64,000 nucleotides of DNA, from positions 3,844,001 through 3,908,000 of the forward strand of contig NZ_FMIB01000002.1 of NCBI RefSeq assembly GCF_900091475.1, given 5' to 3'. Below are positions 1 through 64,000 of the stretch, one piece after another. Position 1 is the first letter of the stretch. Every line of letters begins with the position of its first letter. The position numbers and the translations under genes were made by a program. Source of the stretch: Micromonospora chersina (GTDB lineage: Bacteria; Actinomycetota; Actinomycetes; Mycobacteriales; Micromonosporaceae). Below the pieces are notes generated by a model. That model worked only from the letters and a program-made list of their open reading frames with translations, was not told the DNA's origin and ran no database searches.

Positions 1-299
1 ACACCGAGGCGCCCACCGTGTTCGTCTACGACGGCCACCCGGGCGGGGCGGGCTTCGCCGAGCGGGCGTACGGGACGGCCGCCGCCTGGCTGCGCGCCAC
101 CCGGGACGCGATCGCGGAGTGCGGGTGCGAGTCGGGGTGCCCGTCCTGCGTCCAGTCCCCGAAGTGCGGCAACGGCAACAACCCGCTCTCCAAGCCGGAC
201 GCGGTAAAGGTCCTGGACGTGGTCCTCGCCAACCTCGCGGCGGTCTCGGCCCCGGGCGGGACGGTGCTGCCGCGGCAGGAGGGGCGGGCCGGGGGCTGA
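1..299 (+). CDS. DEAD/DEAH-box helicase, C-terminal end (DUF1998, MrfA-like), partial
   Basis: Only the last 98 or so codons are present; the reading frame enters from the left edge (first whole codon at base 3). The visible part has YDGHPGGAGFAERAY followed by a four-cysteine cluster of the form CxCxxxCPxCxxxxxCG and NNPLSKPDA. This arrangement is typical of the zinc-binding C-terminal DUF1998 domain of MrfA/YprA-type superfamily 2 DNA helicases involved in DNA repair. In Mycobacterium tuberculosis the equivalent helicase (Rv3649) also lies next to a Tad-like cluster, which agrees with the genes that follow. The ATPase domain lies outside the window, so activity cannot be judged. Confidence 0.85.
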   Translation, partial: TEAPTVFVYDGHPGGAGFAERAYGTAAAWLRATRDAIAECGCESGCPSCVQSPKCGNGNNPLSKPDAVKVLDVVLANLAAVSAPGGTVLPRQEGRAGG

Positions 300-354
300 C
301 CTCCTGGGTGGTGGGACGCGTGCATGAGGAGGGCGACGGCGGGGCATTGATGCA

Positions 355-368
355 TGGGAGCGCTTCCA
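355..368. promoter_or_regulatory. CebR-like LacI-family operator
   Basis: TGGGAGCGCTTCCA is a near-perfect palindrome and differs at one base from TGGGAGCGCTCCCA, the published operator of the cellobiose-responsive repressor CebR of Streptomyces. It ends 35 bases before the GTG of the next small gene. No sugar gene is nearby, so the regulatory meaning is uncertain and a chance match is possible. Confidence 0.4.
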
Positions 369-403
369 TGTCCCCGAGATTCTTCGCGCCGGGAGGTACA
401 GCC

Positions 404-610
404 GTGGCCGACACGATCGCCGAGACCGTCGACCTGCTCTACACGATCGACCAGGAGAACCTCACCCCCGACCAGCAGATCGCGCTGGGCGCCGCGCTCG
501 CCGGCCTGGCGCAGGCGGAGCGCCTGGAGCAGATCAACGAGCGCCTGCGCGGCATCCACCAGGTGCTCAACGCCTGGGCCATGAAGGCGACAGTCGACGG
601 CGGCCGCTGA
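404..610 (+). CDS. small hypothetical protein, 68 aa
   Basis: A 68-residue, acidic, Leu/Gln-rich protein predicted to be mainly helical: a heptad-like stretch runs from TVDLLYTIDQENLT through LGAALAGLAQAERLEQINERLRGIHQVL. There is no signal peptide or membrane segment. The GTG start is supported by a GGGAGG ribosome site (391-396) seven bases upstream. I do not recognise the family. It lies between the helicase and the LURP-like gene and has a CebR-like palindrome in its leader. The codon bias matches its neighbours, so it is probably a real gene. Protein-protein contact through the amphipathic helices is only a guess. Confidence 0.65.
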   Translation: MADTIAETVDLLYTIDQENLTPDQQIALGAALAGLAQAERLEQINERLRGIHQVLNAWAMKATVDGGR

Positions 611-732
611 CCGACGGCCCGCAGGGGTGGACGGCGGTCGATCGGATCACCGGCCGGAACACGCCGGCCACGGGCGGGCGGTGACGGCCGGGCTGTGCGA
701 GACTCCGGCGTTCGCCTCTTCAAGGAGATCAG

Positions 733-1311
733 ATGCAGCTCGACAGCTTGCAGGCCCAGCAGCGGTTCATCGTCCGCCAGCGGATCCGGATGATGGTCAA
801 CCAGTACGAGGTCCACTCCGTGGCGCCGGACGGCTCCGAGGGTGGGCTGCTCGCGTTCGCGCAGCAGAAGCGGCTCGCGTTCAAGGAGCAGGTGACCATC
901 TACACCGACGACTCCAAGCAGTACCCCCTGCTCGGCTTCAAGGCCCGGCAGCGCCTCGACCTCGGCGCCACGTACGACGTGACCGACCACGCCGGCACCC
1001 CCATCGGCCTGTTCCGCAAGGACTTCGCCCAGTCGCTGCTGCGCTCCACCTGGCACGTCGAGCAGGCCGGCCTGCCGCAGATCACCGGGCAGGAACGCAG
1101 CCTTCCGGTGGCCCTGCTGCGCCGCTTCGTCGACTCGCTCTCCTGGCTGCCCTACCACTTCGACTTCGTGGCCAACGGCCAGCCGGTGTTCTCGGTCGAC
1201 AAGAAGTGGGGCCTGCGCGACCGGTACGTCGTCGACATCCACCACCCGCAGATCGACCGGCGACTGGTGATCGCCATGGCGGTCGGCCTGGACGCCCTCC
1301 AGTCCCGCTGA
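733..1311 (+). CDS. LURP-one-related / scramblase-like (Tubby C-terminal fold) protein
   Basis: A soluble 192-residue protein whose pattern of short beta strands (QRFIVRQRIRMMVNQYEV, GLLAFAQQKRLAFKEQVTIYTD, YDVTDHAGTPIGLFRKDF, VFSVDKKWGLRDRYVVDI) matches the LURP-one-related family, which shares the Tubby C-terminal and phospholipid scramblase fold. Bacterial members have no proven function; lipid or membrane binding has been suggested for the fold. The ATG follows AAGGAG with ideal spacing. It is a single-gene unit that converges on the Tad operon, with a bidirectional hairpin between them. Confidence 0.75.
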   Translation: MQLDSLQAQQRFIVRQRIRMMVNQYEVHSVAPDGSEGGLLAFAQQKRLAFKEQVTIYTDDSKQYPLLGFKARQRLDLGATYDVTDHAGTPIGLFRKDFAQSLLRSTWHVEQAGLPQITGQERSLPVALLRRFVDSLSWLPYHFDFVANGQPVFSVDKKWGLRDRYVVDIHHPQIDRRLVIAMAVGLDALQSR

Positions 1312-1340
1312 CGCAAACAGTTCGGCCGGCAGGTGTCGAG

Positions 1341-1384
1341 GCGGCCGGTGTCGAGGCGTGGTCTTCCGCCCCGACACCGGCCGC
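1341..1384. terminator. bidirectional hairpin terminator
   Basis: Arms 1341-1358 and 1367-1384 pair over 18 bases with one mismatch around an 8-base loop. It lies between the converging LURP-like gene and the last gene of the Tad operon, so it could end both transcripts. There is no clear T-run, as is usual in very GC-rich actinobacteria. Confidence 0.7.
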
Positions 1385-1430
1385 AGTCGTGAAGGCGGCG
1401 GCACGCACCGCTTTGCGCCGACTGTGATCG

Positions 1431-1865
1431 TCAGCCTCGGGCCGGGCCGGCACGGGAGGTGGCGGTCGCCGCGCGGGTCAGCCAGGGCAGTGGGGTGACC
1501 GTCACCTCCATGGTCACGACGATGTCGAGACCGTCGAGCCGGCAGGCCGTCAACCGGCCGCCGTTGGCCGCCCCCAGGTCGGCGGCCCGTCCACACGCGG
1601 CAGCGGCGCCTTCGAGGACCCGGGCGGCACCCGCGAGCGCCCCGAAGTCGGCGGCGTTCCGGGCCTGGTGGCGTGCGCACCGGGCCGCGCCGAGCCCGGC
1701 GCCGAGGAGCCCGACCAGCACGAGCACCAACCCGACCGCGAGCAGGTACAGGGTCGCTCCGCCCCGGTCGGCGCCCTCGTGCAGCCGCCGGCCGACCGCC
1801 CTCGTAGCCCAGCCTGGGCACCATCCCGCTGGACGAGGCGGGCGGCCCGTGTCGCACGCGGTCAC
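1431..1865 (-). CDS. Rv3654c-like TadE/TadG-type minor pilin protein
   Basis: A 144-residue membrane or secreted protein with one hydrophobic segment (about residues 36-58, LYLLAVGLVLVLVGLLGAGL) preceded by RGGATLY. It is followed by a periplasmic part with ARCARHQARNAADFGALAGA and several cysteines. The R-NAADFGALAGA motif is typical of the helicase/secretion-neighbourhood TadE-like family (M. tuberculosis Rv3654c), thought to be a minor component of Flp-type pili. The GTG start overlaps the stop of the upstream tadE gene as GTGA, implying translational coupling. It is the last gene of the operon and is followed by the bidirectional terminator. Confidence 0.8.
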   Translation of the reverse strand: MTACDTGRPPRPAGWCPGWATRAVGRRLHEGADRGGATLYLLAVGLVLVLVGLLGAGLGAARCARHQARNAADFGALAGAARVLEGAAAACGRAADLGAANGGRLTACRLDGLDIVVTMEVTVTPLPWLTRAATATSRAGPARG

Positions 1866-2362
1866 GGGTGCGGTCCGGGGGAACCGGGTTCGACCGCGGC
1901 CACCGCCGTGCCCGACACGGTGAGCCGGGGCAGCCGGGCGCCGAAGCTCCGGACCGGTGCCCGCACGGTCGCGGTGACGCGGTCGCCGGCCACCGTCACC
2001 GAGACGTCCGCGCCGGCCGGGGCGTACCGGGAGCCGGCGGCCGACCCGGGTTCGCCGCGGGCGGCGGCGAGCGCCGCCTCCCGGGCCGCGTCGACGCAGC
2101 CAGCCCGTGTGGTCACTGCGTCGACCGCGGTGAGACCGGCGAAGAGGAGAAGCATCAGCGCCGGCAGGCCGGCCGCCAACTCGGCCGTGAACGAGCCCCG
2201 CTCCCGCGCACCCCACTGCCGCCGCCCGGCAGTCCGTCCCCGCTGAACGGCCCCGCTGACCAGGTCGTTGCCAGGGCCACGGCCACGGCCACGGCCACGG
2301 CCGCTGGAGGGTGGGCACAGGTCGGGGCCGGATCGGCGGCCGGCCCACCGGCGACCTGTCAC
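1862..2362 (-). CDS. tadE: TadE-family pilus assembly protein
   Basis: A 166-residue protein with the TadE signature RGSFTAELAAGLPALMLLLFAGLTAVDA: a GSxTAE(L) prepilin-like start of the hydrophobic segment at about residues 55-82, then CVDAAREAALAAARGE and a short beta-rich domain. TadE proteins are pseudopilins or minor pilins of the Tad (Flp) apparatus. The GTG start used here overlaps the DUF4244 stop as GTGA. It gives an unusually long basic N-terminus of about 50 residues containing a Gly-Arg dipeptide repeat made by a hexanucleotide array. No in-frame start closer to the membrane segment is obvious. Confidence 0.8.
   Translation of the reverse strand: MTGRRWAGRRSGPDLCPPSSGRGRGRGRGPGNDLVSGAVQRGRTAGRRQWGARERGSFTAELAAGLPALMLLLFAGLTAVDAVTTRAGCVDAAREAALAAARGEPGSAAGSRYAPAGADVSVTVAGDRVTATVRAPVRSFGARLPRLTVSGTAVAAVEPGSPGPHP
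2275..2304. repeat. hexanucleotide tandem repeat (GGCCAC)n within tadE
   Basis: Four perfect copies of GGCCAC plus one GGCCGC follow one another. On the minus strand they encode an Arg-Gly dipeptide repeat at about residues 20-29 of TadE. Because the unit is six bases, gain or loss of copies would keep the reading frame. Confidence 0.85.
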
Positions 2363-2526
2363 TTCAAGGCCCGGTCGATGACGGCGGTGAGCGCGGACTG
2401 CACGTTGCCGGAGGTGAGCACCTTCAGCAGGATCCCCGCGAAGGCGACCGCCGCGAGGGTGCCCACGGCGTACTCGGCCGTGTTCATTCCGGCGTCGCCG
2501 CGCAGGCGGGTGAGGAGTTTGCGCAT
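2359..2526 (-). CDS. DUF4244 Flp-type pilin subunit
   Basis: A 55-residue protein: short basic start (MRKLLTRLRGDAG), then MNTAEYAVGTLAAVAFAGILLKVL and a short C-terminal helix. The pattern of G-MNTAEYA followed by a hydrophobic helix is that of Flp-like pilins processed by a prepilin peptidase after the glycine (DUF4244 family). It is the probable major pilin of this Tad system. The start is fixed by GGGAG close upstream. It sits between tadC and tadE, 23 bases after tadC; the first base-pair gap in the operon may allow separate, higher expression. No prepilin peptidase gene is in the window. Confidence 0.88.
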   Translation of the reverse strand: MRKLLTRLRGDAGMNTAEYAVGTLAAVAFAGILLKVLTSGNVQSALTAVIDRALK

Positions 2527-2549
2527 GTCGTACTCCCTTTCTCGGGGGT

Positions 2550-3284
2550 TCAGAGCACGTCGCCGAGGACGGCGACGATCACCGGCACCAGACCGGCGAG
2601 AATGAAGGCGGGCAGGAAGCAGAGCCCGAGCGGCAGCACGATGAGCACCCCGGCCCGCCGGGCGGCAGCCTCGGCCGCGGTCGATCGGTCGGACCGCAGG
2701 TCGTCGGCGAGCCGGGTGAGCGCGCCGGCCAGCGCCGCGCCGCTGCTCGACGAGCGGATCGCGCCGGTCACCAGGCGCTCCGCGCCGGGCACGGGTCCCA
2801 GGTGCTCCCACGCCTCGGCCGCCGTGCCGCCGAGTTCCAGCGTCCGCCCCACCCGACCGAGCCGGTCGGCGAGCGGTCCACCGAGCGCGTCGGCGACCGC
2901 CAGCACCGAGCGGTCCACCGGTGCGCCGGCCCGGAGCGCGGCGGCCAGCAGGTCGGCGGCGAGGGGCAGGTCGGCCGCCTCGCGCAGCCGGCGGTCGCGG
3001 ACGGCCCGCGGCTCGATCCGCCGCAGCAGTCGGTCGGCGGTCACCCCGGCCAGCGCCCCGACGAGCACGCCCGCCCAGCCACCCACCACGACCAGCACGG
3101 CCACCCCCGCGAGGCCGGCGCCGAGCCGGATCCGGTCCGGCCACCAGGCCGGGCGGTTCCACTCCGCCGGCCGGTTGGGGACGAGGAGGCGCAGCCGCCG
3201 CGCCGGACGGGTGGCGGGTCCGGACACGACAAGGAGCAGCGCCGCCCCGGCCAGGCAGGCGGCGGCCACCACCGGACGGGACAT
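2550..3284 (-). CDS. tadC: TadC-like type II secretion system F domain protein
   Basis: A 244-residue inner-membrane platform protein. Hydrophobic segments lie at about residues 4-20, 55-80 and at the C-terminus (VLIVLPLGLCFLPAFILAGLVPVIVAVL). A cytoplasmic helical domain with LPLAADLLAAALRAGAPVDRSVLAVADALGGPLADRL and a second copy-like region AAEAWEHLG..LVTGAIRSSSSGAALAGAL is characteristic of the T2SS F fold. With TadB it should form the membrane platform on which the TadA ATPase acts. Its ATG overlaps the tadB stop by one base (TGATG). Confidence 0.85.
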   Translation of the reverse strand: MSRPVVAAACLAGAALLLVVSGPATRPARRLRLLVPNRPAEWNRPAWWPDRIRLGAGLAGVAVLVVVGGWAGVLVGALAGVTADRLLRRIEPRAVRDRRLREAADLPLAADLLAAALRAGAPVDRSVLAVADALGGPLADRLGRVGRTLELGGTAAEAWEHLGPVPGAERLVTGAIRSSSSGAALAGALTRLADDLRSDRSTAAEAAARRAGVLIVLPLGLCFLPAFILAGLVPVIVAVLGDVL

Positions 3285-4456
3285 CAGGCGGCCCGCCCGG
3301 GCGCCGCGCCGAGCCGCTCCGCCCAGATCAGCCCGCCGATCTGCAACGCGACGGCTGCGACGGCGCTGCCGCCACCGACCGGGGTGTGCAGGAGCACGGC
3401 GACCGGGTCGACACCGATGGCGTACCCGAGCCCGATCCCGCCGAGCGGCAGCCCGGCGAGCAGCCACGCGGTCGCCCGGGCACCGGCCGCCTGCGCGGCG
3501 GCGGCCGCCAGGCCCCGGTCCGCCGCCCGGGCGTCGGCCTCGACCCGTTCGAGCAGCTCGGCCAGGGGCGCCCCGGTGCGGTCGGCCAGCCGGACGGCGG
3601 CTCGCGCCAACCTGGCGACTCGTCGCGGACCGTCGCCGATCGCCCCGCCGGGCGGCAGCCCGGCCCGCAGGTCGGCGGCGAGCGCGCCGAGCTGGTCCAG
3701 GTCGCGGCGGTGGGCCCGGTCGGCCGCCCGGCGGAGCCGCCGGCGCCGCACCGCCCGTGCCGCGAGCGTGCCGTAGGCGGCCAGCACCACCGCGGCCACC
3801 GGTCCGCCGAGCAGCGCTCCGGCCCCGGCGCCGACCACGGCGGCCGCCGGCAGGGCGGTTCGCCCGGCGAGCGGAGCACGAGCGACCCCGTGGGACGACG
3901 GGGGGTCGGGTGTGGAGGTGGCGGCCACCGACCGCCAGGACCTGAGCCCGACGGCCAGCCGGAACGTGCCGTCGGCGGCGAAGGCGACCAGCCGAGGCCG
4001 GATGGCGCGACCGGTGCGGAGCCGAGCGGTGGTCCACCGCGACCCGGGCGTGGGATCGGCTGGAACCGGAGGGGTGGCCGGTCGGGACCGGGCCGGGTGA
4101 TCGGTGGAAGCCAGGAGTGCGGTGCGTCCGGTCCGGTACTCACGGGCCGCGCGGAGGAGCCCGGACGGTGGACGGGTCGGGTCCCGCCGGCCCGGCGGGC
4201 GGCCCGGAGGGGGACGGTCGGCGGGAGGTCCGGTCATCGTCGCCCGCGGCTGTAGGCCGCTGAGGTGAGGCGTCCGCAGCATCGGTCCCGGCCCCGCCCC
4301 GGAACAGGCTCGCATCGTCGGCACTTCGTCACGACCAGGTCGGTTCCTCAGGTCGAGGACGGCGTGCCGGCGGGTCCGGCCGGCGCGTACCGGCCAGGCG
4401 ACCGCCGCGGCGGCACCGGCCAGGAGAACGGCCACCAGCCACACCGGGCCGGTCAC
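3284..4456 (-). CDS. tadB: TadB-like type II secretion system F domain protein with a long inserted linker
   Basis: The GTG start overlaps the tadA stop as GTGA. Residues 3-22 form a first membrane helix (VWLVAVLLAGAAAAVAWPV) and residues about 199-225 the next one (ALPAAAVVGAGAGALLGG). A T2SS F-type cytoplasmic domain follows (DLDQLGALAADLRAGLPPGGAI..) and then two C-terminal helices ending AERLGAAPGRAA. At 390 residues it is about 100 longer than usual TadB proteins. The excess is residues 32-193, rich in Pro and Arg with no recognisable domain. Either this is a lineage-specific disordered linker or non-coding DNA that has been joined in frame. Assembly-platform function is inferred from the family. 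Confidence 0.78.
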   Translation of the reverse strand: MTGPVWLVAVLLAGAAAAVAWPVRAGRTRRHAVLDLRNRPGRDEVPTMRACSGAGPGPMLRTPHLSGLQPRATMTGPPADRPPPGRPPGRRDPTRPPSGLLRAAREYRTGRTALLASTDHPARSRPATPPVPADPTPGSRWTTARLRTGRAIRPRLVAFAADGTFRLAVGLRSWRSVAATSTPDPPSSHGVARAPLAGRTALPAAAVVGAGAGALLGGPVAAVVLAAYGTLAARAVRRRRLRRAADRAHRRDLDQLGALAADLRAGLPPGGAIGDGPRRVARLARAAVRLADRTGAPLAELLERVEADARAADRGLAAAAAQAAGARATAWLLAGLPLGGIGLGYAIGVDPVAVLLHTPVGGGSAVAAVALQIGGLIWAERLGAAPGRAA

Positions 4457-5664
4457 GACGGGCCCGCCGAGCCGGGCCACGCCGCGCAGAGGATCGGTGG
4501 CACCGCCACCCCCCGCTCGCGCAGCAGGGCGCCGAGTGGTCGGGCCGCGAGCCCGAGCCCGCGACCGCGTAGCCAGGCCGGGACCACGGTGACCATCCGG
4601 TCGGGTCCCTCGGGCAGGAGCAGGCTGACGGACTCCAGCACCCGGCCCTCGGTGGTCCGCCGAACCTGCAGGAGGACCTGGAGCGCGGCGGCGACCTGGG
4701 CGTGCAGGGCGGCCCGGGGCAGGCCACCGAGCATCCCGAGCGCCTCCAGCCGGGCCGGTACGTCCGTCGCGGCGTTGGCGTGCAGCGTCCCGGCCCCGCC
4801 GTCGTGGCCGGTGTTCAACGCGGCGAGCAGGTCGACCACCTCGGCGCCCCGGCACTCGCCCACCACCAGCCGGTCCGGCCGCATCCGCAGTGCCTGCCGG
4901 ACCAGGTCGCTGAGCCCGACCGCCCCGGCGCCCTCCACGTTGGACGTGCGGGCCTGGAGGCCGATCACGTGCGGGTGCACGGGTCGCAGCTCGGCCGCGT
5001 CCTCCACGAGCACGATCCGCTCGGTGCCCGGCACCAGCCCGAGCAGCGTGTTGAGCAGGGTGGTCTTGCCGGAGCCGGTCCCGCCCGTGACCAGGTACGC
5101 CAACCGGGCGGCCACCATGGCGGCGAGCAGCGGGGCTACCGGCCGGGGCACGGCGCCCTGCCGGACCAGTTCGTCGAGGGTGAACGGCCGCTGCCGGAAG
5201 GTGCGCAGCGACAGGTAGGGCCCGTCGGTCGCCACGGGTGACAGCACGGCGTGCAGCCGGGTGCCGTCGGGCAGCCGGGCGTCGGCGTACGGGGAGGCGT
5301 CGTCGAGCCGGCGGCCGGCCGCGGCGGTGAGGCGCTGGGCCAGTCGGCGGACGTCGTCGACGGTGCCGAGTGGCACGGCTACCTGGTGCAGGCCCCGTCC
5401 CCGGTCGACCCAGACCCGGGTGCCGTTCACCAGAACGTCGGTGACCTGCGGATCGGCCAGCAACGGCGCGAGCGGGCCGGCGCCGACGAGGTCGTCGTGG
5501 ACCCGGTCGGCGATCCGCAGCAGGGCGGTGTCCCCGAGCACGGCCGCGTCCGGCTCGGCGCGTACGGCGGAGACGACGGCCGCGGGCGTGACCGGGGTGG
5601 CCTCGGCGGCGAACCGGTGCCGGACCCGGGCGGCGAGTTCCCCGGCGTCGGCCGGCCCGGTCAT
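4453..5664 (-). CDS. tadA: TadA/CpaF-type pilus assembly ATPase
   Basis: A 403-residue hexameric secretion ATPase of the VirB11/CpaF class. An N-terminal helical domain with DPQVTDVLVNGTRVWVDRGRGL is followed by the Walker A motif GGTGSGKTTLLN (about residues 194-205), an Asp box (IVLVEDAAEL) and Walker B / His box (MRPDRLVVGECRGAEVVDLLAALNTGHDGGAGTLHANA). It should power pilin extension from the cytoplasmic face of the TadB/TadC platform. Its ATG overlaps the stop of the upstream ssd-like gene (ATGA), and its own stop overlaps tadB, so the three are made as one translationally coupled set. Confidence 0.92.
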   Translation of the reverse strand: MTGPADAGELAARVRHRFAAEATPVTPAAVVSAVRAEPDAAVLGDTALLRIADRVHDDLVGAGPLAPLLADPQVTDVLVNGTRVWVDRGRGLHQVAVPLGTVDDVRRLAQRLTAAAGRRLDDASPYADARLPDGTRLHAVLSPVATDGPYLSLRTFRQRPFTLDELVRQGAVPRPVAPLLAAMVAARLAYLVTGGTGSGKTTLLNTLLGLVPGTERIVLVEDAAELRPVHPHVIGLQARTSNVEGAGAVGLSDLVRQALRMRPDRLVVGECRGAEVVDLLAALNTGHDGGAGTLHANAATDVPARLEALGMLGGLPRAALHAQVAAALQVLLQVRRTTEGRVLESVSLLLPEGPDRMVTVVPAWLRGRGLGLAARPLGALLRERGVAVPPILCAAWPGSAGPS

Positions 5665-6764
5665 GCCGCACCCGCCGTGGGCACGTCGGCCAGCCCGTCG
5701 AGGAGCCGCTGGCAGAGCACGGCGAGCGGGCCCTTGCCGGTGGCGGCGGGCGCCTCGCCGCGTTCCAGCCCCCGGCAGAGCCCGGGCTCGGGCCGGAGTG
5801 TGCCGGCCAGCGGCAGCCCGAGCGCCCGGGCCACCTCGCCGGCCCGGAGCCGGCCGGGTGCGGGACCCCGCACGACCACCGCCAGGTCGGCGCAGTGCGG
5901 GGCGGCCACGGCGACGACCCGGGCCGCGGCGGCGGTGGCGCGCAGCTCGGCCGGTACGACGACGAGTGCCCGGTCGGCCGCCTGGAGGGCGACCACGGCC
6001 GCGTCGTCCAGGTGCCGGGGCAGGTCGAGGACGACCACGTCGCGACCTCGGCGGGCGGCGTCGACGGTGGCGGCCATCGCCTCGGCCGGCAGGTGCCGCA
6101 GGGCACCGCGGTCCCAGGAGAGGACGACCAGGTCGCCCCGGCTGGGCAGGGCCCGGACCAGCGACGGCGGGTCCACCCGGCCGTCGGTGCCGGTGAGGCC
6201 GGGCCAGCGCAATCCTTCGAGCTGTTCCCAGCCGAGCACGAGGTCGAGGCCGCCCCCGAGCGGGTCGGCGTCCACCAGCAGGGTGCGCAGCCGGGCCCGG
6301 GCCGCCGTGACGGCGAGGCCCCCGGCCAGCACGCTGGCGCCGGCACCGCCCCGCCCGCCGAGCACCGCCACGACGCGGGCGGGGCCGCCGCCGGGCAGGT
6401 CGACGGCGCACTCGGCGAACCGGTCGACCAGCCAGGGCTCGGCCGCGGGCAGGGTGGCGACGTGCTCGGCGCCGATCAGCTCGGCGACCTGCGTACCCGG
6501 ATCGAGCTGGCCGGAGCGACCGACCAGCACCGTGCGGGGCCGGCGCGGCAGACGGGCCCGCAGGCACGCCTGGGCCTGGTCGGCGCCGACCAGCACCAGC
6601 GGCGCGGGCGTCCAGCGGGCCCGCGCGGCGGCGGGGTCGGCGGCCAGCTCGACCTCGGTGCCGCCCGCGGCGGCGAGCCGCAGCAGTTCGTCGAGGAGGT
6701 CGCCGTCGGCGGTGACGAGGAGGGGCAGCCGGCGGTACGGCGGCAGCGGGGTACGGGGCGGCAT
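5661..6764 (-). CDS. septum-site-determining (Ssd/Rv3660c) / CpaE-like ParA-family protein
   Basis: A 367-residue protein with an N-terminal receiver-like domain (LLVTADGDLLDELLRLAAAGGTEVELAAD..PLVLVGADQ) and a ParA/MinD-type domain starting RVVAVLGGRGGAGASVLAGGLA. The Walker A here lacks the usual GKT, as in CpaE and Ssd proteins. The later motif LRTLLVDADPLGGGLDLVLGWE is typical of the family. Such proteins localise or regulate Tad pili, and in mycobacteria Ssd affects septum formation. The ATG at 6764 is chosen because GGAGG lies 6 bases upstream; a longer start at 6827 is possible. It is the first gene of the Tad operon. Confidence 0.85.
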   Translation of the reverse strand: MPPRTPLPPYRRLPLLVTADGDLLDELLRLAAAGGTEVELAADPAAARARWTPAPLVLVGADQAQACLRARLPRRPRTVLVGRSGQLDPGTQVAELIGAEHVATLPAAEPWLVDRFAECAVDLPGGGPARVVAVLGGRGGAGASVLAGGLAVTAARARLRTLLVDADPLGGGLDLVLGWEQLEGLRWPGLTGTDGRVDPPSLVRALPSRGDLVVLSWDRGALRHLPAEAMAATVDAARRGRDVVVLDLPRHLDDAAVVALQAADRALVVVPAELRATAAAARVVAVAAPHCADLAVVVRGPAPGRLRAGEVARALGLPLAGTLRPEPGLCRGLERGEAPAATGKGPLAVLCQRLLDGLADVPTAGAA

Positions 6765-7041
6765 GGCGGCCTCCAGCGGTCGGACTCGGACGTGCCGCGG
6801 AGCAGCCTGCCGGCGGGATCGGCGCACCGGAGCCCGTCCGGGCGGCCCTGTGGACGACGGGTGCGGCTGTGGACAGCCCTCGGACGCCGAGACGATCTGC
6901 TATGGCCGGCAGGCGCCGCCACCGTCCCTTGTGAACGCATTTGTCGGTGCGGTGTAACGACGTCGGTCGTTCCTGCGGTAATTGACTGACGGCAATATCG
7001 GGCGATCAGACGCCCGATGTCCGACGCAGAGAGGAACGGGG

Positions 7042-7929
7042 ATGCAGGGAACCTGGCGGAGGGCGGCCCTCGCGGCCAGCCTGTCGATCACGGGGGCGCT
7101 GGGCGGGCTGGCTGCCGCCGCGCCGGCACAGGCACAGACTGTGGAGTCCGGCTCGGTCTCCTTCAGCGGAGACCCCGGTGACTACATCACCGGCGGCGGG
7201 TCGTACGCGTACGCCACCGGCAACGGCGACCAGCTCACGACGAACGCGTCGACCGACAACAGCCACGTGTCGGTAAACGTCAACGGCTACAACGGCGACT
7301 GGTGGTACCTGGACTTCGACGCCCCGGGCAGCCAGCCGCTGACCCCGGGCACCTACGACAACGCGACCCGCTACCCGTTCAACGGCGCCGGCCCCGGCCT
7401 CAGCCTGGACGGCAACGGGCGCGGCTGCAACGAACTGACCGGCACCTTCACCGTCATCAACGCGGTGTTCGGGCCGAACGGCTACGTGCAGACCTTCGAC
7501 GCCACCTTCGAGCAGCACTGCGAGGGTGGCGTGGCGGCGGCCCGGGGCGAGGTGCACATCGCCAACCCGCCGGCCCCCGCCCCGCTCGACCTGGAACTCG
7601 GCGTCGCCACCGACGGCACGGCCAGCACGATCAGCGGCAAGGCGATCGTGCACGGCACGGTGAGCTGCAACCAGCCGACCTCCGTCACGGTGAGCGGCGT
7701 GGTCGACCAGGTGGTCAAGAAGGTGCTGGTCCGCGGCCGCTTCTCGGCCCTGGTCAGCTGCACGCCGGGGGCGCCCGTGGCGTGGACGGCCGCGGCCACC
7801 CCCATCGACACCACGCCGTTCGGCAAGGGTGCCGCCGAGGTCAGCACCGACGCGACCGGCTACGACAACGAGTACCAGCAGTACGTCACGGTCTACGACA
7901 CCTCGATCGTGAACCTGTCCAAGTCCTGA
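7042..7929 (+). CDS. secreted hypothetical protein
   Basis: A 295-residue protein with a clear Sec signal peptide (MQGTWRRAALAASLSITGAL.. cut near APAQAQ-TVES). The mature part looks like two beta-sandwich regions: residues about 32-170 (GDYITGGGSYAYATGNGDQL, DWWYLDFDAPGS, with two cysteines) and about 185-295 (LDLELGVATDGTASTISGKAIVHGTVSC). The second resembles generic extracellular Ig-like domains. I cannot assign a function. The start is supported by GAGGAACGGGG upstream. It is transcribed away from the Tad operon and is followed by three hairpins. Confidence 0.72.
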   Translation: MQGTWRRAALAASLSITGALGGLAAAAPAQAQTVESGSVSFSGDPGDYITGGGSYAYATGNGDQLTTNASTDNSHVSVNVNGYNGDWWYLDFDAPGSQPLTPGTYDNATRYPFNGAGPGLSLDGNGRGCNELTGTFTVINAVFGPNGYVQTFDATFEQHCEGGVAAARGEVHIANPPAPAPLDLELGVATDGTASTISGKAIVHGTVSCNQPTSVTVSGVVDQVVKKVLVRGRFSALVSCTPGAPVAWTAAATPIDTTPFGKGAAEVSTDATGYDNEYQQYVTVYDTSIVNLSKS

Positions 7930-7942
7930 CGGACCGGTGACG

Positions 7943-7976
7943 CGGGCGGCCGGGCCGACCACGGCCCGGCCGCCCG
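7943..7976 (+). terminator. hairpin terminator after secreted protein gene
   Basis: A perfect 15-base-pair stem (7943-7957 with 7962-7976) closed by the loop ACCA starts 13 bases after the stop codon. It is the first of three consecutive hairpins. Confidence 0.75.
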
Positions 7977-8017
7977 TGGGCCACCCGATGTCCGAGCCGG
8001 ATCATTTCCGGAAAGGG

Positions 8018-8082
8018 ACGACCCCCGTCGGGGGGAGACGGGGGTCGTCGTGAGGTTCGGCTCCGGGGGGGTCGAGCCGAAC
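8018..8082. other. two further hairpins in the 7930-8340 intergenic region
   Basis: Arms 8018-8029/8037-8048 pair perfectly over 12 bases and arms 8055-8063/8074-8082 over 9 bases, separated by only six bases. Together with the terminator at 7943-7976 they make a run of three stable hairpins. The rest of this 411-base gene-free stretch (8083-8326) holds no open reading frame with coding character and ends in a leaderless-type promoter. The hairpins may be back-up terminators or a structured RNA. Confidence 0.55.
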
Positions 8083-8326
8083 CCACTCAGCGGTCACGGG
8101 GGGTGCAACCGCCGAGGGTCCATATTCGTGGCTGTCGACGGGACGTGAACTCTCGTCGCGAGCACAAGCATGCCGCAATGGACCCTTATACGTCGAGTGG
8201 TGTTCACTCCACGCAACGCTAATTTATGGCCCACAGGTGTGACAGCCGTCACTCTCATGGGTACACCCGCCGGACCGGGCGACTTCCGGAGGACCCGGGG
8301 GACCAGCCGAACGTGCCCCGTCGGGC

Positions 8327-8332
8327 TAGACT
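8327..8332 (+). promoter_or_regulatory. -10 box of a leaderless promoter
   Basis: TAGACT fits the actinobacterial TANNNT -10 element and ends 8 bases before the GTG at 8341, so transcription should begin at or next to the start codon. There is no ribosome-binding site in between. Confidence 0.5.
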
Positions 8333-8340
8333 TTCGCGCC

Positions 8341-9150
8341 GTGGGCCGGAGTGCCGCTTTCTTCGATCTCGACAAGACCGTCATCGCCAAGTCGAGCGCA
8401 CTGGCGTTCGGTCGGCCGTTCTACCGGGACGGGCTGATCACTCGCCGTGACGTGGTCAAGTCGGCGTACGCGCAGCTGATGTTCCGGCTGGGCGGCACCG
8501 ACGAGCAGACCATGGCCCGGACCCGGGACTATCTCGCCACGCTCTGCAAGGGCTGGCCGGTGGAACAGGTCCGCCAGATCGTCGCGGAGACGCTGCACGA
8601 GCTGATCAACCCCTACGTGTACGCCGAGGCCGCCGCCCTCATCGAGGAGCACCAGGCCGCCGGGCGGGACGTGGTGCTGGTGTCCGCCTCCGGCGAGGAG
8701 ATGGTCCGTCCCATCGGCGAACTGCTCGGGGTGACCGACGTGATCGCCACCCGGATGGCGGTGGCGGACGGCCGCTACAGCGGCGAGGTCGAGTTCTACG
8801 CGGCCGGCCCGCGCAAGGTCGACGCCGTCGGCGAACTGGCTCTCGAACGGGGCTACGACCTCGCCGACTCCTATGCCTACTCCGACTCGTACAGCGATCG
8901 GCCGCTGCTGGAGTGCGTGGGCCACCCGACCGTGGTCAACCCGGACCGGGCGCTGCGCCGGCTGGCCGTGGAGAACTCGTGGCCGGTGCTGGAGTTCCGG
9001 CACCCGGTGCCGCTGGGCCGGCGCCTGCGGGAGCGTCCCGCCGTGCCGGTCGCCGCGGCGGCCCTGGGCGTGGGCGTCGGCGTGGCCATCGGCATCGCCT
9101 GGTACGGCCGGCACCGCCGCACCCGCGCCGCCGCCACCCCCACCGTCTGA
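8341..9150 (+). CDS. HAD-IB family hydrolase (SerB-like phosphatase) with C-terminal membrane anchor
   Basis: A 269-residue haloacid-dehalogenase phosphatase. Motif I is AFFDLDKT (catalytic Asp9 and Asp11), motif II is VLVSASGEE, and motif III/IV lies in YSDSYSDRPLLECVGHPTVVNPDRALRRLA, all typical of the HAD-IB / SerB-related subfamily (M. tuberculosis Rv3661). The substrate is unknown; phosphoserine or phospholipid head groups are handled by relatives. A Gly/Val/Ala-rich hydrophobic segment near residues 235-255 followed by GRHRRTR suggests a C-terminal membrane anchor. The GTG start is chosen because it begins the domain and lies 8 bases after a TANNNT box (leaderless). Confidence 0.88.
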   Translation: MGRSAAFFDLDKTVIAKSSALAFGRPFYRDGLITRRDVVKSAYAQLMFRLGGTDEQTMARTRDYLATLCKGWPVEQVRQIVAETLHELINPYVYAEAAALIEEHQAAGRDVVLVSASGEEMVRPIGELLGVTDVIATRMAVADGRYSGEVEFYAAGPRKVDAVGELALERGYDLADSYAYSDSYSDRPLLECVGHPTVVNPDRALRRLAVENSWPVLEFRHPVPLGRRLRERPAVPVAAAALGVGVGVAIGIAWYGRHRRTRAAATPTV

Positions 9151-9174
9151 GGCCGCGCCGAGCAGCGCGGCGGT

Positions 9175-9921
9175 TCAGGACGCGGCGAGGATCTCGTCGC
9201 CGATGAGCGTGATCTGCTCCGCGCCGACCTCCACGGCGGCCATGTAGTGGCGCAGCCAGGAACGCAGCCCGTCGGGGGTGCCGGTGGCGAAGGCGCCGGC
9301 CGCGCCGACGTACTCGGGCTCGCGCTCCCGGTGGCCGACGTCGACGGCGACCAGCCCGCGCGGGTCGAACCCGGTGGAGATCAGCACCAGGCGGGCGGCG
9401 GCCCGCGCCACCACCCCGGAGGGGCCGGCGAACGGGCGCAGGTTCAGCAGCTCGCCGTGCACCACGGCGGCCAGCACCAGCGGCGGCACCTTCGTGCCCC
9501 CGGCCACCAGCGCGGCCAGCCCGTCGAGGCGGGCCGCCACCACCGGGTCGGCCACCGGGCGACCCAGCTCGGCCTCGGCGACCACGTCGCGGGCCGCGAG
9601 CACGTGCAGCCGGGCGAGGGCCTGGCGCGGAGCCTTCGGCCAGAGGTCGCTCAGCCCGGGCAGCGCCCCGGCCACCCGCAGCGCGCCCTGGAGCAGCGGG
9701 TCGGTGACGGTCCCCGCGCGTACCTCCTCGCGGTCGTGGACGCGGCCCTCCAGCGCGGCGCTGGCCACGGCCGAGCGGAGGCTGACCTCGGCGGCGACCT
9801 GGCCGCCCTGGCGGCGCAGCGCGCGGTGCCGGTGGGCCTGGTCGACCCGGTCGCGGGCCCGCTCGACGGCGGGCGCGATGTCGGCGAGCGCGAGCAGCGG
9901 GGCGAGCGGGTCGGTGGTCAC
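9175..9921 (-). CDS. Fic/DOC-fold protein with degenerate active site
   Basis: A 248-residue, mostly helical protein. Its central part, VVHGELLNLRPFAGPSGVVAR (about residues 155-175), lines up with the Fic motif HxFx(D/E)GNGRxxR, but the catalytic His is Arg, the Asn is Ser and the first Arg is Val. Upstream, VASAALEGRVHDRE resembles the alpha-inhibitory or N-terminal helix found in many Fic proteins. Fic proteins transfer AMP from ATP to target side chains; this one is unlikely to do so by the standard chemistry. It converges on the HAD gene with 24 bases between. Related actinobacterial genes are sometimes annotated as oxidoreductase, for which I see no support. Confidence 0.65.
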   Translation of the reverse strand: MTTDPLAPLLALADIAPAVERARDRVDQAHRHRALRRQGGQVAAEVSLRSAVASAALEGRVHDREEVRAGTVTDPLLQGALRVAGALPGLSDLWPKAPRQALARLHVLAARDVVAEAELGRPVADPVVAARLDGLAALVAGGTKVPPLVLAAVVHGELLNLRPFAGPSGVVARAAARLVLISTGFDPRGLVAVDVGHREREPEYVGAAGAFATGTPDGLRSWLRHYMAAVEVGAEQITLIGDEILAAS

Positions 9922-10120
9922 CCCGCCACGCTAGCGATCCCCGCACCCCGCCGGAGCGCCAGCCGCCGGGAAGCGACGCGAACCACTCTCCTCTGCTGCT
10001 CGGCGCGCCCGGAGGGCCACTGGGCGCGTGACGGGTGACCGGGCGGTCGCGGCGGGGGGCGGGCCGGGACTAACCTCACCCGGGTAGGAGACGCAGGTCA
10101 CGCGATGAAGGAGTCACCGC

Positions 10121-12109
<1,989 letters not shown>

Positions 12110-12125
12110 GCGCAGACGTACCCCT

Positions 12126-12165
12126 GACGGTGGGTGGCGGTCCGGACGGGCCGCCACCCACCGTC
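12126..12165 (+). terminator. hairpin terminator of acs
   Basis: A perfect 15-base-pair stem (12126-12140 with 12151-12165), 10-base loop, followed by GTTCTGTTG; it begins 17 bases after the acs stop. Confidence 0.85.
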
Positions 12166-12261
12166 GTTCTGTTGAGACACCTGTCGGAAATTCGGTGGAG
12201 GCCGTCCAGGCTGATCGGCCAGAGGCTATGTCGCCCCCTGTCGATGCGGGCCCTCTTCGGT

Positions 12262-12267
12262 TAGGTT
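12262..12267 (+). promoter_or_regulatory. possible -10 box of the first M6 protease gene
   Basis: TAGGTT matches TANNNT and lies inside an inverted repeat GATGCGG (12243-12249) / CCGCATC (12270-12276). The repeat could be an operator overlapping the promoter. The implied leader is about 75 bases. Confidence 0.35.
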
Positions 12268-12350
12268 CGCCGCATCGGACCGGTTCGACGGGCGTCGCTA
12301 CGACGCGCGACCGGCCGGCTCCCCCTCCCATGCCCTACGAACGGAGTGGC

Positions 12351-15143
12351 ATGCACACATTTCCGCAGTCCGGGTCACGCCGACGCCTACTCGTCGCGCT
12401 GCCCGCCATCGCCCTCGCCGCCACGTCGCTGACCGTGACGGGCAGCGCGGCCGCCCAGACGTCCGGTGCCGCCCGGGCAACCATCGGGGCGGACGACTAC
12501 TACATCAACTACGCCGAGCCGGAGGTTCAGCCGGACACGGCGGGCAAGGAGGTCAAGGGCAAGGACGGGGTCTACTCCAGCCCGGTCGACGCGGCGCGGG
12601 CCTACGACCGCAAGTTCGCGGGCGGCAACCCGAAGGCCGCGCGGGAACTGGCCAAGCTCGAGGCCAAGGCGATCAAGACGGGGCAGAGCCCCCGCCAGAT
12701 CAAGCAGGCCAAGGGCACCCAGACCGCCAAGCTGCTGACCCTGCTGGTGGAGTTCAACGACCAGGCGAACGACGACTTCACCAACGTGTACGTGCCCAAG
12801 ACGGTCTTCGAGGACCGGAGCTGCGTCCTCGGCACCGTGCAGAACGGCCCGAAGCACAACACGATCCCCAACCCGGCCAGCCTGCCGCACAAGGACAACA
12901 ACTCGATGTGGGTGCCGGACTTCTCCCCGGCGCACTACGACAAGATGCTCTACACCAAGGAGGGCATCACCGACCGGGTCCGCACGGACCTGACCGGGCC
13001 GGACGGCAAGCCGGGCATCGACATCTCCGGGCGCACCATGCACAACATGTACCTGGAGATGTCCAAGGGCGCGTACACGGTGGACGGGCAGGCCAGCCCG
13101 TGGATCACCGTGCCGCACTCGGAGGGCTGGTACGCGGCGTCCCGCTGCTTCCAGGACGAGAACGGCAACTGGGTCGCCGGTCGTGAGCAGTCGATGAACG
13201 GCCACCCGGACAACCCGCAGGGCGCCGGCCGGCTCGCCACCGACGCGGTGGACGCGCTGGCCAAGATGGACCCGAACTTCCCGTGGGCCGACTACGACAT
13301 CGAGGACCAGGGCGACGCCGACGGCGACGGCAACGTCAACGAGCCGGACGGCGTGATCGACCACCTGGTGCTGGTGCACGCCAACCAGGGCAAGTCCCGC
13401 GGCGGCGGCGACGTGGGTGTCTACTCGGTCTGGGCGCACTCCTCGACCGTGGCCGGCGGCTACACCATCCCGGGCACCAACAAGAAGGTCGCGAACTACA
13501 TCGTCCAGCCGGAGGACGCCGGCGTCGGTGTGTTCGCCCACGAGTACGGCCACGACCTGGGCCTGCCCGACCTCTACGACACCTCCGGCAACGCCGACTC
13601 GGACGTCGACTTCTGGGACCTGATGGCCTCGGGGTCGCACACCGGTGAGATCTTCCAGGCGCTGCCCACCCACATGGGCCTCTGGGACAAGTGGGTGCTC
13701 GGCTGGGCCGACCCGTTGCAGCTGAACCCGGGCGACGACCCGCGTGACGTGCAGCTGGGCCAGACCTCGAACACCCCGGTCGGCACCAAGGACGGCATCA
13801 AGGTCAACCTGCCGAACAAGGTGATCACCCTGGCGCAGCCGCACAGCGGGGCCAACATGTGGTACTCCGGCGCCGACCAGGACTGGGCGGACGTCAAGCT
13901 GAGCCGCACGGTGACCGTCCCGAACGCCGCGGACGCGAAGTTCTGGATGTGGAACAACTACGTCATCGAGGCGGACTGGGACTACGGCTTCCTGGAGGTC
14001 TCCACGAACGGTGGCGCCACCTGGTCCGAGCAGAAGGTCTACGACGCCACCGGCAAGCTCGTCACCACCAACGACGGGTACGCCGACCCGAACGGCCGGA
14101 TGGTCGACTTCGGCGGCAAGAAGTACGGCCTGACCGGCAGCACCGGCGGCTGGCGCCACGACTACGTCGACCTGTCCGCGTTCGCCGGGCAGACCGTCCA
14201 GGTCCGGCTGCGGTACGCCACCGACGAGGCGTTCGTCGAGCGCGGCTGGTTCGCCGACGACTTCTCGGTCACCGGCGGCGGCGCCACCACGTGGAGCGAC
14301 GACGTCGAGGGCGGCGCCAACGGCTGGACCCAGACCGGCGGCACCTTCACCGACACCACCGGCGCCGGCTGGCACGTCGACTCGGGCACCCAGACCAAGG
14401 CGCACTACTACCTGGCCGAGTGGCGCAACTTCGACGGCTTCGACAAGGGCCTGAAGTACGCGTACGACACGGTCTACTCGCACGAGGCGTGGAAGGTCGA
14501 CCGGATCTCGTACAACGCCCCGGGCATGCTGGTCTGGTACCGGGACACCGTGCTCGGCGACGTCAACCACGTCACCGCGCAGATGACCGCGCTGCCCAGC
14601 TACGGGGCCAAGGGCGGGCTGCTGATCGTCGACTCGCACAACGACCCGCTGCGCCGGCAGGGCGAGGCGGCCGTCAAGGACCCGTCGGTGCTGGACAACC
14701 TGCCCAGCCGCCCGCAGTCGTCCAACGCGGCCTTCTCGCTCGGCTCCTCGTACCCCTTCAAGGAGTGCCTGGAGGCGGCCGGCGAGCCGTACAGCGAGTA
14801 CTGCACCAACTTCCCGGCCCAGGGTCCGGTGCGGGCGTTCAGCGACGGCAAGGGCTGGTACCCGGGCATCGAGATCCGCAACGGCTCCGCGTACGCCCGG
14901 GACAACGACGCCTCGGTCGTCATCCCGTCGCGGGGCAACGCGAAGTACACCACCCGGGTGACCAACCCCGACGGCTCGCCGGCGACGGCGTACTACGGGG
15001 CCACCCTGGGCGGCGGGGCGATCGTGCTCGGCACCGGCAACCCCGGTGACGCGGGCGTCGCGTACGGCGTCTCGATCACCATCAAGCGGGCGGCCGCGGA
15101 CAACTCGTACGCCACGGTGTACGTGACCCCGGCAACCCCGTGA
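12351..15143 (+). CDS. secreted M6-family metalloprotease (immune inhibitor A type), 930 aa
   Basis: The signal peptide (basic start, then LLVALPAIALAATSLTVTGSAAAQ) indicates Sec export. The catalytic zinc site is HEYGHDLGLPD at residues 397-407 (HExxHxxGxxD, metzincin-like). It is preceded by an acidic DADGDGNVNEPDG loop that probably binds calcium. Beyond the protease domain two beta-sandwich, MAM-like regions follow (STNGGATWSEQKVYD; FADDFSVTGGG..WSDDVEGGANGWTQ), as in Bacillus InhA. It probably degrades host or environmental proteins. The ATG at 12351 follows GGAG; an in-frame ATG at 12330 is an alternative. It is the first and longest of three consecutive paralogues and differs from the others in its pro-region. 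Confidence 0.93.
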   Translation: MHTFPQSGSRRRLLVALPAIALAATSLTVTGSAAAQTSGAARATIGADDYYINYAEPEVQPDTAGKEVKGKDGVYSSPVDAARAYDRKFAGGNPKAARELAKLEAKAIKTGQSPRQIKQAKGTQTAKLLTLLVEFNDQANDDFTNVYVPKTVFEDRSCVLGTVQNGPKHNTIPNPASLPHKDNNSMWVPDFSPAHYDKMLYTKEGITDRVRTDLTGPDGKPGIDISGRTMHNMYLEMSKGAYTVDGQASPWITVPHSEGWYAASRCFQDENGNWVAGREQSMNGHPDNPQGAGRLATDAVDALAKMDPNFPWADYDIEDQGDADGDGNVNEPDGVIDHLVLVHANQGKSRGGGDVGVYSVWAHSSTVAGGYTIPGTNKKVANYIVQPEDAGVGVFAHEYGHDLGLPDLYDTSGNADSDVDFWDLMASGSHTGEIFQALPTHMGLWDKWVLGWADPLQLNPGDDPRDVQLGQTSNTPVGTKDGIKVNLPNKVITLAQPHSGANMWYSGADQDWADVKLSRTVTVPNAADAKFWMWNNYVIEADWDYGFLEVSTNGGATWSEQKVYDATGKLVTTNDGYADPNGRMVDFGGKKYGLTGSTGGWRHDYVDLSAFAGQTVQVRLRYATDEAFVERGWFADDFSVTGGGATTWSDDVEGGANGWTQTGGTFTDTTGAGWHVDSGTQTKAHYYLAEWRNFDGFDKGLKYAYDTVYSHEAWKVDRISYNAPGMLVWYRDTVLGDVNHVTAQMTALPSYGAKGGLLIVDSHNDPLRRQGEAAVKDPSVLDNLPSRPQSSNAAFSLGSSYPFKECLEAAGEPYSEYCTNFPAQGPVRAFSDGKGWYPGIEIRNGSAYARDNDASVVIPSRGNAKYTTRVTNPDGSPATAYYGATLGGGAIVLGTGNPGDAGVAYGVSITIKRAAADNSYATVYVTPATP

Positions 15144-15519
15144 CCTGACACGCCGAAGGGCGCGTCGGAACCACACGACGGGGCCCGTCTGGAGCACACT
15201 GCTCCGGGCGGGCCCCGTCCGTCTTACGCGCCGGCAATTTTTCTCCGCGACCGTGTGACATTTTCGCGGGCTCCTGCGCTCCCCTTTGGGGACCTCATAA
15301 TCGCCGTTACTCAACGTGATCGTGGCCAAAACGTAATGTGAATCGGCGTCGAATCGCTGAGCGCTTTCGCCCGGATTTGTCCGGGAATCCAGGCCTAATC
15401 ATCAGGTGATTGACCGGTGACAACGATGCAAACACCTGTCATTGTGAGTGACGCATGACATGACAGTGATGGCTTTCGCCGTCCCCGTCATGTAACAGAT
15501 CCACAAAGGAGGAGGACCT
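15144..15519. other. 376-base intergenic region between M6 protease genes
   Basis: After the terminator at 15177-15219 the region is clearly richer in A/T than its surroundings and holds no gene. An inverted repeat CTGTCAT (15436-15442) / ATGACAG (15460-15466) lies about 55-85 bases before the next start and could be an operator. I could not fix a -10/-35 pair with confidence. Confidence 0.5.
15177..15219 (+). terminator. hairpin terminator of the first M6 protease gene
   Basis: The outer arms 15177-15187/15209-15219 pair perfectly over 11 bases and a nested stem (15191-15196/15200-15205) pairs over 6, giving a long rod-like hairpin 33 bases after the stop codon. Confidence 0.8.
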
Positions 15520-17820
15520 TTGAGGAGACGAGTCACAGCGGGCCTGGCCTCGGCCGCGGCCGCGCTGCTGGCAGCCGGTGTCGTCACGACGCCGGCGTCC
15601 GCCGCCCCGGCGGCGGAGCCCACCCCCGGCGTCGAGAAGGCCAAGCACAAGGACAACCTGGCGGATCCGAAGGCGGATCAGCAGCGGGAGGTCAAGAAGC
15701 AGGCGATCGCCGACCTGCTTCAGGGCAAGGCCAAGCTCCAGACGCGCAACGGCTCGAAGGTCATCCAGGTCAAGGACGACCTGTTCGTCGAGTACCAGCA
15801 GGCCCCGAAGACCGACCCGATCTTCACCATGCTGGTCAACTTCGGCGACAAGACGGACCCCCGCACCGGTGGAACCCCCGGTCCGGTGGCCAACCAGATC
15901 CCCGAGCCGGACCGCAACTGGGACGGCAGCTCCACCGACGACAACAGCACCCTGTGGCGGTCCAACTTCGACCGGGCCCACTACATGGACATGTTCTACG
16001 GTGAGGGCGAGTCGTTCCGGGACTTCTACCTCAAGCAGTCCGGCGGCCGGTACACCGTCAACGGTGACGTCAGCGACTGGGTCACCGTTCCCTACAACGA
16101 GGCCCGGTACGGCAGCAACGCCATCTCCGAGGCCGACGGCTACTGGAACTTCATCAAGGACAGCGCCACGTCCTGGTACGAGTCCCAGAAGGCGGCCGGC
16201 AAGACGCCCGAGCAGATCAAGGCGTACCTGGCCCAGTTCGACATCTGGGACCGGTACGACTTCGACGGCGACGGCAACTTCAACGAGCCCGACGGCTACC
16301 TCGACCACTTCCAGGCGGTGCACGCCGGTGAGGGCGAGGAGGCCGGCGGCGGCGCCCAGGGCGAGGACGCCATCTGGTCGCACCGCTGGGCGGCGTTCAC
16401 CAACCTCGAGGGCAAGGCCGGCCCGGCCGGCAACCTCGCGGGTGGTGTGCAGATCGGCGACACCGGGATGTGGATCCGTGACTACACCACGGAGCCGGAG
16501 AACGGCGGCCTCGGCGTCTTCGCCCACGAGTACGGTCACGACCTCGGTCTGCCGGACCTGTACGACACCGCGGGCGGCGACAACGGCGTCGGCTTCTGGA
16601 GCCTGATGTCCTCGGGTTCGTGGCTGGGCCACGGCACCGACGACATCGGTTCGACCCCGGGCTACATGGACCCGTGGTCGAAGCTCTTCCTGGGCTGGCT
16701 GAACCACAGCACGGTCGAGTACGGCAAGGGCAGCACCCAGGTGACCCTGGGCCCGGCCGGTGACAGCGACGGGCCGAAGGCCCAGGCTGTCGTCGTCAAC
16801 CTGCCCGCGCAGACGCAGACCACGAACTACAACACGCCCTTCGGCGGGTCGTACGAGTGGTGGGGTGGCAGCGCGGACGACCTGAACGCCACGCTGACCC
16901 GCACCCTGGACCTGACCGGCGCGACCTCCGCGTCGATCACCTCCAAGCTGCAGTACGACATCGAAGAGGACTACGACTACCTCTACGCCGAGGTGTCGAA
17001 CAACGGCGGCGCCACCTGGACCGACCTGAAGAACAACCTGGTCGACGCGGGTGACAGCGGCATCGACGGTTCCAGCAACGGCGCGTGGGTCGACTCGACC
17101 TACGACCTGTCGGCGTTCGCCGGTCAGACCGTGCTGTTCCGCTACCGCTACGCGACCGACGGTGGCGTGCACTTCGCCGGTCCGTTCCTGGACAACGTCT
17201 CGCTGACCAAGAACGGCTCGGTCGCGTGGACCGACGACGCGGAGACCCTCGCCGCGGAGTGGACCGCCAAGGGTTGGACCCGGATCACCGGCTCGGTGAC
17301 CGACACCTACCCGCGCTTCTACATCGCCGAGAACCGGACCTGGTTCGGTTACGACGACACGCTGCGGACCGGCCCGTACAACTACGGGTTCGCCAGCCGC
17401 CCGAACTGGGTGGAGCACTTCTCCAACCACCAGGGCATGCTGGTCTGGTACGTGAACTACGCGTACGGCGACAACAACACGTCGACGCACCCGGGCTACG
17501 GCCTGAACCTGCCGGTGGACGTCCGTCCCGACAAGATCAACGTCGGCGGGCAGGGCACCATCACCAACCGGCGCAACGGCTACGACGCCACGTTCAGCCT
17601 GTACGCCAAGCCGGCGCAGACCTTCCACAAGAACGACGTGGCGGTCACCGTTCCGGCGCTCGACCCGCAGCCGATCTTCAGCGACAAGGGCATCGCCAAG
17701 TACTGGAACGCGGGCAACCCGTGGAACTCGGTGAAGGTCGCCGGCACCGGCACCACCATCGAGATCCTCAAGCAGGGCACCACCCCGACCAGCGACATGG
17801 TCGTCAAGGTCACCAACTGA
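15520..17820 (+). CDS. secreted M6-family metalloprotease, 766 aa
   Basis: Second of the trio. The TTG start is preceded by a very strong AAAGGAGGAGG (15505-15515). The signal peptide is MRRRVTAGLASAAAALLAAGVVTTPASAAPA. A pro-region of about 90 residues (VKKQAIADLLQGKAKLQ) is followed by the protease domain with HEYGHDLGLPDLYD at residues 336-349 and a DFDGDGNFNEPDG calcium-type loop. The C-terminal half repeats the immune-inhibitor A beta domains (YAEVSNNGGATWTDL; DNVSLTKNGSVAWTDDAE). The sequence is much closer to the third paralogue than to the first. Independent leader and terminator indicate a monocistronic gene. Confidence 0.93.
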   Translation: MRRRVTAGLASAAAALLAAGVVTTPASAAPAAEPTPGVEKAKHKDNLADPKADQQREVKKQAIADLLQGKAKLQTRNGSKVIQVKDDLFVEYQQAPKTDPIFTMLVNFGDKTDPRTGGTPGPVANQIPEPDRNWDGSSTDDNSTLWRSNFDRAHYMDMFYGEGESFRDFYLKQSGGRYTVNGDVSDWVTVPYNEARYGSNAISEADGYWNFIKDSATSWYESQKAAGKTPEQIKAYLAQFDIWDRYDFDGDGNFNEPDGYLDHFQAVHAGEGEEAGGGAQGEDAIWSHRWAAFTNLEGKAGPAGNLAGGVQIGDTGMWIRDYTTEPENGGLGVFAHEYGHDLGLPDLYDTAGGDNGVGFWSLMSSGSWLGHGTDDIGSTPGYMDPWSKLFLGWLNHSTVEYGKGSTQVTLGPAGDSDGPKAQAVVVNLPAQTQTTNYNTPFGGSYEWWGGSADDLNATLTRTLDLTGATSASITSKLQYDIEEDYDYLYAEVSNNGGATWTDLKNNLVDAGDSGIDGSSNGAWVDSTYDLSAFAGQTVLFRYRYATDGGVHFAGPFLDNVSLTKNGSVAWTDDAETLAAEWTAKGWTRITGSVTDTYPRFYIAENRTWFGYDDTLRTGPYNYGFASRPNWVEHFSNHQGMLVWYVNYAYGDNNTSTHPGYGLNLPVDVRPDKINVGGQGTITNRRNGYDATFSLYAKPAQTFHKNDVAVTVPALDPQPIFSDKGIAKYWNAGNPWNSVKVAGTGTTIEILKQGTTPTSDMVVKVTN

Positions 17821-17838
17821 TCGGGTAGCACCAACGCG

Positions 17839-17870
17839 AGGGGCCGGTGGCGGCGACGCCACCGGCCCCT
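17839..17870 (+). terminator. hairpin terminator of the second M6 protease gene
   Basis: A perfect 14-base-pair stem (17839-17852 with 17857-17870), loop GCGA, followed by TTTCG. Confidence 0.88.
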
Positions 17871-18019
17871 TTCGCGTACCCCGAAGCATTTCGTCCCAGC
17901 TCAACCCCACCCGATCGACCGACCCCGATGTGACGGTGAGGAGCGTTCCCATCAAAAAGTTGCTACAAATCGACGCGCCTGTCTTCCCACGCGTCACGGG
18001 AATGTCTATCTTCACCAGT

Positions 18020-18037
18020 GGTCCCACAAGTGGGACC
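18020..18037. promoter_or_regulatory. palindromic operator-like site upstream of the third M6 protease gene
   Basis: GGTCCCACAAGTGGGACC is a perfect 8+8 palindrome with a 2-base centre, 53 bases before the GTG. A TATCTT at 18007-18012 just upstream could be the -10 box, which would put the palindrome over the transcription start. The short centre favours a protein-binding site over an RNA hairpin. Confidence 0.45.
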
Positions 18038-18090
18038 GTCCACCGGCCCGTACCCCCGTAGGGCCGGTTCCCTCACACCGGAGGTACCAC

Positions 18091-20538
18091 GTGCGCAAAG
18101 TCGCAGTGGGTCTGCTCGGGCTTTCGTTGACGGCGACAGGGCTGGTGGCGGGCACGGCCGCCAGCGCGGCGCCGACCCCGAAGCTGCCGGCTGCCGCTCC
18201 GGCGGCGGCCGAGCCGCAGGCCCCTCACGATCTGCCGGACAAGCTCGAGGACAAGCGGCGGGCACTCCGCCAGGAGGGCCTCAGCGAGGTTCTGTCCGGC
18301 CGGGCCAAGGCCCAGAAGATCAACGGCAGCACCGTCGTCAAGGTCGGCGAGACCGCCGGCGGCGCGGCGGCGGCGGCCGGCGCTCGGACCGCCAGCAACA
18401 AGGCGGGCAAGAAGGACCAGTACGTCGAGCTGGCCCGGGAACGGACCGACAAGATCTTCGTGATCCTCGCCGAGTTCGGCGACGAGCGCGACCCGGCCTA
18501 CCCGGACAAGGACACGAACCCGGACATCGCAGGTCCGACCCGGTTCGACGGTCCGCGGCACAACGAGATTCCGCAGCCCAACCGGGCGGTGGACAACTCC
18601 ACCGTCTGGCAGGCCGACTACAGCGCCGACTACTTCCGGCAGCTGTACTTCGGCACCAAGCCGGGCGACGAGTCGCTCAAGCAGTACTACGAGGCCCAGT
18701 CGTCCGGCCGCTACACGGTGGACGGTGAGGTCACCGACTGGGTGAAGGTCAAGTACAACGCCGCCCGGTACGGCCGCTCGGACGACCCGATCGCCGACGA
18801 CTCGGACGACCCGGCCAACGACCCGGCCGTCTGCGCGGACAACGTCTGCCCGAACACCTGGGACCTGATCCGCGACGCCGCCAACCAGTGGGTCGCCGAC
18901 CAGAAGGCCAAGGGCCGCACCGACGCCCAGATCAAGGCCGACATGCAGTCGTTCGACCAGTGGGACCGGTTCGACTACGACGGCGACGGCAACTTCAACG
19001 AGCCGGACGGCTACATCGACCACTTCCAGATCGTCCACTCCGGCGGCGACCAGGCCGACGGTGACCCGCACCAGGGTGAGGACGCCATCTGGAGCCACCG
19101 GTGGGCGGCGTACAACACGTCGCGCGTCGGTCCGCCGAACTTCCCGATCGGCGGCACCGAGATCGGCGACACCGGCGTCTGGATCCGCGACTACACGATC
19201 CAGCCGGAGAACGGTGGCCGCAGCGTCTTCTACCACGAGTACGGCCACGACCTCGGTCTGCCGGACGACTACAACGTCATCAGTGGTGGGGACAACAACA
19301 ACGAGCACTGGACCCTGATGGCCCAGAGCCGGCTCAGCGGCAAGAACGACGCCGGCATCGGCGAGCGCGGCGGCGACCTCGGCGCCTGGAACAAGCTCCA
19401 GCTCGGCTGGCTCGACTACGAGGTGGTCAAGGCCGGGCAGAAGCGCGACCTGAACCTGGGCCCGCAGGAGTACAACTCCAAGAAGGCGCAGGCCGCGGTC
19501 GTGGTGCTGCCACAGCGGGAGTACACCTTCCAGTACGGCGCTCCGTTCGAGGGCACCAAGCAGTACTTCTCCGGTAACGACGACGACCTGGACAACACCA
19601 TGACCAGGACGCTCGACTTCACCGGGAAGACCTCGGCGGCGCTGTCCATGAAGGGGCGCTTCAACATCGAGACCGGCTACGACTACCTCTTCTTCGAGGC
19701 GTCGCTGGACGGCGGCAAGACCTGGGCCGCCCTGCCGGGCACGGTCAACGGCAAGCCGATCCCGCCGGTGTCCAACACCGACCCGACCCCGGGTCTGACC
19801 GGCAGCAGCGCGGGCAAGTGGGTGGACATCAACATCCCGATGGACGCGGCGGCCGGCAAGGTCGTGCAGTTCCGCTTCCACTACCTCACCGACGGTGGGG
19901 TCTCCTCCGGCGGCTTCTTCGGTGACGCCATCACCGTGACCGCCGACGGCCAGACCGTGCTCAGCGACGGCGCCGAGGCCGGTGCCGGGGACTGGGCGCT
20001 CGACGGCTGGAGCATCACCGGGGAGAGCTACACCCGGCTCTTCGACAACTACTACATCGCCGGCAACCGGTCGTACGTCTCGTACGACAAGTACCTGAAG
20101 ACCGGCCCGTACTTCTTCGGCTACGCGAACACCCGCCCGGACTACGTGGATCACTACGCGTACCAGACGGGTCTGCTGATCTCGTACTGGAACCTCCGGT
20201 ACGCGGACAACGACACGTTCGCCCACCCGGGCGAGGGTCGTAACCTGATCATCGACGCGCACCCGCGGCCGATCTACAACCTGACCGGCGCCCCGTGGCG
20301 GGCCCGCGTCCAGGTCTACGACGCGCCGTTCAGCCTGAAGAAGGCGGACTCGTTCACGCTGCACATCAACAGCCAGCCGCAGTACATCCGTGGCCAGGCC
20401 GCGCAGCCGCTGTTCGACGACACCAAGCAGTACTGGTACCCGGAGCTGCCGAACCACGGCGTCAAGGTTCCGGCCGCCGGCGTCAAGATCAAGGTTCTCC
20501 AGCAGGACGGCACCTCGATGAAGGTCCGCTTCTCCTGA
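18091..20538 (+). CDS. secreted M6-family metalloprotease, 815 aa
   Basis: Third of the trio. The GTG start follows GGAGGT (18080-18085). The signal peptide MRKVAVGLLGLSLTATGLVAGTAASA is followed by a pro-region (ALRQEGLSEVLSGRAKAQK) like that of the second gene. The zinc site is HEYGHDLGLPDDY at residues 382-394, where the usual DLYD is DDYN. A DYDGDGNFNEPDG loop precedes it. The C-terminal half carries the immune-inhibitor A beta domains (FEASLDGGKTWAAL; FGDAITVTADGQTVLSDGAE). A perfect palindrome in its leader, absent from the other two genes, suggests separate regulation. Confidence 0.93.
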   Translation: MRKVAVGLLGLSLTATGLVAGTAASAAPTPKLPAAAPAAAEPQAPHDLPDKLEDKRRALRQEGLSEVLSGRAKAQKINGSTVVKVGETAGGAAAAAGARTASNKAGKKDQYVELARERTDKIFVILAEFGDERDPAYPDKDTNPDIAGPTRFDGPRHNEIPQPNRAVDNSTVWQADYSADYFRQLYFGTKPGDESLKQYYEAQSSGRYTVDGEVTDWVKVKYNAARYGRSDDPIADDSDDPANDPAVCADNVCPNTWDLIRDAANQWVADQKAKGRTDAQIKADMQSFDQWDRFDYDGDGNFNEPDGYIDHFQIVHSGGDQADGDPHQGEDAIWSHRWAAYNTSRVGPPNFPIGGTEIGDTGVWIRDYTIQPENGGRSVFYHEYGHDLGLPDDYNVISGGDNNNEHWTLMAQSRLSGKNDAGIGERGGDLGAWNKLQLGWLDYEVVKAGQKRDLNLGPQEYNSKKAQAAVVVLPQREYTFQYGAPFEGTKQYFSGNDDDLDNTMTRTLDFTGKTSAALSMKGRFNIETGYDYLFFEASLDGGKTWAALPGTVNGKPIPPVSNTDPTPGLTGSSAGKWVDINIPMDAAAGKVVQFRFHYLTDGGVSSGGFFGDAITVTADGQTVLSDGAEAGAGDWALDGWSITGESYTRLFDNYYIAGNRSYVSYDKYLKTGPYFFGYANTRPDYVDHYAYQTGLLISYWNLRYADNDTFAHPGEGRNLIIDAHPRPIYNLTGAPWRARVQVYDAPFSLKKADSFTLHINSQPQYIRGQAAQPLFDDTKQYWYPELPNHGVKVPAAGVKIKVLQQDGTSMKVRFS

Positions 20539-20563
20539 GCCGCTGATCACCGCTACACCTCGC

Positions 20564-20594
20564 GATGCCCGGGCAGGTCACCTGCCCGGGCATC
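20564..20594 (+). terminator. hairpin terminator of the third M6 protease gene
   Basis: Two perfectly complementary 15-base arms (20564-20578 and 20580-20594) separated by one base, followed by GCCCTTTCC. Confidence 0.85.
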
Positions 20595-20683
20595 GCCCTT
20601 TCCGGTGGCCGTGCCGGCCGCGCCCGTCCCGGAGAATCCCCTGATCCTCACCACCTGCGGGCCCGCCCACGCGGTGCCCGCCC

Positions 20684-20689
20684 TAGGCT
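20684..20689 (+). promoter_or_regulatory. -10 box of a leaderless promoter
   Basis: TAGGCT ends 7 bases before the ATG at 20697, and no ribosome-binding site is visible, so the transcript is probably leaderless. Confidence 0.5.
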
Positions 20690-20696
20690 GTGCCCC

Positions 20697-21629
20697 ATGA
20701 CCGACCAGCGCGGCGGACCCGTCGACGAGTCCTGCGTCCTCCCCGAGGGGCCGTGGACGCACCGGTTCGTCGGCGCCAACGGCAGCCGCTTCCACGTCGT
20801 CGAGGCCGGCACCGGCCCCATGGTGCTCTTCCTGCACGGCTTCCCCGAATACTGGTACGCCTGGCACGAGATGCTGCCGGCGGTCGCCGACGCCGGCTTC
20901 CGCGCCGTCGCCGTCGACCTGCGCGGCTACGGCGCGAGCGACAAGCCACCCCGGGGGTACGACGGCTACACCCTCGCCGCCGACGTGGCCGGGCTGATCC
21001 GGGCCCTCGGCGAGCGGTCGGCCACCCTGGTCGGCAGCGGCGCGGGCGGGCTCATCGCCTGGACGGCCGCCTCGTTCCACCCCACCCTGGTACGGCGGCT
21101 CGTGGTGCTCGGCGCGCCGCATCCGCTCCGGCTCCGGGCCGCCATCTTCGCCGACCCCCGCGGCCAGTTCACCGCCTCCACGCCCACGCTGAAGTTCCAG
21201 CTCCCCCGCTACGAGCACGTGCTGACCCGCGACGACGCCGCCGAGGTCGAGGCGATGCTGCGCCGGTGGGGCGGGCCGCGCTGGGTGAACGGTCCCGACT
21301 TCGACGCGTACGCCAGGTGCTGCCGGGTGGCCATGCAGATCCCGCAGGCGGCGTTCTGCGCCATGGAGGGCTACCGCTGGGCGTTCCGGTCGGTGCTGCG
21401 GCTGCACGGCTACCGGTTCGTCCGGCTGATGCAGAAGCCGCTGACCACCCCGACCCTCCAGTTGCACGGCGCGCTCGACCGGGCCTCACTGCCCCGCACC
21501 GCCCAGGGCTCCGGCCGCTACGTCACCGCGCCCTACGAGTGGCGGTTGCTCGACGGTGTCGGCCACTTCCCGCACGTGGAGGCCCGGGACCTGGTGCTCG
21601 GCGAGATCCTGCGCTGGACGAAATCCTGA
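20697..21629 (+). CDS. alpha/beta hydrolase of the epoxide hydrolase family, nucleophile missing
   Basis: A 310-residue alpha/beta-hydrolase. The oxyanion motif HGFPEYWYAW, the strand DLRGYGASDKP, the late acid HGALDRASLP and the catalytic-His region GVGHFPHVEARD all match epoxide hydrolases such as EphE of M. tuberculosis. At the nucleophile elbow, where the family has GHDWGG, this protein has GSGAGG: the nucleophilic Asp is replaced by Gly115 and the preceding His by Ser114. Standard epoxide hydrolysis should therefore be impossible unless Ser114 acts instead. The gene is probably leaderless and its stop lies one base from the stop of the converging small gene. Confidence 0.82.
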   Translation: MTDQRGGPVDESCVLPEGPWTHRFVGANGSRFHVVEAGTGPMVLFLHGFPEYWYAWHEMLPAVADAGFRAVAVDLRGYGASDKPPRGYDGYTLAADVAGLIRALGERSATLVGSGAGGLIAWTAASFHPTLVRRLVVLGAPHPLRLRAAIFADPRGQFTASTPTLKFQLPRYEHVLTRDDAAEVEAMLRRWGGPRWVNGPDFDAYARCCRVAMQIPQAAFCAMEGYRWAFRSVLRLHGYRFVRLMQKPLTTPTLQLHGALDRASLPRTAQGSGRYVTAPYEWRLLDGVGHFPHVEARDLVLGEILRWTKS

Positions 21630-21630
21630 C

Positions 21631-21996
21631 TCAGACCCGCTGCTCGCGCAGGTCGGTCACCTCGTTCGCGGGCGCCCAGCCCTGGTAGACGCCGAAGTCG
21701 AACGCCTCCAGCCCCATCTTCTGGGCCACCGGCCAGCGGCCGCCGGTGTACTCCACGCGCAGCCAGCCGTCGTGCTCGGCCAGCACGATGAACGGCTGCC
21801 CCTGCCAGGTGCAGGTGGTCCGCACGTACGCCAGGTCCTCGACCTCGGCAACCGGCACCACCCGGACGTGCCGGCCGGGGCGTACCTCGGTGAAGCCCTC
21901 GCCCGGCTCCGGCTGGTACAGGCGGACGTCGCCGCCGTCCGGGCTGGCCTGGTACTCCCGGCCCCGCCAGCGGGCCACGTAGCCGTCGCGGGTCAC
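21631..21996 (-). CDS. small partner protein of the SseB-domain gene
   Basis: A 121-residue soluble protein with a beta-rich sequence (YVARWRGREYQASPDGGDVRLYQPE, LAYVRTTCTWQGQPFIVLAEHDGWLRVEYTGGRWPVAQKMGLEAFDFGVYQGWAPANEV). I do not recognise a named family. Its GTG overlaps the stop of the large SseB-domain gene as GTGA, so the two are co-translated and probably act together, perhaps as chaperone, ligand or inhibitor. No signal peptide is seen. A small protein directly coupled to an SseB-type gene next to a mycosin points to a role around type VII secretion, but this is inference from context only. Confidence 0.72.
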   Translation of the reverse strand: MTRDGYVARWRGREYQASPDGGDVRLYQPEPGEGFTEVRPGRHVRVVPVAEVEDLAYVRTTCTWQGQPFIVLAEHDGWLRVEYTGGRWPVAQKMGLEAFDFGVYQGWAPANEVTDLREQRV

Positions 21997-24900
21997 GCCT
22001 CGTCCGCCCTGACCCAGAGCAGCGCGTCGGTGTCCAGCACGGCGACCACCCGCTCGCTGCGATCCGCGCCGATCCGCCACAGCTCGGCGCCGTGCGGCAG
22101 CCGGGCGCTGTCCACCTTGAACTCGGCGACCACGTCGCTGCTCTCCCCCGGGGCGAAACCGTTGCCGCGGAACGGGGGCCGCTCGATCACCCAGCCCTCC
22201 ATCGCCCGCATCGCGCCCTCGTTCTGCCCGCCGTAGGGGATCCGGTAGAGGCTCGGCCGGTAGGCCGGCCAGCGCAACACGTAGATCTCCTCGGCGTCAC
22301 GGGAGAACGGCGAGCCGGGGTGGCCGAGACCGAGCGCGTCGTACAGCTCGGCCGGGGTGCCGAGGTGGGCCAGCTCGCCGGCCCGGTGCACGAAGCCGGA
22401 CACCCGGTCGTAGCCGCGCTCCAGGTAGTAGGCGAGCTGGCTGGGAGCGATCGCCTTCTGCATGGTCACGGGGCGGGCCGGGTCCACCGCCGGCGCAGCG
22501 GGCCGGGGCTCGGCCGACGGCGCCGGTGCGGTGGTGGGCGGCTCCGGCTCGGTCTCCGGGTCGTCACCCAGCCCCACCTCGGCGGCCCAGTTGGCCAGCG
22601 CGAGAACCTGCTCCCCCGGGTACGTCGCCCCGACCGGGGTGCCCGGGTTCACGGCGAACGACCAGCTCACGTCCGGCCAGCGGCGGATGAGCTGCACGAA
22701 CTTGACCCGTACCGTCTCGGTCGGGCCGCCGGCCCGGTGCGCCAGCCGCTCGGGCGAGGTGTAGACCACCACGTACGTCCCGCCGTCGATCTGCTCCGTG
22801 CACCAGACGAAGCCGGGATCGCCCGGCCGGCTGCCCGCCACTGAATCGGCGGCGACCGGCAGCAGCACCCGGGCCAGCAGCAGGGTGGTGAGGAAGCTGT
22901 CGGTGCTGCCGCTGCCGGCCGCGCTCAGCAGTTCCTCCTCGACCTCGTTGGCGGGCACGAAGTCGGCGTCCCTGGCACCGTCCACCGGGGACCCTGCGGC
23001 TCCGGCCGTTGGCTTTTCCGGCGGCACGGGCCCGGCCGCGGGCGCGAACACCGACGTCGTCGGCTCGGCCGCCGGGGCAGCCGGCGCGAACATGGACGTG
23101 GCCGGCCCCTCCGCGGCGGCAGCGGTCGGTACGAACACCGAGGTGGTCGCCTCGTCAGCGGCGACATTCGGCGCGAACACCGACGTCGTCGGCTCCTCGG
23201 CTGCCGGCGTGAACGGCCGCGTGTCCGTCCCTGCGGGTGGCTCGAAGAGGGGCACGTCCGGCGGGGGCGCGGGCGGCTCGAACAGCGGCTCGGTCCGCTC
23301 GTCCTCAGAAGGGGCCGGCGCGAAGAGCGTTGTCCTCTCCTCCGCCGGGGCGCTCCGGTCCCGCTGCGGCGCCGTGGGCTCCGTCGACGCGAACAGCGAC
23401 GCGGTCGGCTCGGGCGCCGGGGAGGCCGAGGCGAACCGCGACGTGGTCGGCTCGGGCGCCGGGGAGGTGGGCGCGAACAGCGAGGTCGTCGCCTCGTCCG
23501 CCGTCGCGCCCCGGTCGGGCGGGGACACCACCGGGCCGGCGGGCGGCCCCGCCAGCGGCGCGGTCGGCTCGTCCCCCGAGCCGGCAGCGGTGAACAGCGG
23601 CGACGGGCGCGGATCGTCGGCCGGGTTCGACGCGTGCGGCGCGGACGGGCCGGACAACGGCGCGGACGGGCCGGACAGCGGCACGGTCCGCTCGGCGGGC
23701 ATGTCGGCGGGCGTCCCCGCGGCAGGAGCCGCCCGGAGGTCGGACGGCCCGGCGGCACGGTCGAGGACCGGCGACGGAGGCGGGTCGACGAGCAGCGGCA
23801 CGGTGGGGTCGGTGGGACCGGCCCAGGGCGCCGCCGGGCCGCCGTCCCCCGGGGACGCGGCCGGCGCCGTGGCCGACGCCATCGCGGAGGCGGCGGCGGG
23901 CACCGTGGGCACCGCGTACGGCGCGGGCGGCGGAACGGCGGCGGGGCGCGGCGCCGGCTCGGTCAGCTCGCGGGACTCGATGACGGTGCCCTCGATGACG
24001 ATCGGGGTGAAGCCCCGGCGCGACGCGGGTGGGGCGGACACCGGCTCGGCGATCGACGGCGGAAGCTCCTCGGCCTCGGCGAGGTCGGCCGGGCCGGGGA
24101 TCGGCTGGGTCTGGTCCTCCGATCCCGGGTCGTCGCCCGTGCCGGGGTGCCGCCGGGGCAGCGCCTGGGTGGCCTCTGCGGCCGGGGCCGGGCGGAACGG
24201 CCGCTCCGGTTCCGCGGGTCGGCTCGCCGGGGTCGGTTCGGCCGGGTTTACCCGGAACGCCTGCGTCGGGTCCTCCGGAACCGGCTCGTTCAGCGGCCGG
24301 CGGCGCGGGAACGGCTGGCCGCCGCCGGCGAACCGGGAGGGCGGCGTCGCCCGGTCCCCGCCGCGGCGCGGCGCGTCCAGCGGCGAGGGGCGCCGGGGCG
24401 AACGGCCGGAGGTGGGCTCGAAGAAGGATCGGGCGGGTGGCGGCGCGGGTTCGACCGATCGGCCGTTGGTGGGGCCGGAGCGGCCGGCATCGGTGAACGG
24501 ATCCGGCTCGTCGGGACGCCGACGCAGGTCGGTGAGCCAGCCGTCGAGATTGTCCGCGCCCGGCTCGCTGCCGGCGGGGCCGGTGGGCCGCGCGTCGTCC
24601 CACGTACGGCGGCCGAGCGGGCGGGCCGGACGGCCGTTCGCCGGGTCGGGGCGGCGGGACGGTGGTGGGGCGGGCGGGTCGGCCGCGCCGGGGACGGTGG
24701 GCCGGGTGCTCGGGGCGGGAACGGTGGGGATCGGAACTGTCGACGGCTCGCCGGCCGGCTCGCTGCGGGCCGGCGGCACCCGCCCTCCGGCCGCCGGGGA
24801 CACGGGTGGCGGGGACACAGGCGGCGGGGACACGGGCGGCGGGGGGACGTCCCGGCCGGGCGCGGGCGGGCCACCCCGGGCGGCCCGGGCGGCGCTCTCC

Positions 24901-25334
24901 ACCCGCTCCAGGCGAGCGCGGGCGCCCATGGTCCGGCCCGGCAGCCGGACGTCGCCCCGGGCGAGCTGCGCGACGAACCAGGCCGGCAGGTAGCCCTCGA
25001 TGGGCAGCCCCGGATTGACCGCCAGCCACCACTCGTGGTTGGGCCAGTCCGCGGCCAGGTCGGCGTACGGGACCCGGCGGGTGGCGCCGGCGTTCTCGCC
25101 CAGGCAGGCGCGCAGCGCGGTGGCGGAGGTGAAGGCCAGGACGTGCGTGCGGCCCCCGGTGGTCCAGGTGCCCCAGCCCGTCGGGCCCCGCCCGGCGGGC
25201 TTCTCCGCGGCGACCGGCAGCAGCAGATCGACGCGGGTCAGGACGCGGAAGTAGAGCTGCTGGTCCTGTGCGCGGAGCGCATCCCGCATCGCCACCTCGG
25301 CCTCGGTGGCCGGTTCCCATCCGGTCACGGCCAC
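21993..25334 (-). CDS. large type VII secretion-associated protein with two SseB domains and a phospho-motif-rich linker
   Basis: About 1,113 residues. The first SseB N-terminal-type domain (about 15-140: LYFRVLTRVDLLLPVAAE.. HVLAFTSATALRACLGE.. WWLAVNPGLPIEGYLP) is followed by a Pro/Ala-rich linker (about 150-780), a second SseB domain (about 785-930: SFLTTLLLARVLLPVAAD.. YVVVYTSPERLAHRAGG.. WSFAVNPGTPVGATYP) and a C-terminal domain (about 960-1113). Residues about 353-765 of the linker repeat [DE]-x-T-x-x-hydrophobic motifs: DPTQAF, EATQAL, DQTQPI, EATTSLF and EPTTSVF several times. The last type equals the TTSVF phospho-motif of GarA. SseB proteins accompany ESX systems in actinobacteria. 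A GTG at 25328 with better ribosome-site spacing is an alternative start. Confidence 0.85.
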   Translation of the reverse strand: MAVTGWEPATEAEVAMRDALRAQDQQLYFRVLTRVDLLLPVAAEKPAGRGPTGWGTWTTGGRTHVLAFTSATALRACLGENAGATRRVPYADLAADWPNHEWWLAVNPGLPIEGYLPAWFVAQLARGDVRLPGRTMGARARLERVESAARAARGGPPAPGRDVPPPPVSPPPVSPPPVSPAAGGRVPPARSEPAGEPSTVPIPTVPAPSTRPTVPGAADPPAPPPSRRPDPANGRPARPLGRRTWDDARPTGPAGSEPGADNLDGWLTDLRRRPDEPDPFTDAGRSGPTNGRSVEPAPPPARSFFEPTSGRSPRRPSPLDAPRRGGDRATPPSRFAGGGQPFPRRRPLNEPVPEDPTQAFRVNPAEPTPASRPAEPERPFRPAPAAEATQALPRRHPGTGDDPGSEDQTQPIPGPADLAEAEELPPSIAEPVSAPPASRRGFTPIVIEGTVIESRELTEPAPRPAAVPPPAPYAVPTVPAAASAMASATAPAASPGDGGPAAPWAGPTDPTVPLLVDPPPSPVLDRAAGPSDLRAAPAAGTPADMPAERTVPLSGPSAPLSGPSAPHASNPADDPRPSPLFTAAGSGDEPTAPLAGPPAGPVVSPPDRGATADEATTSLFAPTSPAPEPTTSRFASASPAPEPTASLFASTEPTAPQRDRSAPAEERTTLFAPAPSEDERTEPLFEPPAPPPDVPLFEPPAGTDTRPFTPAAEEPTTSVFAPNVAADEATTSVFVPTAAAAEGPATSMFAPAAPAAEPTTSVFAPAAGPVPPEKPTAGAAGSPVDGARDADFVPANEVEEELLSAAGSGSTDSFLTTLLLARVLLPVAADSVAGSRPGDPGFVWCTEQIDGGTYVVVYTSPERLAHRAGGPTETVRVKFVQLIRRWPDVSWSFAVNPGTPVGATYPGEQVLALANWAAEVGLGDDPETEPEPPTTAPAPSAEPRPAAPAVDPARPVTMQKAIAPSQLAYYLERGYDRVSGFVHRAGELAHLGTPAELYDALGLGHPGSPFSRDAEEIYVLRWPAYRPSLYRIPYGGQNEGAMRAMEGWVIERPPFRGNGFAPGESSDVVAEFKVDSARLPHGAELWRIGADRSERVVAVLDTDALLWVRADEA

Positions 25335-25439
25335 GTCTCCTTCCGCGAACAGGCCACAGGCATCGCCTACAACCTACAAGGTGGTAACAAGATCACAATG
25401 CCTGGCCATCGACGGTCGGCCGGGTCGTCGGCGAGGCGC

Positions 25440-25445
25440 TAACAT
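25440..25445 (+). promoter_or_regulatory. possible -10 box of the mycosin gene
   Basis: TAACAT fits TANNNT; the implied leader of about 30 bases contains ACGGAGG before the ATG. It lies in the 146-base region between the divergent SseB and mycosin genes. Confidence 0.4.
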
Positions 25446-25480
25446 CCCGTTCCGGAGTCGACACGATACGGAGGCCGTCG

Positions 25481-26683
25481 ATGTCCCGGCCCACCGCGCG
25501 CCCGGCCCTGGCCGTTCTGGTGACCCTCCTGGTCGCCGGGTTTCCGGCCGCCCCGGCGGCGGCCCGGGCACCGTCGGCCTGCGCCACGCCGCCCACGCCG
25601 GCCCGCCCCGTCGCGGAGCAGCCCTGGCCCCAGCAACGGTACGCGCCGGACCGGCTCGCCCCCCTCGCCACCGGCGCGGGGGTGGTGGTCGCGGTGGTCG
25701 ACTCCGGGGTGGACCGGTCCCATCCGCAGCTCGCCGGCCGGGTGCTCGACGGGGTCGACTTCCTCGACCGGGGCGGCGACGGCACCCGGGACTGCGCGGG
25801 GCACGGCACCGGCGTGGCGAGCATCATCGCCGCCGCGCCCCGGCCGGGTGTGGCCTTCCGCGGGCTCGCGCCGGACGCGCGCATCCTGCCGGTACGCGTC
25901 AGCGAGCAGCAGGTGGTCGAGGGGCGGGAGTCGGGGCGTACGGTCGGGGCGGCCGACTTCGCGCGGGCGATCCGGTGGGCGGTGGACCACGACGCGGACG
26001 TGGTCAACCTGTCCGTCGTGCTGTACGCGGACGACCCCGCCGTGCGCGCCGCGATCGCCTACGCGGTCCGGCGGGACGTCGTGCTGGTGGCCGCCGCCGG
26101 CAACCTGCACGACAGCGGCGACCCCCGCCCGTACCCGGCCGCCTATGACGGGGTGCTGGGGGTGGGCGCGATCGGGGCGGACGGCATCCGCGCCGCCTTC
26201 TCGCAGACCGGCCCGTACGTCGACCTGGTCGCCCCGGGCAGCGACGTGCTCATGGCGGCGCCCCGGCAGGGTCACCACCGGGCGGAGGGGACGAGCTACG
26301 CGGCGCCCTTCGTGGCCGGCACCGCGGCGCTGGTCCGGCAGTACCGCCCCGAACTGGACGCGGCCGAGGTCGCCCGGCGGATCGTGGCGAGCGCCGACCC
26401 GGCTCCGGGGCGGGCGGACGGTTACGGCACGGGGGTGCTGAACCCGTACCGCGCGGTGACCGAGACGGGTGGGCCGGCCTCCGGCCGGGGGACGGGGGCG
26501 GCGCTCCCGGTCGACCGGCCGGACGCCGCGGAGCTGGCGCGGCAGGCGCGCCGGACGACGGCCCGGGACCGGGCGCTGCTGGTGGCCGGCACCACCGGGG
26601 CCGCCGCCCTCCTGGTGATGCTGCTCGCCGTGGTGCTGCCCCGCGGGGCGCGCCGCCGCTGGCACCCGGCCGACCCGGCCTGA
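25481..26683 (+). CDS. mycP: mycosin-like subtilisin protease of a type VII secretion system
   Basis: A 400-residue membrane-anchored S8 serine protease. Signal peptide (LAVLVTLLVAGFPAAPAAA), then catalytic Asp74 (VAVVDSGVD), His108 (CAGHGTGVASI), oxyanion Asn208 (AAAGNLHD) and Ser272 (EGTSYAAPFVAG). A C-terminal helix (LLVAGTTGAAALLVMLLAVVL) and basic RGARRR tail follow. This is the mycosin layout; MycP cleaves ESX substrates and stabilises the secretion membrane complex. The start is supported by GGAGG. Transcribed divergently from the SseB gene and towards the WXG100 genes, it is a core component of this small ESX locus. Confidence 0.93.
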   Translation: MSRPTARPALAVLVTLLVAGFPAAPAAARAPSACATPPTPARPVAEQPWPQQRYAPDRLAPLATGAGVVVAVVDSGVDRSHPQLAGRVLDGVDFLDRGGDGTRDCAGHGTGVASIIAAAPRPGVAFRGLAPDARILPVRVSEQQVVEGRESGRTVGAADFARAIRWAVDHDADVVNLSVVLYADDPAVRAAIAYAVRRDVVLVAAAGNLHDSGDPRPYPAAYDGVLGVGAIGADGIRAAFSQTGPYVDLVAPGSDVLMAAPRQGHHRAEGTSYAAPFVAGTAALVRQYRPELDAAEVARRIVASADPAPGRADGYGTGVLNPYRAVTETGGPASGRGTGAALPVDRPDAAELARQARRTTARDRALLVAGTTGAAALLVMLLAVVLPRGARRRWHPADPA

Positions 26684-26690
26684 CCCTGAC

Positions 26691-26799
26691 GGAACGGACG
26701 CCACCGGCCGGAACGGACGCACCCCGGTGGGACCTGACGCCACCCGGGCGGAACTGAGGCCGTTCGGAGAGGATTGAGGCGCCCGGCCGGAGCTGACGC
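26691..26799. repeat. six-unit degenerate tandem repeat, period 19-20 bases
   Basis: Cores of the form GGAnCnGAsGC recur at 26691, 26710, 26730, 26750, 26770 and 26789, each followed by a C/G-rich CACCCGG-like spacer. The array fills the space between the mycosin stop and the terminator shared with the WXG100 genes. It is not part of an evident gene. Confidence 0.7.
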
Positions 26800-26802
26800 A
26801 GC

Positions 26803-26840
26803 GGCGGGCGGCACGGGCGGGAGTGCCCGTGCCGCCCGCC
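26803..26840. terminator. bidirectional hairpin terminator between mycP and the WXG100 genes
   Basis: A perfect 16-base-pair stem (26803-26818 with 26825-26840) and 6-base loop lies between converging genes, five bases from the stop of the WXG100 gene. Confidence 0.85.
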
Positions 26841-26845
26841 GGCGG

Positions 26846-27139
26846 TCACTGGAACAGGTTGACGTTGCGCTTCTCGGTGTCGAGGTAGTCGGCCGCGGAG
26901 TCCTCCACGGCCAGCTTGATGTCGCGCAGCATGGCCTGGAGGTCCTGCGAGGCGGCCCGCCAGCGGGCCTGCCGCTGCTCGTACGCCTCGCGCGCCTCGC
27001 CGGACCAGCTCGTCACCAGCGGGGCGGCGTCGCGTTCGAGCTGCCCGAGCTGGCTTTCGAGGGTGGTCAGCGCCCTCTGGATGTCCGCGCCGGCCTGTTG
27101 CAGGGCGGCGAAGTTGACGACCAGCACACCGTGGTCCAT
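26846..27139 (-). CDS. WXG100 family ESX protein (EsxA-like)
   Basis: A 97-residue helical-hairpin protein: helix one (FAALQQAGADIQRALTTLESQLGQLERDA), the turn W45-S-G47 and helix two (AREAYEQRQARWRAASQDLQAMLRDIKLAV). It ends with YLDTE, which fits the YxxxD/E type VII export signal. ESX proteins are secreted as dimers through the EccC channel. The ATG is preceded by GAAGGA with 7-base spacing. It lies 18 bases after its partner gene in the same transcript. Confidence 0.93.
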   Translation of the reverse strand: MDHGVLVVNFAALQQAGADIQRALTTLESQLGQLERDAAPLVTSWSGEAREAYEQRQARWRAASQDLQAMLRDIKLAVEDSAADYLDTEKRNVNLFQ

Positions 27140-27157
27140 CTGGGTCCTTCCCGTGCG

Positions 27158-27487
27158 TCAGAGCGGTAGCTGGATGCCGCGGTTGGTGCCCGCCACCCGG
27201 CCGGCGGCCTCGGTGTCGGACACGTCGTACTGCCGGCCGGCGGTGCGGATCGCGGTCGCGGTCTCCCGCAGCGCCCGTTGCAGGGCCGCCTGATCCTGCG
27301 CCCACTGCTGCTTGACCTGCGCGAAGGAGCGCCCACCGGCGCCCCGCCAGGCCTGCTGCAACACCTCCAGCTCGGCCATCAGGCCGCTGAGCATGGTCTG
27401 CAGCGACTGGTCGACCTGCTCGAACTTCGCGGCGGTCTGCTGCATCACCGCGGCTTCTGCCTGGGTCTGGGACACCCCGGACGTCAC
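27158..27487 (-). CDS. WXG100 family ESX protein (EsxB-like)
   Basis: A 109-residue helical-hairpin protein with the turn W47-R-G49 (LQQAWRGAGGRSF) and a C-terminal YDVSD export motif (YxxxD) followed by a flexible tail ending GIQLPL. It is the likely dimer partner of the downstream WXG100 protein. Both partners carry a YxxxD/E motif, whereas in many pairs only the EsxB-type one does. The GTG start follows GAGGAG at 5 bases. It is first in the two-gene unit and is transcribed divergently from eccE. Confidence 0.93.
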   Translation of the reverse strand: MTSGVSQTQAEAAVMQQTAAKFEQVDQSLQTMLSGLMAELEVLQQAWRGAGGRSFAQVKQQWAQDQAALQRALRETATAIRTAGRQYDVSDTEAAGRVAGTNRGIQLPL

Positions 27488-27662
27488 CTCGTCTCCTCGG
27501 TCGTGGCTGGTCGCTGAGCGACCACCGTGGACTCGCCGGAGCGCGCCGCCGGAGAAGGGGGAAGGGGGACGGCTGGCGCACTCGACGGAACTCGTCGCTG
27601 ACGGTAGCCGTCCGACTCCGGTTCTGCTACCCCCTCGGGCTCCCCTGTGGACAACGAAGCTC

Positions 27663-27668
27663 TACGAT
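27663..27668 (+). promoter_or_regulatory. possible -10 box of eccE
   Basis: TACGAT fits TANNNT and leaves a leader of about 37 bases containing GAGGAGG before the GTG. It lies within the 224-base divergent region between the WXG100 unit and eccE. Confidence 0.35.
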
Positions 27669-27711
27669 GTGCCACGGCGGCGTCACCCGGCGAACACGCG
27701 GAGGAGGTGCG

Positions 27712-29520
27712 GTGACCGCGACCACGACCGGCCGGCCGGCTTCCGCACCCGCCCCGCCGGCGCAGTGGACGCGGCGGCCGGCTCCGGCCGTTCGCGCCGG
27801 GCAGGTGGTGGCCGCCCAGGTCGCGGTGGCGGTGCTGGTCGCGGCCGTGGGCCGGGGTGTCCCGGTGACGGCGGCGGCCCTGCTGCTGGCAGCGGTCCTG
27901 CTCCCCGCCACCTGGGTCCGGTTCCGGGGCCGCTGGCTCTTCGAGTGGCTCGCCGTCGGCGCGGCGTACCTGGCCCGGCGGCGCGCCCTGCCGGCGGCCT
28001 CCGGGCCGGCCGCGCTGCTGGAGCTGGCGCACCCCGGGGCGGTGGTGCGCCCGGCGGAGCTGGCCGGCGGCCCGGCGGCGGTGCTGGAGGACGCCGCCGG
28101 GATGACCGCGCTGCTGGAGATCGGCGACCCGGACGACCTGCTCGGCGAGGGCCCGCGGGAGTTGCCGTCGCCGCTCGGCCTGCTGCCCGTGCCCGGGCCG
28201 GAGAGCCCACCGGTCCGGATCCAGCTGCTGTGCTCGGCGTCGCCCGCGCCGGCGCCCACCGCCGGGGCGGGCACGGCCGGCACGTCGTACCGGCAGCTCA
28301 CCGACGGGCGGCTGGCGGGGCGGGCCCGCACGGTGCTGGCGGTCCGGGTGCTCCGGGCCGACGGCTGGTCGGACGAGGAGCTGCGTCGCGCCCTGTCCGG
28401 CACGGTCCGGCGGATCGTGCGCCGGCTCGGCCCGCTCTCCGGTCGCCCGCTCGGCGGTCCGGCGGCGCTGCGCGTGGTGGCCGAGCTGGCCCACCACGAC
28501 GCCGGGGCGCCCGTGCGGGAGAGCTGGCCGGCGGTGACCGTGGGCGGGCTGCCGCAGACCACCTGGCGGCTGCGCCGGTGGCCGGATCCGCGCACCGACG
28601 CGGCGCGGCGGATGGTGTCCCGGCTGCTGGCGCTGCCGGCCACCGCCACCACCGTGTCGCTCTGCGTGGGCCCGCGCGCCGGCGCCGACGCCGCGCCCAC
28701 GCCGGCCGAGCTGACCGTACGCCTGGCCGCCCGCACCACCGCCGAGCTGTCGGTGGCCGAGCGGGCGCTGCGCCGGCTCGCCGGGGATCTCGGCGCGCAT
28801 CTGCGCCGGCTGGACGGCGAGCACCTGGCCGGGCTGGCGGCCACGCTGCCGCTGGCGGTGGCCCGCGCCGCCGCCCCGGTCGGGCCGGAGCTGGCCGCCC
28901 TGGAGCTGACTCTCGGCGAGTCGGGGTTGATGGTGGGCGCGAACCGGCACGGCGGCGCCGTGACCGTACGCCTGTTCCGGCCCACGACGACCCGGCTGCT
29001 GCTGGTCGGTGGGGCACGCGCGGCCCAACTGCTGGCCCTGCGGGCGCTGGCGCTCGGCGCCCGGGTGGCGGTGCAGACGACCCGGCCCCGGGTCTGGGAG
29101 CCGTTCGTCCGCGGGGTGGGCGCACCGGGCGGTGCGGTGCCGCTGGTCCCGCCGGGGCGGCCGGTCGGCGGCGCGCCGGGGTCGCCGCTGCACCCGTTGC
29201 TGCTGGTCGTCGACGTCGGCCCGGTGCCGCCGGAGGTCGGTCCGGCGGCGGCCTGGCAGTCGGTGCTTGTGGTCCGCGACGAGCTGACCCCGGCCGACAC
29301 GGCCGCGCTGGCCCGCGCGGACCTCGCGATCCTGCAACCGCTCGACCCCGGCGAGGCCGCGCTGGCCGGCGCGGCGCTGGGCCTGGGCGGTTCGGCGGAC
29401 TGGCTGACCCGGATCCGGGACGACATGGTGGCGGTGGTGAACCGGCGGGCGTTGCGGTGGGCGCTGCTCTCGCCGACGCCCATCGAGTCGCAACTGGTCG
29501 GTCGCCCGGCCCGCCATTGA
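27712..29520 (+). CDS. eccE: type VII secretion protein EccE
   Basis: A 602-residue protein with two adjacent membrane helices at about residues 28-65 (VVAAQVAVAVLVAAVGRGVPVTAAALLLAAVLLPATWVRF) followed by a large cytoplasmic domain with RTVLAVRVLRADGWSDEELRRAL and a C-terminal part ending DWLTRIRDDMVAVVNRRALRW. This layout is that of EccE, a peripheral subunit of the ESX membrane complex. The GTG follows GAGGAGGTG. Its partners EccB, EccC and EccD are not in the window, so this locus either completes a system encoded elsewhere or is an incomplete remnant. Confidence 0.85.
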   Translation: MTATTTGRPASAPAPPAQWTRRPAPAVRAGQVVAAQVAVAVLVAAVGRGVPVTAAALLLAAVLLPATWVRFRGRWLFEWLAVGAAYLARRRALPAASGPAALLELAHPGAVVRPAELAGGPAAVLEDAAGMTALLEIGDPDDLLGEGPRELPSPLGLLPVPGPESPPVRIQLLCSASPAPAPTAGAGTAGTSYRQLTDGRLAGRARTVLAVRVLRADGWSDEELRRALSGTVRRIVRRLGPLSGRPLGGPAALRVVAELAHHDAGAPVRESWPAVTVGGLPQTTWRLRRWPDPRTDAARRMVSRLLALPATATTVSLCVGPRAGADAAPTPAELTVRLAARTTAELSVAERALRRLAGDLGAHLRRLDGEHLAGLAATLPLAVARAAAPVGPELAALELTLGESGLMVGANRHGGAVTVRLFRPTTTRLLLVGGARAAQLLALRALALGARVAVQTTRPRVWEPFVRGVGAPGGAVPLVPPGRPVGGAPGSPLHPLLLVVDVGPVPPEVGPAAAWQSVLVVRDELTPADTAALARADLAILQPLDPGEAALAGAALGLGGSADWLTRIRDDMVAVVNRRALRWALLSPTPIESQLVGRPARH

Positions 29521-29568
29521 GCCGATCACGGGTTCCGCGAGTCGACGCGGCGTGGCACGATCCCGGCC

Positions 29569-29955
29569 ATGGATTTTCTGAAGGGTCTTCTGATCCGGCT
29601 GGCCTCGACGGCGGTGGCCTTCTGGTTGGCCACGCTCCTCATCCCGGGCATCTCGCTGGACTCGGATTCGGCCACCGAGACGGTGACCACGCTGGTCCTC
29701 GTCGCGGTGATCTTCGGGGTGGTCAACGCGGTGCTCCAGCCGATCATCAAGACCGTCGGCTGCGGCTTCTACCTGTTGACCCTCGGCCTGATCGCGCTGG
29801 TGGTCAACGGCCTGCTCTTCCTGCTCACCAGTTGGATCGCCGGTGAGGCGGGCCTGCCGTTCCACGTGGACGGCTTCTGGCCGGCCGCGGTGCTGGGCGC
29901 GCTCTTCGTCGGCATCGTCACCTGGATCCTCGGCGCCGTCCTCGACCGCGACTGA
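29569..29955 (+). CDS. phage holin family 4 / YvlD-like membrane protein
   Basis: A 128-residue protein with four predicted membrane helices: LIRLASTAVAFWLATLLIPG, LVLVAVIFGVVNAVLQPI, GFYLLTLGLIALVVNGLLFLL and AVLGALFVGIVTWILGAV. The sequence matches the widespread DUF/holin superfamily IV (PF04020, YvlD-like) of small membrane proteins, usually not phage-linked. Function is unknown; relatives respond to cell-envelope stress. CACGAT seven bases before the ATG, with no ribosome site, suggests a leaderless start. Confidence 0.85.
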   Translation: MDFLKGLLIRLASTAVAFWLATLLIPGISLDSDSATETVTTLVLVAVIFGVVNAVLQPIIKTVGCGFYLLTLGLIALVVNGLLFLLTSWIAGEAGLPFHVDGFWPAAVLGALFVGIVTWILGAVLDRD

Positions 29956-30037
29956 GCCCGCACGACCCGTCGATTCCCGCCCGCCGGCCGAGGCCAGTGG
30001 GCGGGAATTGGCTGGCGAGGCCGGGTCGGGCCGCAAC

Positions 30038-30043
30038 TAGGGT
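30038..30043 (+). promoter_or_regulatory. -10 box of a leaderless promoter
   Basis: TAGGGT ends 6 bases before the GTG at 30050; there is no room for a ribosome-binding site. Confidence 0.5.
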
Positions 30044-30049
30044 CGAGGG

Positions 30050-30538
30050 GTGTTCACCCTGACCCGCCCCGACGGCTACCTGCTCAGCACCGATCCGGAC
30101 CGGCTCGACCTGGACCGGGTGCACCACTGGCTCTCCACGGACGCCTACTGGGCGCTCGGGCGGGACCGGGACACGGTGGGGCGGGCCTTCGCCGGGTCGA
30201 TCGGCTTCGGCGTCTACCGGCCCGGTGACGGGCGGCAGGTGGCGGTGGCCCGGGTGGTCACCGACCGGGCGACCTTCGCCTGGCTCTGCGACGTCTACGT
30301 CGACAGCGCCGAGCGGGGCCGGGGGCTGGGCACCTGGCTGGCCGGCGCGGCCCGCGACCACCTGGCCGAGTGGGGCGTACGCCGGATCGTGCTGGCCACC
30401 AACGACGCGCACGGGGTCTACGCGAAGGTCGGCTTCACGCCTGTCGAGCCGGGCCGCTGGATGGAGTACGACAAGCGGGTGACCCAGCTCACCGGAAAGG
30501 AGCAAAGCGCCGGTTCACCACTTACGGTGGAGGCGTGA
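30050..30538 (+). CDS. GNAT family N-acetyltransferase
   Basis: A 162-residue acetyltransferase. The core beta strand and pyrophosphate loop LCDVYVDSAERGRGLGTWLAGAARDHL contain the R/Q-x-x-G-x-G acetyl-CoA signature (RGRGLG). The C-terminal part LATNDAHGVYAKVGFTPVEPGRWMEYDK is typical of GNAT enzymes acting on small molecules or amines. The substrate is unknown. The start is likely leaderless. Its stop overlaps the rarD start (GTGA), although rarD also has its own -10-like box. Confidence 0.9.
   Translation: MFTLTRPDGYLLSTDPDRLDLDRVHHWLSTDAYWALGRDRDTVGRAFAGSIGFGVYRPGDGRQVAVARVVTDRATFAWLCDVYVDSAERGRGLGTWLAGAARDHLAEWGVRRIVLATNDAHGVYAKVGFTPVEPGRWMEYDKRVTQLTGKEQSAGSPLTVEA
30523..30528 (+). promoter_or_regulatory. 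-10 box of a possible leaderless promoter for rarD
   Basis: TACGGT, inside the end of the acetyltransferase gene, ends 6 bases before the GTG at 30535, so rarD may be expressed on its own as well as by read-through. Confidence 0.4.
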
Positions 30539-31455
30539 ACCAGACCCGTCTCGGCTACCTCTACGGCTTCGGCGCGTACCTGCTCTGGGGTTTCTTCCCG
30601 ATCTACCTGAAGCTGCTCCGCCCGGCCGGGCCGGTGGAGATCCTCGCGCACCGGATCGTCTGGTCGGTGGTCTTCGTGGCGCTGCTCCTGGCCGCCATGC
30701 GCAACATCGGTTTCCTGCGGGCGCTGGCCCGGCGTCCCCGGGCGCTGGCCGCCATCGCGGCCGCCGCCGCACTCATCGCGGTCAACTGGGGCACCTACAT
30801 CTATGGGGTGAACTCCGACCGGGTGGTGGAGACCGCCCTGGGCTACTTCATCAACCCGCTGGTCGTGGTGCTGATCGGGGTGTTCGTGCTGCGCGAGCGG
30901 CTGCGCCCGGCGCAGTGGGCGGCGCTCGGCGTGGGTGGCCTCGCGGTGGCGGTGCTGACCGTCGACTACGGCCGGCTGCCCTGGCTGGCTCTCACGCTGG
31001 CCTTCAGCTTCGCCGGGTACGGGCTGGTCAAGAAGCGGCTCGGCCTACCCGCCGCGGAGGGGCTCTTCGTCGAGTCGGCGGTGCTGGCCCTGCCCGCCCT
31101 GGCCTACCTCGGCTGGCTCGGCCGGCAGGGCGACGCCACCTTCGGGCACGGCTCCGGGCACACCGTCCTGCTGGTCCTGGCCGGCGCGGCCACCGCGATC
31201 CCGCTGCTGCTCTTCGCCGGGGCGGCCAACCGGCTGCCGCTGACCGGGCTGGGCATGTTGCAGTACCTCGCGCCGATCCTCCAGCTCGGCTGCGGCGTGC
31301 TGGTCTTCCACGAGCCGATGCCGCCGGCCCGGCTGGCCGGGTTCGCCCTGGTCTGGGTCGCCCTCGTGGTGTTCACCGTCGACGCCGTCCGGCACACCCG
31401 GCGCACCCGCGCCGAGGCACGGGCCGCCGCCCCGGTGCCCGCCGGCGCCCGCTGA
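30535..31455 (+). CDS. rarD: EamA family transporter RarD
   Basis: A 306-residue, ten-helix drug/metabolite-superfamily permease. It opens with GYLYGFGAYLLWGFFPIYLKLL and contains HRIVWSVVFVALLLA, NWGTYIYGVNSDRVVETALGYFINPLVVVLIGV and the late GLGMLQYLAPILQLGCGVLVFHE. These are hallmark stretches of RarD, named for its link to chloramphenicol sensitivity. The transported substrate is not known. The start overlaps the upstream acetyltransferase stop. It converges on the anti-sigma gene with 7 bases between stops and no hairpin. Confidence 0.92.
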   Translation: MNQTRLGYLYGFGAYLLWGFFPIYLKLLRPAGPVEILAHRIVWSVVFVALLLAAMRNIGFLRALARRPRALAAIAAAAALIAVNWGTYIYGVNSDRVVETALGYFINPLVVVLIGVFVLRERLRPAQWAALGVGGLAVAVLTVDYGRLPWLALTLAFSFAGYGLVKKRLGLPAAEGLFVESAVLALPALAYLGWLGRQGDATFGHGSGHTVLLVLAGAATAIPLLLFAGAANRLPLTGLGMLQYLAPILQLGCGVLVFHEPMPPARLAGFALVWVALVVFTVDAVRHTRRTRAEARAAAPVPAGAR

Positions 31456-31462
31456 CCGCACC

Positions 31463-32179
31463 TCAGCGGGCGTCGTAGGCGAGCACCGGGGTGCCGTCGG
31501 CGCGGACCAGTTCGAGGCGGACCAGCTCGCCGTGGGTGAAGTGGGTGGCGCCGACCACCCGGACGTTGTCGCCGGGCGCGGCCAGCCAGGTGCCGACCTG
31601 CTCCGTCGCGCCGTCCGGGCCGTGCGCCACCAGCCGGAAGGTGTACGCCTCGCGGTGACCGGCGCGCTGGTCGTACCCGCAGCGCATGGTGACCTCGGTG
31701 CCCCACCGCTTGTCGGTCAGGGCGACCTCGGCGTGCAGCGGCACCGGCCCGTCGACCGGCCGCATGGCCGTCATGGGCACCGGCGCCGGGGTGCTCGCCG
31801 TCGCGGTGGCCGTCGGCGGCGGGGCGGCCGGCGGGCGGACCAGTGACACCCCGACGCCGGCCAGCACCGCGAGCGCGGCGGCGGCGAGCGCCGTCAGCGC
31901 GTACCGTCGCCGGGACCGGGACCGCTCGCGGCGCCGGCGCTCCCGCGCGGCGTCGAGCAGTGCGGGCACCCGGGAGGTCTCCGCGGCGGACGGCAGGAAC
32001 TGCTCCAGCCCGGCCGGGTCGAGCCGGCCCAGCAGGCCGGGCAGCACGGCGATCTCGGCGACCGCCTCCCGGCACGACGCGCAGCCGGCCAGGTGCCGCT
32101 CGTAGGCCGCCCGGTCGGCGGGGGCGAGGGCGCCCAGCACGTACGCGCCGTCGTCGTGCGCGAACTCGCAGCGGGTCAT
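31463..32179 (-). CDS. zinc-binding anti-sigma factor (RskA/RslA-like)
   Basis: A 238-residue membrane protein. The N-terminal cytoplasmic zinc anti-sigma domain has CEFAHDDGAYVLGALAPADRAAYERHLAGCASCREAVAE (HxxxCxxC). A single helix (YALTALAAAALAVLAGVGVSLV, about 110-132) and a periplasmic beta-rich domain follow (EVALTDKRWGTEVTMRCGYD.. HGELVRLELVRADGTPV), as in RskA-type proteins. It should hold the cognate ECF sigma factor inactive until cleaved or changed by an envelope or redox signal. The ATG overlaps the sigma stop (ATGA), so the pair is made in step. Confidence 0.9.
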   Translation of the reverse strand: MTRCEFAHDDGAYVLGALAPADRAAYERHLAGCASCREAVAEIAVLPGLLGRLDPAGLEQFLPSAAETSRVPALLDAARERRRRERSRSRRRYALTALAAAALAVLAGVGVSLVRPPAAPPPTATATASTPAPVPMTAMRPVDGPVPLHAEVALTDKRWGTEVTMRCGYDQRAGHREAYTFRLVAHGPDGATEQVGTWLAAPGDNVRVVGATHFTHGELVRLELVRADGTPVLAYDAR

Positions 32180-32691
32180 CCGGTCACCCCCATCTCGGCC
32201 AGCGCCAACCGTAGTGAGCGCAACGCGTAGTGCGTGCGGGACTTCACCGTGCCCGGCGGCACCCCGAGCCGGGCGGCCGCCTCCGCCACCGACCGCCCCT
32301 GGTAGAAGCACTCCACCAGCACCTCACGGTGGGTCGGGCTGAGCCGGTTCAGCGCTTCGGCCACGGTCCACGCCTCCACCGCGCGCTCCGTCTCGTCGAC
32401 CGTCTCGGCGGGTTCGGGCAGCTCGTCGGTGTAGACCTCGCCGACGCGGGTGGACCGCCGGCGCCAGGCGTCGATGGCCAGGTTCCGGGCGGTGGTGAAG
32501 AGCCAGGCGCGGACCGAGCCACGCCGCGGGTCCAGCGACTCGGGATGCCGCCAGGCCCGGAGCAGGGTCTCCTGCACCAGGTCCTCGGCGCGCGTGCGGT
32601 CGCCGTTGACCAGCCGGAGGGCGTGCGCGAAGAGCGCGTCGGCATGCTCGTCGTGCAGCGCGCGCAGCAGTTGGGCGTCGTGGTCACTGAT
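32176..32691 (-). CDS. ECF-type RNA polymerase sigma factor with apparent ATC start codon
   Basis: Region 2 includes AEDLVQETLLRAWRHPESLD..RAWLFTTARNLAIDAWRRR and region 4 includes LSPTHREVLVECFYQGRSVAEAAARLGVPPGTVKSRTHYALRSLRLAL; both match ECF sigma factors. The first ATG/GTG/TTG in frame (32577) would delete the first part of region 2. Between the upstream in-frame stop (32781) and that codon there is no standard start. ATC at 32691-32689 gives a full-length 171-residue product beginning ISDHDAQLLRALHDEHADALFAHAL, with GAGGT placed 6 bases upstream. I therefore propose an ATC start; a sequencing error from ATG cannot be excluded. It is coupled to the anti-sigma gene. Confidence 0.85.
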   Translation of the reverse strand: MSDHDAQLLRALHDEHADALFAHALRLVNGDRTRAEDLVQETLLRAWRHPESLDPRRGSVRAWLFTTARNLAIDAWRRRSTRVGEVYTDELPEPAETVDETERAVEAWTVAEALNRLSPTHREVLVECFYQGRSVAEAAARLGVPPGTVKSRTHYALRSLRLALAEMGVTG

Positions 32692-32791
32692 GGCGGTACC
32701 TCGCTTCCGGCGGCGGGGAGACCGGCGATGCGTTCGCCCCTTGATACGTGCCGTGACGCCGATCGGTTCAGCCGCAGGTCACACGGTAGGT

Positions 32792-32813
32792 GTTCACGTC
32801 CGGTTCACACACC
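32792..32813 (+). promoter_or_regulatory. PHO-box-like direct repeat (PhoP site) upstream of the PhoX-family gene
   Basis: GTTCACGTCCG and GTTCACACACC are two adjacent 11-base units starting with GTTCAC. This is the arrangement of the PHO boxes bound by PhoP in Streptomyces. The site is 100 bases before the start of a phosphatase gene, the expected kind of target. It lies in the region shared with the divergent sigma factor gene. Confidence 0.55.
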
Positions 32814-32912
32814 CGCCGGTGCCCGCTCACCGTGCCCTGGCAGCGTCCGGCCCGTACGCGCGACCGGGTGCTCCGGCCGCGCCACCGACGTCCGATCAGG
32901 AGGCTCCACCCC

Positions 32913-35033
32913 ATGAGCGACCGTCCTCGGCTGCTCCCGCTGCTGGGCGCCACCCGCCACGGCGCACGGGACGCCATGACCTGCCAGTACCGGTGCGGCA
33001 ACGCCTGCGACCACCCGGTGCCGAACCGCTCCGACAACCCGTACTTCGGGGATCTGGTCGACGCCGAGGTCTCCCGGCGTGGCGTGGTGCGGGCCGGCGC
33101 CGCGGGCGCCCTCGTGCTCGGCTTCAGCGGCGCCGTGGCCGGTGCCCTCGCCGGCGCGGCCCCGGCCGCCGCCGCCCCCGCCGCCCCGGCCGTCCCGGGC
33201 GCCGGCGAGGCCGCCGCGCCGGCCGGCGGGGTGGGCAGCGGCGCGCTGACCTTCCGGCCGATCCCGCCGAACAAGCTGGACACCCTTGTCGTGCCCAACG
33301 GGTACGACCACGCCGTGGTGATCAAGTGGGGTGACCCGGTGGTGCCGGGCGCGCCCGCGTTCGACGTGCACGCGCAGACCGCCGCCGCCCAGGCGAAGCA
33401 GTTCGGCTACAACAACGACTTCGTCGGGGTGCTGCCGATCGACCGCAGGCGCGCGCTGCTGGTGGTCAACCACGAGTACACCAACGAGGACCTGATGTTC
33501 CCCGGCTTCACCGGCCAGGACGCGCTCTCGGTGGAGCAGGTGCGGGTGGCCATGGCCGCGCACGGCATGTCGGTGGTGGAACTGGAGCGGGTGGACGCCA
33601 CCGGGCAGTGGCGGCCGGTGCGCAGCGGCCGCCGGCAGTACAACCGGCGGGTCACCGCGCTGGCCACGAAGTTCGAGCTGACCGGCCCGGCCGCCGGCTC
33701 GGCCTGGCTGCGCACGGCCGCCGACCCGAAGGGCCGTACGGTGGTCGGCACGCTGAACAACTGCTCCGGCGGGGTCACCCCGTGGGGCACGGTGCTCTCC
33801 GGCGAGGAGAACTTCAACCAGTACTTCGTGGGCGGCGACGGCGCGCCCGAGGAGCTGAAGCCGAAGCTGGCCCGTTACGGCATCCCGACCGACGTGCGTC
33901 ACCCGAGCGGCAGCCGGAAGTGGGAGCGCGCCGACGAGCGCTTCGACCTGGCGAAGCACCCGAACGAGGCGCACCGCTTCGGCTGGGTCGTCGAGATCGA
34001 CCCGTTCGACCCGGAGAGCCGCCCGCGTAAGCACACCGCGCTCGGCCGGGTCAAGCACGAGGGCGCCAACGTGATCGTGGCGAAGGACGGGCGCGTGGTC
34101 GCGTACATGGGCGACGACGAGCGCTTCGACTACCTCTACAAGTTCGTCTCGGACAAGAAGTTCATGCCGGGCAACTCGTGGGTGGCCCGCAAGCACAACC
34201 TGACCCTGCTGGAGTCCGGCACGCTCTACGTGGCCGCCCTGGAGGGGAACAGCGCCGCCGAGATCGACGGCACCGGCAAGCTGCCCTCCGACGGGGCGTT
34301 CGACGGCCGGGGTCGCTGGATCAAGCTGGTGAGCGGCAACCGCTCGTACGTCGACGGGATGACCGCGGCCGACGTGCTGACCTTCACCCGCCTCGCCGGG
34401 GACAAGGTCGGCGCCACCAAGATGGACCGACCCGAGGACGTCGAGCCGAGCCAGCTCACCGGCAAGGTCTACGTGGCGCTGACCAACAACACCGACCGGG
34501 GCAAGGCCGGCAAGGCGGCGGCCGACGAGGCGAACCCGCGCAACCTCAACAAGCACGGGCAGATCCTGGAACTGGTCGAGGATCGGGGCGACAACACCGC
34601 CGAGAGCTTCGCCTGGTCGCTGCCGATCGTCTGCGGCGACCCGGCGGACCCGGCCACCCACTTCGCCGGGTACGACAAGACGAAGGTCTCCCCGATCTCC
34701 TGCCCGGACAACGTCGCCTTCGACGCCACCGGCAACCTGTGGATCTCGACCGACGGCAACGCGCTGGGCAGCAACGACGGCCTCTTCGCCACCGCCGTCG
34801 AGGGCCCGGAGCGGGGCCACCTGAAGCAGTTCCTCACCGTGCCGCTCGGTGCCGAGACCTGCGGCCCGTTCATCACGAAGGACAACCGGTCGGTCTTCGT
34901 GGCCGTGCAGCACCCGGGCGAGATCACCGGCGCCTCGGTGGAGAACCCGGCCTCGACCTGGCCGGACGGCGACTTCGCCAAGCCCGGCGTGGTGGTCACC
35001 TGGCGCCTGGACGGTGGCCCGGTCGGCAGCTGA
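32913..35033 (+). CDS. PhoX family (DUF839) phosphatase, Tat-exported
   Basis: A 706-residue protein with a twin-arginine signal set well inside the N-terminus (SRRGVVRAGAAGALVLGFSG, arginines 55-56), as in other PhoX/DUF839 proteins. Family features visible are LVVNHEYTNEDLMFPG, NNCSGGVTPWGTVLSGEENFNQYF, GWVVEIDPFDP.. HTALGRVKHEGANVIVAKDGRVVAYMGDDERFDYLYKFVS and a late VAVQHPGE. PhoX enzymes are calcium- and iron-dependent alkaline phosphatases that release phosphate from organic esters outside the cell. The ATG follows AGGAGG. The PHO-like box upstream suits induction by phosphate starvation; a hairpin follows the gene. Confidence 0.9.
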   Translation: MSDRPRLLPLLGATRHGARDAMTCQYRCGNACDHPVPNRSDNPYFGDLVDAEVSRRGVVRAGAAGALVLGFSGAVAGALAGAAPAAAAPAAPAVPGAGEAAAPAGGVGSGALTFRPIPPNKLDTLVVPNGYDHAVVIKWGDPVVPGAPAFDVHAQTAAAQAKQFGYNNDFVGVLPIDRRRALLVVNHEYTNEDLMFPGFTGQDALSVEQVRVAMAAHGMSVVELERVDATGQWRPVRSGRRQYNRRVTALATKFELTGPAAGSAWLRTAADPKGRTVVGTLNNCSGGVTPWGTVLSGEENFNQYFVGGDGAPEELKPKLARYGIPTDVRHPSGSRKWERADERFDLAKHPNEAHRFGWVVEIDPFDPESRPRKHTALGRVKHEGANVIVAKDGRVVAYMGDDERFDYLYKFVSDKKFMPGNSWVARKHNLTLLESGTLYVAALEGNSAAEIDGTGKLPSDGAFDGRGRWIKLVSGNRSYVDGMTAADVLTFTRLAGDKVGATKMDRPEDVEPSQLTGKVYVALTNNTDRGKAGKAAADEANPRNLNKHGQILELVEDRGDNTAESFAWSLPIVCGDPADPATHFAGYDKTKVSPISCPDNVAFDATGNLWISTDGNALGSNDGLFATAVEGPERGHLKQFLTVPLGAETCGPFITKDNRSVFVAVQHPGEITGASVENPASTWPDGDFAKPGVVVTWRLDGGPVGS

Positions 35034-35070
35034 CGTTCCCCTGCGCGGTCCGGCGCTGGACCGCCCGTGG

Positions 35071-35101
35071 AGGGCCCCTTCCCCCGCCGGGGAGGGGCCC
35101 T
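35071..35101 (+). terminator. hairpin terminator of the PhoX-family gene
   Basis: AGGGCCCC-T-TCCCC pairs with GGGGAGGGGCCCT with a single bulge, followed by TTCG, 37 bases after the stop. Confidence 0.75.
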
Positions 35102-35120
35102 TCGCGTGTCCGCTCCGGGG

Positions 35121-35903
35121 TCAGGCGTCTGCGGCGATGCCGTCGGCGACCGCGCGGGCCACCGTGAGCAGCTTGGCGCGGACCACCCGGGCGGACGTCA
35201 TCATCTCGCTGGCCGGCAGCGCGCAGGCCAGCACCACCCGGCGCTCGATGTCCTTGTCGGGGGTGACCAGCACCGCGGCGCACGCCACCCCCTGCCGGAA
35301 CTGGCCCAGCTCCAACTGCATGCCGCGCCGGTCGCCGGCGGCCAGGTCGGCCTCGAACGCCTCGACGGTGGTGAGGGTGGCGCCGGTGAACGGGCGCATG
35401 CCGTATTCCCGCAGGTAGCGGAAGCGCTGCTCGGGGGTGAGGGTGGCCAGCAGGCCCTTGCCGAGCGCGGTGGCGTGCGCGCCCTCGTCGAAGCCCGGCA
35501 CCAGGTCCTCCAGGTACGGCGAGCGCGGCCCCTCGGCGACCGCCGTGAGCGCCACCTGACCGCCCACGAAGCGGCCCAGGTAGTGGCTCCAGCCGGTGTC
35601 CGCCGCGGCCCGCCGCAGCGCCTCCCCGACCGGCGGCGGCCCGCGGAACGCGGTGACCAGCTCGCGGTAGCGGTCGGCGACCTCCAGCCCGACGATGTAC
35701 GTGCCGTCCTCCCGGCGGATCACGTAGCCCTCGTAGGCCAGCGTGCGCACCAGGTGGTAGGTCGTGGCGACGGTCAGCTCGCAGCGGCGGGCGATCTGCT
35801 TGACGGTGAGCCCTTTCGGCGCACGGCCGACCGACTCGAGCACTCGTAGCGCGCGGGAGACACTTCGGATCAGGTCCGAAGGTTCCGCCAAGGGGTCACG
35901 CAC
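35121..35903 (-). CDS. IclR family transcriptional regulator
   Basis: A 260-residue regulator. The N-terminal winged helix-turn-helix is RSVSRALRVLESVGRAPKGLTVKQIARRCELTVATTYHLVRTLAYEGYVIRRE; the GAF-like effector domain covers the rest (GLEVADRYRELV.. EGAHATALGKGLLATLTPEQR.. VACAAVLVTPDKDIERRVVLACALPASEM). The GTG at 35903 is chosen over 35909 because GGAGG lies exactly 5 bases upstream of it. The effector is unknown. It is divergent from the MFS gene, its likeliest target, with an inverted repeat between them. Confidence 0.9.
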   Translation of the reverse strand: MRDPLAEPSDLIRSVSRALRVLESVGRAPKGLTVKQIARRCELTVATTYHLVRTLAYEGYVIRREDGTYIVGLEVADRYRELVTAFRGPPPVGEALRRAAADTGWSHYLGRFVGGQVALTAVAEGPRSPYLEDLVPGFDEGAHATALGKGLLATLTPEQRFRYLREYGMRPFTGATLTTVEAFEADLAAGDRRGMQLELGQFRQGVACAAVLVTPDKDIERRVVLACALPASEMMTSARVVRAKLLTVARAVADGIAADA

Positions 35904-35940
35904 AACCACCTCCGCCGCCGGGGACTTACACCATATGAAA

Positions 35941-35966
35941 AACAGGCCGAGTGCGAAATGCCTGTT
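35941..35966. promoter_or_regulatory. inverted repeat, candidate IclR-family operator
   Basis: AACAGGC (35941-35947) and GCCTGTT (35960-35966) form a 7+7 inverted repeat with a 12-base centre, in the 154-base space between the divergent regulator and transporter genes. Confidence 0.4.
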
Positions 35967-36042
35967 CGGATCGAGGATGCCAGATCACCGGGCACGGACC
36001 GTGCACCGACAGACACGATCAGCTGCCAAAACGTGACCGGCG

Positions 36043-36048
36043 TAGGTT
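36043..36048 (+). promoter_or_regulatory. -10 box of a leaderless promoter
   Basis: TAGGTT ends 9 bases before the ATG of the MFS gene at 36058; no ribosome site is seen. Confidence 0.45.
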
Positions 36049-36057
36049 GGGCGGGCC

Positions 36058-37299
36058 ATGACCGAAACCTTGTCGCATCCCGCTCCGCCCGCGCCCCGGC
36101 GTACCGTCCGGACCAACGCGGGCGCGATCGCCACCACGATCGCCTGCGTCCTGCCCGTCTTCCTGGTCGGCGGGCTCGCCGTGCAGATGGGCGACGACCT
36201 CGACTTCACGCCCGCCCGGCTGGGCCTGGCCGTCTCGGTCTACTTCGGTGTCAGCGCCCTCGCCTCGGTCCCCTCCGGCGCCCTGGTGGAGCGGTACGGG
36301 GCGGCCGTGGTGGCACGCGCCGGCATCCTCCTCTCCGCCGGCTCGCTGCTGGCCGTTGCGGGGCTGGCCCGGTCGTACCCCGTGCTCGTGGTCCTGCTCG
36401 CGCTCAGCGCCGCCGCCAACGCCCTCGGCCAGCTCGCCAGCAACGCGGCGCTGGCCCGGCACGTGCCCGCCCACCGGCAGGGCCTCTCCTTCGGGCTGAA
36501 GCAGGCCGCCATCCCGGTCTCCACCCTGCTTGCCGGCGCGGCGGTGCCGACCGTCGCGCTGACCGCCGGCTGGCGCTGGGCGTTCGTGGTGGCCGCCCTC
36601 GCGGCGCTGGCCGCGCTGCCGGCCGTACCCCCGGCGGAGCGGGACCGGGTCCGGCGTGCCGCCGCCGGCCGGGCGGGGCGGGCCACGACGGCGCTCGTGG
36701 TGGTCGGCGTGGCGGCGACCCTGGCGGCCGCCGCGGCGAACGCGCTGGGCACCTTCGTGGTCGACTCGGCGGCCGGTCGGGGGCTGTCCCCGGCGCTGGC
36801 GGGCCTCACCCTCACCCTGGGCAGCGCGGTCTGCGTGGCCGCCCGGGTGGGCGCGGGCTGGCTGGCCGACGGCCGGGAGACCGGCCACGTCGCGCTGATC
36901 GCCGGGATGCTGATGGTGGGTGCGGTGGGGCTGGCCCTGCTCGCGGTGTCCGGCCCGGTGCCGCTGGTGGCCGGCGTGGTGCTCGGCTTCGGCCTCGGCT
37001 GGGCCTGGCCCGGGCTGATGAACTTCGCGGTGGTCCGGCTCCACCCGCAGGCCCCGGCCGCCGCCACCTCGATCACCCAGACCGGGGTGTACGCGGGCGG
37101 CTGCGTCGGCCCGCTCGGCCTCGGCGCGATCGCCGACACTCTCGGCTACCCGACCATGTGGCTGGTAGCGGCGACCGCCATGCTCCTGGCCGCCGCCCTG
37201 ATGCTCCTGGGCGCCCGCCTACTGTCCGCCCACCCACCCGGCCCCCGCCTCGGTGATCATGAAGTTGGCGGCAGTTCGGGAGATCGACTCCGCCGCTAA
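36058..37299 (+). CDS. MFS transporter
   Basis: A 413-residue, twelve-helix major facilitator. The helix 2-3 loop signature appears as GALVERYGAAVVARAG. Hydrophobic segments are regular (AIATTIACVLPVFLVGGLAV; LLSAGSLLAVAGLA; WAFVVAALAALAALPAV; VPLVAGVVLGFGLGWAWPGLMNFAVV). The substrate is unknown; relatives include cyanate and metabolite transporters. The divergent IclR-type regulator may control it. Its last 15 or so residues (GDHEVGGSSGDRLRR) are encoded by one arm of an inverted repeat, so the tail is probably accidental. Confidence 0.88.
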   Translation: MTETLSHPAPPAPRRTVRTNAGAIATTIACVLPVFLVGGLAVQMGDDLDFTPARLGLAVSVYFGVSALASVPSGALVERYGAAVVARAGILLSAGSLLAVAGLARSYPVLVVLLALSAAANALGQLASNAALARHVPAHRQGLSFGLKQAAIPVSTLLAGAAVPTVALTAGWRWAFVVAALAALAALPAVPPAERDRVRRAAAGRAGRATTALVVVGVAATLAAAAANALGTFVVDSAAGRGLSPALAGLTLTLGSAVCVAARVGAGWLADGRETGHVALIAGMLMVGAVGLALLAVSGPVPLVAGVVLGFGLGWAWPGLMNFAVVRLHPQAPAAATSITQTGVYAGGCVGPLGLGAIADTLGYPTMWLVAATAMLLAAALMLLGARLLSAHPPGPRLGDHEVGGSSGDRLRR

Positions 37300-37310
37300 C
37301 CTCATGATCA
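37254..37310. repeat. imperfect inverted repeat (REP-like) at the end of the MFS gene
   Basis: The arm 37254-37274 (begins TGATCATGA) and the arm 37290-37310 (ends TCATGATCA) pair over 21 bases with three mismatches, leaving a 15-base centre. It covers the MFS stop codon and could fold as a terminator. The sequence looks like a dispersed intergenic element rather than a simple GC hairpin. Confidence 0.65.
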
Positions 37311-37357
37311 ACCAGCGAGGCCGCCGGAGGGCAGGGCAGCGGGCGGGCAGGTTCGGG

Positions 37358-38440
37358 TCAGCTGGTGCGGTCGGCGATGTAGTCGCAGAGGGATTCGAGG
37401 GCTCGGCGGGCCGGGCCCGCCGGGAGGGGCGCGAGGCGGGCGCGGGCGTCCTCGGCGTAGCTGCGGACCGTCTCCCGGGCGCGCTTCAGCGCGGGCGACT
37501 CGCGGAGCAGGCCGAGTGCCTCGGCGTGCAGCGCGTCGTCGACGAGCGGGCCGGTCGCCAGGATCTCCCGGAGCCGGACGCTGGCCGCGTCGGAGTCGTC
37601 GGAGGCGAGCGCGTAGAGCACCGGCAGGGTCGGCACGCCCTCGCGCAGGTCGGTGCCGGGCGTCTTGCCCGACTGCACCGACTCGCTGGCGATGTCCAGC
37701 AGGTCGTCGGAGAGCTGGAAGGCCACCCCGATGATCTCGCCGTAGCCGGCCAACGCCTCGATGTGCTCGGCGGACGCACCGCCGAACATGCCGCCGAAGC
37801 GGGCCGAGGTGGCGATCAGCGAACCGGTCTTCTCGGCGATGACGTGCAGGTAGTGCGCGACCGGGTCGCTGCCGCGCGGGCCGACCGTCTCGGCGATCTG
37901 CCCGTGCACCAGCCGGGCGAAGGTGCGCGCCTGGAGGCGTACGGCCTCCGGGCCCAGGTCGGCCGAGATGTCCGCGGCCCGGGCGAAGAGGTAGTCGCCG
38001 ACCAGGATGGCCACCGAGTTGGTCCAGCGGGAGTTGGCGCTCGGGGCGCCCCGGCGCACGACCGCCTCGTCCATGACGTCGTCGTGGTAGAGCGTCGCCA
38101 GGTGGGTGAGCTCCATCACCACGGCGGCGGGCACGACCTCCGCGGCGTCCGGGTCGCCGAACTGGGCGCCCAGCGCCACCAGCAGCGGCCGGAACCGCTT
38201 GCCGCCGGCCTCCACCAGGTGCCGGGCCGCCTCGCTGACGAGCGGGTCGGCGCTGGCCACGCTGGCACGCAGGTCGGTCTCGACCCGCTCCAGGAGACCC
38301 AGGACGGACGCCTCGACCCGCGGATCGGCGAGGTGCAGGCCGAGCGCGCCGAACTGACCCGTGCCCTCCGGGCCCGGACCACCGCCCGGGCCGGTGGCAC
38401 CTGAACGCTCGCCAGCCGGAATCACCACGCCATCAACCAT
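37358..38440 (-). CDS. polyprenyl diphosphate synthase (menaquinone side chain)
   Basis: A 360-residue trans-prenyltransferase with both Asp-rich motifs: first DDVMD at residues 120-124 (LATLYHDDVMDEAVVRRG) and second DDLLD at 245-249 (GVAFQLSDDLLDIAS). GGKRFRPLL at about 79-87 is also present. These enzymes condense isopentenyl diphosphate onto an allylic primer to build long isoprenoid chains, here probably the menaquinone tail, given the complex I and menaquinone genes next to it. Chain length cannot be read from sequence alone. The ATG at 38440 is the nearest one to the conserved region. Confidence 0.92.
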   Translation of the reverse strand: MVDGVVIPAGERSGATGPGGGPGPEGTGQFGALGLHLADPRVEASVLGLLERVETDLRASVASADPLVSEAARHLVEAGGKRFRPLLVALGAQFGDPDAAEVVPAAVVMELTHLATLYHDDVMDEAVVRRGAPSANSRWTNSVAILVGDYLFARAADISADLGPEAVRLQARTFARLVHGQIAETVGPRGSDPVAHYLHVIAEKTGSLIATSARFGGMFGGASAEHIEALAGYGEIIGVAFQLSDDLLDIASESVQSGKTPGTDLREGVPTLPVLYALASDDSDAASVRLREILATGPLVDDALHAEALGLLRESPALKRARETVRSYAEDARARLAPLPAGPARRALESLCDYIADRTS

Positions 38441-38479
38441 GCCACACCCGTTCGACCTGCCCGGCGAGGGGGATACGGA

Positions 38480-38515
38480 CCGGGGGCCGGCACGCCTCGG
38501 CGTACCGGCCCCCGG
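38480..38515 (-). terminator. hairpin terminator of the nuo operon
   Basis: The arms 38480-38490 and 38505-38515 pair perfectly over 11 bases and the stem continues inward with one mismatch to a two-base loop. It starts 13 bases beyond the nuoN stop. Confidence 0.82.
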
Positions 38516-38528
38516 GGTGGAACCTCTG

Positions 38529-40082
38529 TCATCGCACGAATTCGGCGGCACCGTTGGCCAGGTCGAGCAGGGGCGCCGGGGCGACACCCAGGACCAGCGT
38601 GGCGAGCACGCCGATGACCAGGGCCGCCGAGGTGAGCGCGCCCGGCACGGTGACCGTCGGGGTGGCGTCGCCGGGCTCCGAGAGCCACATCATCACCACG
38701 ACCCGCAGGTACGGGAAGGCCAGCACCATGCTGGTCAGCACGCCGGCGATCACCAGCCAGGCCTGGTTCGCGTCCAGCGCCGGGGCGAAGACGGCGAACT
38801 TGCTGGTGAACCCGCTGGTGAGCGGGATACCGGCGAAGGCCAGCAGGATGAACGTGAAGATCGCCGCGAAGAACGGCGACCGGCGGCCGAGCCCGGCCCA
38901 ACGGGACAGGTGGGTGGCCTCCCCGTCGGCGTCCCGGACCAGGGTCACGACGGCGAACGCGGCGAGCACCGAGAAGCCGTACGCGACCAGGTAGAACATC
39001 GTGCCGGAGAGCCCCTCCTTGCTGGGCGCCAGCACGCCCACCAGCAGGTAGCCCGCGTTCGCGATCGACGAGTACGCCAGCAGCCGCTTGATGTCCGTCT
39101 GGGTCACCGCGAGCACCGCGCCGACCAGCATGGTCAGCACCGCCACCGCGCCGAGCACCGGGGTGAAGTCCCAGGAGGCCCCCGCGAAGGCGACGTGGAA
39201 GACCCGCAGCAGGGCGCCGAACGCGGCGACCTTGGTGCAGGCGGCCATGAAGCCGGTCACCGGGGTCGGCGCGCCCTGGTAGACGTCCGGGGTCCAGACG
39301 TGGAACGGGGCGGCGGCGGCCTTGAAGAGCAGGCCGATGGCGAGCAGCGCCATGCCGGCGAAGAGCAGCACCGGGCTGGACGAGGACTCGGACACCGCGG
39401 CGTGCACGGTGGCGAAGTCGACGCCGGCGCCCCGGCCCGGGATCCCGGCGGTGAAGCCGTAGATCAGGGCCACGCCGAAGAGGAAGAACGCCGAGGCGTA
39501 CGCGCCGAGCATGAAGTACTTGAGCGCGGCCTCCTGGCTCAGCAGCCGCCGGCGGCGGGCCAGCGCGCAGAGCAGGTAGAGCGGCAGCGAGAAGACCTCA
39601 AGTGCGATGAACATGGTCAGCAGGTCGTTCGCCGCCACGAAGATCAGCATGCCGCCGATCGCGAAGGTGACGAGCGGGTACACCTCCGTGGTGCCGCCCA
39701 TCCCGTCGGCCTGGCGCCGGTCGTCGGCCGACTCGGCGGTGACCGCGGCGTGGGCCACGAAGGCCCCGCCCCGCTCCACCGTGCGCTCGCCGATCAGCAG
39801 CAGCGCCATGGCGGCCAGGATCAGGATCGAGCCCTGGAGGAAGAGCGTCGGCCCGTCCACGGCGATGGCCTGGCCGGCGGTGATCAGCCGGTCGTCGGCG
39901 TTGAGGATCACCATGGTCAGCGCGCCGAGCACCGCCAGCAGGGCGAGCGCGAGCTGCACCGTGTTGCGCAGGCGGCGCGGCACGAACGCCTCGACCAGGA
40001 CGCCGACCAGGGCGGCGCCCAGCATGATCAGGATGGGAGCGAGCGCCGCGTAGTCGATCGACGGCAACTTCAGCTCGGTCAT
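38529..40082 (-). CDS. nuoN: NADH-quinone oxidoreductase subunit N
   Basis: A 517-residue antiporter-like membrane subunit of complex I with about 14 helices. Conserved stretches include FIALEVFSLPLYLLCALARR, AALKYFMLGAYASAFFLFG (Glu/Lys of the proton channel), LLFKAAAAPFHVWTPDVYQGAPTPVTGFMA and the broken-helix region DIKRLLAYSSIANAGYLLVG. It pumps protons as electrons pass to menaquinone. Last gene of the operon; its ATG overlaps the nuoM stop by 4 bases. Confidence 0.95.
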   Translation of the reverse strand: MTELKLPSIDYAALAPILIMLGAALVGVLVEAFVPRRLRNTVQLALALLAVLGALTMVILNADDRLITAGQAIAVDGPTLFLQGSILILAAMALLLIGERTVERGGAFVAHAAVTAESADDRRQADGMGGTTEVYPLVTFAIGGMLIFVAANDLLTMFIALEVFSLPLYLLCALARRRRLLSQEAALKYFMLGAYASAFFLFGVALIYGFTAGIPGRGAGVDFATVHAAVSESSSSPVLLFAGMALLAIGLLFKAAAAPFHVWTPDVYQGAPTPVTGFMAACTKVAAFGALLRVFHVAFAGASWDFTPVLGAVAVLTMLVGAVLAVTQTDIKRLLAYSSIANAGYLLVGVLAPSKEGLSGTMFYLVAYGFSVLAAFAVVTLVRDADGEATHLSRWAGLGRRSPFFAAIFTFILLAFAGIPLTSGFTSKFAVFAPALDANQAWLVIAGVLTSMVLAFPYLRVVVMMWLSEPGDATPTVTVPGALTSAALVIGVLATLVLGVAPAPLLDLANGAAEFVR

Positions 40083-41611
40083 TTCGCGGCCTCCTGGACG
40101 CTACCGACCTCCGGGGCGGGATCGGTCCGACCCACGTCCTGCATGGTCGCCTTCACGGCGGGGTTGATGACATCGGTGACCGGCTTGGGGTAGAAGCCGA
40201 GCAGCACGATCAGCGCGATGAGCGGGGCGACCACGATCTTCTCGCGCAGGCTGAGGTCCCGGCGCATGCCGTCGACCTCGGTCAGGGCCGGGTTGAGGGT
40301 GCCCTGGGTGGTGCGCTGCACCATCCACAGCACGTACGCCGCGGCCAGGATGATGCCGAGCGTGGCGATCACCGCGACCGGCTTGTTCGTGGTGAACGTG
40401 CCGATCAGCACCAGGAACTCGGAGACGAACGGCGCGGTGCCGGGCAGCGCCAGCGAGGCGAGACCGGCGAAGAAGAGCACCCCGGCGAGCAGCGGCACCA
40501 GCTTGCCCGCGCCGCCGAAGTCGCTGATCAGCGCCGAGCCCCGGCGGGCGATCAGCATGCCCACCACGAGGAAGAGCAGGCCGGTGGCCAGCCCGTGGTT
40601 GAGCATGTAGAGCACGGCGCCGGTGCCGGCCTGGGTGGTGAAGGCGAAGATGCCGACCCCGATGAACCCGAAGTGGGCGATCGAGGTGTACGACACCAGC
40701 CGCTTGAGGTCGTTCTGGCCGACCGCCAGCAGCGCGGCGTAGATGATGCCGATCACGCCGAGCGCCAGCGCCCACGGGGCGAACCACCGCGACGCCTCGG
40801 GGAAGAGCGGCAGGCAGTACCGCAGGATCCCGAAGGTGCCGACCTTGTCCAGCACGCCGACCAGCAGCGCCGCCGCGCCGGCCGGGGCCGCGCCACCGGC
40901 GTCCGGCAGCCAGGTGTGGAACGGGAAGAACGGCGCCTTGATCGCGAACGCGAGGAAGAAGCCGAGGAACAGCCAGCGGGCCGTGTCGGTGGCGAACTCG
41001 GCCTGGCTGAGCGCCTGCCAGTCGAAGGTCTTCCCGCCGACCACCCAGAGGCCGATCACCGCGGCCAGCATGAACAGGCCGCCGACCAGGGAGTAGAGGA
41101 AGAACTTGACCGCCGCGTACTGCCGCTGGTGGCCGCCGTAGCTGCCGATGAGGAAGTACATCGGCACCAGCATGACCTCGAAGAACACGTAGAACAGGAA
41201 CACGTCGGCGGCGGCGAAGACGCCGATCATCGTGCACTCGAGGACGAGCAGCAGCGCGAAGTAGACCGGCACCGAGCGCCGGGACGACTCGGCGTCATGC
41301 CACGACGCCAGGATCACCAGCGGCACCAGGATCGCGATCAGCATCAGCATCACCAGCGCGATGCCGTCCACCTCGAAGGTGAAGTTGACGCCCCAGTTCG
41401 GGATCCACGCGTAGGACTCGCGGAACTGGAACCGGTCACCGTCGGCCTGGAAGGTGATCCACATGGCCACCGAGAGCACCAGCACCAGCAGCGACCAGCC
41501 GAACGCCACCAGCTTGGCCAGGTCCGGGTTGCGCCGCGGCAGCAGGGCCACGACCAGGGCGCCGACCAGCGGCGCCACGGTCAGCACCGAGAGGAACGGG
41601 AAGTTGGACAT
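40079..41611 (-). CDS. nuoM: NADH-quinone oxidoreductase subunit M
   Basis: A 510-residue antiporter-like subunit of complex I. Key elements are FFEVMLVPMYFLIGSYGG (channel Glu), AIKAPFFPFHTWLPDAGGAAP (Lys), and NDLKRLVSYTSIAHFGFIGVG. It provides one of the proton paths in the membrane arm. The ATG lies 64 bases after the nuoL stop, the widest gap in the operon; the space holds no gene. Confidence 0.95.
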   Translation of the reverse strand: MSNFPFLSVLTVAPLVGALVVALLPRRNPDLAKLVAFGWSLLVLVLSVAMWITFQADGDRFQFRESYAWIPNWGVNFTFEVDGIALVMLMLIAILVPLVILASWHDAESSRRSVPVYFALLLVLECTMIGVFAAADVFLFYVFFEVMLVPMYFLIGSYGGHQRQYAAVKFFLYSLVGGLFMLAAVIGLWVVGGKTFDWQALSQAEFATDTARWLFLGFFLAFAIKAPFFPFHTWLPDAGGAAPAGAAALLVGVLDKVGTFGILRYCLPLFPEASRWFAPWALALGVIGIIYAALLAVGQNDLKRLVSYTSIAHFGFIGVGIFAFTTQAGTGAVLYMLNHGLATGLLFLVVGMLIARRGSALISDFGGAGKLVPLLAGVLFFAGLASLALPGTAPFVSEFLVLIGTFTTNKPVAVIATLGIILAAAYVLWMVQRTTQGTLNPALTEVDGMRRDLSLREKIVVAPLIALIVLLGFYPKPVTDVINPAVKATMQDVGRTDPAPEVGSVQEAAK

Positions 41612-41675
41612 TATTCGGCCTTACCTCCGTCGTGACTGCGTGGCCCGCCGGCGGGGGCGGCCGCGTTGAGGTCGA

Positions 41676-43604
41676 TCACGCCAGCCACCCCGCCTGCACC
41701 GCCAGGAAGGCCGCCACCACGAGCAGCGCGCCGGTCAGGATCGAGGTCGCGTACGACCGCACGAAACCGGTCTGCAGCCGCCGGAGCCGGCCCGAGCCAC
41801 CACCCACCGCGGCGGCGAGGCCGTTGACCAGCCCGTCGACGCCCCGGTTGTCGAGGAAGACCAGCGCCCGGGTGAGGAAGATGCCCGGCTTCTCGAAGAC
41901 CGCCTCGTTGACGGCGTCCGTGTAGAGGTTCTTGCGGGCGGCGGTGACCAGCACGCCGGCCGGCTGCGGCTCGGTGGCCGTGCCGTTGCGGAACAGGAAC
42001 CAGGCCAGCCCGGCCCCGAGCACGGTCACCAGCAGCGAGAGCGTGGTGATCAGCCAGTGCGCCATGACGGCGTGCTGGCCCTCCTCCTGGTGGCGCAGGC
42101 CCGCGGTCGCCTCCAGCCAGTCCGGCACGGACGAGGCCAGCAACGCGCCGGCCGCGACCGAACCGATCGCCAGCAAGATCAGCGGGATCGTCATCAGCTT
42201 CGGCGACTCGTGCGGGTGCTCGATGTCCTCGGTCCAGCGGGCCGGGCCGTGGAAGGTGAGCACGAAGAGCCGGGTCATGTAGAACGCGGTGAGCCCGGCG
42301 CCGAGCAGCGCGGCCAGGCCGAAGAGCCAGGCCGTCCAGCCCTCACGCTCGAACGCGGCCACGATGATCGGCTCCTTGGAGAAGAAGCCGGAGAACGGGA
42401 ACATGCCGATGATGGCCAGCCAGCCCATCATGAAGGTCAGCCAGGTGACCTTCATGTACTTCGACAGGTTGCCGAAGCGGCGGATGTCGACCTGGTCGTT
42501 CATGCCGTGCATGACCGAGCCGGCGCCGAGGAACATGTTGGCCTTGAAGAAGCCGTGCGCCAGCAGGTGCACGATGGCCAGCGCGTACGCCGCGCCGCCC
42601 AGGCCCACGCCGAGGAACATGTAGCCGATCTGGCTCACCGTCGACCAGGCCAGCACCCGCTTGATGTCGTCCTTGGCCGCGCCGATGAGGCAGCCCATCA
42701 GCAGGGTGATCGCGCCGACGCTGACCACCACGAGCTGGAGCGTGTGGTTGGCCGAGAAGATCGGGTTGGAGCGGGCGATCAGGTAGACGCCCGCGGTGAC
42801 CATGGTCGCCGCGTGGATGAGCGCGGAGACCGGGGTCGGGCCCTCCATGGCGTCCGGCAGCCACGCCTGGAGCGGGAACTGGCCGGACTTACCGGTGGCA
42901 CCGAGGAGCAGCAGCAGGCCCAGCACCAGCACGGTGGTGGCGCTCAGCGCGCCGACGCCGTTGAAGACCTCGTCGTACTGGGTGGTGCCGAGCATGGCGA
43001 ACATGACGAAGATGCCGATGGCCAGGCCGGCGTCGCCGACCCGGTTCATGAGGAACGCCTTCTTGCCGGCGGTGGCCGCGCTCGGCCGGCCGTACCAGAA
43101 GGAGATCAGCAGGTACGACGCCAGACCGACGCCCTCCCAGCCGAAGTAGAGCATCACGTAGTTGTTGCCGAGCACCAGCAGCAGCATCGCGGCGACGAAC
43201 AGGTTGAAGTACCCGAAGAACCGCCGCCGGCCCTCGTCGTGCGCCATGTACTCGACCGCGTAGAGGTGGATCAGGAAACCCACCCCGGTGATCAGCAGTA
43301 CGAAGACGGCGGCCAGCGGGTCGAAGAGCAGACCGAAGTCCACCTTGAGGTCGCCGACCGTGATGAACTGCCAGAGGCTCTGCTCGACCTGCTTGTTCTC
43401 CAGGCCACGCAGCTGGAAGAAGTAGGTCAGGCCGAGCACGAAGGCGGCGCCGATGGCCGCCACGCCCAGCCAGTGACCCCAGCGGTCCGCCCGCTTGCCG
43501 AGCAGCAGCAGGATCGCCGCGCTCACCAGCGGGATGGCCACCAGCAGCCAGACACTGCCCAGAAGCCCGCTGGCCTGGGCGAATTCCACAGTCTCTTCCA
43601 CCAC
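41676..43604 (-). CDS. nuoL: NADH-quinone oxidoreductase subunit L
   Basis: A 642-residue antiporter-like subunit at the distal end of the complex I membrane arm. It shows FFGYFNLFVAAMLLLVLGNNYVMLYFGWEGVGLASYLLISFW, GKSGQFPLQAWLPDAMEGPTPVSALIHAATMVTAGVYL and DIKRVLAWSTVSQIGYMFLGVG, then the long lateral helix and a C-terminal anchor (SILTGALLVVAAFLAVQAGWLA). The GTG start lies 7 bases after the nuoK stop. Confidence 0.96.
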   Translation of the reverse strand: MVEETVEFAQASGLLGSVWLLVAIPLVSAAILLLLGKRADRWGHWLGVAAIGAAFVLGLTYFFQLRGLENKQVEQSLWQFITVGDLKVDFGLLFDPLAAVFVLLITGVGFLIHLYAVEYMAHDEGRRRFFGYFNLFVAAMLLLVLGNNYVMLYFGWEGVGLASYLLISFWYGRPSAATAGKKAFLMNRVGDAGLAIGIFVMFAMLGTTQYDEVFNGVGALSATTVLVLGLLLLLGATGKSGQFPLQAWLPDAMEGPTPVSALIHAATMVTAGVYLIARSNPIFSANHTLQLVVVSVGAITLLMGCLIGAAKDDIKRVLAWSTVSQIGYMFLGVGLGGAAYALAIVHLLAHGFFKANMFLGAGSVMHGMNDQVDIRRFGNLSKYMKVTWLTFMMGWLAIIGMFPFSGFFSKEPIIVAAFEREGWTAWLFGLAALLGAGLTAFYMTRLFVLTFHGPARWTEDIEHPHESPKLMTIPLILLAIGSVAAGALLASSVPDWLEATAGLRHQEEGQHAVMAHWLITTLSLLVTVLGAGLAWFLFRNGTATEPQPAGVLVTAARKNLYTDAVNEAVFEKPGIFLTRALVFLDNRGVDGLVNGLAAAVGGGSGRLRRLQTGFVRSYATSILTGALLVVAAFLAVQAGWLA

Positions 43605-43611
43605 GAGCCCC

Positions 43612-43911
43612 TCAGTACTTCAGCAGGTTGGCGTCGTCGACGCTCGCCGAGCGCCGGGTCCGGAAGATCGACATGATGATCGCGAGCCCGACCACGACCT
43701 CGGCCGCGGCCACCACCATCACGAAGAACGCCATGATCTGGCCGTTCAGGTCGCCGTTGATCCGGCTGAACGTGACGAGCGTCAGGTTGGCCGCGTTGAG
43801 CATCAGCTCGACGCACATGAACAGCACGATCGCGTTGCGCCGGATCAGCACGCCGACGGCGCCGATGGTGAACAGCACCGCCGCGAGGATCAGGTAGTAG
43901 TCCGGGGTCAC
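43612..43911 (-). CDS. nuoK: NADH-quinone oxidoreductase subunit K
   Basis: A 99-residue, three-helix membrane subunit. [23 protein letters not shown] contains the first buried Glu and [27 protein letters not shown] the second; both belong to the proton path near the quinone end. The GTG overlaps the nuoJ stop by 4 bases. Confidence 0.95.
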
Positions 43912-44678
43912 TTCTCCGTCCCCTTCAACGAGGTCTCCTCGGCCGTCAGCTCCCGCACCGGCATGATCTCCGGGATGCTGCGGTCGGTCAGCCGGCCGTC
44001 GGGCAGGCGGGCCGGGGTGGCCACCGAGGACGACGTGGCGAAGACACCCGGTCCGGGCTTCGGGCCGGGGTAGTTGCCGGGGCGGAACCGGGCCTTCATG
44101 GTGGCGACCTGGTCCATCCGGTCCTCCTTGCGCCGCTCCACGTGCGCCAGCACCATCGCGCCCACCGCCGCCGTGATGAGCAGCGCGGACGTCAGCTCGA
44201 AGGCGAAGACGTACTTGGTGAACAGCAGCCGGGCGATGCCCTGCACGTTGCCCTCGGCGTTCGGCTTGTCCAGGCCGACGGCCTGCACGCCCTCCAGCGC
44301 CCGGTAGAGCCCGGAGCCGACCAGGCCGGCGAAGCCGAGCCCGAGCACCACCGCGGCGACCCGCTGGCCGCGCAGCGTCTCGATCAGCGAGTCGGAGGCG
44401 TCGCGGCCGACCAGCATGAGCACGAAGAGGAAGAGCATCATGATCGCGCCGGTGTAGACGATGATCTGCACCATGCCGATGAACGGCCCGGCCTGGAGCA
44501 CGTAGAACACGCCCAGGCAGAGCATGGTCAGCACCAGCCAGAGCGCCGAGTGCACCGCGTTGCGCGCCCAGACCATGCCGATGGCCCCGAGAAGGGCCAG
44601 CGGGGCGAGGATCCAGAAGGTGACCTCCTCACCCCCGGACACCTGGCCCGCCGCGGCGAGCACCGTCTGCGTGGTCAT
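43908..44678 (-). CDS. nuoJ: NADH-quinone oxidoreductase subunit J
   Basis: A 256-residue, five-helix subunit containing [43 protein letters not shown] and [23 protein letters not shown], whose pi-bulge helix links quinone chemistry to proton movement. The C-terminal tail of about 70 hydrophilic residues after the last helix is longer than in E. coli. The ATG overlaps the nuoI stop (ATGA). Confidence 0.95.
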
Positions 44679-45316
44679 GCTCCTGCTCCCTTGCCCGCCT
44701 CGGCCCGCTGCGCGGCCTGCTCGGCGCCGGGGAAGGTCACGCCGGGGTGCTCCTCCACCTGGTACCGGCCCGGGCCCATGGGCGAGCGCTCGGCGCCGGC
44801 CGAGGTGCCCGGGTTGGTCAGCCCGCCGACGTAGTAGTCCTTCTCGCTGTCGCCCAGCCGCATCGGGTGCGGCGGCTGCTCCATGCCGGGCAGCAGCGGC
44901 GCGAGCAGCTGCTCCTTCGTGAAGATCAGGTCCTGCCGGTTGTCCCGGGCCAGCTCGTACTCGTTGCTCATGGTGAGCGACCGGGTCGGGCAGGCCTCGA
45001 TGCAGAGCCCGCAGAAGATGCACCGGGCGTAGTTGATCTGGTAGACGCTGGCGTACCGCTCACCCGGGGAGAAGCGCTGCTCCTCGGTGTTGTCGCCACC
45101 CTCCACGTAGATCGCGTCCGCCGGGCACGCCCACGCGCACAGCTCGCAGCCGATGCACTTCTCCAGCCCGTCCGGGTGCCGGTTGAGGATGTGCCGCCCG
45201 TGGTAGCGCGGCGCCGAGACCGGCGGCTTGAACGGGTAGTCGGTCGTGACGACCTTCTTGAACATGTGCGAGAAGGTGACACCGAAGCCCTTGAACGTTC
45301 CGGTGATCGCGCCCAC
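44675..45316 (-). CDS. nuoI: NADH-quinone oxidoreductase subunit I
   Basis: A 213-residue peripheral-arm subunit with two 4Fe-4S ferredoxin motifs: Cys54/57/60/64 ([12 protein letters not shown]) and Cys99/102/105/109 ([12 protein letters not shown]), clusters N6a and N6b, which pass electrons to NuoB. The GTG start lies one base after the nuoH stop. The C-terminal region after residue 140 is flexible and charged. Confidence 0.96.
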
Positions 45317-45317
45317 G

Positions 45318-46673
45318 TCACACCTCCCTGGAGTCCGAGCCGGCGACGACGTTGGCCGGCTCCCGCTCGGCGACCACGCGCTTGGTACGCGGGCTCGGCG
45401 GAACCTGAAGATCCATCGGCGGCAGCGGGAAGCTGCCGTGTGGACGGCTGTTCACCTGCTCCTGGAGCGGCGGCTTCGGCGCCTTCTTCCGGCTCGGCCA
45501 GAAGAGCGTCGCCAGCAGCAGCACGCCCGCGGCGATGCCGGTGGCGAGCAGCCGGTCCTTGGTCTGCCAGTCCTCGATCGAGCGGAGCCCGCTCAGCACC
45601 AGGATCCAGACCAGGTTGATCGGCAGCAGGACCTTCCAGCCGAAGCGCATGAACTGGTCGTAGCGGAGCCGGGGCAGGGTGCCCCGCAGCCAGACGAAGA
45701 CGAAGACCAGGACGATGACCTTGCCGAAGAACCACAGCATCGGCCACCAACCCGAGTTGGCGCCCGACCACAGGGTGATCGGCCAGGGGGCCCGCCAGCC
45801 GCCGAGGAACAGCGTCGTGGTGACCGCGGACATGGTCACCATCGAGACGTACTCGGAGAGCATGAAGAGCGCGAACTTCAGCGAGCTGTACTCGGTCATG
45901 AAGCCCGCGACCAGCTCCGACTCCGCCTCGGGCAGGTCGAACGGCGCCCGGTTGGTCTCACCGACCATGGCGATGAAGAAGATGACGAAGCTGGGCAGCA
46001 GCAGGATCGCGTACCAGCCGGGGGCCGGGATCTGCTGGCCGGCGATGGTGAGCTGGGTGGCGTCACCCTGCGCGGCGACGATCCCGCTTGTCGACATCGT
46101 GCCGGCGGTCATGAACACCGCCACGATGCTCAGCCCCATGGCGACCTCGTACGAGATCATCTGGGCGCTGGACCGGAGACCGCCGAGCAGCGGGTACGTC
46201 GAGCCGGAGGCCCAGCCGCCGAGCACGATGCCGTAGATGCCCATCGAGGAGCAGGCGAGGATCACCAGCACCGCCACCGACACGTCGGTGACCTGCAGCG
46301 GCGTGTGGTGGCCGAAGATGCTCACCATCGGGCCGAACGGCACCACCGACAGCGAGGTGACCGCGCAGATCACCGAGATGGTCGGCGCGAAGAAGAAGAC
46401 CACCTTGTCGGCGGTCCGCGGGAGGATGTCCTCCTTGAAGGCCATCTTCAGGCCGTCCGCGAGGGTCTGCAGCAGGCCGAACGGGCCGACCTGGTTCGGG
46501 CCGGGCCGGACCGCCATGCGGCCGACCACCCGGCGCTCGAACCAGACGCCGAGCAGCGTGGCCAGCAGGCCGAAGGCGAACGCGAAGACGATCTTCCCGA
46601 GGACCAGCCACCACGGGTCCTTGCCGAAGTCGGCGAGCGTCGGGTCCTGCGCCGCGAGAATGACGGTGCTCAT
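45318..46673 (-). CDS. nuoH: NADH-quinone oxidoreductase subunit H
   Basis: A 451-residue, eight-helix subunit forming the quinone chamber. Family stretches are [77 protein letters not shown] and [39 protein letters not shown] hydrophilic tail of about 60 residues rich in Pro follows the last helix. The ATG overlaps the nuoG stop by 4 bases. Confidence 0.96.
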
Positions 46674-49150
46674 TGGGCACTCCCGGTGTTGAGGAGCGGA
46701 CCCGGACGGAGGGCCGCGTCCGCGGCGACCGCCGCGGCCGAGACCTTCACGATCTCGCCGGACGTCGCGCCGAGGCTGCGCCGGACGGTCGAGCCGGGTG
46801 AGTTGGTCGGCAGCCAGACGACGCCGTCCGGCATCTCGGTGATCGCCGCCGGCAGGGTGACCGCGCCGCGGTCCGTACCGACGGTCACCGGGTCACCGTC
46901 CGCGACACCGAGCGCCTCGGCGGTGCCCTTGCCCAGCCGGACCACCGGCGGGCGGGCGGTGCCGGCGAGGTGCTCGTCGCCGTCGGTGAGGCTGCCCAGG
47001 TCGAGCAGCTGGTGCCAGGTGGCCAGCACGGCCTCGCCGGCGCCGGGCTGCGGCACGGTGGCCGGCTCGACGGACGGGGCGGACGGCCGGTCGACCCGGG
47101 TCGGCGGCAGCGCGCCCAACTCCCGGCGGACGCTCTGCACGTCACCGGTGCCGAGCCGCACGTCGAGCTGCGCGGCGATCGCGTCGAGCACCCGGCCGTC
47201 GGTCATGGCCGCGGTGTCCAGCACCTTCTCGAAGGTGCGCAGCCGGCCCTCCCAGTCCAGGAAGCTGCCGGCCTTCTCGACCACCGGGGCGACCGGCAGG
47301 ACCACGTCGGCCCGGCGGGCCACCGCGCTCATCCGCAGCTCCAGGCTGACCAGGAACGGCACCGCGTCCAGGGCCTGCTCGGCCAGGCGCGGGTCGGACA
47401 GGTCGGCCGGGTCGACGCCGGCCACCACGAGGGCGCCGATCTGACCGTTGGCCGCGGCCGTGAGGATGCCGTCGGTGTCCCGGCCGGCCTGGCTCGGGAT
47501 CACCCCGGCCGGGATGTCCCACGCCTCGCCCAGCTCGGCGCGGGCGGCCGGCTCGGTGACCACGCGGCCGCCGGGCAGCAGGTTGGGCAGGCAGCCCGCG
47601 TCGACCGCGCCGCGGTCACCCGCGCGCCGCGGCACCCAGGCCAGCTTGGCCCCGGTACGGCGGGCCACGTCCGCCGCGGCGGAGAGGCCGCCGGGCACCG
47701 CGCCCAGCCGCTCGCCGACGATCAGGATGGCGCCCGGCTGGCTCAGCGCCTCGGCCACCGTGGCGTGCTCGGCCAGCACGCTGGCCTCCTCGCCCGGCAC
47801 CACCCGGGCCAGCTTGGCCCCGAGCTTCTCCAGGCCGCGGGTCGCGAACGGCGCGAGCGCGTACACCGTGAGCTTCTTCTTCAGGTACGCCTTGCGCAGC
47901 CGCAGGAAGAGGATCGGGCACTCCTCCTCCGGCTCCAGGCCGACCAGCACCACGGCGGGCGCGTTCTCCACGTCGGCGTAGGTCACGTCGGTGACCCCGG
48001 CGACGCTGCTGGCCAGGAAGTCGGCCTCCTCGCGGGAGACCGGGCGGGCCCGGAAGTCGATGTCGTTGGTGTGCAGGGCGACCCGCGCGAACTTCGCGTA
48101 CGCGTAGGCGTCCTCGACGGTGAGTCGGCCGCCGGTCAGCACCGCCGTGCCCTGCTCGCCGTCCCGGGCGGCGCGCAGCCCCTCGGCGGCCCGGGTCAGG
48201 GCCTCGCTCCAGGACGCCTCGCGCAGCTCACCGGTCTTCTCGTCCCGCACCAGCGGGGTGGTGAGCCGGTCGAACGCGCGGGTGTACTGGAAGCCCCAGC
48301 GGCCCTTGTCGCAGTTCCACTCCTCGTTCACCGCCGGGTCGTCACCGGCCAGCCGGCGCAGCACCTTGCCGCGCCGCCAGTCGGTGCGCTGCGCGCAGCC
48401 GGCCGCGCAGTGCTCGCACGCGCTGGGGGTGGAGACCAGGTCGAACGGGCGGGCCCGGAACCGGTACTGCGCGCCGGTCAGCGCGCCCACCGGGCAGATC
48501 TGCACGGTGTTGCCGGAGAAGTACGAGTTGAAGGGGACGTCGCCCTCGTCGCCCTGCTCGCCGTACGCATCGTCCCGGTAGATGTTGATCTCCTCGGCGG
48601 ACGACCGGCCCATCAGGTCGATGAACTTGTCGCCGGCGATCTCCTCGGAGAACCGGGTGCAGCGCTGGCAGAGCACGCAGCGCTCGCGGTCGAGCAGCAC
48701 CTGGGTGCTGATCGGCAGCGGCTTCGGGTACTCCCGCTTGTGCTCGTGGAAGCGGGAGTCGGTGCGGCCGGTGGACATCGCCTGGTTCTGGAGCGGGCAC
48801 TCGCCGCCCTTGTCGCACATCGGGCAGTCCAAGGGGTGGTTGAGGAGCAGCAGCTCCATCACCCCCTCCTGGGCCTTCTTGGCGACCGGGGAGGTGAGCT
48901 GCGTCCGCACCACCATGCCGTCGGCCACGGTCTGGGTGCAGGAGGCGACCGGCTTGCGCTGGCCCTCCACCTCCACCAGGCACTGCCGGCAGGCGCCGGC
49001 CGGGGCCAGCAGCGGGTGGTCGCAGAACCGCGGGATCTCGGTGCCCAACTGCTCGGCGACCCGGATCAGCAGCGCCCCCTTGGGCGCGGTGACCTGGACG
49101 CCGTCGATGGTCAGGGTGACGGTCTCGGTCTGCTTGGCTACGTCGGTCAT
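46670..49150 (-). CDS. nuoG: NADH-quinone oxidoreductase subunit G
   Basis: An 826-residue iron-sulfur subunit. The N-terminal 2Fe-2S domain is [31 protein letters not shown] His/Cys N5 ligand set follows ([13 protein letters not shown]), then the N4 motif ([10 protein letters not shown]), a further [15 protein letters not shown] motif with a distant Cys that can hold the extra cluster N7, and a molybdopterin-oxidoreductase-like domain without the cofactor. The ATG overlaps the nuoF stop by one base. Confidence 0.95.
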
Positions 49151-50466
49151 CAGTGGGCTCCCACCAGCTGCTTCTCGGAGAGCTTCGGCGCGGTACGTCC
49201 CTCGATGTAGTCGAGGTAGTCCTGCTTGAAGTACTGCAGGGACGAGGTCACCGAGCTGGTCGCACCGTCACCCAGGCCGCAGAACGAGCGGCCGAGGATG
49301 TTGTCGCAGGTGTCGAGCAGGGTGTCCAGGTCCTCGTGGGTGCCCTGACCGGAGAGGATCCGCCGGTAGACCCGGACCATCCAGTAGTTGCCCTCACGGC
49401 ACGGGGTGCACTTGCCGCACGACTCGTGGTGGTAGAACTCCAGCCACCGGTAGGTCGCGTACACCGGGCAGTCCTGGTCGGAGAAGATCTGCGTGGCCGT
49501 GGTGCCCAGGATCGAGCCGGCCGCCGCCACCCCCTCGAAGTCCAGGGGCACGTCCAGGTGCTCGGCGGTGAGCAGCGGCGTCGACGAGCCGCCCGGGGTC
49601 CAGAACCGCAGGTTGTGCCCGGGCTGCATGCCGCCGGCCAGCTCGATCAGCTCGCGCAGGGTGATCCCCATCGAGCACTCGAACTGGCCCGGGTTGGCGA
49701 TCCGGCCGGAGAGCGAGTAGATCATCGGGCCGGAGGACTTCTCCGTCCCCATGGTCTTCCACCAGTCGGCGCCGCCCAGCACGATGTACGGCACGCTGGC
49801 GATGGTGCCGACGTTGTTCACCACGGTCGGGCTCGCGTACAGGCCGTGGGTCGCCGGGAACGGCGGGCGCAGCCGGGGCTGGCCCCGGAAGCCCTCCAGC
49901 GAGTCCAGCAGCGCGGTCTCCTCACCGCAGATGTACGCCCCGGCGCCGGAGTGCACCACCAGGTCGAGGTCGAAGCCGCTGCCCTGGATGTTCCGGCCCA
50001 GGTAGCCCTTGGCGTACGCCTCCCGCACGGCGTTGCGCAGCCGGCGGGCGGCGTGCACGGCCTCGCCGCGGATGTAGATGTACGCCCGGTTGGCGCGGAT
50101 CGCGTACGAGGCGATGATGACGCCCTCGACAAGCGAGTGCGGGTCGTGGGTCATGAGCGGCAGGTCCTTGCAGGTGCCCGGCTCGCCCTCGTCGGCGTTC
50201 ACCACGAGGTAGTGCGGCTTGCCGTCGCCCTGCGGGATGAACCCCCACTTGAGACCGGTCGGGAAGCCCGCGCCGCCACGGCCGCGCAGCCCGGAGTCCT
50301 TGATCAGCTGGATCAGGTCGTCGGGGTGCGCCTTGAGCGCCTTGCGCAGGGCGGCGTAGCCGTCCAGCTTCTCGTAGGTGCCGATCCGCCAGGCGTCCGG
50401 CGACAGCCAGCGCTTGGTGAGCACCGGCGTCAGCTTGGCCAGCGTCTCCGGCCGAGGAGCGGTCAC
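49150..50466 (-). CDS. nuoF: NADH-quinone oxidoreductase subunit F
   Basis: A 438-residue flavoprotein that oxidises NADH. The NADH/FMN-binding parts are [17 protein letters not shown] and [45 protein letters not shown] also belongs to the site. The C-terminal [14 protein letters not shown] with a later Cys binds the 4Fe-4S cluster N3. The GTG overlaps the nuoE stop by 4 bases. Confidence 0.97.
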
Positions 50467-51560
50467 TTCTGGACCCCCGTTTCGCTCGCGACCGCCGGGC
50501 CCGCGCCGTTGGCGCCCGCCCCGGCCTCCGCTTCCTTGAGGTTGCGCTGCTGCGCCCCGGCCTCGTCGCCGGCGGGCTTGCCGTCACCGGCCGGCGGGTT
50601 GGCCGCCGCGCCGGCGGACTCGGCCGCCTGCGCGTCGCGGGGCGCCGGCGCCGTGGAGTCGGTCGGGACCTTGGTGCCGGGGCTGTCCGGCACCGCGGTG
50701 CCCGCGTCCGGCTGCCGGGTCTCGGCGGTACGCACCTGCGGCGACTTGTCGTCCGGCGCCTTCACGTCCGGCGCCGTGCTGCCGGTGGCCGCCGCGGGCT
50801 TCACCGGCTCGGGGGCCGGGGCCGGCTTGGCGGCCTCGGCCTTGGCCTTCGCCTCGGCGGCGGCCCTGTCGGCCTCGGCCTTGCTGCGGATCGGGGTGTT
50901 CGGGTCGAAGCCCGGCACCGAGATGCCGTGCTGCTCGGCCAGGCGCAGGCCCCGCAGGGTCGGCTCGCCGGGCCCGCCGTCGGCCACCGCGCCGTCGCGC
51001 TCGTCGGCGAAACCGGCGAGCTGGACGGCCATCTCCTTGAGGGTGCAGAGGCGGGCGCCCCGGGTCGGCATCGGCCGGCCGCCCGCCCGCAGCTCCTCCA
51101 CCACGCCGAGCGCGCCCTGCGGGTCGACGTTGTCGAAGAAGTCGTAGTTGACCGTCATGACCGGGCCGTAGTCGCACGCCGCCAGGCACTCGGCGTGCTC
51201 CAGGGTGATCTTCCCGTCGGCGGTGGTCTCGTCGTGCCCGACGCCCAGGTGCTCGGCGAGGGTGTCGTAGACCTCCTGGCCGCCGAGCACGTTGCACATG
51301 GTGTTGGTGCAGACGCTGACCAGGTAGTCACCGGTCGGCTTGCGCTTGTACATCGTGTAGAAGGTGGCGACCGCGCCGACCTGGGCCTTGTTCAGGCCGA
51401 GCACCTCGGCGCAGAACTCGACCCCGGCCGGGGAAACGTACCCCTCCTCGGACTGGACCAGGTGCAGCAGCGGCAGCAGGGCCGAGCGGGACCGGTCCGC
51501 CGGGTACCGGGCGATGATCTCCCGCGCCCGCTCCCGGGTCTCTTCGGTGAAAACACTCAT
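50463..51560 (-). CDS. nuoE: NADH-quinone oxidoreductase subunit E with long C-terminal extension
   Basis: The first 170 or so residues form a normal thioredoxin-like 2Fe-2S subunit: [11 protein letters not shown] and [14 protein letters not shown] give the four ligands of cluster N1a. After about residue 215 the chain continues with a tail of some 150 residues rich in Ala, Pro, Lys and Asp ([18 protein letters not shown]..), with no fold I recognise. The total of 365 is about twice the E. coli length. The ATG overlaps the nuoD stop by 4 bases. Confidence 0.94.
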
Positions 51561-52882
51561 CGGTCACAACCACCCATCACGGGGTCCAGCGAGGCGCCAC
51601 CGGCGATCACGTCGGCGATCAGGCCGCCCTCGGCCATCGCCGGGAGGGCCTGGAGGTTGACGAAGCTCGGCTCCCGGTAGTGCACCCGGTAGGGCCGGGT
51701 GCCGCCGTCGGAGACCGCGTGCACGCCCAGTTCGCCGCGGGGCGACTCGACGGCGACGTACACCTGGCCCGGCGGGACCCGGAAGCCCTCGGTGACGAGC
51801 TTGAAGTGGTGGATCAGCGACTCCATCGACTGACCCATGATCTTGGCGACGTGCTCCAGCGAGTTGCCCATGCCGTCGACGCCGATGGCGAGCTGCGCCG
51901 GCCAGGCGATCTTGCGGTCGGCCACCATCACCGGGCCCGGCTTGAGCCGGTCGAGGGCCTGCTCGACAAGCTTCAGCGACTCCCGGATCTCGGCCAGCCG
52001 GACCAGGTAGCGGCCCCAGACGTCGCCGTCGGTGTGCGTCGGCACGTCGAACTCGTACGTCTCGTAGCCGCAGTACGGCATGGTCTTGCGCAGGTCCCAG
52101 GCGAGACCGGCGGAGCGCAGCACCGGACCGGTCACACCGAGCGCGACGCAGGCGGTCACGTCGAGGACCGCCACGTTCTTCGTCCGCTCGGTCCAGATCG
52201 GCTGGCCGGAGAGGAGGTCCTCGTACTCCTTGAGCTTCTTCGGCATGAGCTTCAGGAAGTCGCGGATCTTGACGATCGCGTCGTCCGGCACGTCCTGCGC
52301 GACGCCGCCCGGCCGCACGTACGCGTGGTTCATGCGCAGGCCGGTGATGGTCTCGAAGATGTCGAGGATGTACTCCCGCTCGCGGAAGCCGTACAGCATC
52401 ATGTTGATCGCGCCCAGCTCCATGCCGGTGGTGGCCAGCCAGACCAGGTGCGACGAGATGCGGTTGAGCTCCATCATCAGCACCCGGATGGTGGTGGCCC
52501 GCTCGGTCACCTCGTCGGTGATGCCGAGCAGCTTCTCCACCGCGAGCGCGTACGCCGTCTCGTTGAACAGCGGGGAGAGGTAGTCCATCCGGGTCACGAA
52601 GGTCGAGCCCTGGACCCAGTTGCGGTATTCGAGGTTCTTCTCGATGCCGGTGTGCAGGTAGCCGACGACCGAGCGGGCCTCGCGGACCGTCTCGCCCTCC
52701 AGCTCCAGGATCAGCCGGAGCACGCCGTGCGTGGACGGGTGCTGCGGACCCATGTTGACGACGATCCGCTCGTCGTTGATCGGGTCCGTGCCGGAGACGA
52801 CCTGGTCCCAGTCCCCACCGGTGACGGTGAAGACCTTGCCCTCGGTCGTCTCGCGCTCGGTCGCGTAGTTGGACGTGGTCAC
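51557..52882 (-). CDS. nuoD: NADH-quinone oxidoreductase subunit D
   Basis: A 441-residue homologue of the NiFe-hydrogenase large subunit. [59 protein letters not shown] and [14 protein letters not shown] frame the quinone-binding site, whose His and Tyr are retained. With NuoB it forms the site where electrons reach menaquinone. The GTG overlaps the nuoC stop by 4 bases. Confidence 0.97.
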
Positions 52883-53616
52883 TGGTAGGACCTCCTACGG
52901 TCCGGCGGCGGGATTTCCGCACCCTTGTACTCGACGGGGATGCCGCCGAGCGGGTAGTCCTTGCGCTGCGGGTGCCCCTCCCAGTCGTCCGGCATGAGGA
53001 TCCGGGTCAGGTTGGGGTGGCCGTCGAAGACGATGCCGAACATGTCGTACGTCTCCCGCTCCTGCCAGTCGGCGGTCGGGTAGACGGCGGTGACGCTCGG
53101 CAGGTGCGGGTCCTCGGCGGAGACCGCGGCCTCCAGCCGGACCCGGCGCCGGTAGGTCATCGAGGTGAGCTGGTAGACCACGTGCAGCCGGCGCCCGTCC
53201 GCGCCCAGGTAGTCCACACCGGACACCGAGGAGCAGAGCTCGAAGCGGAGCGCCAGGTCGTCACGCATCACCTGGCAGACCTCGGCGATCCGCTCCGGGC
53301 GGACGTGCAGGGTCAGTTCGCCCCGGTCGACCACGACCTTCTCGATCGCGTCGCCGAACTGGGGGTACGCCTCCTCCAGCGCGTCGCGGACCTCGTCGAA
53401 GTAGCCCCCGTACGGGCGGGCGGCCTCCTCGATGGGCTTGCGCTGGCGGACCAGGCCGCCGTAGCCGGAGACGTCGCCGGTGCCCTGGTTGCCGAACATG
53501 CCGCGCCCGGCAGGGCTGGCCGGCGGGTACTCCGCCGGTGCGGTGCTGCTGGCGCCGGCCGGGGTGGTCGGGACCGGCACGCCGCCGTCGTTGTTCTTGT
53601 CGTTCGGTGCCGTCAC
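52879..53616 (-). CDS. nuoC: NADH-quinone oxidoreductase subunit C
   Basis: A 245-residue peripheral subunit. Conserved C-terminal stretches are [73 protein letters not shown]. The first 80 or so residues are a Pro/Gly-rich extension. The GTG at 53616 is chosen because it overlaps the nuoB stop as GTGA, in line with the rest of the operon. Confidence 0.96.
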
Positions 53617-54290
53617 TTCGGGCCCCCCTGCGACTGGAGGTGGTTCTGCGCCTTCATCCAGTTCTCGATCCGCAACTGCTCCTCGCGCCCCTCGCGGACC
53701 GCCTTCGTCCACTCGGCGCGCCGGGCCTTGTCGTTGCGGTACGACGACGGCATCGAGCCGTAGGGCACGACGGGCACGTCACCGCGCTCCTTGCGGGCCT
53801 CCAGCATCTTGCGGCCGTTCGCACCCAGCGGCTCGTACATGATCTTCTCGCGGAGCTTGAGCACCGCGTCGATGAGCATCTCGGGCCGGGGCGGGCAACC
53901 CGGGAGGTACATGTCGACCGGCACGATGTGGTCGACGCCCTGCACGATGGCGTAGTTGTTGAACATGCCGCCGCTGCTGGCGCAGACGCCCATCGAGATG
54001 ACCCAGCGGGGCTCGGCCATCTGGTCGTAGATCTGGCGCAGCACCGGGGCCATCTTCTGGCTCACCCGGCCGGCCACGATCATCAGGTCCGCCTGCCGCG
54101 GCGAGGCCCGGAAGACCTCCATGCCCCAACGGCCCATGTCGTAGTGCGGACCACCGGCGGCCATCATCTCGATGGCACAGCAGGCCAGGCCGAAGGTGGC
54201 GCCCCAGACGGACGACTTCCGCGACCAGTTGACCAGCTTCTCCACGGAGGTGAGCAGGACGCCGGCCGGGAGCTTCTCCTCGATGCCCAT
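53613..54290 (-). CDS. nuoB: NADH-quinone oxidoreductase subunit B
   Basis: A 225-residue subunit holding terminal cluster N2: the tandem cysteines in [11 protein letters not shown], the Cys of [14 protein letters not shown] and the Cys of [12 protein letters not shown] are its ligands. The C-terminal 60 residues are a charged extension common in actinobacteria. The ATG at 54290 begins [18 protein letters not shown] and lies 14 bases after the nuoA stop. Confidence 0.96.
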
Positions 54291-54304
54291 CTGACGTACC
54301 TCCC

Positions 54305-54670
54305 TCAGTCCCAGTCCAGGCCGCCGCGCCGCCAGACGTAGGCGTAGGCGACGAAGACCGCGACGATGAACATGACCATCTCCACGAAGCCGAAGATCGG
54401 CAGGGCGTCGAAGGAGACGGCCCAGGGGTAGAGGAAGATGATCTCGATGTCGAAGACGATGAAGAGCATCGCCGTCAGGTAGAACTTGATCGGGAACCGG
54501 CCGCCGCCGACCGGCTGCGGGCTCGGTTCGATGCCGCACTCGTACGCCTCGAGCTTGGCCTTGTTCAGACGCCGGGGGCCGGCGAATCGGGCGGCGGCCA
54601 CGGAGAACAGCGCGAATCCCGCGGCGAGGGCGAACAGCCCGATGATCGGTGCGTAAGGAGAGAGCGTCAT
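54305..54670 (-). CDS. nuoA: NADH-quinone oxidoreductase subunit A
   Basis: A 121-residue, three-helix subunit with the family motif [42 protein letters not shown]; the conserved Cys lies in the loop over the quinone site. It is the first gene of the 14-gene operon. The ATG follows CAGGAG with 7-base spacing. Confidence 0.96.
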
Positions 54671-54718
54671 CGTTGTCTCCTGCTCGTCCTTCCCTGACCT
54701 CGACGGTTGGCGAAAATC

Positions 54719-54724
54719 ACACTA
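54719..54724 (-). promoter_or_regulatory. possible -10 box of the nuo operon
   Basis: Read on the minus strand, TAGTGT fits TANNNT and leaves a leader of about 42 bases containing GGAG before nuoA. No convincing -35 element is seen. Confidence 0.35.
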
Positions 54725-54767
54725 TTCACGTCCCTCGTGACCTCGGCCGGCGGGGGTCGATCTTTGT

Positions 54768-54797
54768 CGGTCCCGGGGCGCCGTGACCCCGGGACCG
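54768..54797 (-). terminator. hairpin terminator after the MenJ-like gene
   Basis: A perfect 11-base-pair stem (54768-54778 with 54787-54797) and 8-base loop, starting 5 bases beyond the stop of the reductase and just upstream of the nuo promoter region. Confidence 0.75.
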
Positions 54798-54802
54798 GTG
54801 GT

Positions 54803-56077
54803 CTAGACGGCGGGCGCCACCCTCGTCATCGCGTTGATGACGCGGTCCATCGCGTCACCACCCCGGGGATCGGTGAGGTTGGCCAGCAGCTTCAGCACGA
54901 AGCGCATCAGCATCGGGTGGGGCATGCCGTGCTTGGTGGCCATCCGCATCACCTCGGGCCGGCCGATGAGCTTCACGAAGATGCCGCCGAGCCGGTAGTA
55001 GCCGCCGAAGCGGGCCTTCAGCTCCTGCGGGTACGCCAGCAGGGCCCGCTCGCGCTCCGCGCCGACCGGGCGGGCGAGCGCCTGCACCGCGACCTCGGCG
55101 GCCAGCTCGCCGGACTCCATCGCGTACGCGATGCCCTCGCCGTTGAACGGGTTGACCATGCCGCCGGAGTCGCCGACCAGCAGGACCCCGCGGGTGTAGT
55201 GCGGGACCCGGTTGAAGCCCATCGGCAGCGCGGCGCCGAGGATCGGGCCCTCCGCGTTGGTCTCGTCGGTCATCCCCCAGTCCTCGGGGGTGTTGGCCAG
55301 CCAGTCGGTGAGCAGCCGGCGGTAGTTCGTCTTGCCGAAGGCCGAGGAGGAGTTGAGCACGCCCAGGCCGACGTTCACCCGGCCGTCGCCGAGGCCGAAG
55401 ATCCAGCCGTAGCCGGGCAGCAGCGCGTCGCTGCCCTTGGCCCGCAGCTCCAGCCACGACTCCAGGTAGTCGTCGTCGTGCTTCGCGGGCGAGCGGTAGT
55501 AGCGGCGGACCGCCACGCCGATCGGCCGGTCCTCGCGCTTGGCCAGGCCGAGGGCGAGCGGGAAGCGGCCGGAGACACCGTCCGCGGCGACCACGAGCGG
55601 CGCGTGGAAGGTGGCCGGCTCCCTGTCCGGGCCCACCTCGGCCTGCACGCCGATCACCCGGTCGTCGGCGCCGAGCACCGGGCCCAGCACGTTGACGCTG
55701 GTGCGCAGCTTCGCCCCGGCGGCGACGGCACGCTGGGCGAGCAGGTCGTCGAAGTCGAGCCGGGTCCGGACCAGGCCGTAGTTGGGGAAGCTGGCCAGGT
55801 CGGGCCAGTCGAGTTCCAGGCGTACCCCACCGCCGATCACCCGGAGGCCCTTGTTGTGCAGCCAGCCGGCCTCGGGCGAGGTGTCCACGCCCATCCGGAT
55901 GAGCTGCCGCACGGCCCGGGGGGTGAGCCCGTCGCCGCAGACCTTCTCCCGGGGAAATTCGGTCTTCTCCAGCAGCAGCACGCGTACGCCGTGCCGCGCC
56001 AGGTGGTACGCCGTAGCCGATCCTCCGGGACCGGCGCCCACGACGATGACGTCGGCGTCGTTCTCCACCGCGGCCAT
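54803..56077 (-). CDS. geranylgeranyl reductase family flavoprotein (MenJ-like)
   Basis: A 424-residue FAD enzyme. The dinucleotide fold is VIVVGAGPGGSATAYHLARHG (Gly14, 16, 19), followed by FPREKVCGDGLTPRAVRQL and the second FAD motif GVLLVGDSGGMVNPFNGEGIAYAMESG, all typical of the reductases acting on isoprenoid chains. The mycobacterial relative MenJ (Rv0561c) saturates one double bond of the menaquinone side chain; its place next to nuo fits that role. The ATG at 56077 has GGGAGGAGG five bases upstream; longer in-frame starts exist. Confidence 0.9.
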   Translation of the reverse strand: MAAVENDADVIVVGAGPGGSATAYHLARHGVRVLLLEKTEFPREKVCGDGLTPRAVRQLIRMGVDTSPEAGWLHNKGLRVIGGGVRLELDWPDLASFPNYGLVRTRLDFDDLLAQRAVAAGAKLRTSVNVLGPVLGADDRVIGVQAEVGPDREPATFHAPLVVAADGVSGRFPLALGLAKREDRPIGVAVRRYYRSPAKHDDDYLESWLELRAKGSDALLPGYGWIFGLGDGRVNVGLGVLNSSSAFGKTNYRRLLTDWLANTPEDWGMTDETNAEGPILGAALPMGFNRVPHYTRGVLLVGDSGGMVNPFNGEGIAYAMESGELAAEVAVQALARPVGAERERALLAYPQELKARFGGYYRLGGIFVKLIGRPEVMRMATKHGMPHPMLMRFVLKLLANLTDPRGGDAMDRVINAMTRVAPAV

Positions 56078-56211
56078 CCGCGCCTCCTCCCGCATGCTCG
56101 TGAAATGCTTCACAAGCCGATCCGGTTGGAGTCTATGACCGGCGTTACACCTGTATGCGCTGAGGGGGGCCTAACTTCGCGGAAACGGGCCGGTATGCGT
56201 CCCTCCGGCGC

Positions 56212-56430
56212 TCAGGAGCGCGCGGAAGCGGCCGGGCCGAGGCCGGCGTCGAGGCGGATCGCCTCGGGCAGGTGCTCGCGCAGCGCGCCGCCGGCCGCGC
56301 GGTCGAGCGCGGCCAGCACCTCGGCGACCACCTGACGGACATCGGCGGGATCCGCGCCGGCCAGCTCCCGGAGCTGCGCGATGAGTTCCGCGGCGTCGTC
56401 GTCGGTGGCCGCCTGGTCTGGTCCCCTCAT
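56212..56430 (-). CDS. small hypothetical protein, 72 aa
   Basis: A 72-residue acidic helical protein (DDDAAELIAQLRELAGADPADVRQVVAEVLAALDRAAGGALREHLPEAIRLDAGLG). I do not recognise a family. The ATG at 56430 is chosen because TAGGCT (minus strand, 56443-56438) ends 7 bases upstream, a leaderless arrangement seen several times in this window. It stands alone between the MenJ-like and menG genes. The function is unknown. Confidence 0.55.
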   Translation of the reverse strand: MRGPDQAATDDDAAELIAQLRELAGADPADVRQVVAEVLAALDRAAGGALREHLPEAIRLDAGLGPAASARS

Positions 56431-56437
56431 GGGGGCG

Positions 56438-56443
56438 AGCCTA
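56438..56443 (-). promoter_or_regulatory. -10 box of a leaderless promoter
   Basis: TAGGCT on the minus strand, 7 bases before the ATG at 56430; it is the same hexamer and spacing as for the alpha/beta hydrolase gene. Confidence 0.45.
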
Positions 56444-56504
56444 CGGGACAAAGTAGACCTAAAACGGATATTCACGAAAAGGCCCGTTTATGCCGGCCCG
56501 CGCG

Positions 56505-57215
56505 TCAGTCCCGGACCGCCCGGTGCAGCGCGACCACACCGCCGGTCAGGTTGCGCCAGGCCACCCGGCCCCAGCCGGCCGCGCCGATCCGCGCGGCCAG
56601 CGCCTCCTGGTCCGGCCAGGCCCGGATCGACTCGGCGAGGTAGACGTACGCGTCGGGGTTGCTCGACACCGCGCGTGCCACGGCCGGCAGCGACCGCATC
56701 AGGTACGACAGGTAGACCGTGCGGAACGCCGGGTTGACCGGGGTGCTGAACTCGCAGACCACCAGCCGGCCGCCCGGCCGGGTGACCCGGGCGAACTCGC
56801 GCAGCGCCGCGTCGGTGTCGTTGACGTTGCGCAGCGCGAAGGAGATGGTCACCGCGTCGAAGCTCGCGTCGGCGAAGGGCAGCCGCAGCGCGTCCCCGGC
56901 CAGCAACGGCACCCGCGGACGGGTGCGCTTGCCGGCGTGCAGCATGCCGAGCGACAGGTCCGCGCCGACCGCGTACGCCCCGGAGTGGCCGAGCTCCTCG
57001 GTCGAGACGCCGGTGCCGGCGCCCACGTCCAGCACCCGCTCGCCGGGGCGCAGCCCCAGCGCCTCCCGGGTGGCCCGCCGCCAGAACCGGTCCTGCCCGA
57101 AGGAGAGCACCGTGTTGGTCAGGTCGTAGCGGGCGGCCACGCCGTCGAACATCGCGGCGACCTCGTGCGGCTGCTTGTCCAGGCTGGCGCGCTGGCCCTG
57201 CGGGGTACGGCTCAC
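56505..57215 (-). CDS. menG: demethylmenaquinone methyltransferase
   Basis: A 236-residue SAM-dependent methyltransferase of the UbiE/MenG family. [29 protein letters not shown] is the family's N-terminal signature, [15 protein letters not shown] is motif I for SAM binding, and [40 protein letters not shown] covers motifs II and III. It methylates demethylmenaquinone in the last step of menaquinone synthesis, supplying the electron acceptor of the neighbouring complex I. The GTG start was chosen as the one that opens the conserved region. Confidence 0.95.
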
Positions 57216-57261
57216 CCCTCCACTCTGCCAGCCGCCCCCCGCCCGACTCCTGCCGGGTACG

Positions 57262-57297
57262 CGTGGGGGCGGGGTGGTCGCCCACCCCGCCCCCACG
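57262..57297 (-). terminator. hairpin terminator after the LPXTG protein gene
   Basis: A perfect 16-base-pair stem (57262-57277 with 57282-57297) and loop TCGC, 13 bases beyond the stop codon. Confidence 0.85.
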
Positions 57298-57310
57298 TCG
57301 TCCAGGTCGG

Positions 57311-58570
57311 TCAGTCCTCGGTGCGCTCGTCGGTCGGGGTGACCAGCACCACCTTCCGGCGGCGGGAGAGCAGCAGCAGCGCCCCGCCGGCCAGCAGGAC
57401 GGCCGCGCCGACGCCGCCGATCAGCCCGACCTGCACACCGGTCACCGGCAGGCCGCCGTCGCCGGCGCCGCCGCCGCTGCCACCGCCCGGGGTCGCCGTC
57501 GCGCTCGGCTGGCCGGTCGGAGCCGGCGCGCCGGTGCCCGTCGGGGTGGGCTGCGGCGTGCCGGTCGGGCCCGGGGTGGGCGCGGCCGACAGGTCCACGA
57601 AGGCCTCGAAGATGGTGTGGTTGTCCAGCTCGTCGACCTCGGCGAAGGTGCGCCGCTGCGCGGCGTCGGCCGCCCTGGGCGCCTCCTCCGGCGCGCCCTC
57701 GGCACCGTCCAACCCGTACGCGAAGAGGTCACCCTCGTGCAGCACCGGCTCGGTGACGTCGTCGCCGACGCGGACCGTGACGCCCGCGGTGTAGTACTGG
57801 CCCGGCTGGACCACCGCGCCGTCGTCCTCGCAGAGCGCCTGGGCCTTGCCCAGGATCTCCTGCCGCAGGCAGCCCTCCGGCAGGTCCACGAAGCTCACTC
57901 CGGCCGGCAGGGTGAGGCCGTAGAAGACGCCGGTGGCCGGACGGCTGCCGTCGTTGTAGACCGCCCAGTCCAGCGGAACCGTCACGCCACGCCGGACCGG
58001 CTTCAGGTCGGGCTCGTCCTGTCCGGCGCCGTCGACCACCACGTTGTCCTGGATGTCCTGCACCCAGGCGGTGAGGTCGTAGCCGGGTCGGGTGACCTGG
58101 ACCGGCACCTCCACGATCTCGTCGGCCGTGTTCGGCTGGGGGCTGACGGTGCCCACGCCGACGGTCAGCACACCGCCGTCGCCCTTGCCGCCGGTGCTGA
58201 ACAGCGGGATGCCGAAGTCCTCGCTGGTGCCGGCGGGCAGGTCGCCCAGCCGGCAGTCGTAGAACTGGCTGGAGACGACCCGGCAACCGTCCGGCAGCAC
58301 GTAGCCCACGCGCTTCGGGTTGAGCTCGTCGACCTTGACCCGGACGCTGACGTCCTTCGCCTCGGCCGTGCCGACGTTGGTCACGGTGAACTTGAACGGC
58401 TTGGCCTGGGCGGCCTCGACGCCCTTGGCCAGGCTGGTGCTGATCGGGGCGAGCACGAGGTCGGGCAGGTCGGCCGCCTGTGCCGGCGTGCCGACGGCGG
58501 CCAGCGCGCCGGCCGCGAGCAGGGCCACGGCGCCGGCACGGGCCAGCGGTGGACGGTAGGTGAAGGTCAT
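57311..58570 (-). CDS. secreted LPXTG-type cell-wall-anchored protein
   Basis: A 419-residue surface protein. Signal peptide ([24 protein letters not shown]), then two or more Ig/CARDB-like beta domains ([77 protein letters not shown]). A Pro/Thr/Gly spacer follows ([16 protein letters not shown]..), then the sorting signal LPVTG with hydrophobic tail [21 protein letters not shown] and SRRRK. A sortase should link it to peptidoglycan. No sortase gene is in the window. The biological role is unknown; adhesion or surface display is likely. Confidence 0.85.
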
Positions 58571-58894
58571 GGATCCCCCGGGGTAAGGGACGTGCGGATG
58601 GTTGCGGAACGAAGGGACGCTACCGGAGCGACGTCGGGACGCGCCAGAACCCCGTCGATGAATTCCCACCGTCCTCACCGGAACGCAGACAGCAGGGGCG
58701 GGATGGTGACCCATCCCGCCCCTGCTGCCGTGCGTTTATGTGAACGGCCCTCGCGGGCCGATGGAGGACGACCGTCAGGCGGACGACGACAGCGTAGCGG
58801 CCGCGGCCGCCGGTGGTGGCGGGGTCGCCCAGGTCGCCGTCGATCTGTTATCTCGCAGGTCGGCGACCCGATCGGCGGTACCGACGGAACAGGG
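58571..58894. other. 324-base intergenic region upstream of the LPXTG gene
   Basis: It contains, on the minus strand, a TAGCGT hexamer (58622-58617) that could be the -10 box of the LPXTG gene, and the terminator at 58690-58727. Between 58728 and 58894 I see nothing beyond the untranslated end of mqnC; a plus-strand open frame here runs antisense into mqnC and is not credible. Confidence 0.45.
58690..58727 (-). terminator. hairpin terminator downstream of mqnC
   Basis: A perfect 17-base-pair stem (58690-58706 with 58711-58727) and loop TGAC. It lies 168 bases beyond the mqnC stop and upstream of the LPXTG gene's promoter region. Confidence 0.78.
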
Positions 58895-60085
58895 TCAGTT
58901 GACCTCGACCAGCGGGAGCGACTTACCGGCGCCGCCGCCCGGCAGGGCGATCGAGGAGAAGTGCGAGACCACCCGGTCGTCGCTCGGGTCGTCGGCCGGC
59001 GTCCGGTGCACGGCGAGCCGGTTGTAGAGCGTGTCCCGCTGGGCGGGGATCCGGTCGGCGGTGCGGATCATGTTGATCAGCTCGTGCAGGTTCGAGCGGT
59101 GCCGGGCGCCGGCCGAGGAGATGACGTTCTCCTCCAGCATGATCGAGCCGAGGTCGTCCACCCCCATGTGCAGAGCGAGCTGGCCGACGTCCTTGCCCGT
59201 GGTCAGCCACGACGCCTGGAGGTGCGGCACCGTCTCGAAGAAGAGCCGGGCCACCGCGACGAGCCGCAGGTATTCGAGCGTGGTCGCCTGGGTGCGGCCC
59301 TTCAGGTGGTTGTTCTCCGGCTGGTACGTCCAGGGGATGAACGCGCGGAAGCCGCCGGTGCGGTCCTGCACGTCGCGGATCATCCGCAGGTGCTCGATCC
59401 GCTCGGCGTGGGTCTCGCCGGTGCCCATCATCATGGTCGCGGTGGACTCCAGGCCCTGCCGGTGCGCCAGCTCCATGACCTCCAGCCAGCGCGCGCCCGA
59501 CTCCTTGAGCGGCGCGATCGCCTTGCGCGGCCGGTCCGGCAGCATCTCGGCGCCCGCACCGGCGATCGAGTCCAGCCCGGCCGCCTTGATCCGGGCGATC
59601 GCCTCGTCCAGGCTCACCCCGGAGACCTTGGCCATGTGCAGGATCTCGCTCGGGCCGATCGAGTGGATGGCGAGCTGCGGGTACGCCGCCTTGACCGAGG
59701 AGAACAGCTCCTCGTAGTACTCCACGCCGTAGTCCGGGTGGTGGCCGCCCTGGAGCATCACCTGGGTGGCGCCCAGCTCGACCGCCTCGCCGCACCGGCG
59801 CAGGATCTCCTCGGTCGGGTGGGTCCAGCCCTCCTTGTGCTTGGGGGCCCGGTAGAACGCGCAGAACTTGCACGCCGTCACGCAGACGTTCGTGTAGTTG
59901 ATGTTGCGGTCGATCAGGTACGTGACGATGTTGTCCGGGTAGCGCCGCCGGCGCACCGCGTCCGCCGCCTCGCCCAGCGCGTGGAAGGGCGCCTCGGTGT
60001 AGAGCAGCAGGGCCTCCTCGGGCGTGATCCGCCCGCCGTCCGCGCCACGCTGCAGGATGTCGTCGATCTCCCGGCTCACCGTCAC
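58895..60085 (-). CDS. mqnC: cyclic dehypoxanthinyl futalosine synthase
   Basis: A 396-residue radical SAM enzyme of the futalosine route to menaquinone. The cluster motif CVTACKFC supplies Cys68, Cys72 and Cys75. NINYTNVCVTACKFCAFYRAP, QVMLQGGHHPDYGVEYYEELF and FRAFIPWTYQPENNHLKG are typical of MqnC, which cyclises dehypoxanthine futalosine. Other futalosine genes (mqnA, B, D, E) are not in the window. The GTG at 60085 is used; a GTG at 60079 has better ribosome-site spacing. Confidence 0.94.
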   Translation of the reverse strand: MTVSREIDDILQRGADGGRITPEEALLLYTEAPFHALGEAADAVRRRRYPDNIVTYLIDRNINYTNVCVTACKFCAFYRAPKHKEGWTHPTEEILRRCGEAVELGATQVMLQGGHHPDYGVEYYEELFSSVKAAYPQLAIHSIGPSEILHMAKVSGVSLDEAIARIKAAGLDSIAGAGAEMLPDRPRKAIAPLKESGARWLEVMELAHRQGLESTATMMMGTGETHAERIEHLRMIRDVQDRTGGFRAFIPWTYQPENNHLKGRTQATTLEYLRLVAVARLFFETVPHLQASWLTTGKDVGQLALHMGVDDLGSIMLEENVISSAGARHRSNLHELINMIRTADRIPAQRDTLYNRLAVHRTPADDPSDDRVVSHFSSIALPGGGAGKSLPLVEVN

Positions 60086-60161
60086 GTCTCCGAGGGTACG
60101 TCGCCCGCTCGGAGGCCGGAACGCCGCTCCACCCCCGGTGACGAGCGCCCCATCGGCCGGC

Positions 60162-60317
60162 TCAGTTCATCCCCGGTCCCGCGCGCTCGCCAGGACGGCC
60201 GCGATGTCCACCGCGGGATCCCCGAGCACCGGTGGCATCGGAACCGGCCCGGGCCGCGGTCGGCGCCGTCGCCCGCCCCTCAGCGACCAGGTGGCCGAGG
60301 AACGCGTCCCGGGTCAC
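60162..60317 (-). CDS. possible short protein downstream of paaE, 51 aa
   Basis: An open frame of 51 codons whose GTG overlaps the paaE stop as GTGA, like the other junctions in the paa operon. It begins TRDAFLGHLVAEGRA, which looks like a plausible helical start, then turns Gly/Arg-rich. I do not recognise it. It may be the remnant of a longer gene or a chance frame kept open by GC bias. Confidence 0.3.
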   Translation of the reverse strand: MTRDAFLGHLVAEGRATAPTAARAGSDATGARGSRGGHRGRPGERAGPGMN

Positions 60318-61423
60318 GCGTCGTAGTCGACGGTGAGTTTGTCGGTGACCGGGCTGGACTGGCAGGTCAGGACGTAGCCGGCAGCCACCTCGTCGGGCTC
60401 CAGCGCGTAGTTGCGGGCCATTGTCACCTCGCCGGAGACCACCTTGGCCCGGCAGGTCGAGCAGACCCCGCCCTTGCAGGCGTACGGCAGCTCGCCGCGG
60501 ACCTTGAGGGCGGCGTCCAGCACCCGCTCGTCGCGGCCCATCGTGAAGCTCGACGAGCGCCCGTCCAGCACGATCGTCACCTCCGCGCCGCTGCCGGACT
60601 CGTCCGTCGGACGGCGGACCGGCTCCGGCGGGGCGTCGACGTGGAACAGCTCGGTGTGCACCGTCGCGTCGGGCACGCCGCGGTCGGCCAGCACCGCCCT
60701 GGCGTCCACCACCATCCCGTACGGGCCGCAGAGGAACCACTCCTCGATCGCGTCACCGGGTACGACGGTGTCGAGCAGGCGGGCCAGCCGGTCGGCGTCG
60801 ATCCGCCCGGAGAGCAGCGCCGACTCGCCCATCTCCCGGGAGAGCACGTGCACGAGGTGCAGCCGGGTCGGCCACCGGTCCTTCAGGTCGGCCAGCTCCT
60901 CGGCGAACATCACGGTGTTCGCCGTGCGGTTGCCGTACACCAGGGTGAAGGTGCTTTCCGGCTCGACGGAGAGCGCGGTCGCGACAAGCGAGAGCACCGG
61001 GGTGATGCCGGAGCCGGCGACCACCGCGCCGTAGCGGCGGACCCGGTCCGGGGCGAACGCCGAGGTGAAGTGGCCGAGCGGGGGCAGCACCTCGACGACG
61101 TCGCCGCCGCGCAGGGCGCCGCAGGCGTACGCGGAAAAGGCGCCGCCGGGGACCTCCCGCACCCCGATCCGCAGCCGCCCGTGCCGGGCCAGCTCGTCGG
61201 GGGTCGAGCAGATCGAGTACGACCGCCGCACGTCCTCCCCGCCGGCACCGACCCGCCGGACCGTCAGGTGCTGTCCGGCGGAGAACGCGAACGTCTCCCG
61301 CAGCTCCTCGGGCACGGCGAAGGTGATCGCCACGGAGTCGTCGGTGAGCCGGTCGACGGCGGCGACGTGCAGCGGGTGGAAGACCGGCCGGCGACGGACC
61401 GGCCGGGTGATCGTGACAGTCAC
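60314..61423 (-). CDS. paaE: phenylacetyl-CoA epoxidase reductase subunit PaaE
   Basis: A 369-residue FAD/NADPH/2Fe-2S reductase. The ferredoxin-reductase part has RRSYSICSTP (FAD), VVAGSGITPVLSLVATAL and VYGNRTANTVMFAEEL (NADPH). The C-terminal plant-type ferredoxin has YACKGGVCSTCRAKVVSGEVTM with a later Cys in YVLTCQSSP. It feeds electrons to the PaaABC oxygenase that epoxidises phenylacetyl-CoA. The GTG overlaps the paaD stop by 4 bases. Confidence 0.94.
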   Translation of the reverse strand: MTVTITRPVRRRPVFHPLHVAAVDRLTDDSVAITFAVPEELRETFAFSAGQHLTVRRVGAGGEDVRRSYSICSTPDELARHGRLRIGVREVPGGAFSAYACGALRGGDVVEVLPPLGHFTSAFAPDRVRRYGAVVAGSGITPVLSLVATALSVEPESTFTLVYGNRTANTVMFAEELADLKDRWPTRLHLVHVLSREMGESALLSGRIDADRLARLLDTVVPGDAIEEWFLCGPYGMVVDARAVLADRGVPDATVHTELFHVDAPPEPVRRPTDESGSGAEVTIVLDGRSSSFTMGRDERVLDAALKVRGELPYACKGGVCSTCRAKVVSGEVTMARNYALEPDEVAAGYVLTCQSSPVTDKLTVDYDA

Positions 61424-61899
61424 AGCGCCTTCAGGTGGTCGAAGGGTTCGGAACACGAGCGGCAGCGCCACAGGGCCTTGCAGGCGGTGGAGCCGAACCG
61501 GCTGACCTGCTCGGTCTCGGGTGAGCCGCAACGCGGGCAGCGGACGGCCAGGGTCAGCGGGACGACCCCGCCGCCCCGCGCGGCCGGCGCGGGTGGGGCG
61601 ATGCCGGCGGCGGCCAGCTTGGCCCGGCCGCCCTCGGAGATCCAGTCGGTGCTCCACGCCGGGGCGTACACCGTGCGGACCTCGGCGTCCGGGTGACCGG
61701 CGGCGGCGAGCGCGCGCCGGATGTCCGCCCGGATCACGTCCATGGCCGGGCAGCCGGTGTAGGTGGGGGTGATGGTGACGACGACCCGACCGGTGGCCGG
61801 GTCCTCGTCGACAGACCGCAGGATGCCCAGCTCGTCGATGGTGATGACCCGGATCTCCGGGTCCACCACCGCTGCCACGGCCGCCCTGGGGTCACTCAC
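61420..61899 (-). CDS. paaD: phenylacetyl-CoA epoxidase accessory protein PaaD (PaaJ)
   Basis: A 159-residue protein with an MIP18/SufT-like domain (VVDPEIRVITIDELGILRSV..VVVTITPTYTGCPAMDVI) and a C-terminal zinc ribbon (CPRCGSPETEQVSRFGSTACKALWRCRSCSEPF). It is thought to help mature the iron centre of the epoxidase. The GTG overlaps the paaC stop as GTGA. Confidence 0.93.
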   Translation of the reverse strand: MSDPRAAVAAVVDPEIRVITIDELGILRSVDEDPATGRVVVTITPTYTGCPAMDVIRADIRRALAAAGHPDAEVRTVYAPAWSTDWISEGGRAKLAAAGIAPPAPAARGGGVVPLTLAVRCPRCGSPETEQVSRFGSTACKALWRCRSCSEPFDHLKAL

Positions 61900-62621
61900 C
61901 AGCGGGCTCCGGGGTGGGCGCGGTGCAGCACCTGCATCTCGGCGAGCAGGTAGGAGAGGTGTTCGGTGTGGACGCCGTCCCGGCCGCCGCCCGGCGCCCA
62001 GCCGTCGGCCGGCCGGGTCAGCGTCGCCTCGTCGAGCACCGCGGACACGACGGCGTCGAAGTCGGCCCGCAGGGTGGCCGGGTCGACCGGCGCCGCCGGG
62101 TCCGCGGTGAACAGCTCGTGGGTGTACGGCCACACCTGGTCGAGCGCGTCCTGCACGCGCCGGTGCGACTCGTCGGTGCCGTCGCCGAGCCGCTTCACCC
62201 AGAGCGAGGCGTGGTCCAGGTGGTACGCGGACTCCTTGCGCGCCTTCGCCCCGATCGCGGCCAGCCGCTCGTCGGCGCACCCGCTCAGCGCGGTGTAGAG
62301 GGGGAGCTGGTACGCGGCCAGGAGGAACAGCTTCGCCATGGTCATGCCGAAGTCGCCGTTGGGCAGCTCGACCAGGAGGCAGTTGCGGAACTCCCGGTCG
62401 CCGCGCAGGTAGGCCAGCGCGTCCTCGTCCCGGCCGGCGCCCTCCAGCTCGCCCGCGTACGTGAGCAGCAGGCGGGCCGCACCGAGCTGGTCGAGGGCGA
62501 TGTTGGCCAGCGCGATGTCCTCCTCCATCTCCGGCGCACGGGAGGTCCACTCGCCGAGCCGCTGGGCCGCGATGAGCGCGTCGTCGCCGAGGGCGAGGGT
62601 GAAGTCGAACAGGCTGCTCAC
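61896..62621 (-). CDS. paaC: phenylacetyl-CoA epoxidase structural subunit PaaC
   Basis: A 241-residue ferritin-like protein, homologous to PaaA but serving as a structural partner. Typical stretches are PEMEEDIALANIALDQLGAARLLL, FRNCLLVELPNGDFGMTMAKLFLL and KESAYHLDHASLWVKRLGDGTDESHRR. The GTG start follows GAGGTGGC, which belongs to a repeated sequence in the 76-base gap after paaB. Confidence 0.94.
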   Translation of the reverse strand: MSSLFDFTLALGDDALIAAQRLGEWTSRAPEMEEDIALANIALDQLGAARLLLTYAGELEGAGRDEDALAYLRGDREFRNCLLVELPNGDFGMTMAKLFLLAAYQLPLYTALSGCADERLAAIGAKARKESAYHLDHASLWVKRLGDGTDESHRRVQDALDQVWPYTHELFTADPAAPVDPATLRADFDAVVSAVLDEATLTRPADGWAPGGGRDGVHTEHLSYLLAEMQVLHRAHPGARW

Positions 62622-62700
62622 GCCGCCACCTCGCTCCGCTCGGCGGCGGCGCTTCGCGCCACGCTGCTGAGCCGAATGGTTCGCTCGCTCCGCTCGCTCA
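62622..62700. repeat. repetitive spacer with GAGCGGAGCGAG motifs between paaB and paaC
   Basis: Read on the minus strand, the spacer begins with GAGCGAGCGGAGCGAGCG right at the paaB stop and ends with a second GAGCGGAGCGAG before the paaC ribosome site, around GCGCGAAGCGCC, itself a palindrome. The self-similar sequence differs from normal spacers in this operon, where other genes overlap. I believe similar elements are dispersed in related genomes, but this is from memory and unchecked. Confidence 0.55.
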
Positions 62701-62985
62701 CAGGTGGTCCACCCCGTCCGGCACCTCGTAGAAGGTGGGGTGGCGGTAGACCTTGTCGGCGGCCGGGTCGAAGAAGGCGTCCTTCTCGTCCGGGCTGGAC
62801 GCGGTGATCGCGCTCGCCGGCACCACCCAGATCGAGACGCCCTCCTGGCGCCGGGTGTAGAGGTCGCGGGCGTTGCGCAGGGCCAGCTCGGCGTCGGGGG
62901 CGTGCAGGCTGCCCACGTGGGTGTGCGACAGCCCGCGCCGCGCCCGCACGAAGACCTCCCAGAGAGGCGAATGGTCCGTGCTCAT
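62698..62985 (-). CDS. paaB: phenylacetyl-CoA epoxidase subunit PaaB
   Basis: A 95-residue subunit: [55 protein letters not shown] is the family's core. It bridges PaaAC heterodimers in the epoxidase. The ATG overlaps the paaA stop (ATGA). Its stop codon lies inside the repetitive spacer. Confidence 0.96.
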
Positions 62986-64000
62986 GCCGCCACCTTCTCC
63001 TTGTTCAGCTGCTTCGCCGCGTACGCCGCGGCGGCCTCCCGCACCCAGGCGCCGTCGGCGTGGGCGCGGCGCCGGTGCTCCATCCGCTGCCGGTTGCACG
63101 GCCCGTCGCCCTTGATCACCCGCATCAGCTCGTCGTAGTCGGGCTGGGTGTAGTCGTAGGACTGCCGCTGCTCGTTCCAGCGCAGGTCCGGGTCGGGGAT
63201 GGTGAGACCGAGGATCTCCGCCTGCTGCACGCACATGTCGACGAAGCGCTGGCGCAGCTCGTCGTTGGAGAAGCGCTTGATCTTCCAGGCCATCGACTGG
63301 GCGCTGTGCGTCGAGTCTCCGTCCGGGGGGCCGAACATGGCCAGTGAGGGGTACCACCAGCGGTCCACCGCGTCCTGGGCCATCGCCTTCTGTTCCGGGG
63401 TGCCGTGGGCCAGCGTGTGCAGGATCTCGTAGCCCTGGCGCTGGTGGAACGACTCCTCCTTGCAGACCCGGATCATGGCGCGGGCGTAGGGGCCGTAGGA
63501 GCAGCGGCACAGCGGCACCTGGTTGACGATGGCGGCGCCGTCGACCAGCCAGCCGATCGCGCCCACGTCGGCCCAGGTCAGGGTCGGGTAGTTGAAGATC
63601 GAGCTGTACTTCTGCCGGCCCTCGATCAACAGCTCGACCAGTTCGTCCCGGCTGACGCCCAGGGTCTCCGCGGCGGCGTAGAGGTAGAGGCCGTGTCCGG
63701 CCTCGTCCTGCACCTTGGCCAGCAGGATCGCCTTGCGCTTGAGCGAGGGGGCCCGGCTGATCCAGTTCCCCTCCGGCTGCATGCCGATGATCTCGGAGTG
63801 CGCGTGCTGGGCGATCTGCCGGATCAGCGTCTTCCGGTACGCCTCCGGCATCCAGTCCCGCGGTTCGATCTTCTGGTCGGCGTCGATCACGTCCGCGAAG
63901 CACGCCGCGAAGTCCTCGTCCGGGGCCGGTCCGCCGCGCCGGGCGCGCGCCGCAGCCTCGCGCAGCGCGGCCTCCGCCGCCTCCACCTCGCCGAGCAGGC
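62982..64000 (-). CDS. paaA: phenylacetyl-CoA epoxidase catalytic subunit PaaA, probably incomplete at the window edge
   Basis: At least 334 residues of the di-iron monooxygenase subunit. The two ExxH ligand pairs are visible in [14 protein letters not shown] and [15 protein letters not shown], with the further family stretch [15 protein letters not shown]. It inserts oxygen into the aromatic ring of phenylacetyl-CoA, opening the aerobic hybrid degradation path. A GTG at 63986 could be the start, but the frame stays open to base 64000, so the true start may lie beyond it. First gene seen of the paaABCDE operon. Confidence 0.94.

Follow-up and report, generated by a model that had tools for sequence, protein, structure and literature searches.

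This analysis indicated that the long linker of a large SseB-domain protein of Micromonospora chersina carries an array of 13 short threonine motifs of the form [DE]-x-T-x-x-hydrophobic, and that this motif is kept in the linker by selection within Micromonospora, with a marked specificity for threonine. The gene of this protein neighbours type VII secretion genes, and motifs of the same type recur in one transmembrane Ser/Thr kinase, within its juxtamembrane segment. On balance, we favour the view that the linker acts as a multivalent phospho-threonine short-linear-motif scaffold, which would bring the SseB-domain protein to kinase/FHA assemblies.

The window studied here is a stretch of 64,000 nucleotides (G000:C2:3844001-3908000) of the 6.68 Mb M. 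chersina genome. The SseB-domain protein, of 1113 residues, is encoded at 21993..25334 on the minus strand, in a reading frame chosen by GC-frame and identified by the Pfam SseB domain. It comprises an N-terminal SseB-like domain, a long Pro/Ala-rich linker, a C-terminal SseB domain and a conserved C-terminal segment. The C-terminal domain (PF07179, residues 801-910) scored 60.1 bits and a second, weaker copy in the N-terminal 165 residues 23.5 bits, against a Pfam cut-off of 21, and these are the only two SseB matches in the whole genome. SseB was the sole Pfam domain of the chain, in which a search for an FHA domain was negative. The highest 19-residue mean hydropathy, 1.67, lies within the SseB domain, and the protein is taken as cytosolic because it shows no clear membrane segment. 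The closest named homologues among the matches listed, including M. fulviviridis and M. chersina, all belonged to Micromonospora.

The SseB-domain gene adjoins a mycosin (MycP) serine protease gene (25481..26683, plus strand; TIGR03921, 324.5 bits, cut-off 278.75), two WXG100 (Esx) genes on the minus strand (26846..27139 and 27158..27487; TIGR03930, 69.5 and 54.6 bits, cut-off 44.85) and eccE of type VII secretion (27667..29520, plus strand; TIGR03923, 138.5 bits, cut-off 108), all of which exceed the NCBIfam cut-offs. The genome has its eccB genes at other places. This neighbourhood is common in the family: among 49 SseB loci, mycP was found in 35, the two esx genes in 34 and 33, and eccE in 27. 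At least one of these genes was near the SseB gene in 41 of the 49; the eight loci where none was found near it comprised three short and five full-length ones. The term “secretion protein”, used in the preliminary description, overstates the case; what is supported is a protein with SseB domains whose gene neighbours those of type VII secretion.

The linker between the SseB domains spans about 633-640 residues, and its part covering residues 353-765 corresponds to about 24278-23042 of the window, on the minus strand. A pattern search with [DE].T..[LIFVMWY], which builds the acid at -2 into every site, located the 13 motifs at residues 355-762 (23049..24272, minus strand), namely DPTQAF (355), EATQAL (387), DQTQPI (407), DPTVPL (509), ERTVPL (548), EPTAPL (589), EATTSL (614), EPTASL (642), ERTTLF (666), ERTEPL (679), EPTTSV (714), EATTSV (728) and EPTTSV (757). 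The twelve peptides that had been named beforehand as a repeated motif were all found in this part of the linker, and ERTTLF was missing from that list. Thirteen matches in 633 linker residues compare with a mean of 0.83 and a maximum of 6 in 5000 composition-preserving shuffles. The SseB-domain protein was the strongest outlier for this motif (13 against 2.1 expected for the whole chain) among 1489 predicted genes; these came from 80 stretches amounting to roughly a quarter of the genome, from the window and from targeted loci, 20 kinase loci among them. When Pro/Ala-rich segments of 100 residues were compared, 11 of 45 threonines lay in a motif in the SseB-domain protein, against 14 of 958 across the 178 such segments taken from other proteins.

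Conservation of the motif was clearly visible across homologous linkers. The homologue set (n = 201) consisted of the query, the best 120 of 830 protein matches and 80 of 130 loci; 24 were dropped because their N-terminal domain was not found, and the remaining 177 gave 162 distinct linkers. The median was 6 motifs per linker, against 0.71 expected; in 140 of the 162 the observed count was reached by at most 2 of 500 shuffles, while seven showed no excess (count reached by more than 25 of 500). The motif frame was occupied by threonine in 1231 of 6628 cases and by serine in 84 of 6683, an approximately 15-fold difference which argues that the array is not compositional drift. Around the linker threonines, glutamate and aspartate were enriched at -2 and -3, glutamine and valine at +1, and leucine, phenylalanine and isoleucine about 3- to 4-fold at +3, in a profile for which five linkers were set to length zero, the same five being dropped from the motif counts.

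When the 162 linkers were aligned with MAFFT, three proximal sites stood out, with threonine retained in 81-86% of the aligned sequences. At site 355 (DPTQAF, 24255..24272, minus strand), threonine was present in 131 of 161 linkers, an acid in 73 of 159 at -2 and in 140 of 159 at -3, and phenylalanine at +3 in 138 of 162. Site 387 (EATQAL, 24159..24176, minus strand) kept threonine in 137/159, the acid at -2 in 154/160 and leucine at +3 in 149/156, these last two positions being largely retained while -1 varied among A, T, P, V, I and S. Site 407 (DQTQPI, 24099..24116, minus strand) kept threonine in 139/161, the acid at -2 in 135/158 and I/L at +3 in 129/159. At all three, the threonine codon differs synonymously between loci (ACC, ACG, ACT, and ACA at two sites); threonine being kept while its codon changes, we conclude that purifying selection acts on these proximal sites. 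Distal sites were less conserved. The expectation that motif threonines would be conserved while the rest of the linker drifts was thus borne out in part: their mean identity to the query was 0.62 (11 sites), against 0.35 for other linker threonines (27 sites), and the three proximal sites are firm, but arginine (0.71), phenylalanine (0.66) and proline (0.59) of the linker were conserved to a similar or higher degree, so that the motif sites are not the only conserved stretches of the linker.

A matching array was found in a transmembrane Ser/Thr kinase of 678 residues (G000:C2:3493672-3495708), whose juxtamembrane segment carries five [DE]xTQxh motifs before the membrane helix (EATQRI, DATQRL, DATQRV, DTTQPV and DTTQPV). 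Among the 1489 genes, a sample in which kinase loci had been deliberately included, 15 hold any such motif, and just this kinase and the SseB-domain protein hold at least two; it was also the single one of 15 kinase-like genes, read fully or partly, to show the TQ array. Relatives of its non-catalytic part were found in 55 of 61 family genomes. In 30 loci examined, with linker ends set by a rule of thumb, the three same-genus kinases had 5, 3 and 6 TQ motifs, whereas the TQ motif was absent from the kinase linkers of the 27 other-genus loci, where the broad motif occurred 0, 1 or 2 times. In 30 genomes reached via named loci, all 24 of Micromonospora/Verrucosispora type had 2-9 kinase TQ motifs, Salinispora 2, 1 and 1, Plantactinospora 0 and 0, and Micromonospora sp. 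HM5-17 none.

The SseB array has a similarly restricted distribution, on a protein that is itself present in 61 of 61 sampled family genomes (44 genera). Homologues were retrieved from 50 of the 60 other genomes, some of them cut at contig ends, and 48 were tested, two linkers being too short. Homologues whose linkers lack the motif, which the preliminary description had counted in advance as evidence against its proposal, were indeed found outside the genus: just 3 of the 48 had at least three motifs, two of the same genus (15 and 3) and one of another (G010, with 5, in the form of a DLTMAM/ELTTAM repeat), and the rest had 0-2. Among the linkers of the homologue set described above, counts were also low in Salinispora (1, 1 and 2) and Plantactinospora (1 and 0). 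We therefore regard the array chiefly as a feature of Micromonospora, borne by an older protein; being absent from most other genera, it is not required for the core function of that protein.

Co-occurrence of the two arrays was evaluated in 55 of 60 genomes, five having no SseB count, with thresholds of at least three motifs of any kind for the SseB-domain protein and at least two TQ motifs for the kinase. The arrays were jointly present or absent in 52 of the 55 (both in 26, SseB alone in 1, kinase alone in 2, neither in 26), one count of 3 (L058) coming from a 504-residue protein with no set linker. Fisher's test gave p = 2.9e-12, a value that ignores kinship and is not readable as a probability. 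Among the discordant cases, M. echinofusca combines a kinase array of 4 with zero SseB motifs, and G010 its five SseB motifs with no kinase TQ array. Copy numbers of the two arrays were uncorrelated in the 26 genomes bearing both (Spearman -0.20, p = 0.32). In a tree built from the C-terminal SseB domain, some branches of which are long and unsure, both arrays coincide with the Micromonospora clade, in which M. echinofusca branches first; HM5-17 groups with Plantactinospora, and Salinispora, low in both counts, nests within the Micromonospora clade. By these counts, the two arrays are markers of the Micromonospora lineage, Salinispora having few copies of either. We read this pattern as a single gain and a single reduction that the two arrays shared, which is suggestive although the evolutionary events are few.

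From a mechanistic point of view, Ser/Thr kinases would phosphorylate the linker threonines, and we consider such phosphorylation probable. The hydrophobic residues at +3 may also matter for a reader, FHA domains showing ligand selectivity at this position. Most M. tuberculosis kinases phosphorylate more readily where acidic residues stand at -2 to -5 of the acceptor (Prisic et al., cited in PMC6030727), and the enrichment of acids at -2 and -3 of the linker threonines agrees with this reported mycobacterial preference. FHA domains primarily bind phospho-threonine, with one phospho-serine-binding exception reported (PMC4238996), and it is somewhat more doubtful than phosphorylation itself, yet still our preferred view, that such domains read the motifs. 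FHA proteins would then bind several linker sites simultaneously and tether the SseB-domain protein, possibly a peptide-binding chaperone, to kinase/FHA assemblies; tethering may in turn tune type VII secretion, or keep the SseB-domain protein away from it, according to kinase activity. This last step, an action of the array on type VII secretion, is put forward tentatively. No phosphorylation or binding data for Micromonospora proteins, phosphoproteomes included, were found among the literature matches listed, and these likewise contained no experiment that demonstrates a role of the SseB-domain protein in secretion.

The same features bear on another reading, in which the motif would be a constitutive, phosphorylation-independent docking peptide for a cytosolic domain (kinase, chaperone or type VII ATPase), with threonine kept for its shape or hydrogen bonding. 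Conservation patterns alone fit a phospho-motif and a non-phosphorylated motif equally; however, the preference for threonine over serine, together with acids at -2/-3 and a hydrophobic residue at +3, fits recognition by kinases and FHA domains, and the same array stands in a kinase juxtamembrane segment, a type of segment that is phosphorylated in StkP (PMC12077195). We therefore regard constitutive docking as unlikely.

A neutral origin, in which the Pro/Ala-rich linker amplifies repeats by slippage and the motif is a passenger of the repeat unit, draws on the repeat structure of the gene. The region 22994..23557 (minus strand) contains a degenerate 42-nt (14-residue) repeat (families D1 and D3) with the TTSVF-type motifs inside it, so that the distal TTSxF-type copies are partly non-independent; sites 355 and 407 also show a weaker two-copy match of 36 nt at 78% (family D7), and TTS[VLI]F occurs in just 30 of 162 linkers. 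Neutral amplification does not, however, predict the behaviour of sites 355, 387 and 407, which keep threonine while -1 varies and codons change synonymously, nor the threonine/serine asymmetry, and in other proteins only 2 of 178 Pro-rich segments hold at least two broad motifs (the kinase with 3, one other with 2). For the three proximal sites, pure composition or slippage is thus largely refuted; for the distal repeat it is accepted in part, and neutral expansion may account for copy number there. As an explanation of the whole array, neutral expansion is quite improbable.

The TTSVF strings had been likened to the phosphosite of GarA and OdhI, and register was compared using residue Thr22 of GarA. 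Among TTSxF-type copies retaining one of the two threonines, the first was kept in 76 and the second in 20 (both in 115); this first threonine, flanked by an acid at -2 and by V/L at +3, stands in a register unlike that of GarA Thr22. It is very improbable that these copies form a GarA/OdhI-type switch, recognised by PknB/PknG and binding the GarA FHA domain in trans with a link to glutamate/TCA control, since, despite the identical TTSVF string and the presence of a GarA orthologue in the genome, ETTSVF occurs in 0 of 162 linkers (the SseB-domain protein having EPTTSVF/EATTSVF instead), the genome's own GarA reads DVTSTL at the phosphosite position (aligned by eye), the register is shifted and the infrequent TTS[VLI]F string lies within the repeat. 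The resemblance is thus one of strings only, and of the multivalent kinase/FHA substrate first proposed it is this analogy that falls, while the idea of a substrate fits the threonine conservation, the excess of threonine over serine and the kinase array. The likeness to the N-terminal ETTS phosphosite as presented in PMC12321487 extends to a threonine in an acidic/hydrophobic context and to the recurring string; the SseB-domain chain differs from GarA/OdhI in having neither an FHA domain nor ETTSVF, in its register, and in carrying many copies rather than one.

If the linker is a phospho-threonine scaffold, its reader may be sought among the four FHA domains that exceed the cut-off in the genome, every one of them outside the window. 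Two lie beside pknA/pknB-like, rodA-like and phosphatase-like genes (assigned by eye). The others are the FHA domain at the GarA position (FHA by Pfam), whose neighbours, by eye, are gcvH-like and MerR-like genes, and that of a 187-residue FHA protein. The latter was considered as a genus-specific reader and rejected: close orthologues (E below 1e-27) occur in 13 of 61 genomes, ten of them outside the genus, and in these ten the SseB count was 0-2 in eight and 5 in G010 (G037 left out), so that the non-genus orthologues mostly lack an SseB array and the protein predates it. With orthologues in genomes having 0-2 SseB motifs, this protein does not explain the gain of the array.

The function of the SseB domain itself was approached by modelling. 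The AlphaFold model of the C-terminal 315 residues was mediocre (pLDDT 66.8, pTM 0.46), and Foldseek returned no match to it at E 0.001 or better, the best being TTHA0547 (2z0r; E 0.0044, target TM 0.59), with Tic22 just at E 3.9; a sequence search of the PDB with the protein gave a single, uninformative match (E 0.65). A function as peptide-binding chaperone has been predicted for the SseB domain (PMC9503650), and the chaperone role considered here rests on that published prediction, as our own model neither confirms nor excludes it.

The proposed scaffold has partial counterparts in described systems. In StkP, seven threonines of the juxtamembrane segment are phosphorylated, and the corresponding segment of PknB, once phosphorylated, is bound by FhaA (PMC12077195); these share with the linker several threonines in a disordered cytosolic segment and, for PknB, FHA docking. 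In contrast to the kinases described there, the longest array is here on a non-kinase protein of a type VII locus, with a regular code common to one kinase, as judged from sequence alone. In type VI secretion, phosphorylation of Fha1 by PpkA exerts a control (PMC10653824) whose kinase-FHA logic is the one proposed here, although that secretion system is unrelated, the window holds no FHA domain and the candidate substrate is the SseB-domain protein. In ESX-1, a phosphomimetic change in CFP10 lowers ESAT6 secretion (PMC10653824), and phosphorylation of CFP10 by PknA similarly ties Ser/Thr phosphorylation to actinobacterial type VII secretion; according to that account it is a secreted WXG100 protein that is modified, at Thr10 and Thr49, whereas here it would be the repetitive linker of an accessory protein.

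No description of such a threonine-motif array was found in titles and abstracts among the matches listed, which cover subscription literature thinly; the ingredients appear to be of known kinds and their combination new. To our knowledge, the route from kinase signals to type VII secretion in actinobacteria is largely open, and we know of few descriptions of linear-motif codes in bacterial disordered regions. The sequence by itself already yields a definition of the motif and its conserved sites, together with a candidate kinase that bears such an array and four FHA domains as candidate readers; if the proposal is true, it would offer a signalling link from a receptor kinase to type VII protein export in Micromonospora. 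More speculatively, and with less confidence than in the scaffold itself, we envisage a phospho-threonine code specific to the Micromonospora lineage ([DE]xTQxh and relatives), carried by the kinase, the SseB-domain protein and a few others and read by a common FHA protein, which would act as a graded multivalent switch from kinase to secretion, with related arrays on other tails in the family, such as that of a DacB-like protein.

The narrower motif was also followed beyond these two proteins. A codon pattern for [DE]xTQxh gave 91 matches in the genome, against 32 for the reversed pattern, with five same-strand clusters within 200 bp, each inside an open frame. Besides the SseB linker and the transmembrane kinase, they fall in the C-terminal tails of two further proteins, one mechanosensitive-channel-like and situated beside another kinase, the other a membrane protein lacking any Pfam match, and in a segment preceding a MaoC-like domain. 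At least one such motif was present in the channel tails of 15 of 27 other-genus orthologues examined, and the motif is therefore older than the SseB array. A general enrichment of the genus in the TQ pattern was considered and rejected, the density per Mb in three same-genus genomes (11.6-13.6) lying inside the range of 58 other family genomes (4.6-14.6, median 10.9). Finally, a DacB-like protein (peptidase S13, D-Ala-D-Ala carboxypeptidase) of another genus was seen to carry 15 [DE]xTxxh motifs, 14 of them TQ, at residues 629-1021, preceding a membrane helix at about residue 1105.

The [DE]xTQxh motif (h, hydrophobic) was found at least once in the C-terminal tail of the mechanosensitive-channel-like protein in 15 of the 27 orthologues from other genera. 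In M. chersina itself, this protein is encoded beside a Ser/Thr kinase gene (fetched locus L332:8804-9769; genome position G000:C2:626803-627765), and its C-terminal tail carries ELTRPV, DRTQPV, EPTQPV and EATMII. The GarA orthologue of the same genome (L002:1177-1749, plus strand) has DVTSTL at the place where mycobacterial GarA has ETTSVF.

Other proteins of the genome were also found to bear such motifs. A membrane protein encoded on the minus strand (L333:7860-9368), which gave no match in a Pfam search, has DPTQAI and DRTQRF at the end of its Pro-rich C-terminal tail. An open frame with a MaoC-like domain (L334:6655-9225, plus strand) shows EATQDL, DRTQDL, DLTQDA and DRTRDL in the segment ahead of that domain, and a sortase encoded near the pknA/pknB-like cluster (L188:2159-3907, plus strand) has one motif copy, DDPTAFLP, in its N-terminal tail.

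A DacB-like protein (peptidase S13) with 1556 residues, encoded in a different genus of this family (L366:2314-6984, on G012:C38), carries 15 [DE]xTxxh motifs, mostly of the form DSTQVI, at residues 629-1021 of its very long acidic, low-complexity N-terminal part, ahead of a membrane helix. Five DLTMAM/ELTTAM motifs lie in the SseB linker of genome G010 (L143), which likewise belongs to a genus other than Micromonospora and lacks the kinase TQ array.

On the tree of the C-terminal SseB domain, some branches of which are long and unsure, Micromonospora sp. HM5-17 (L075) clusters with Plantactinospora, and the Salinispora loci L078, L081 and L084 are nested within Micromonospora. Within the window, M6 (immune-inhibitor-A-like) peptidase domains occur in the large products of three genes in succession (12195-15143, 15520-17820 and 18091-20538).
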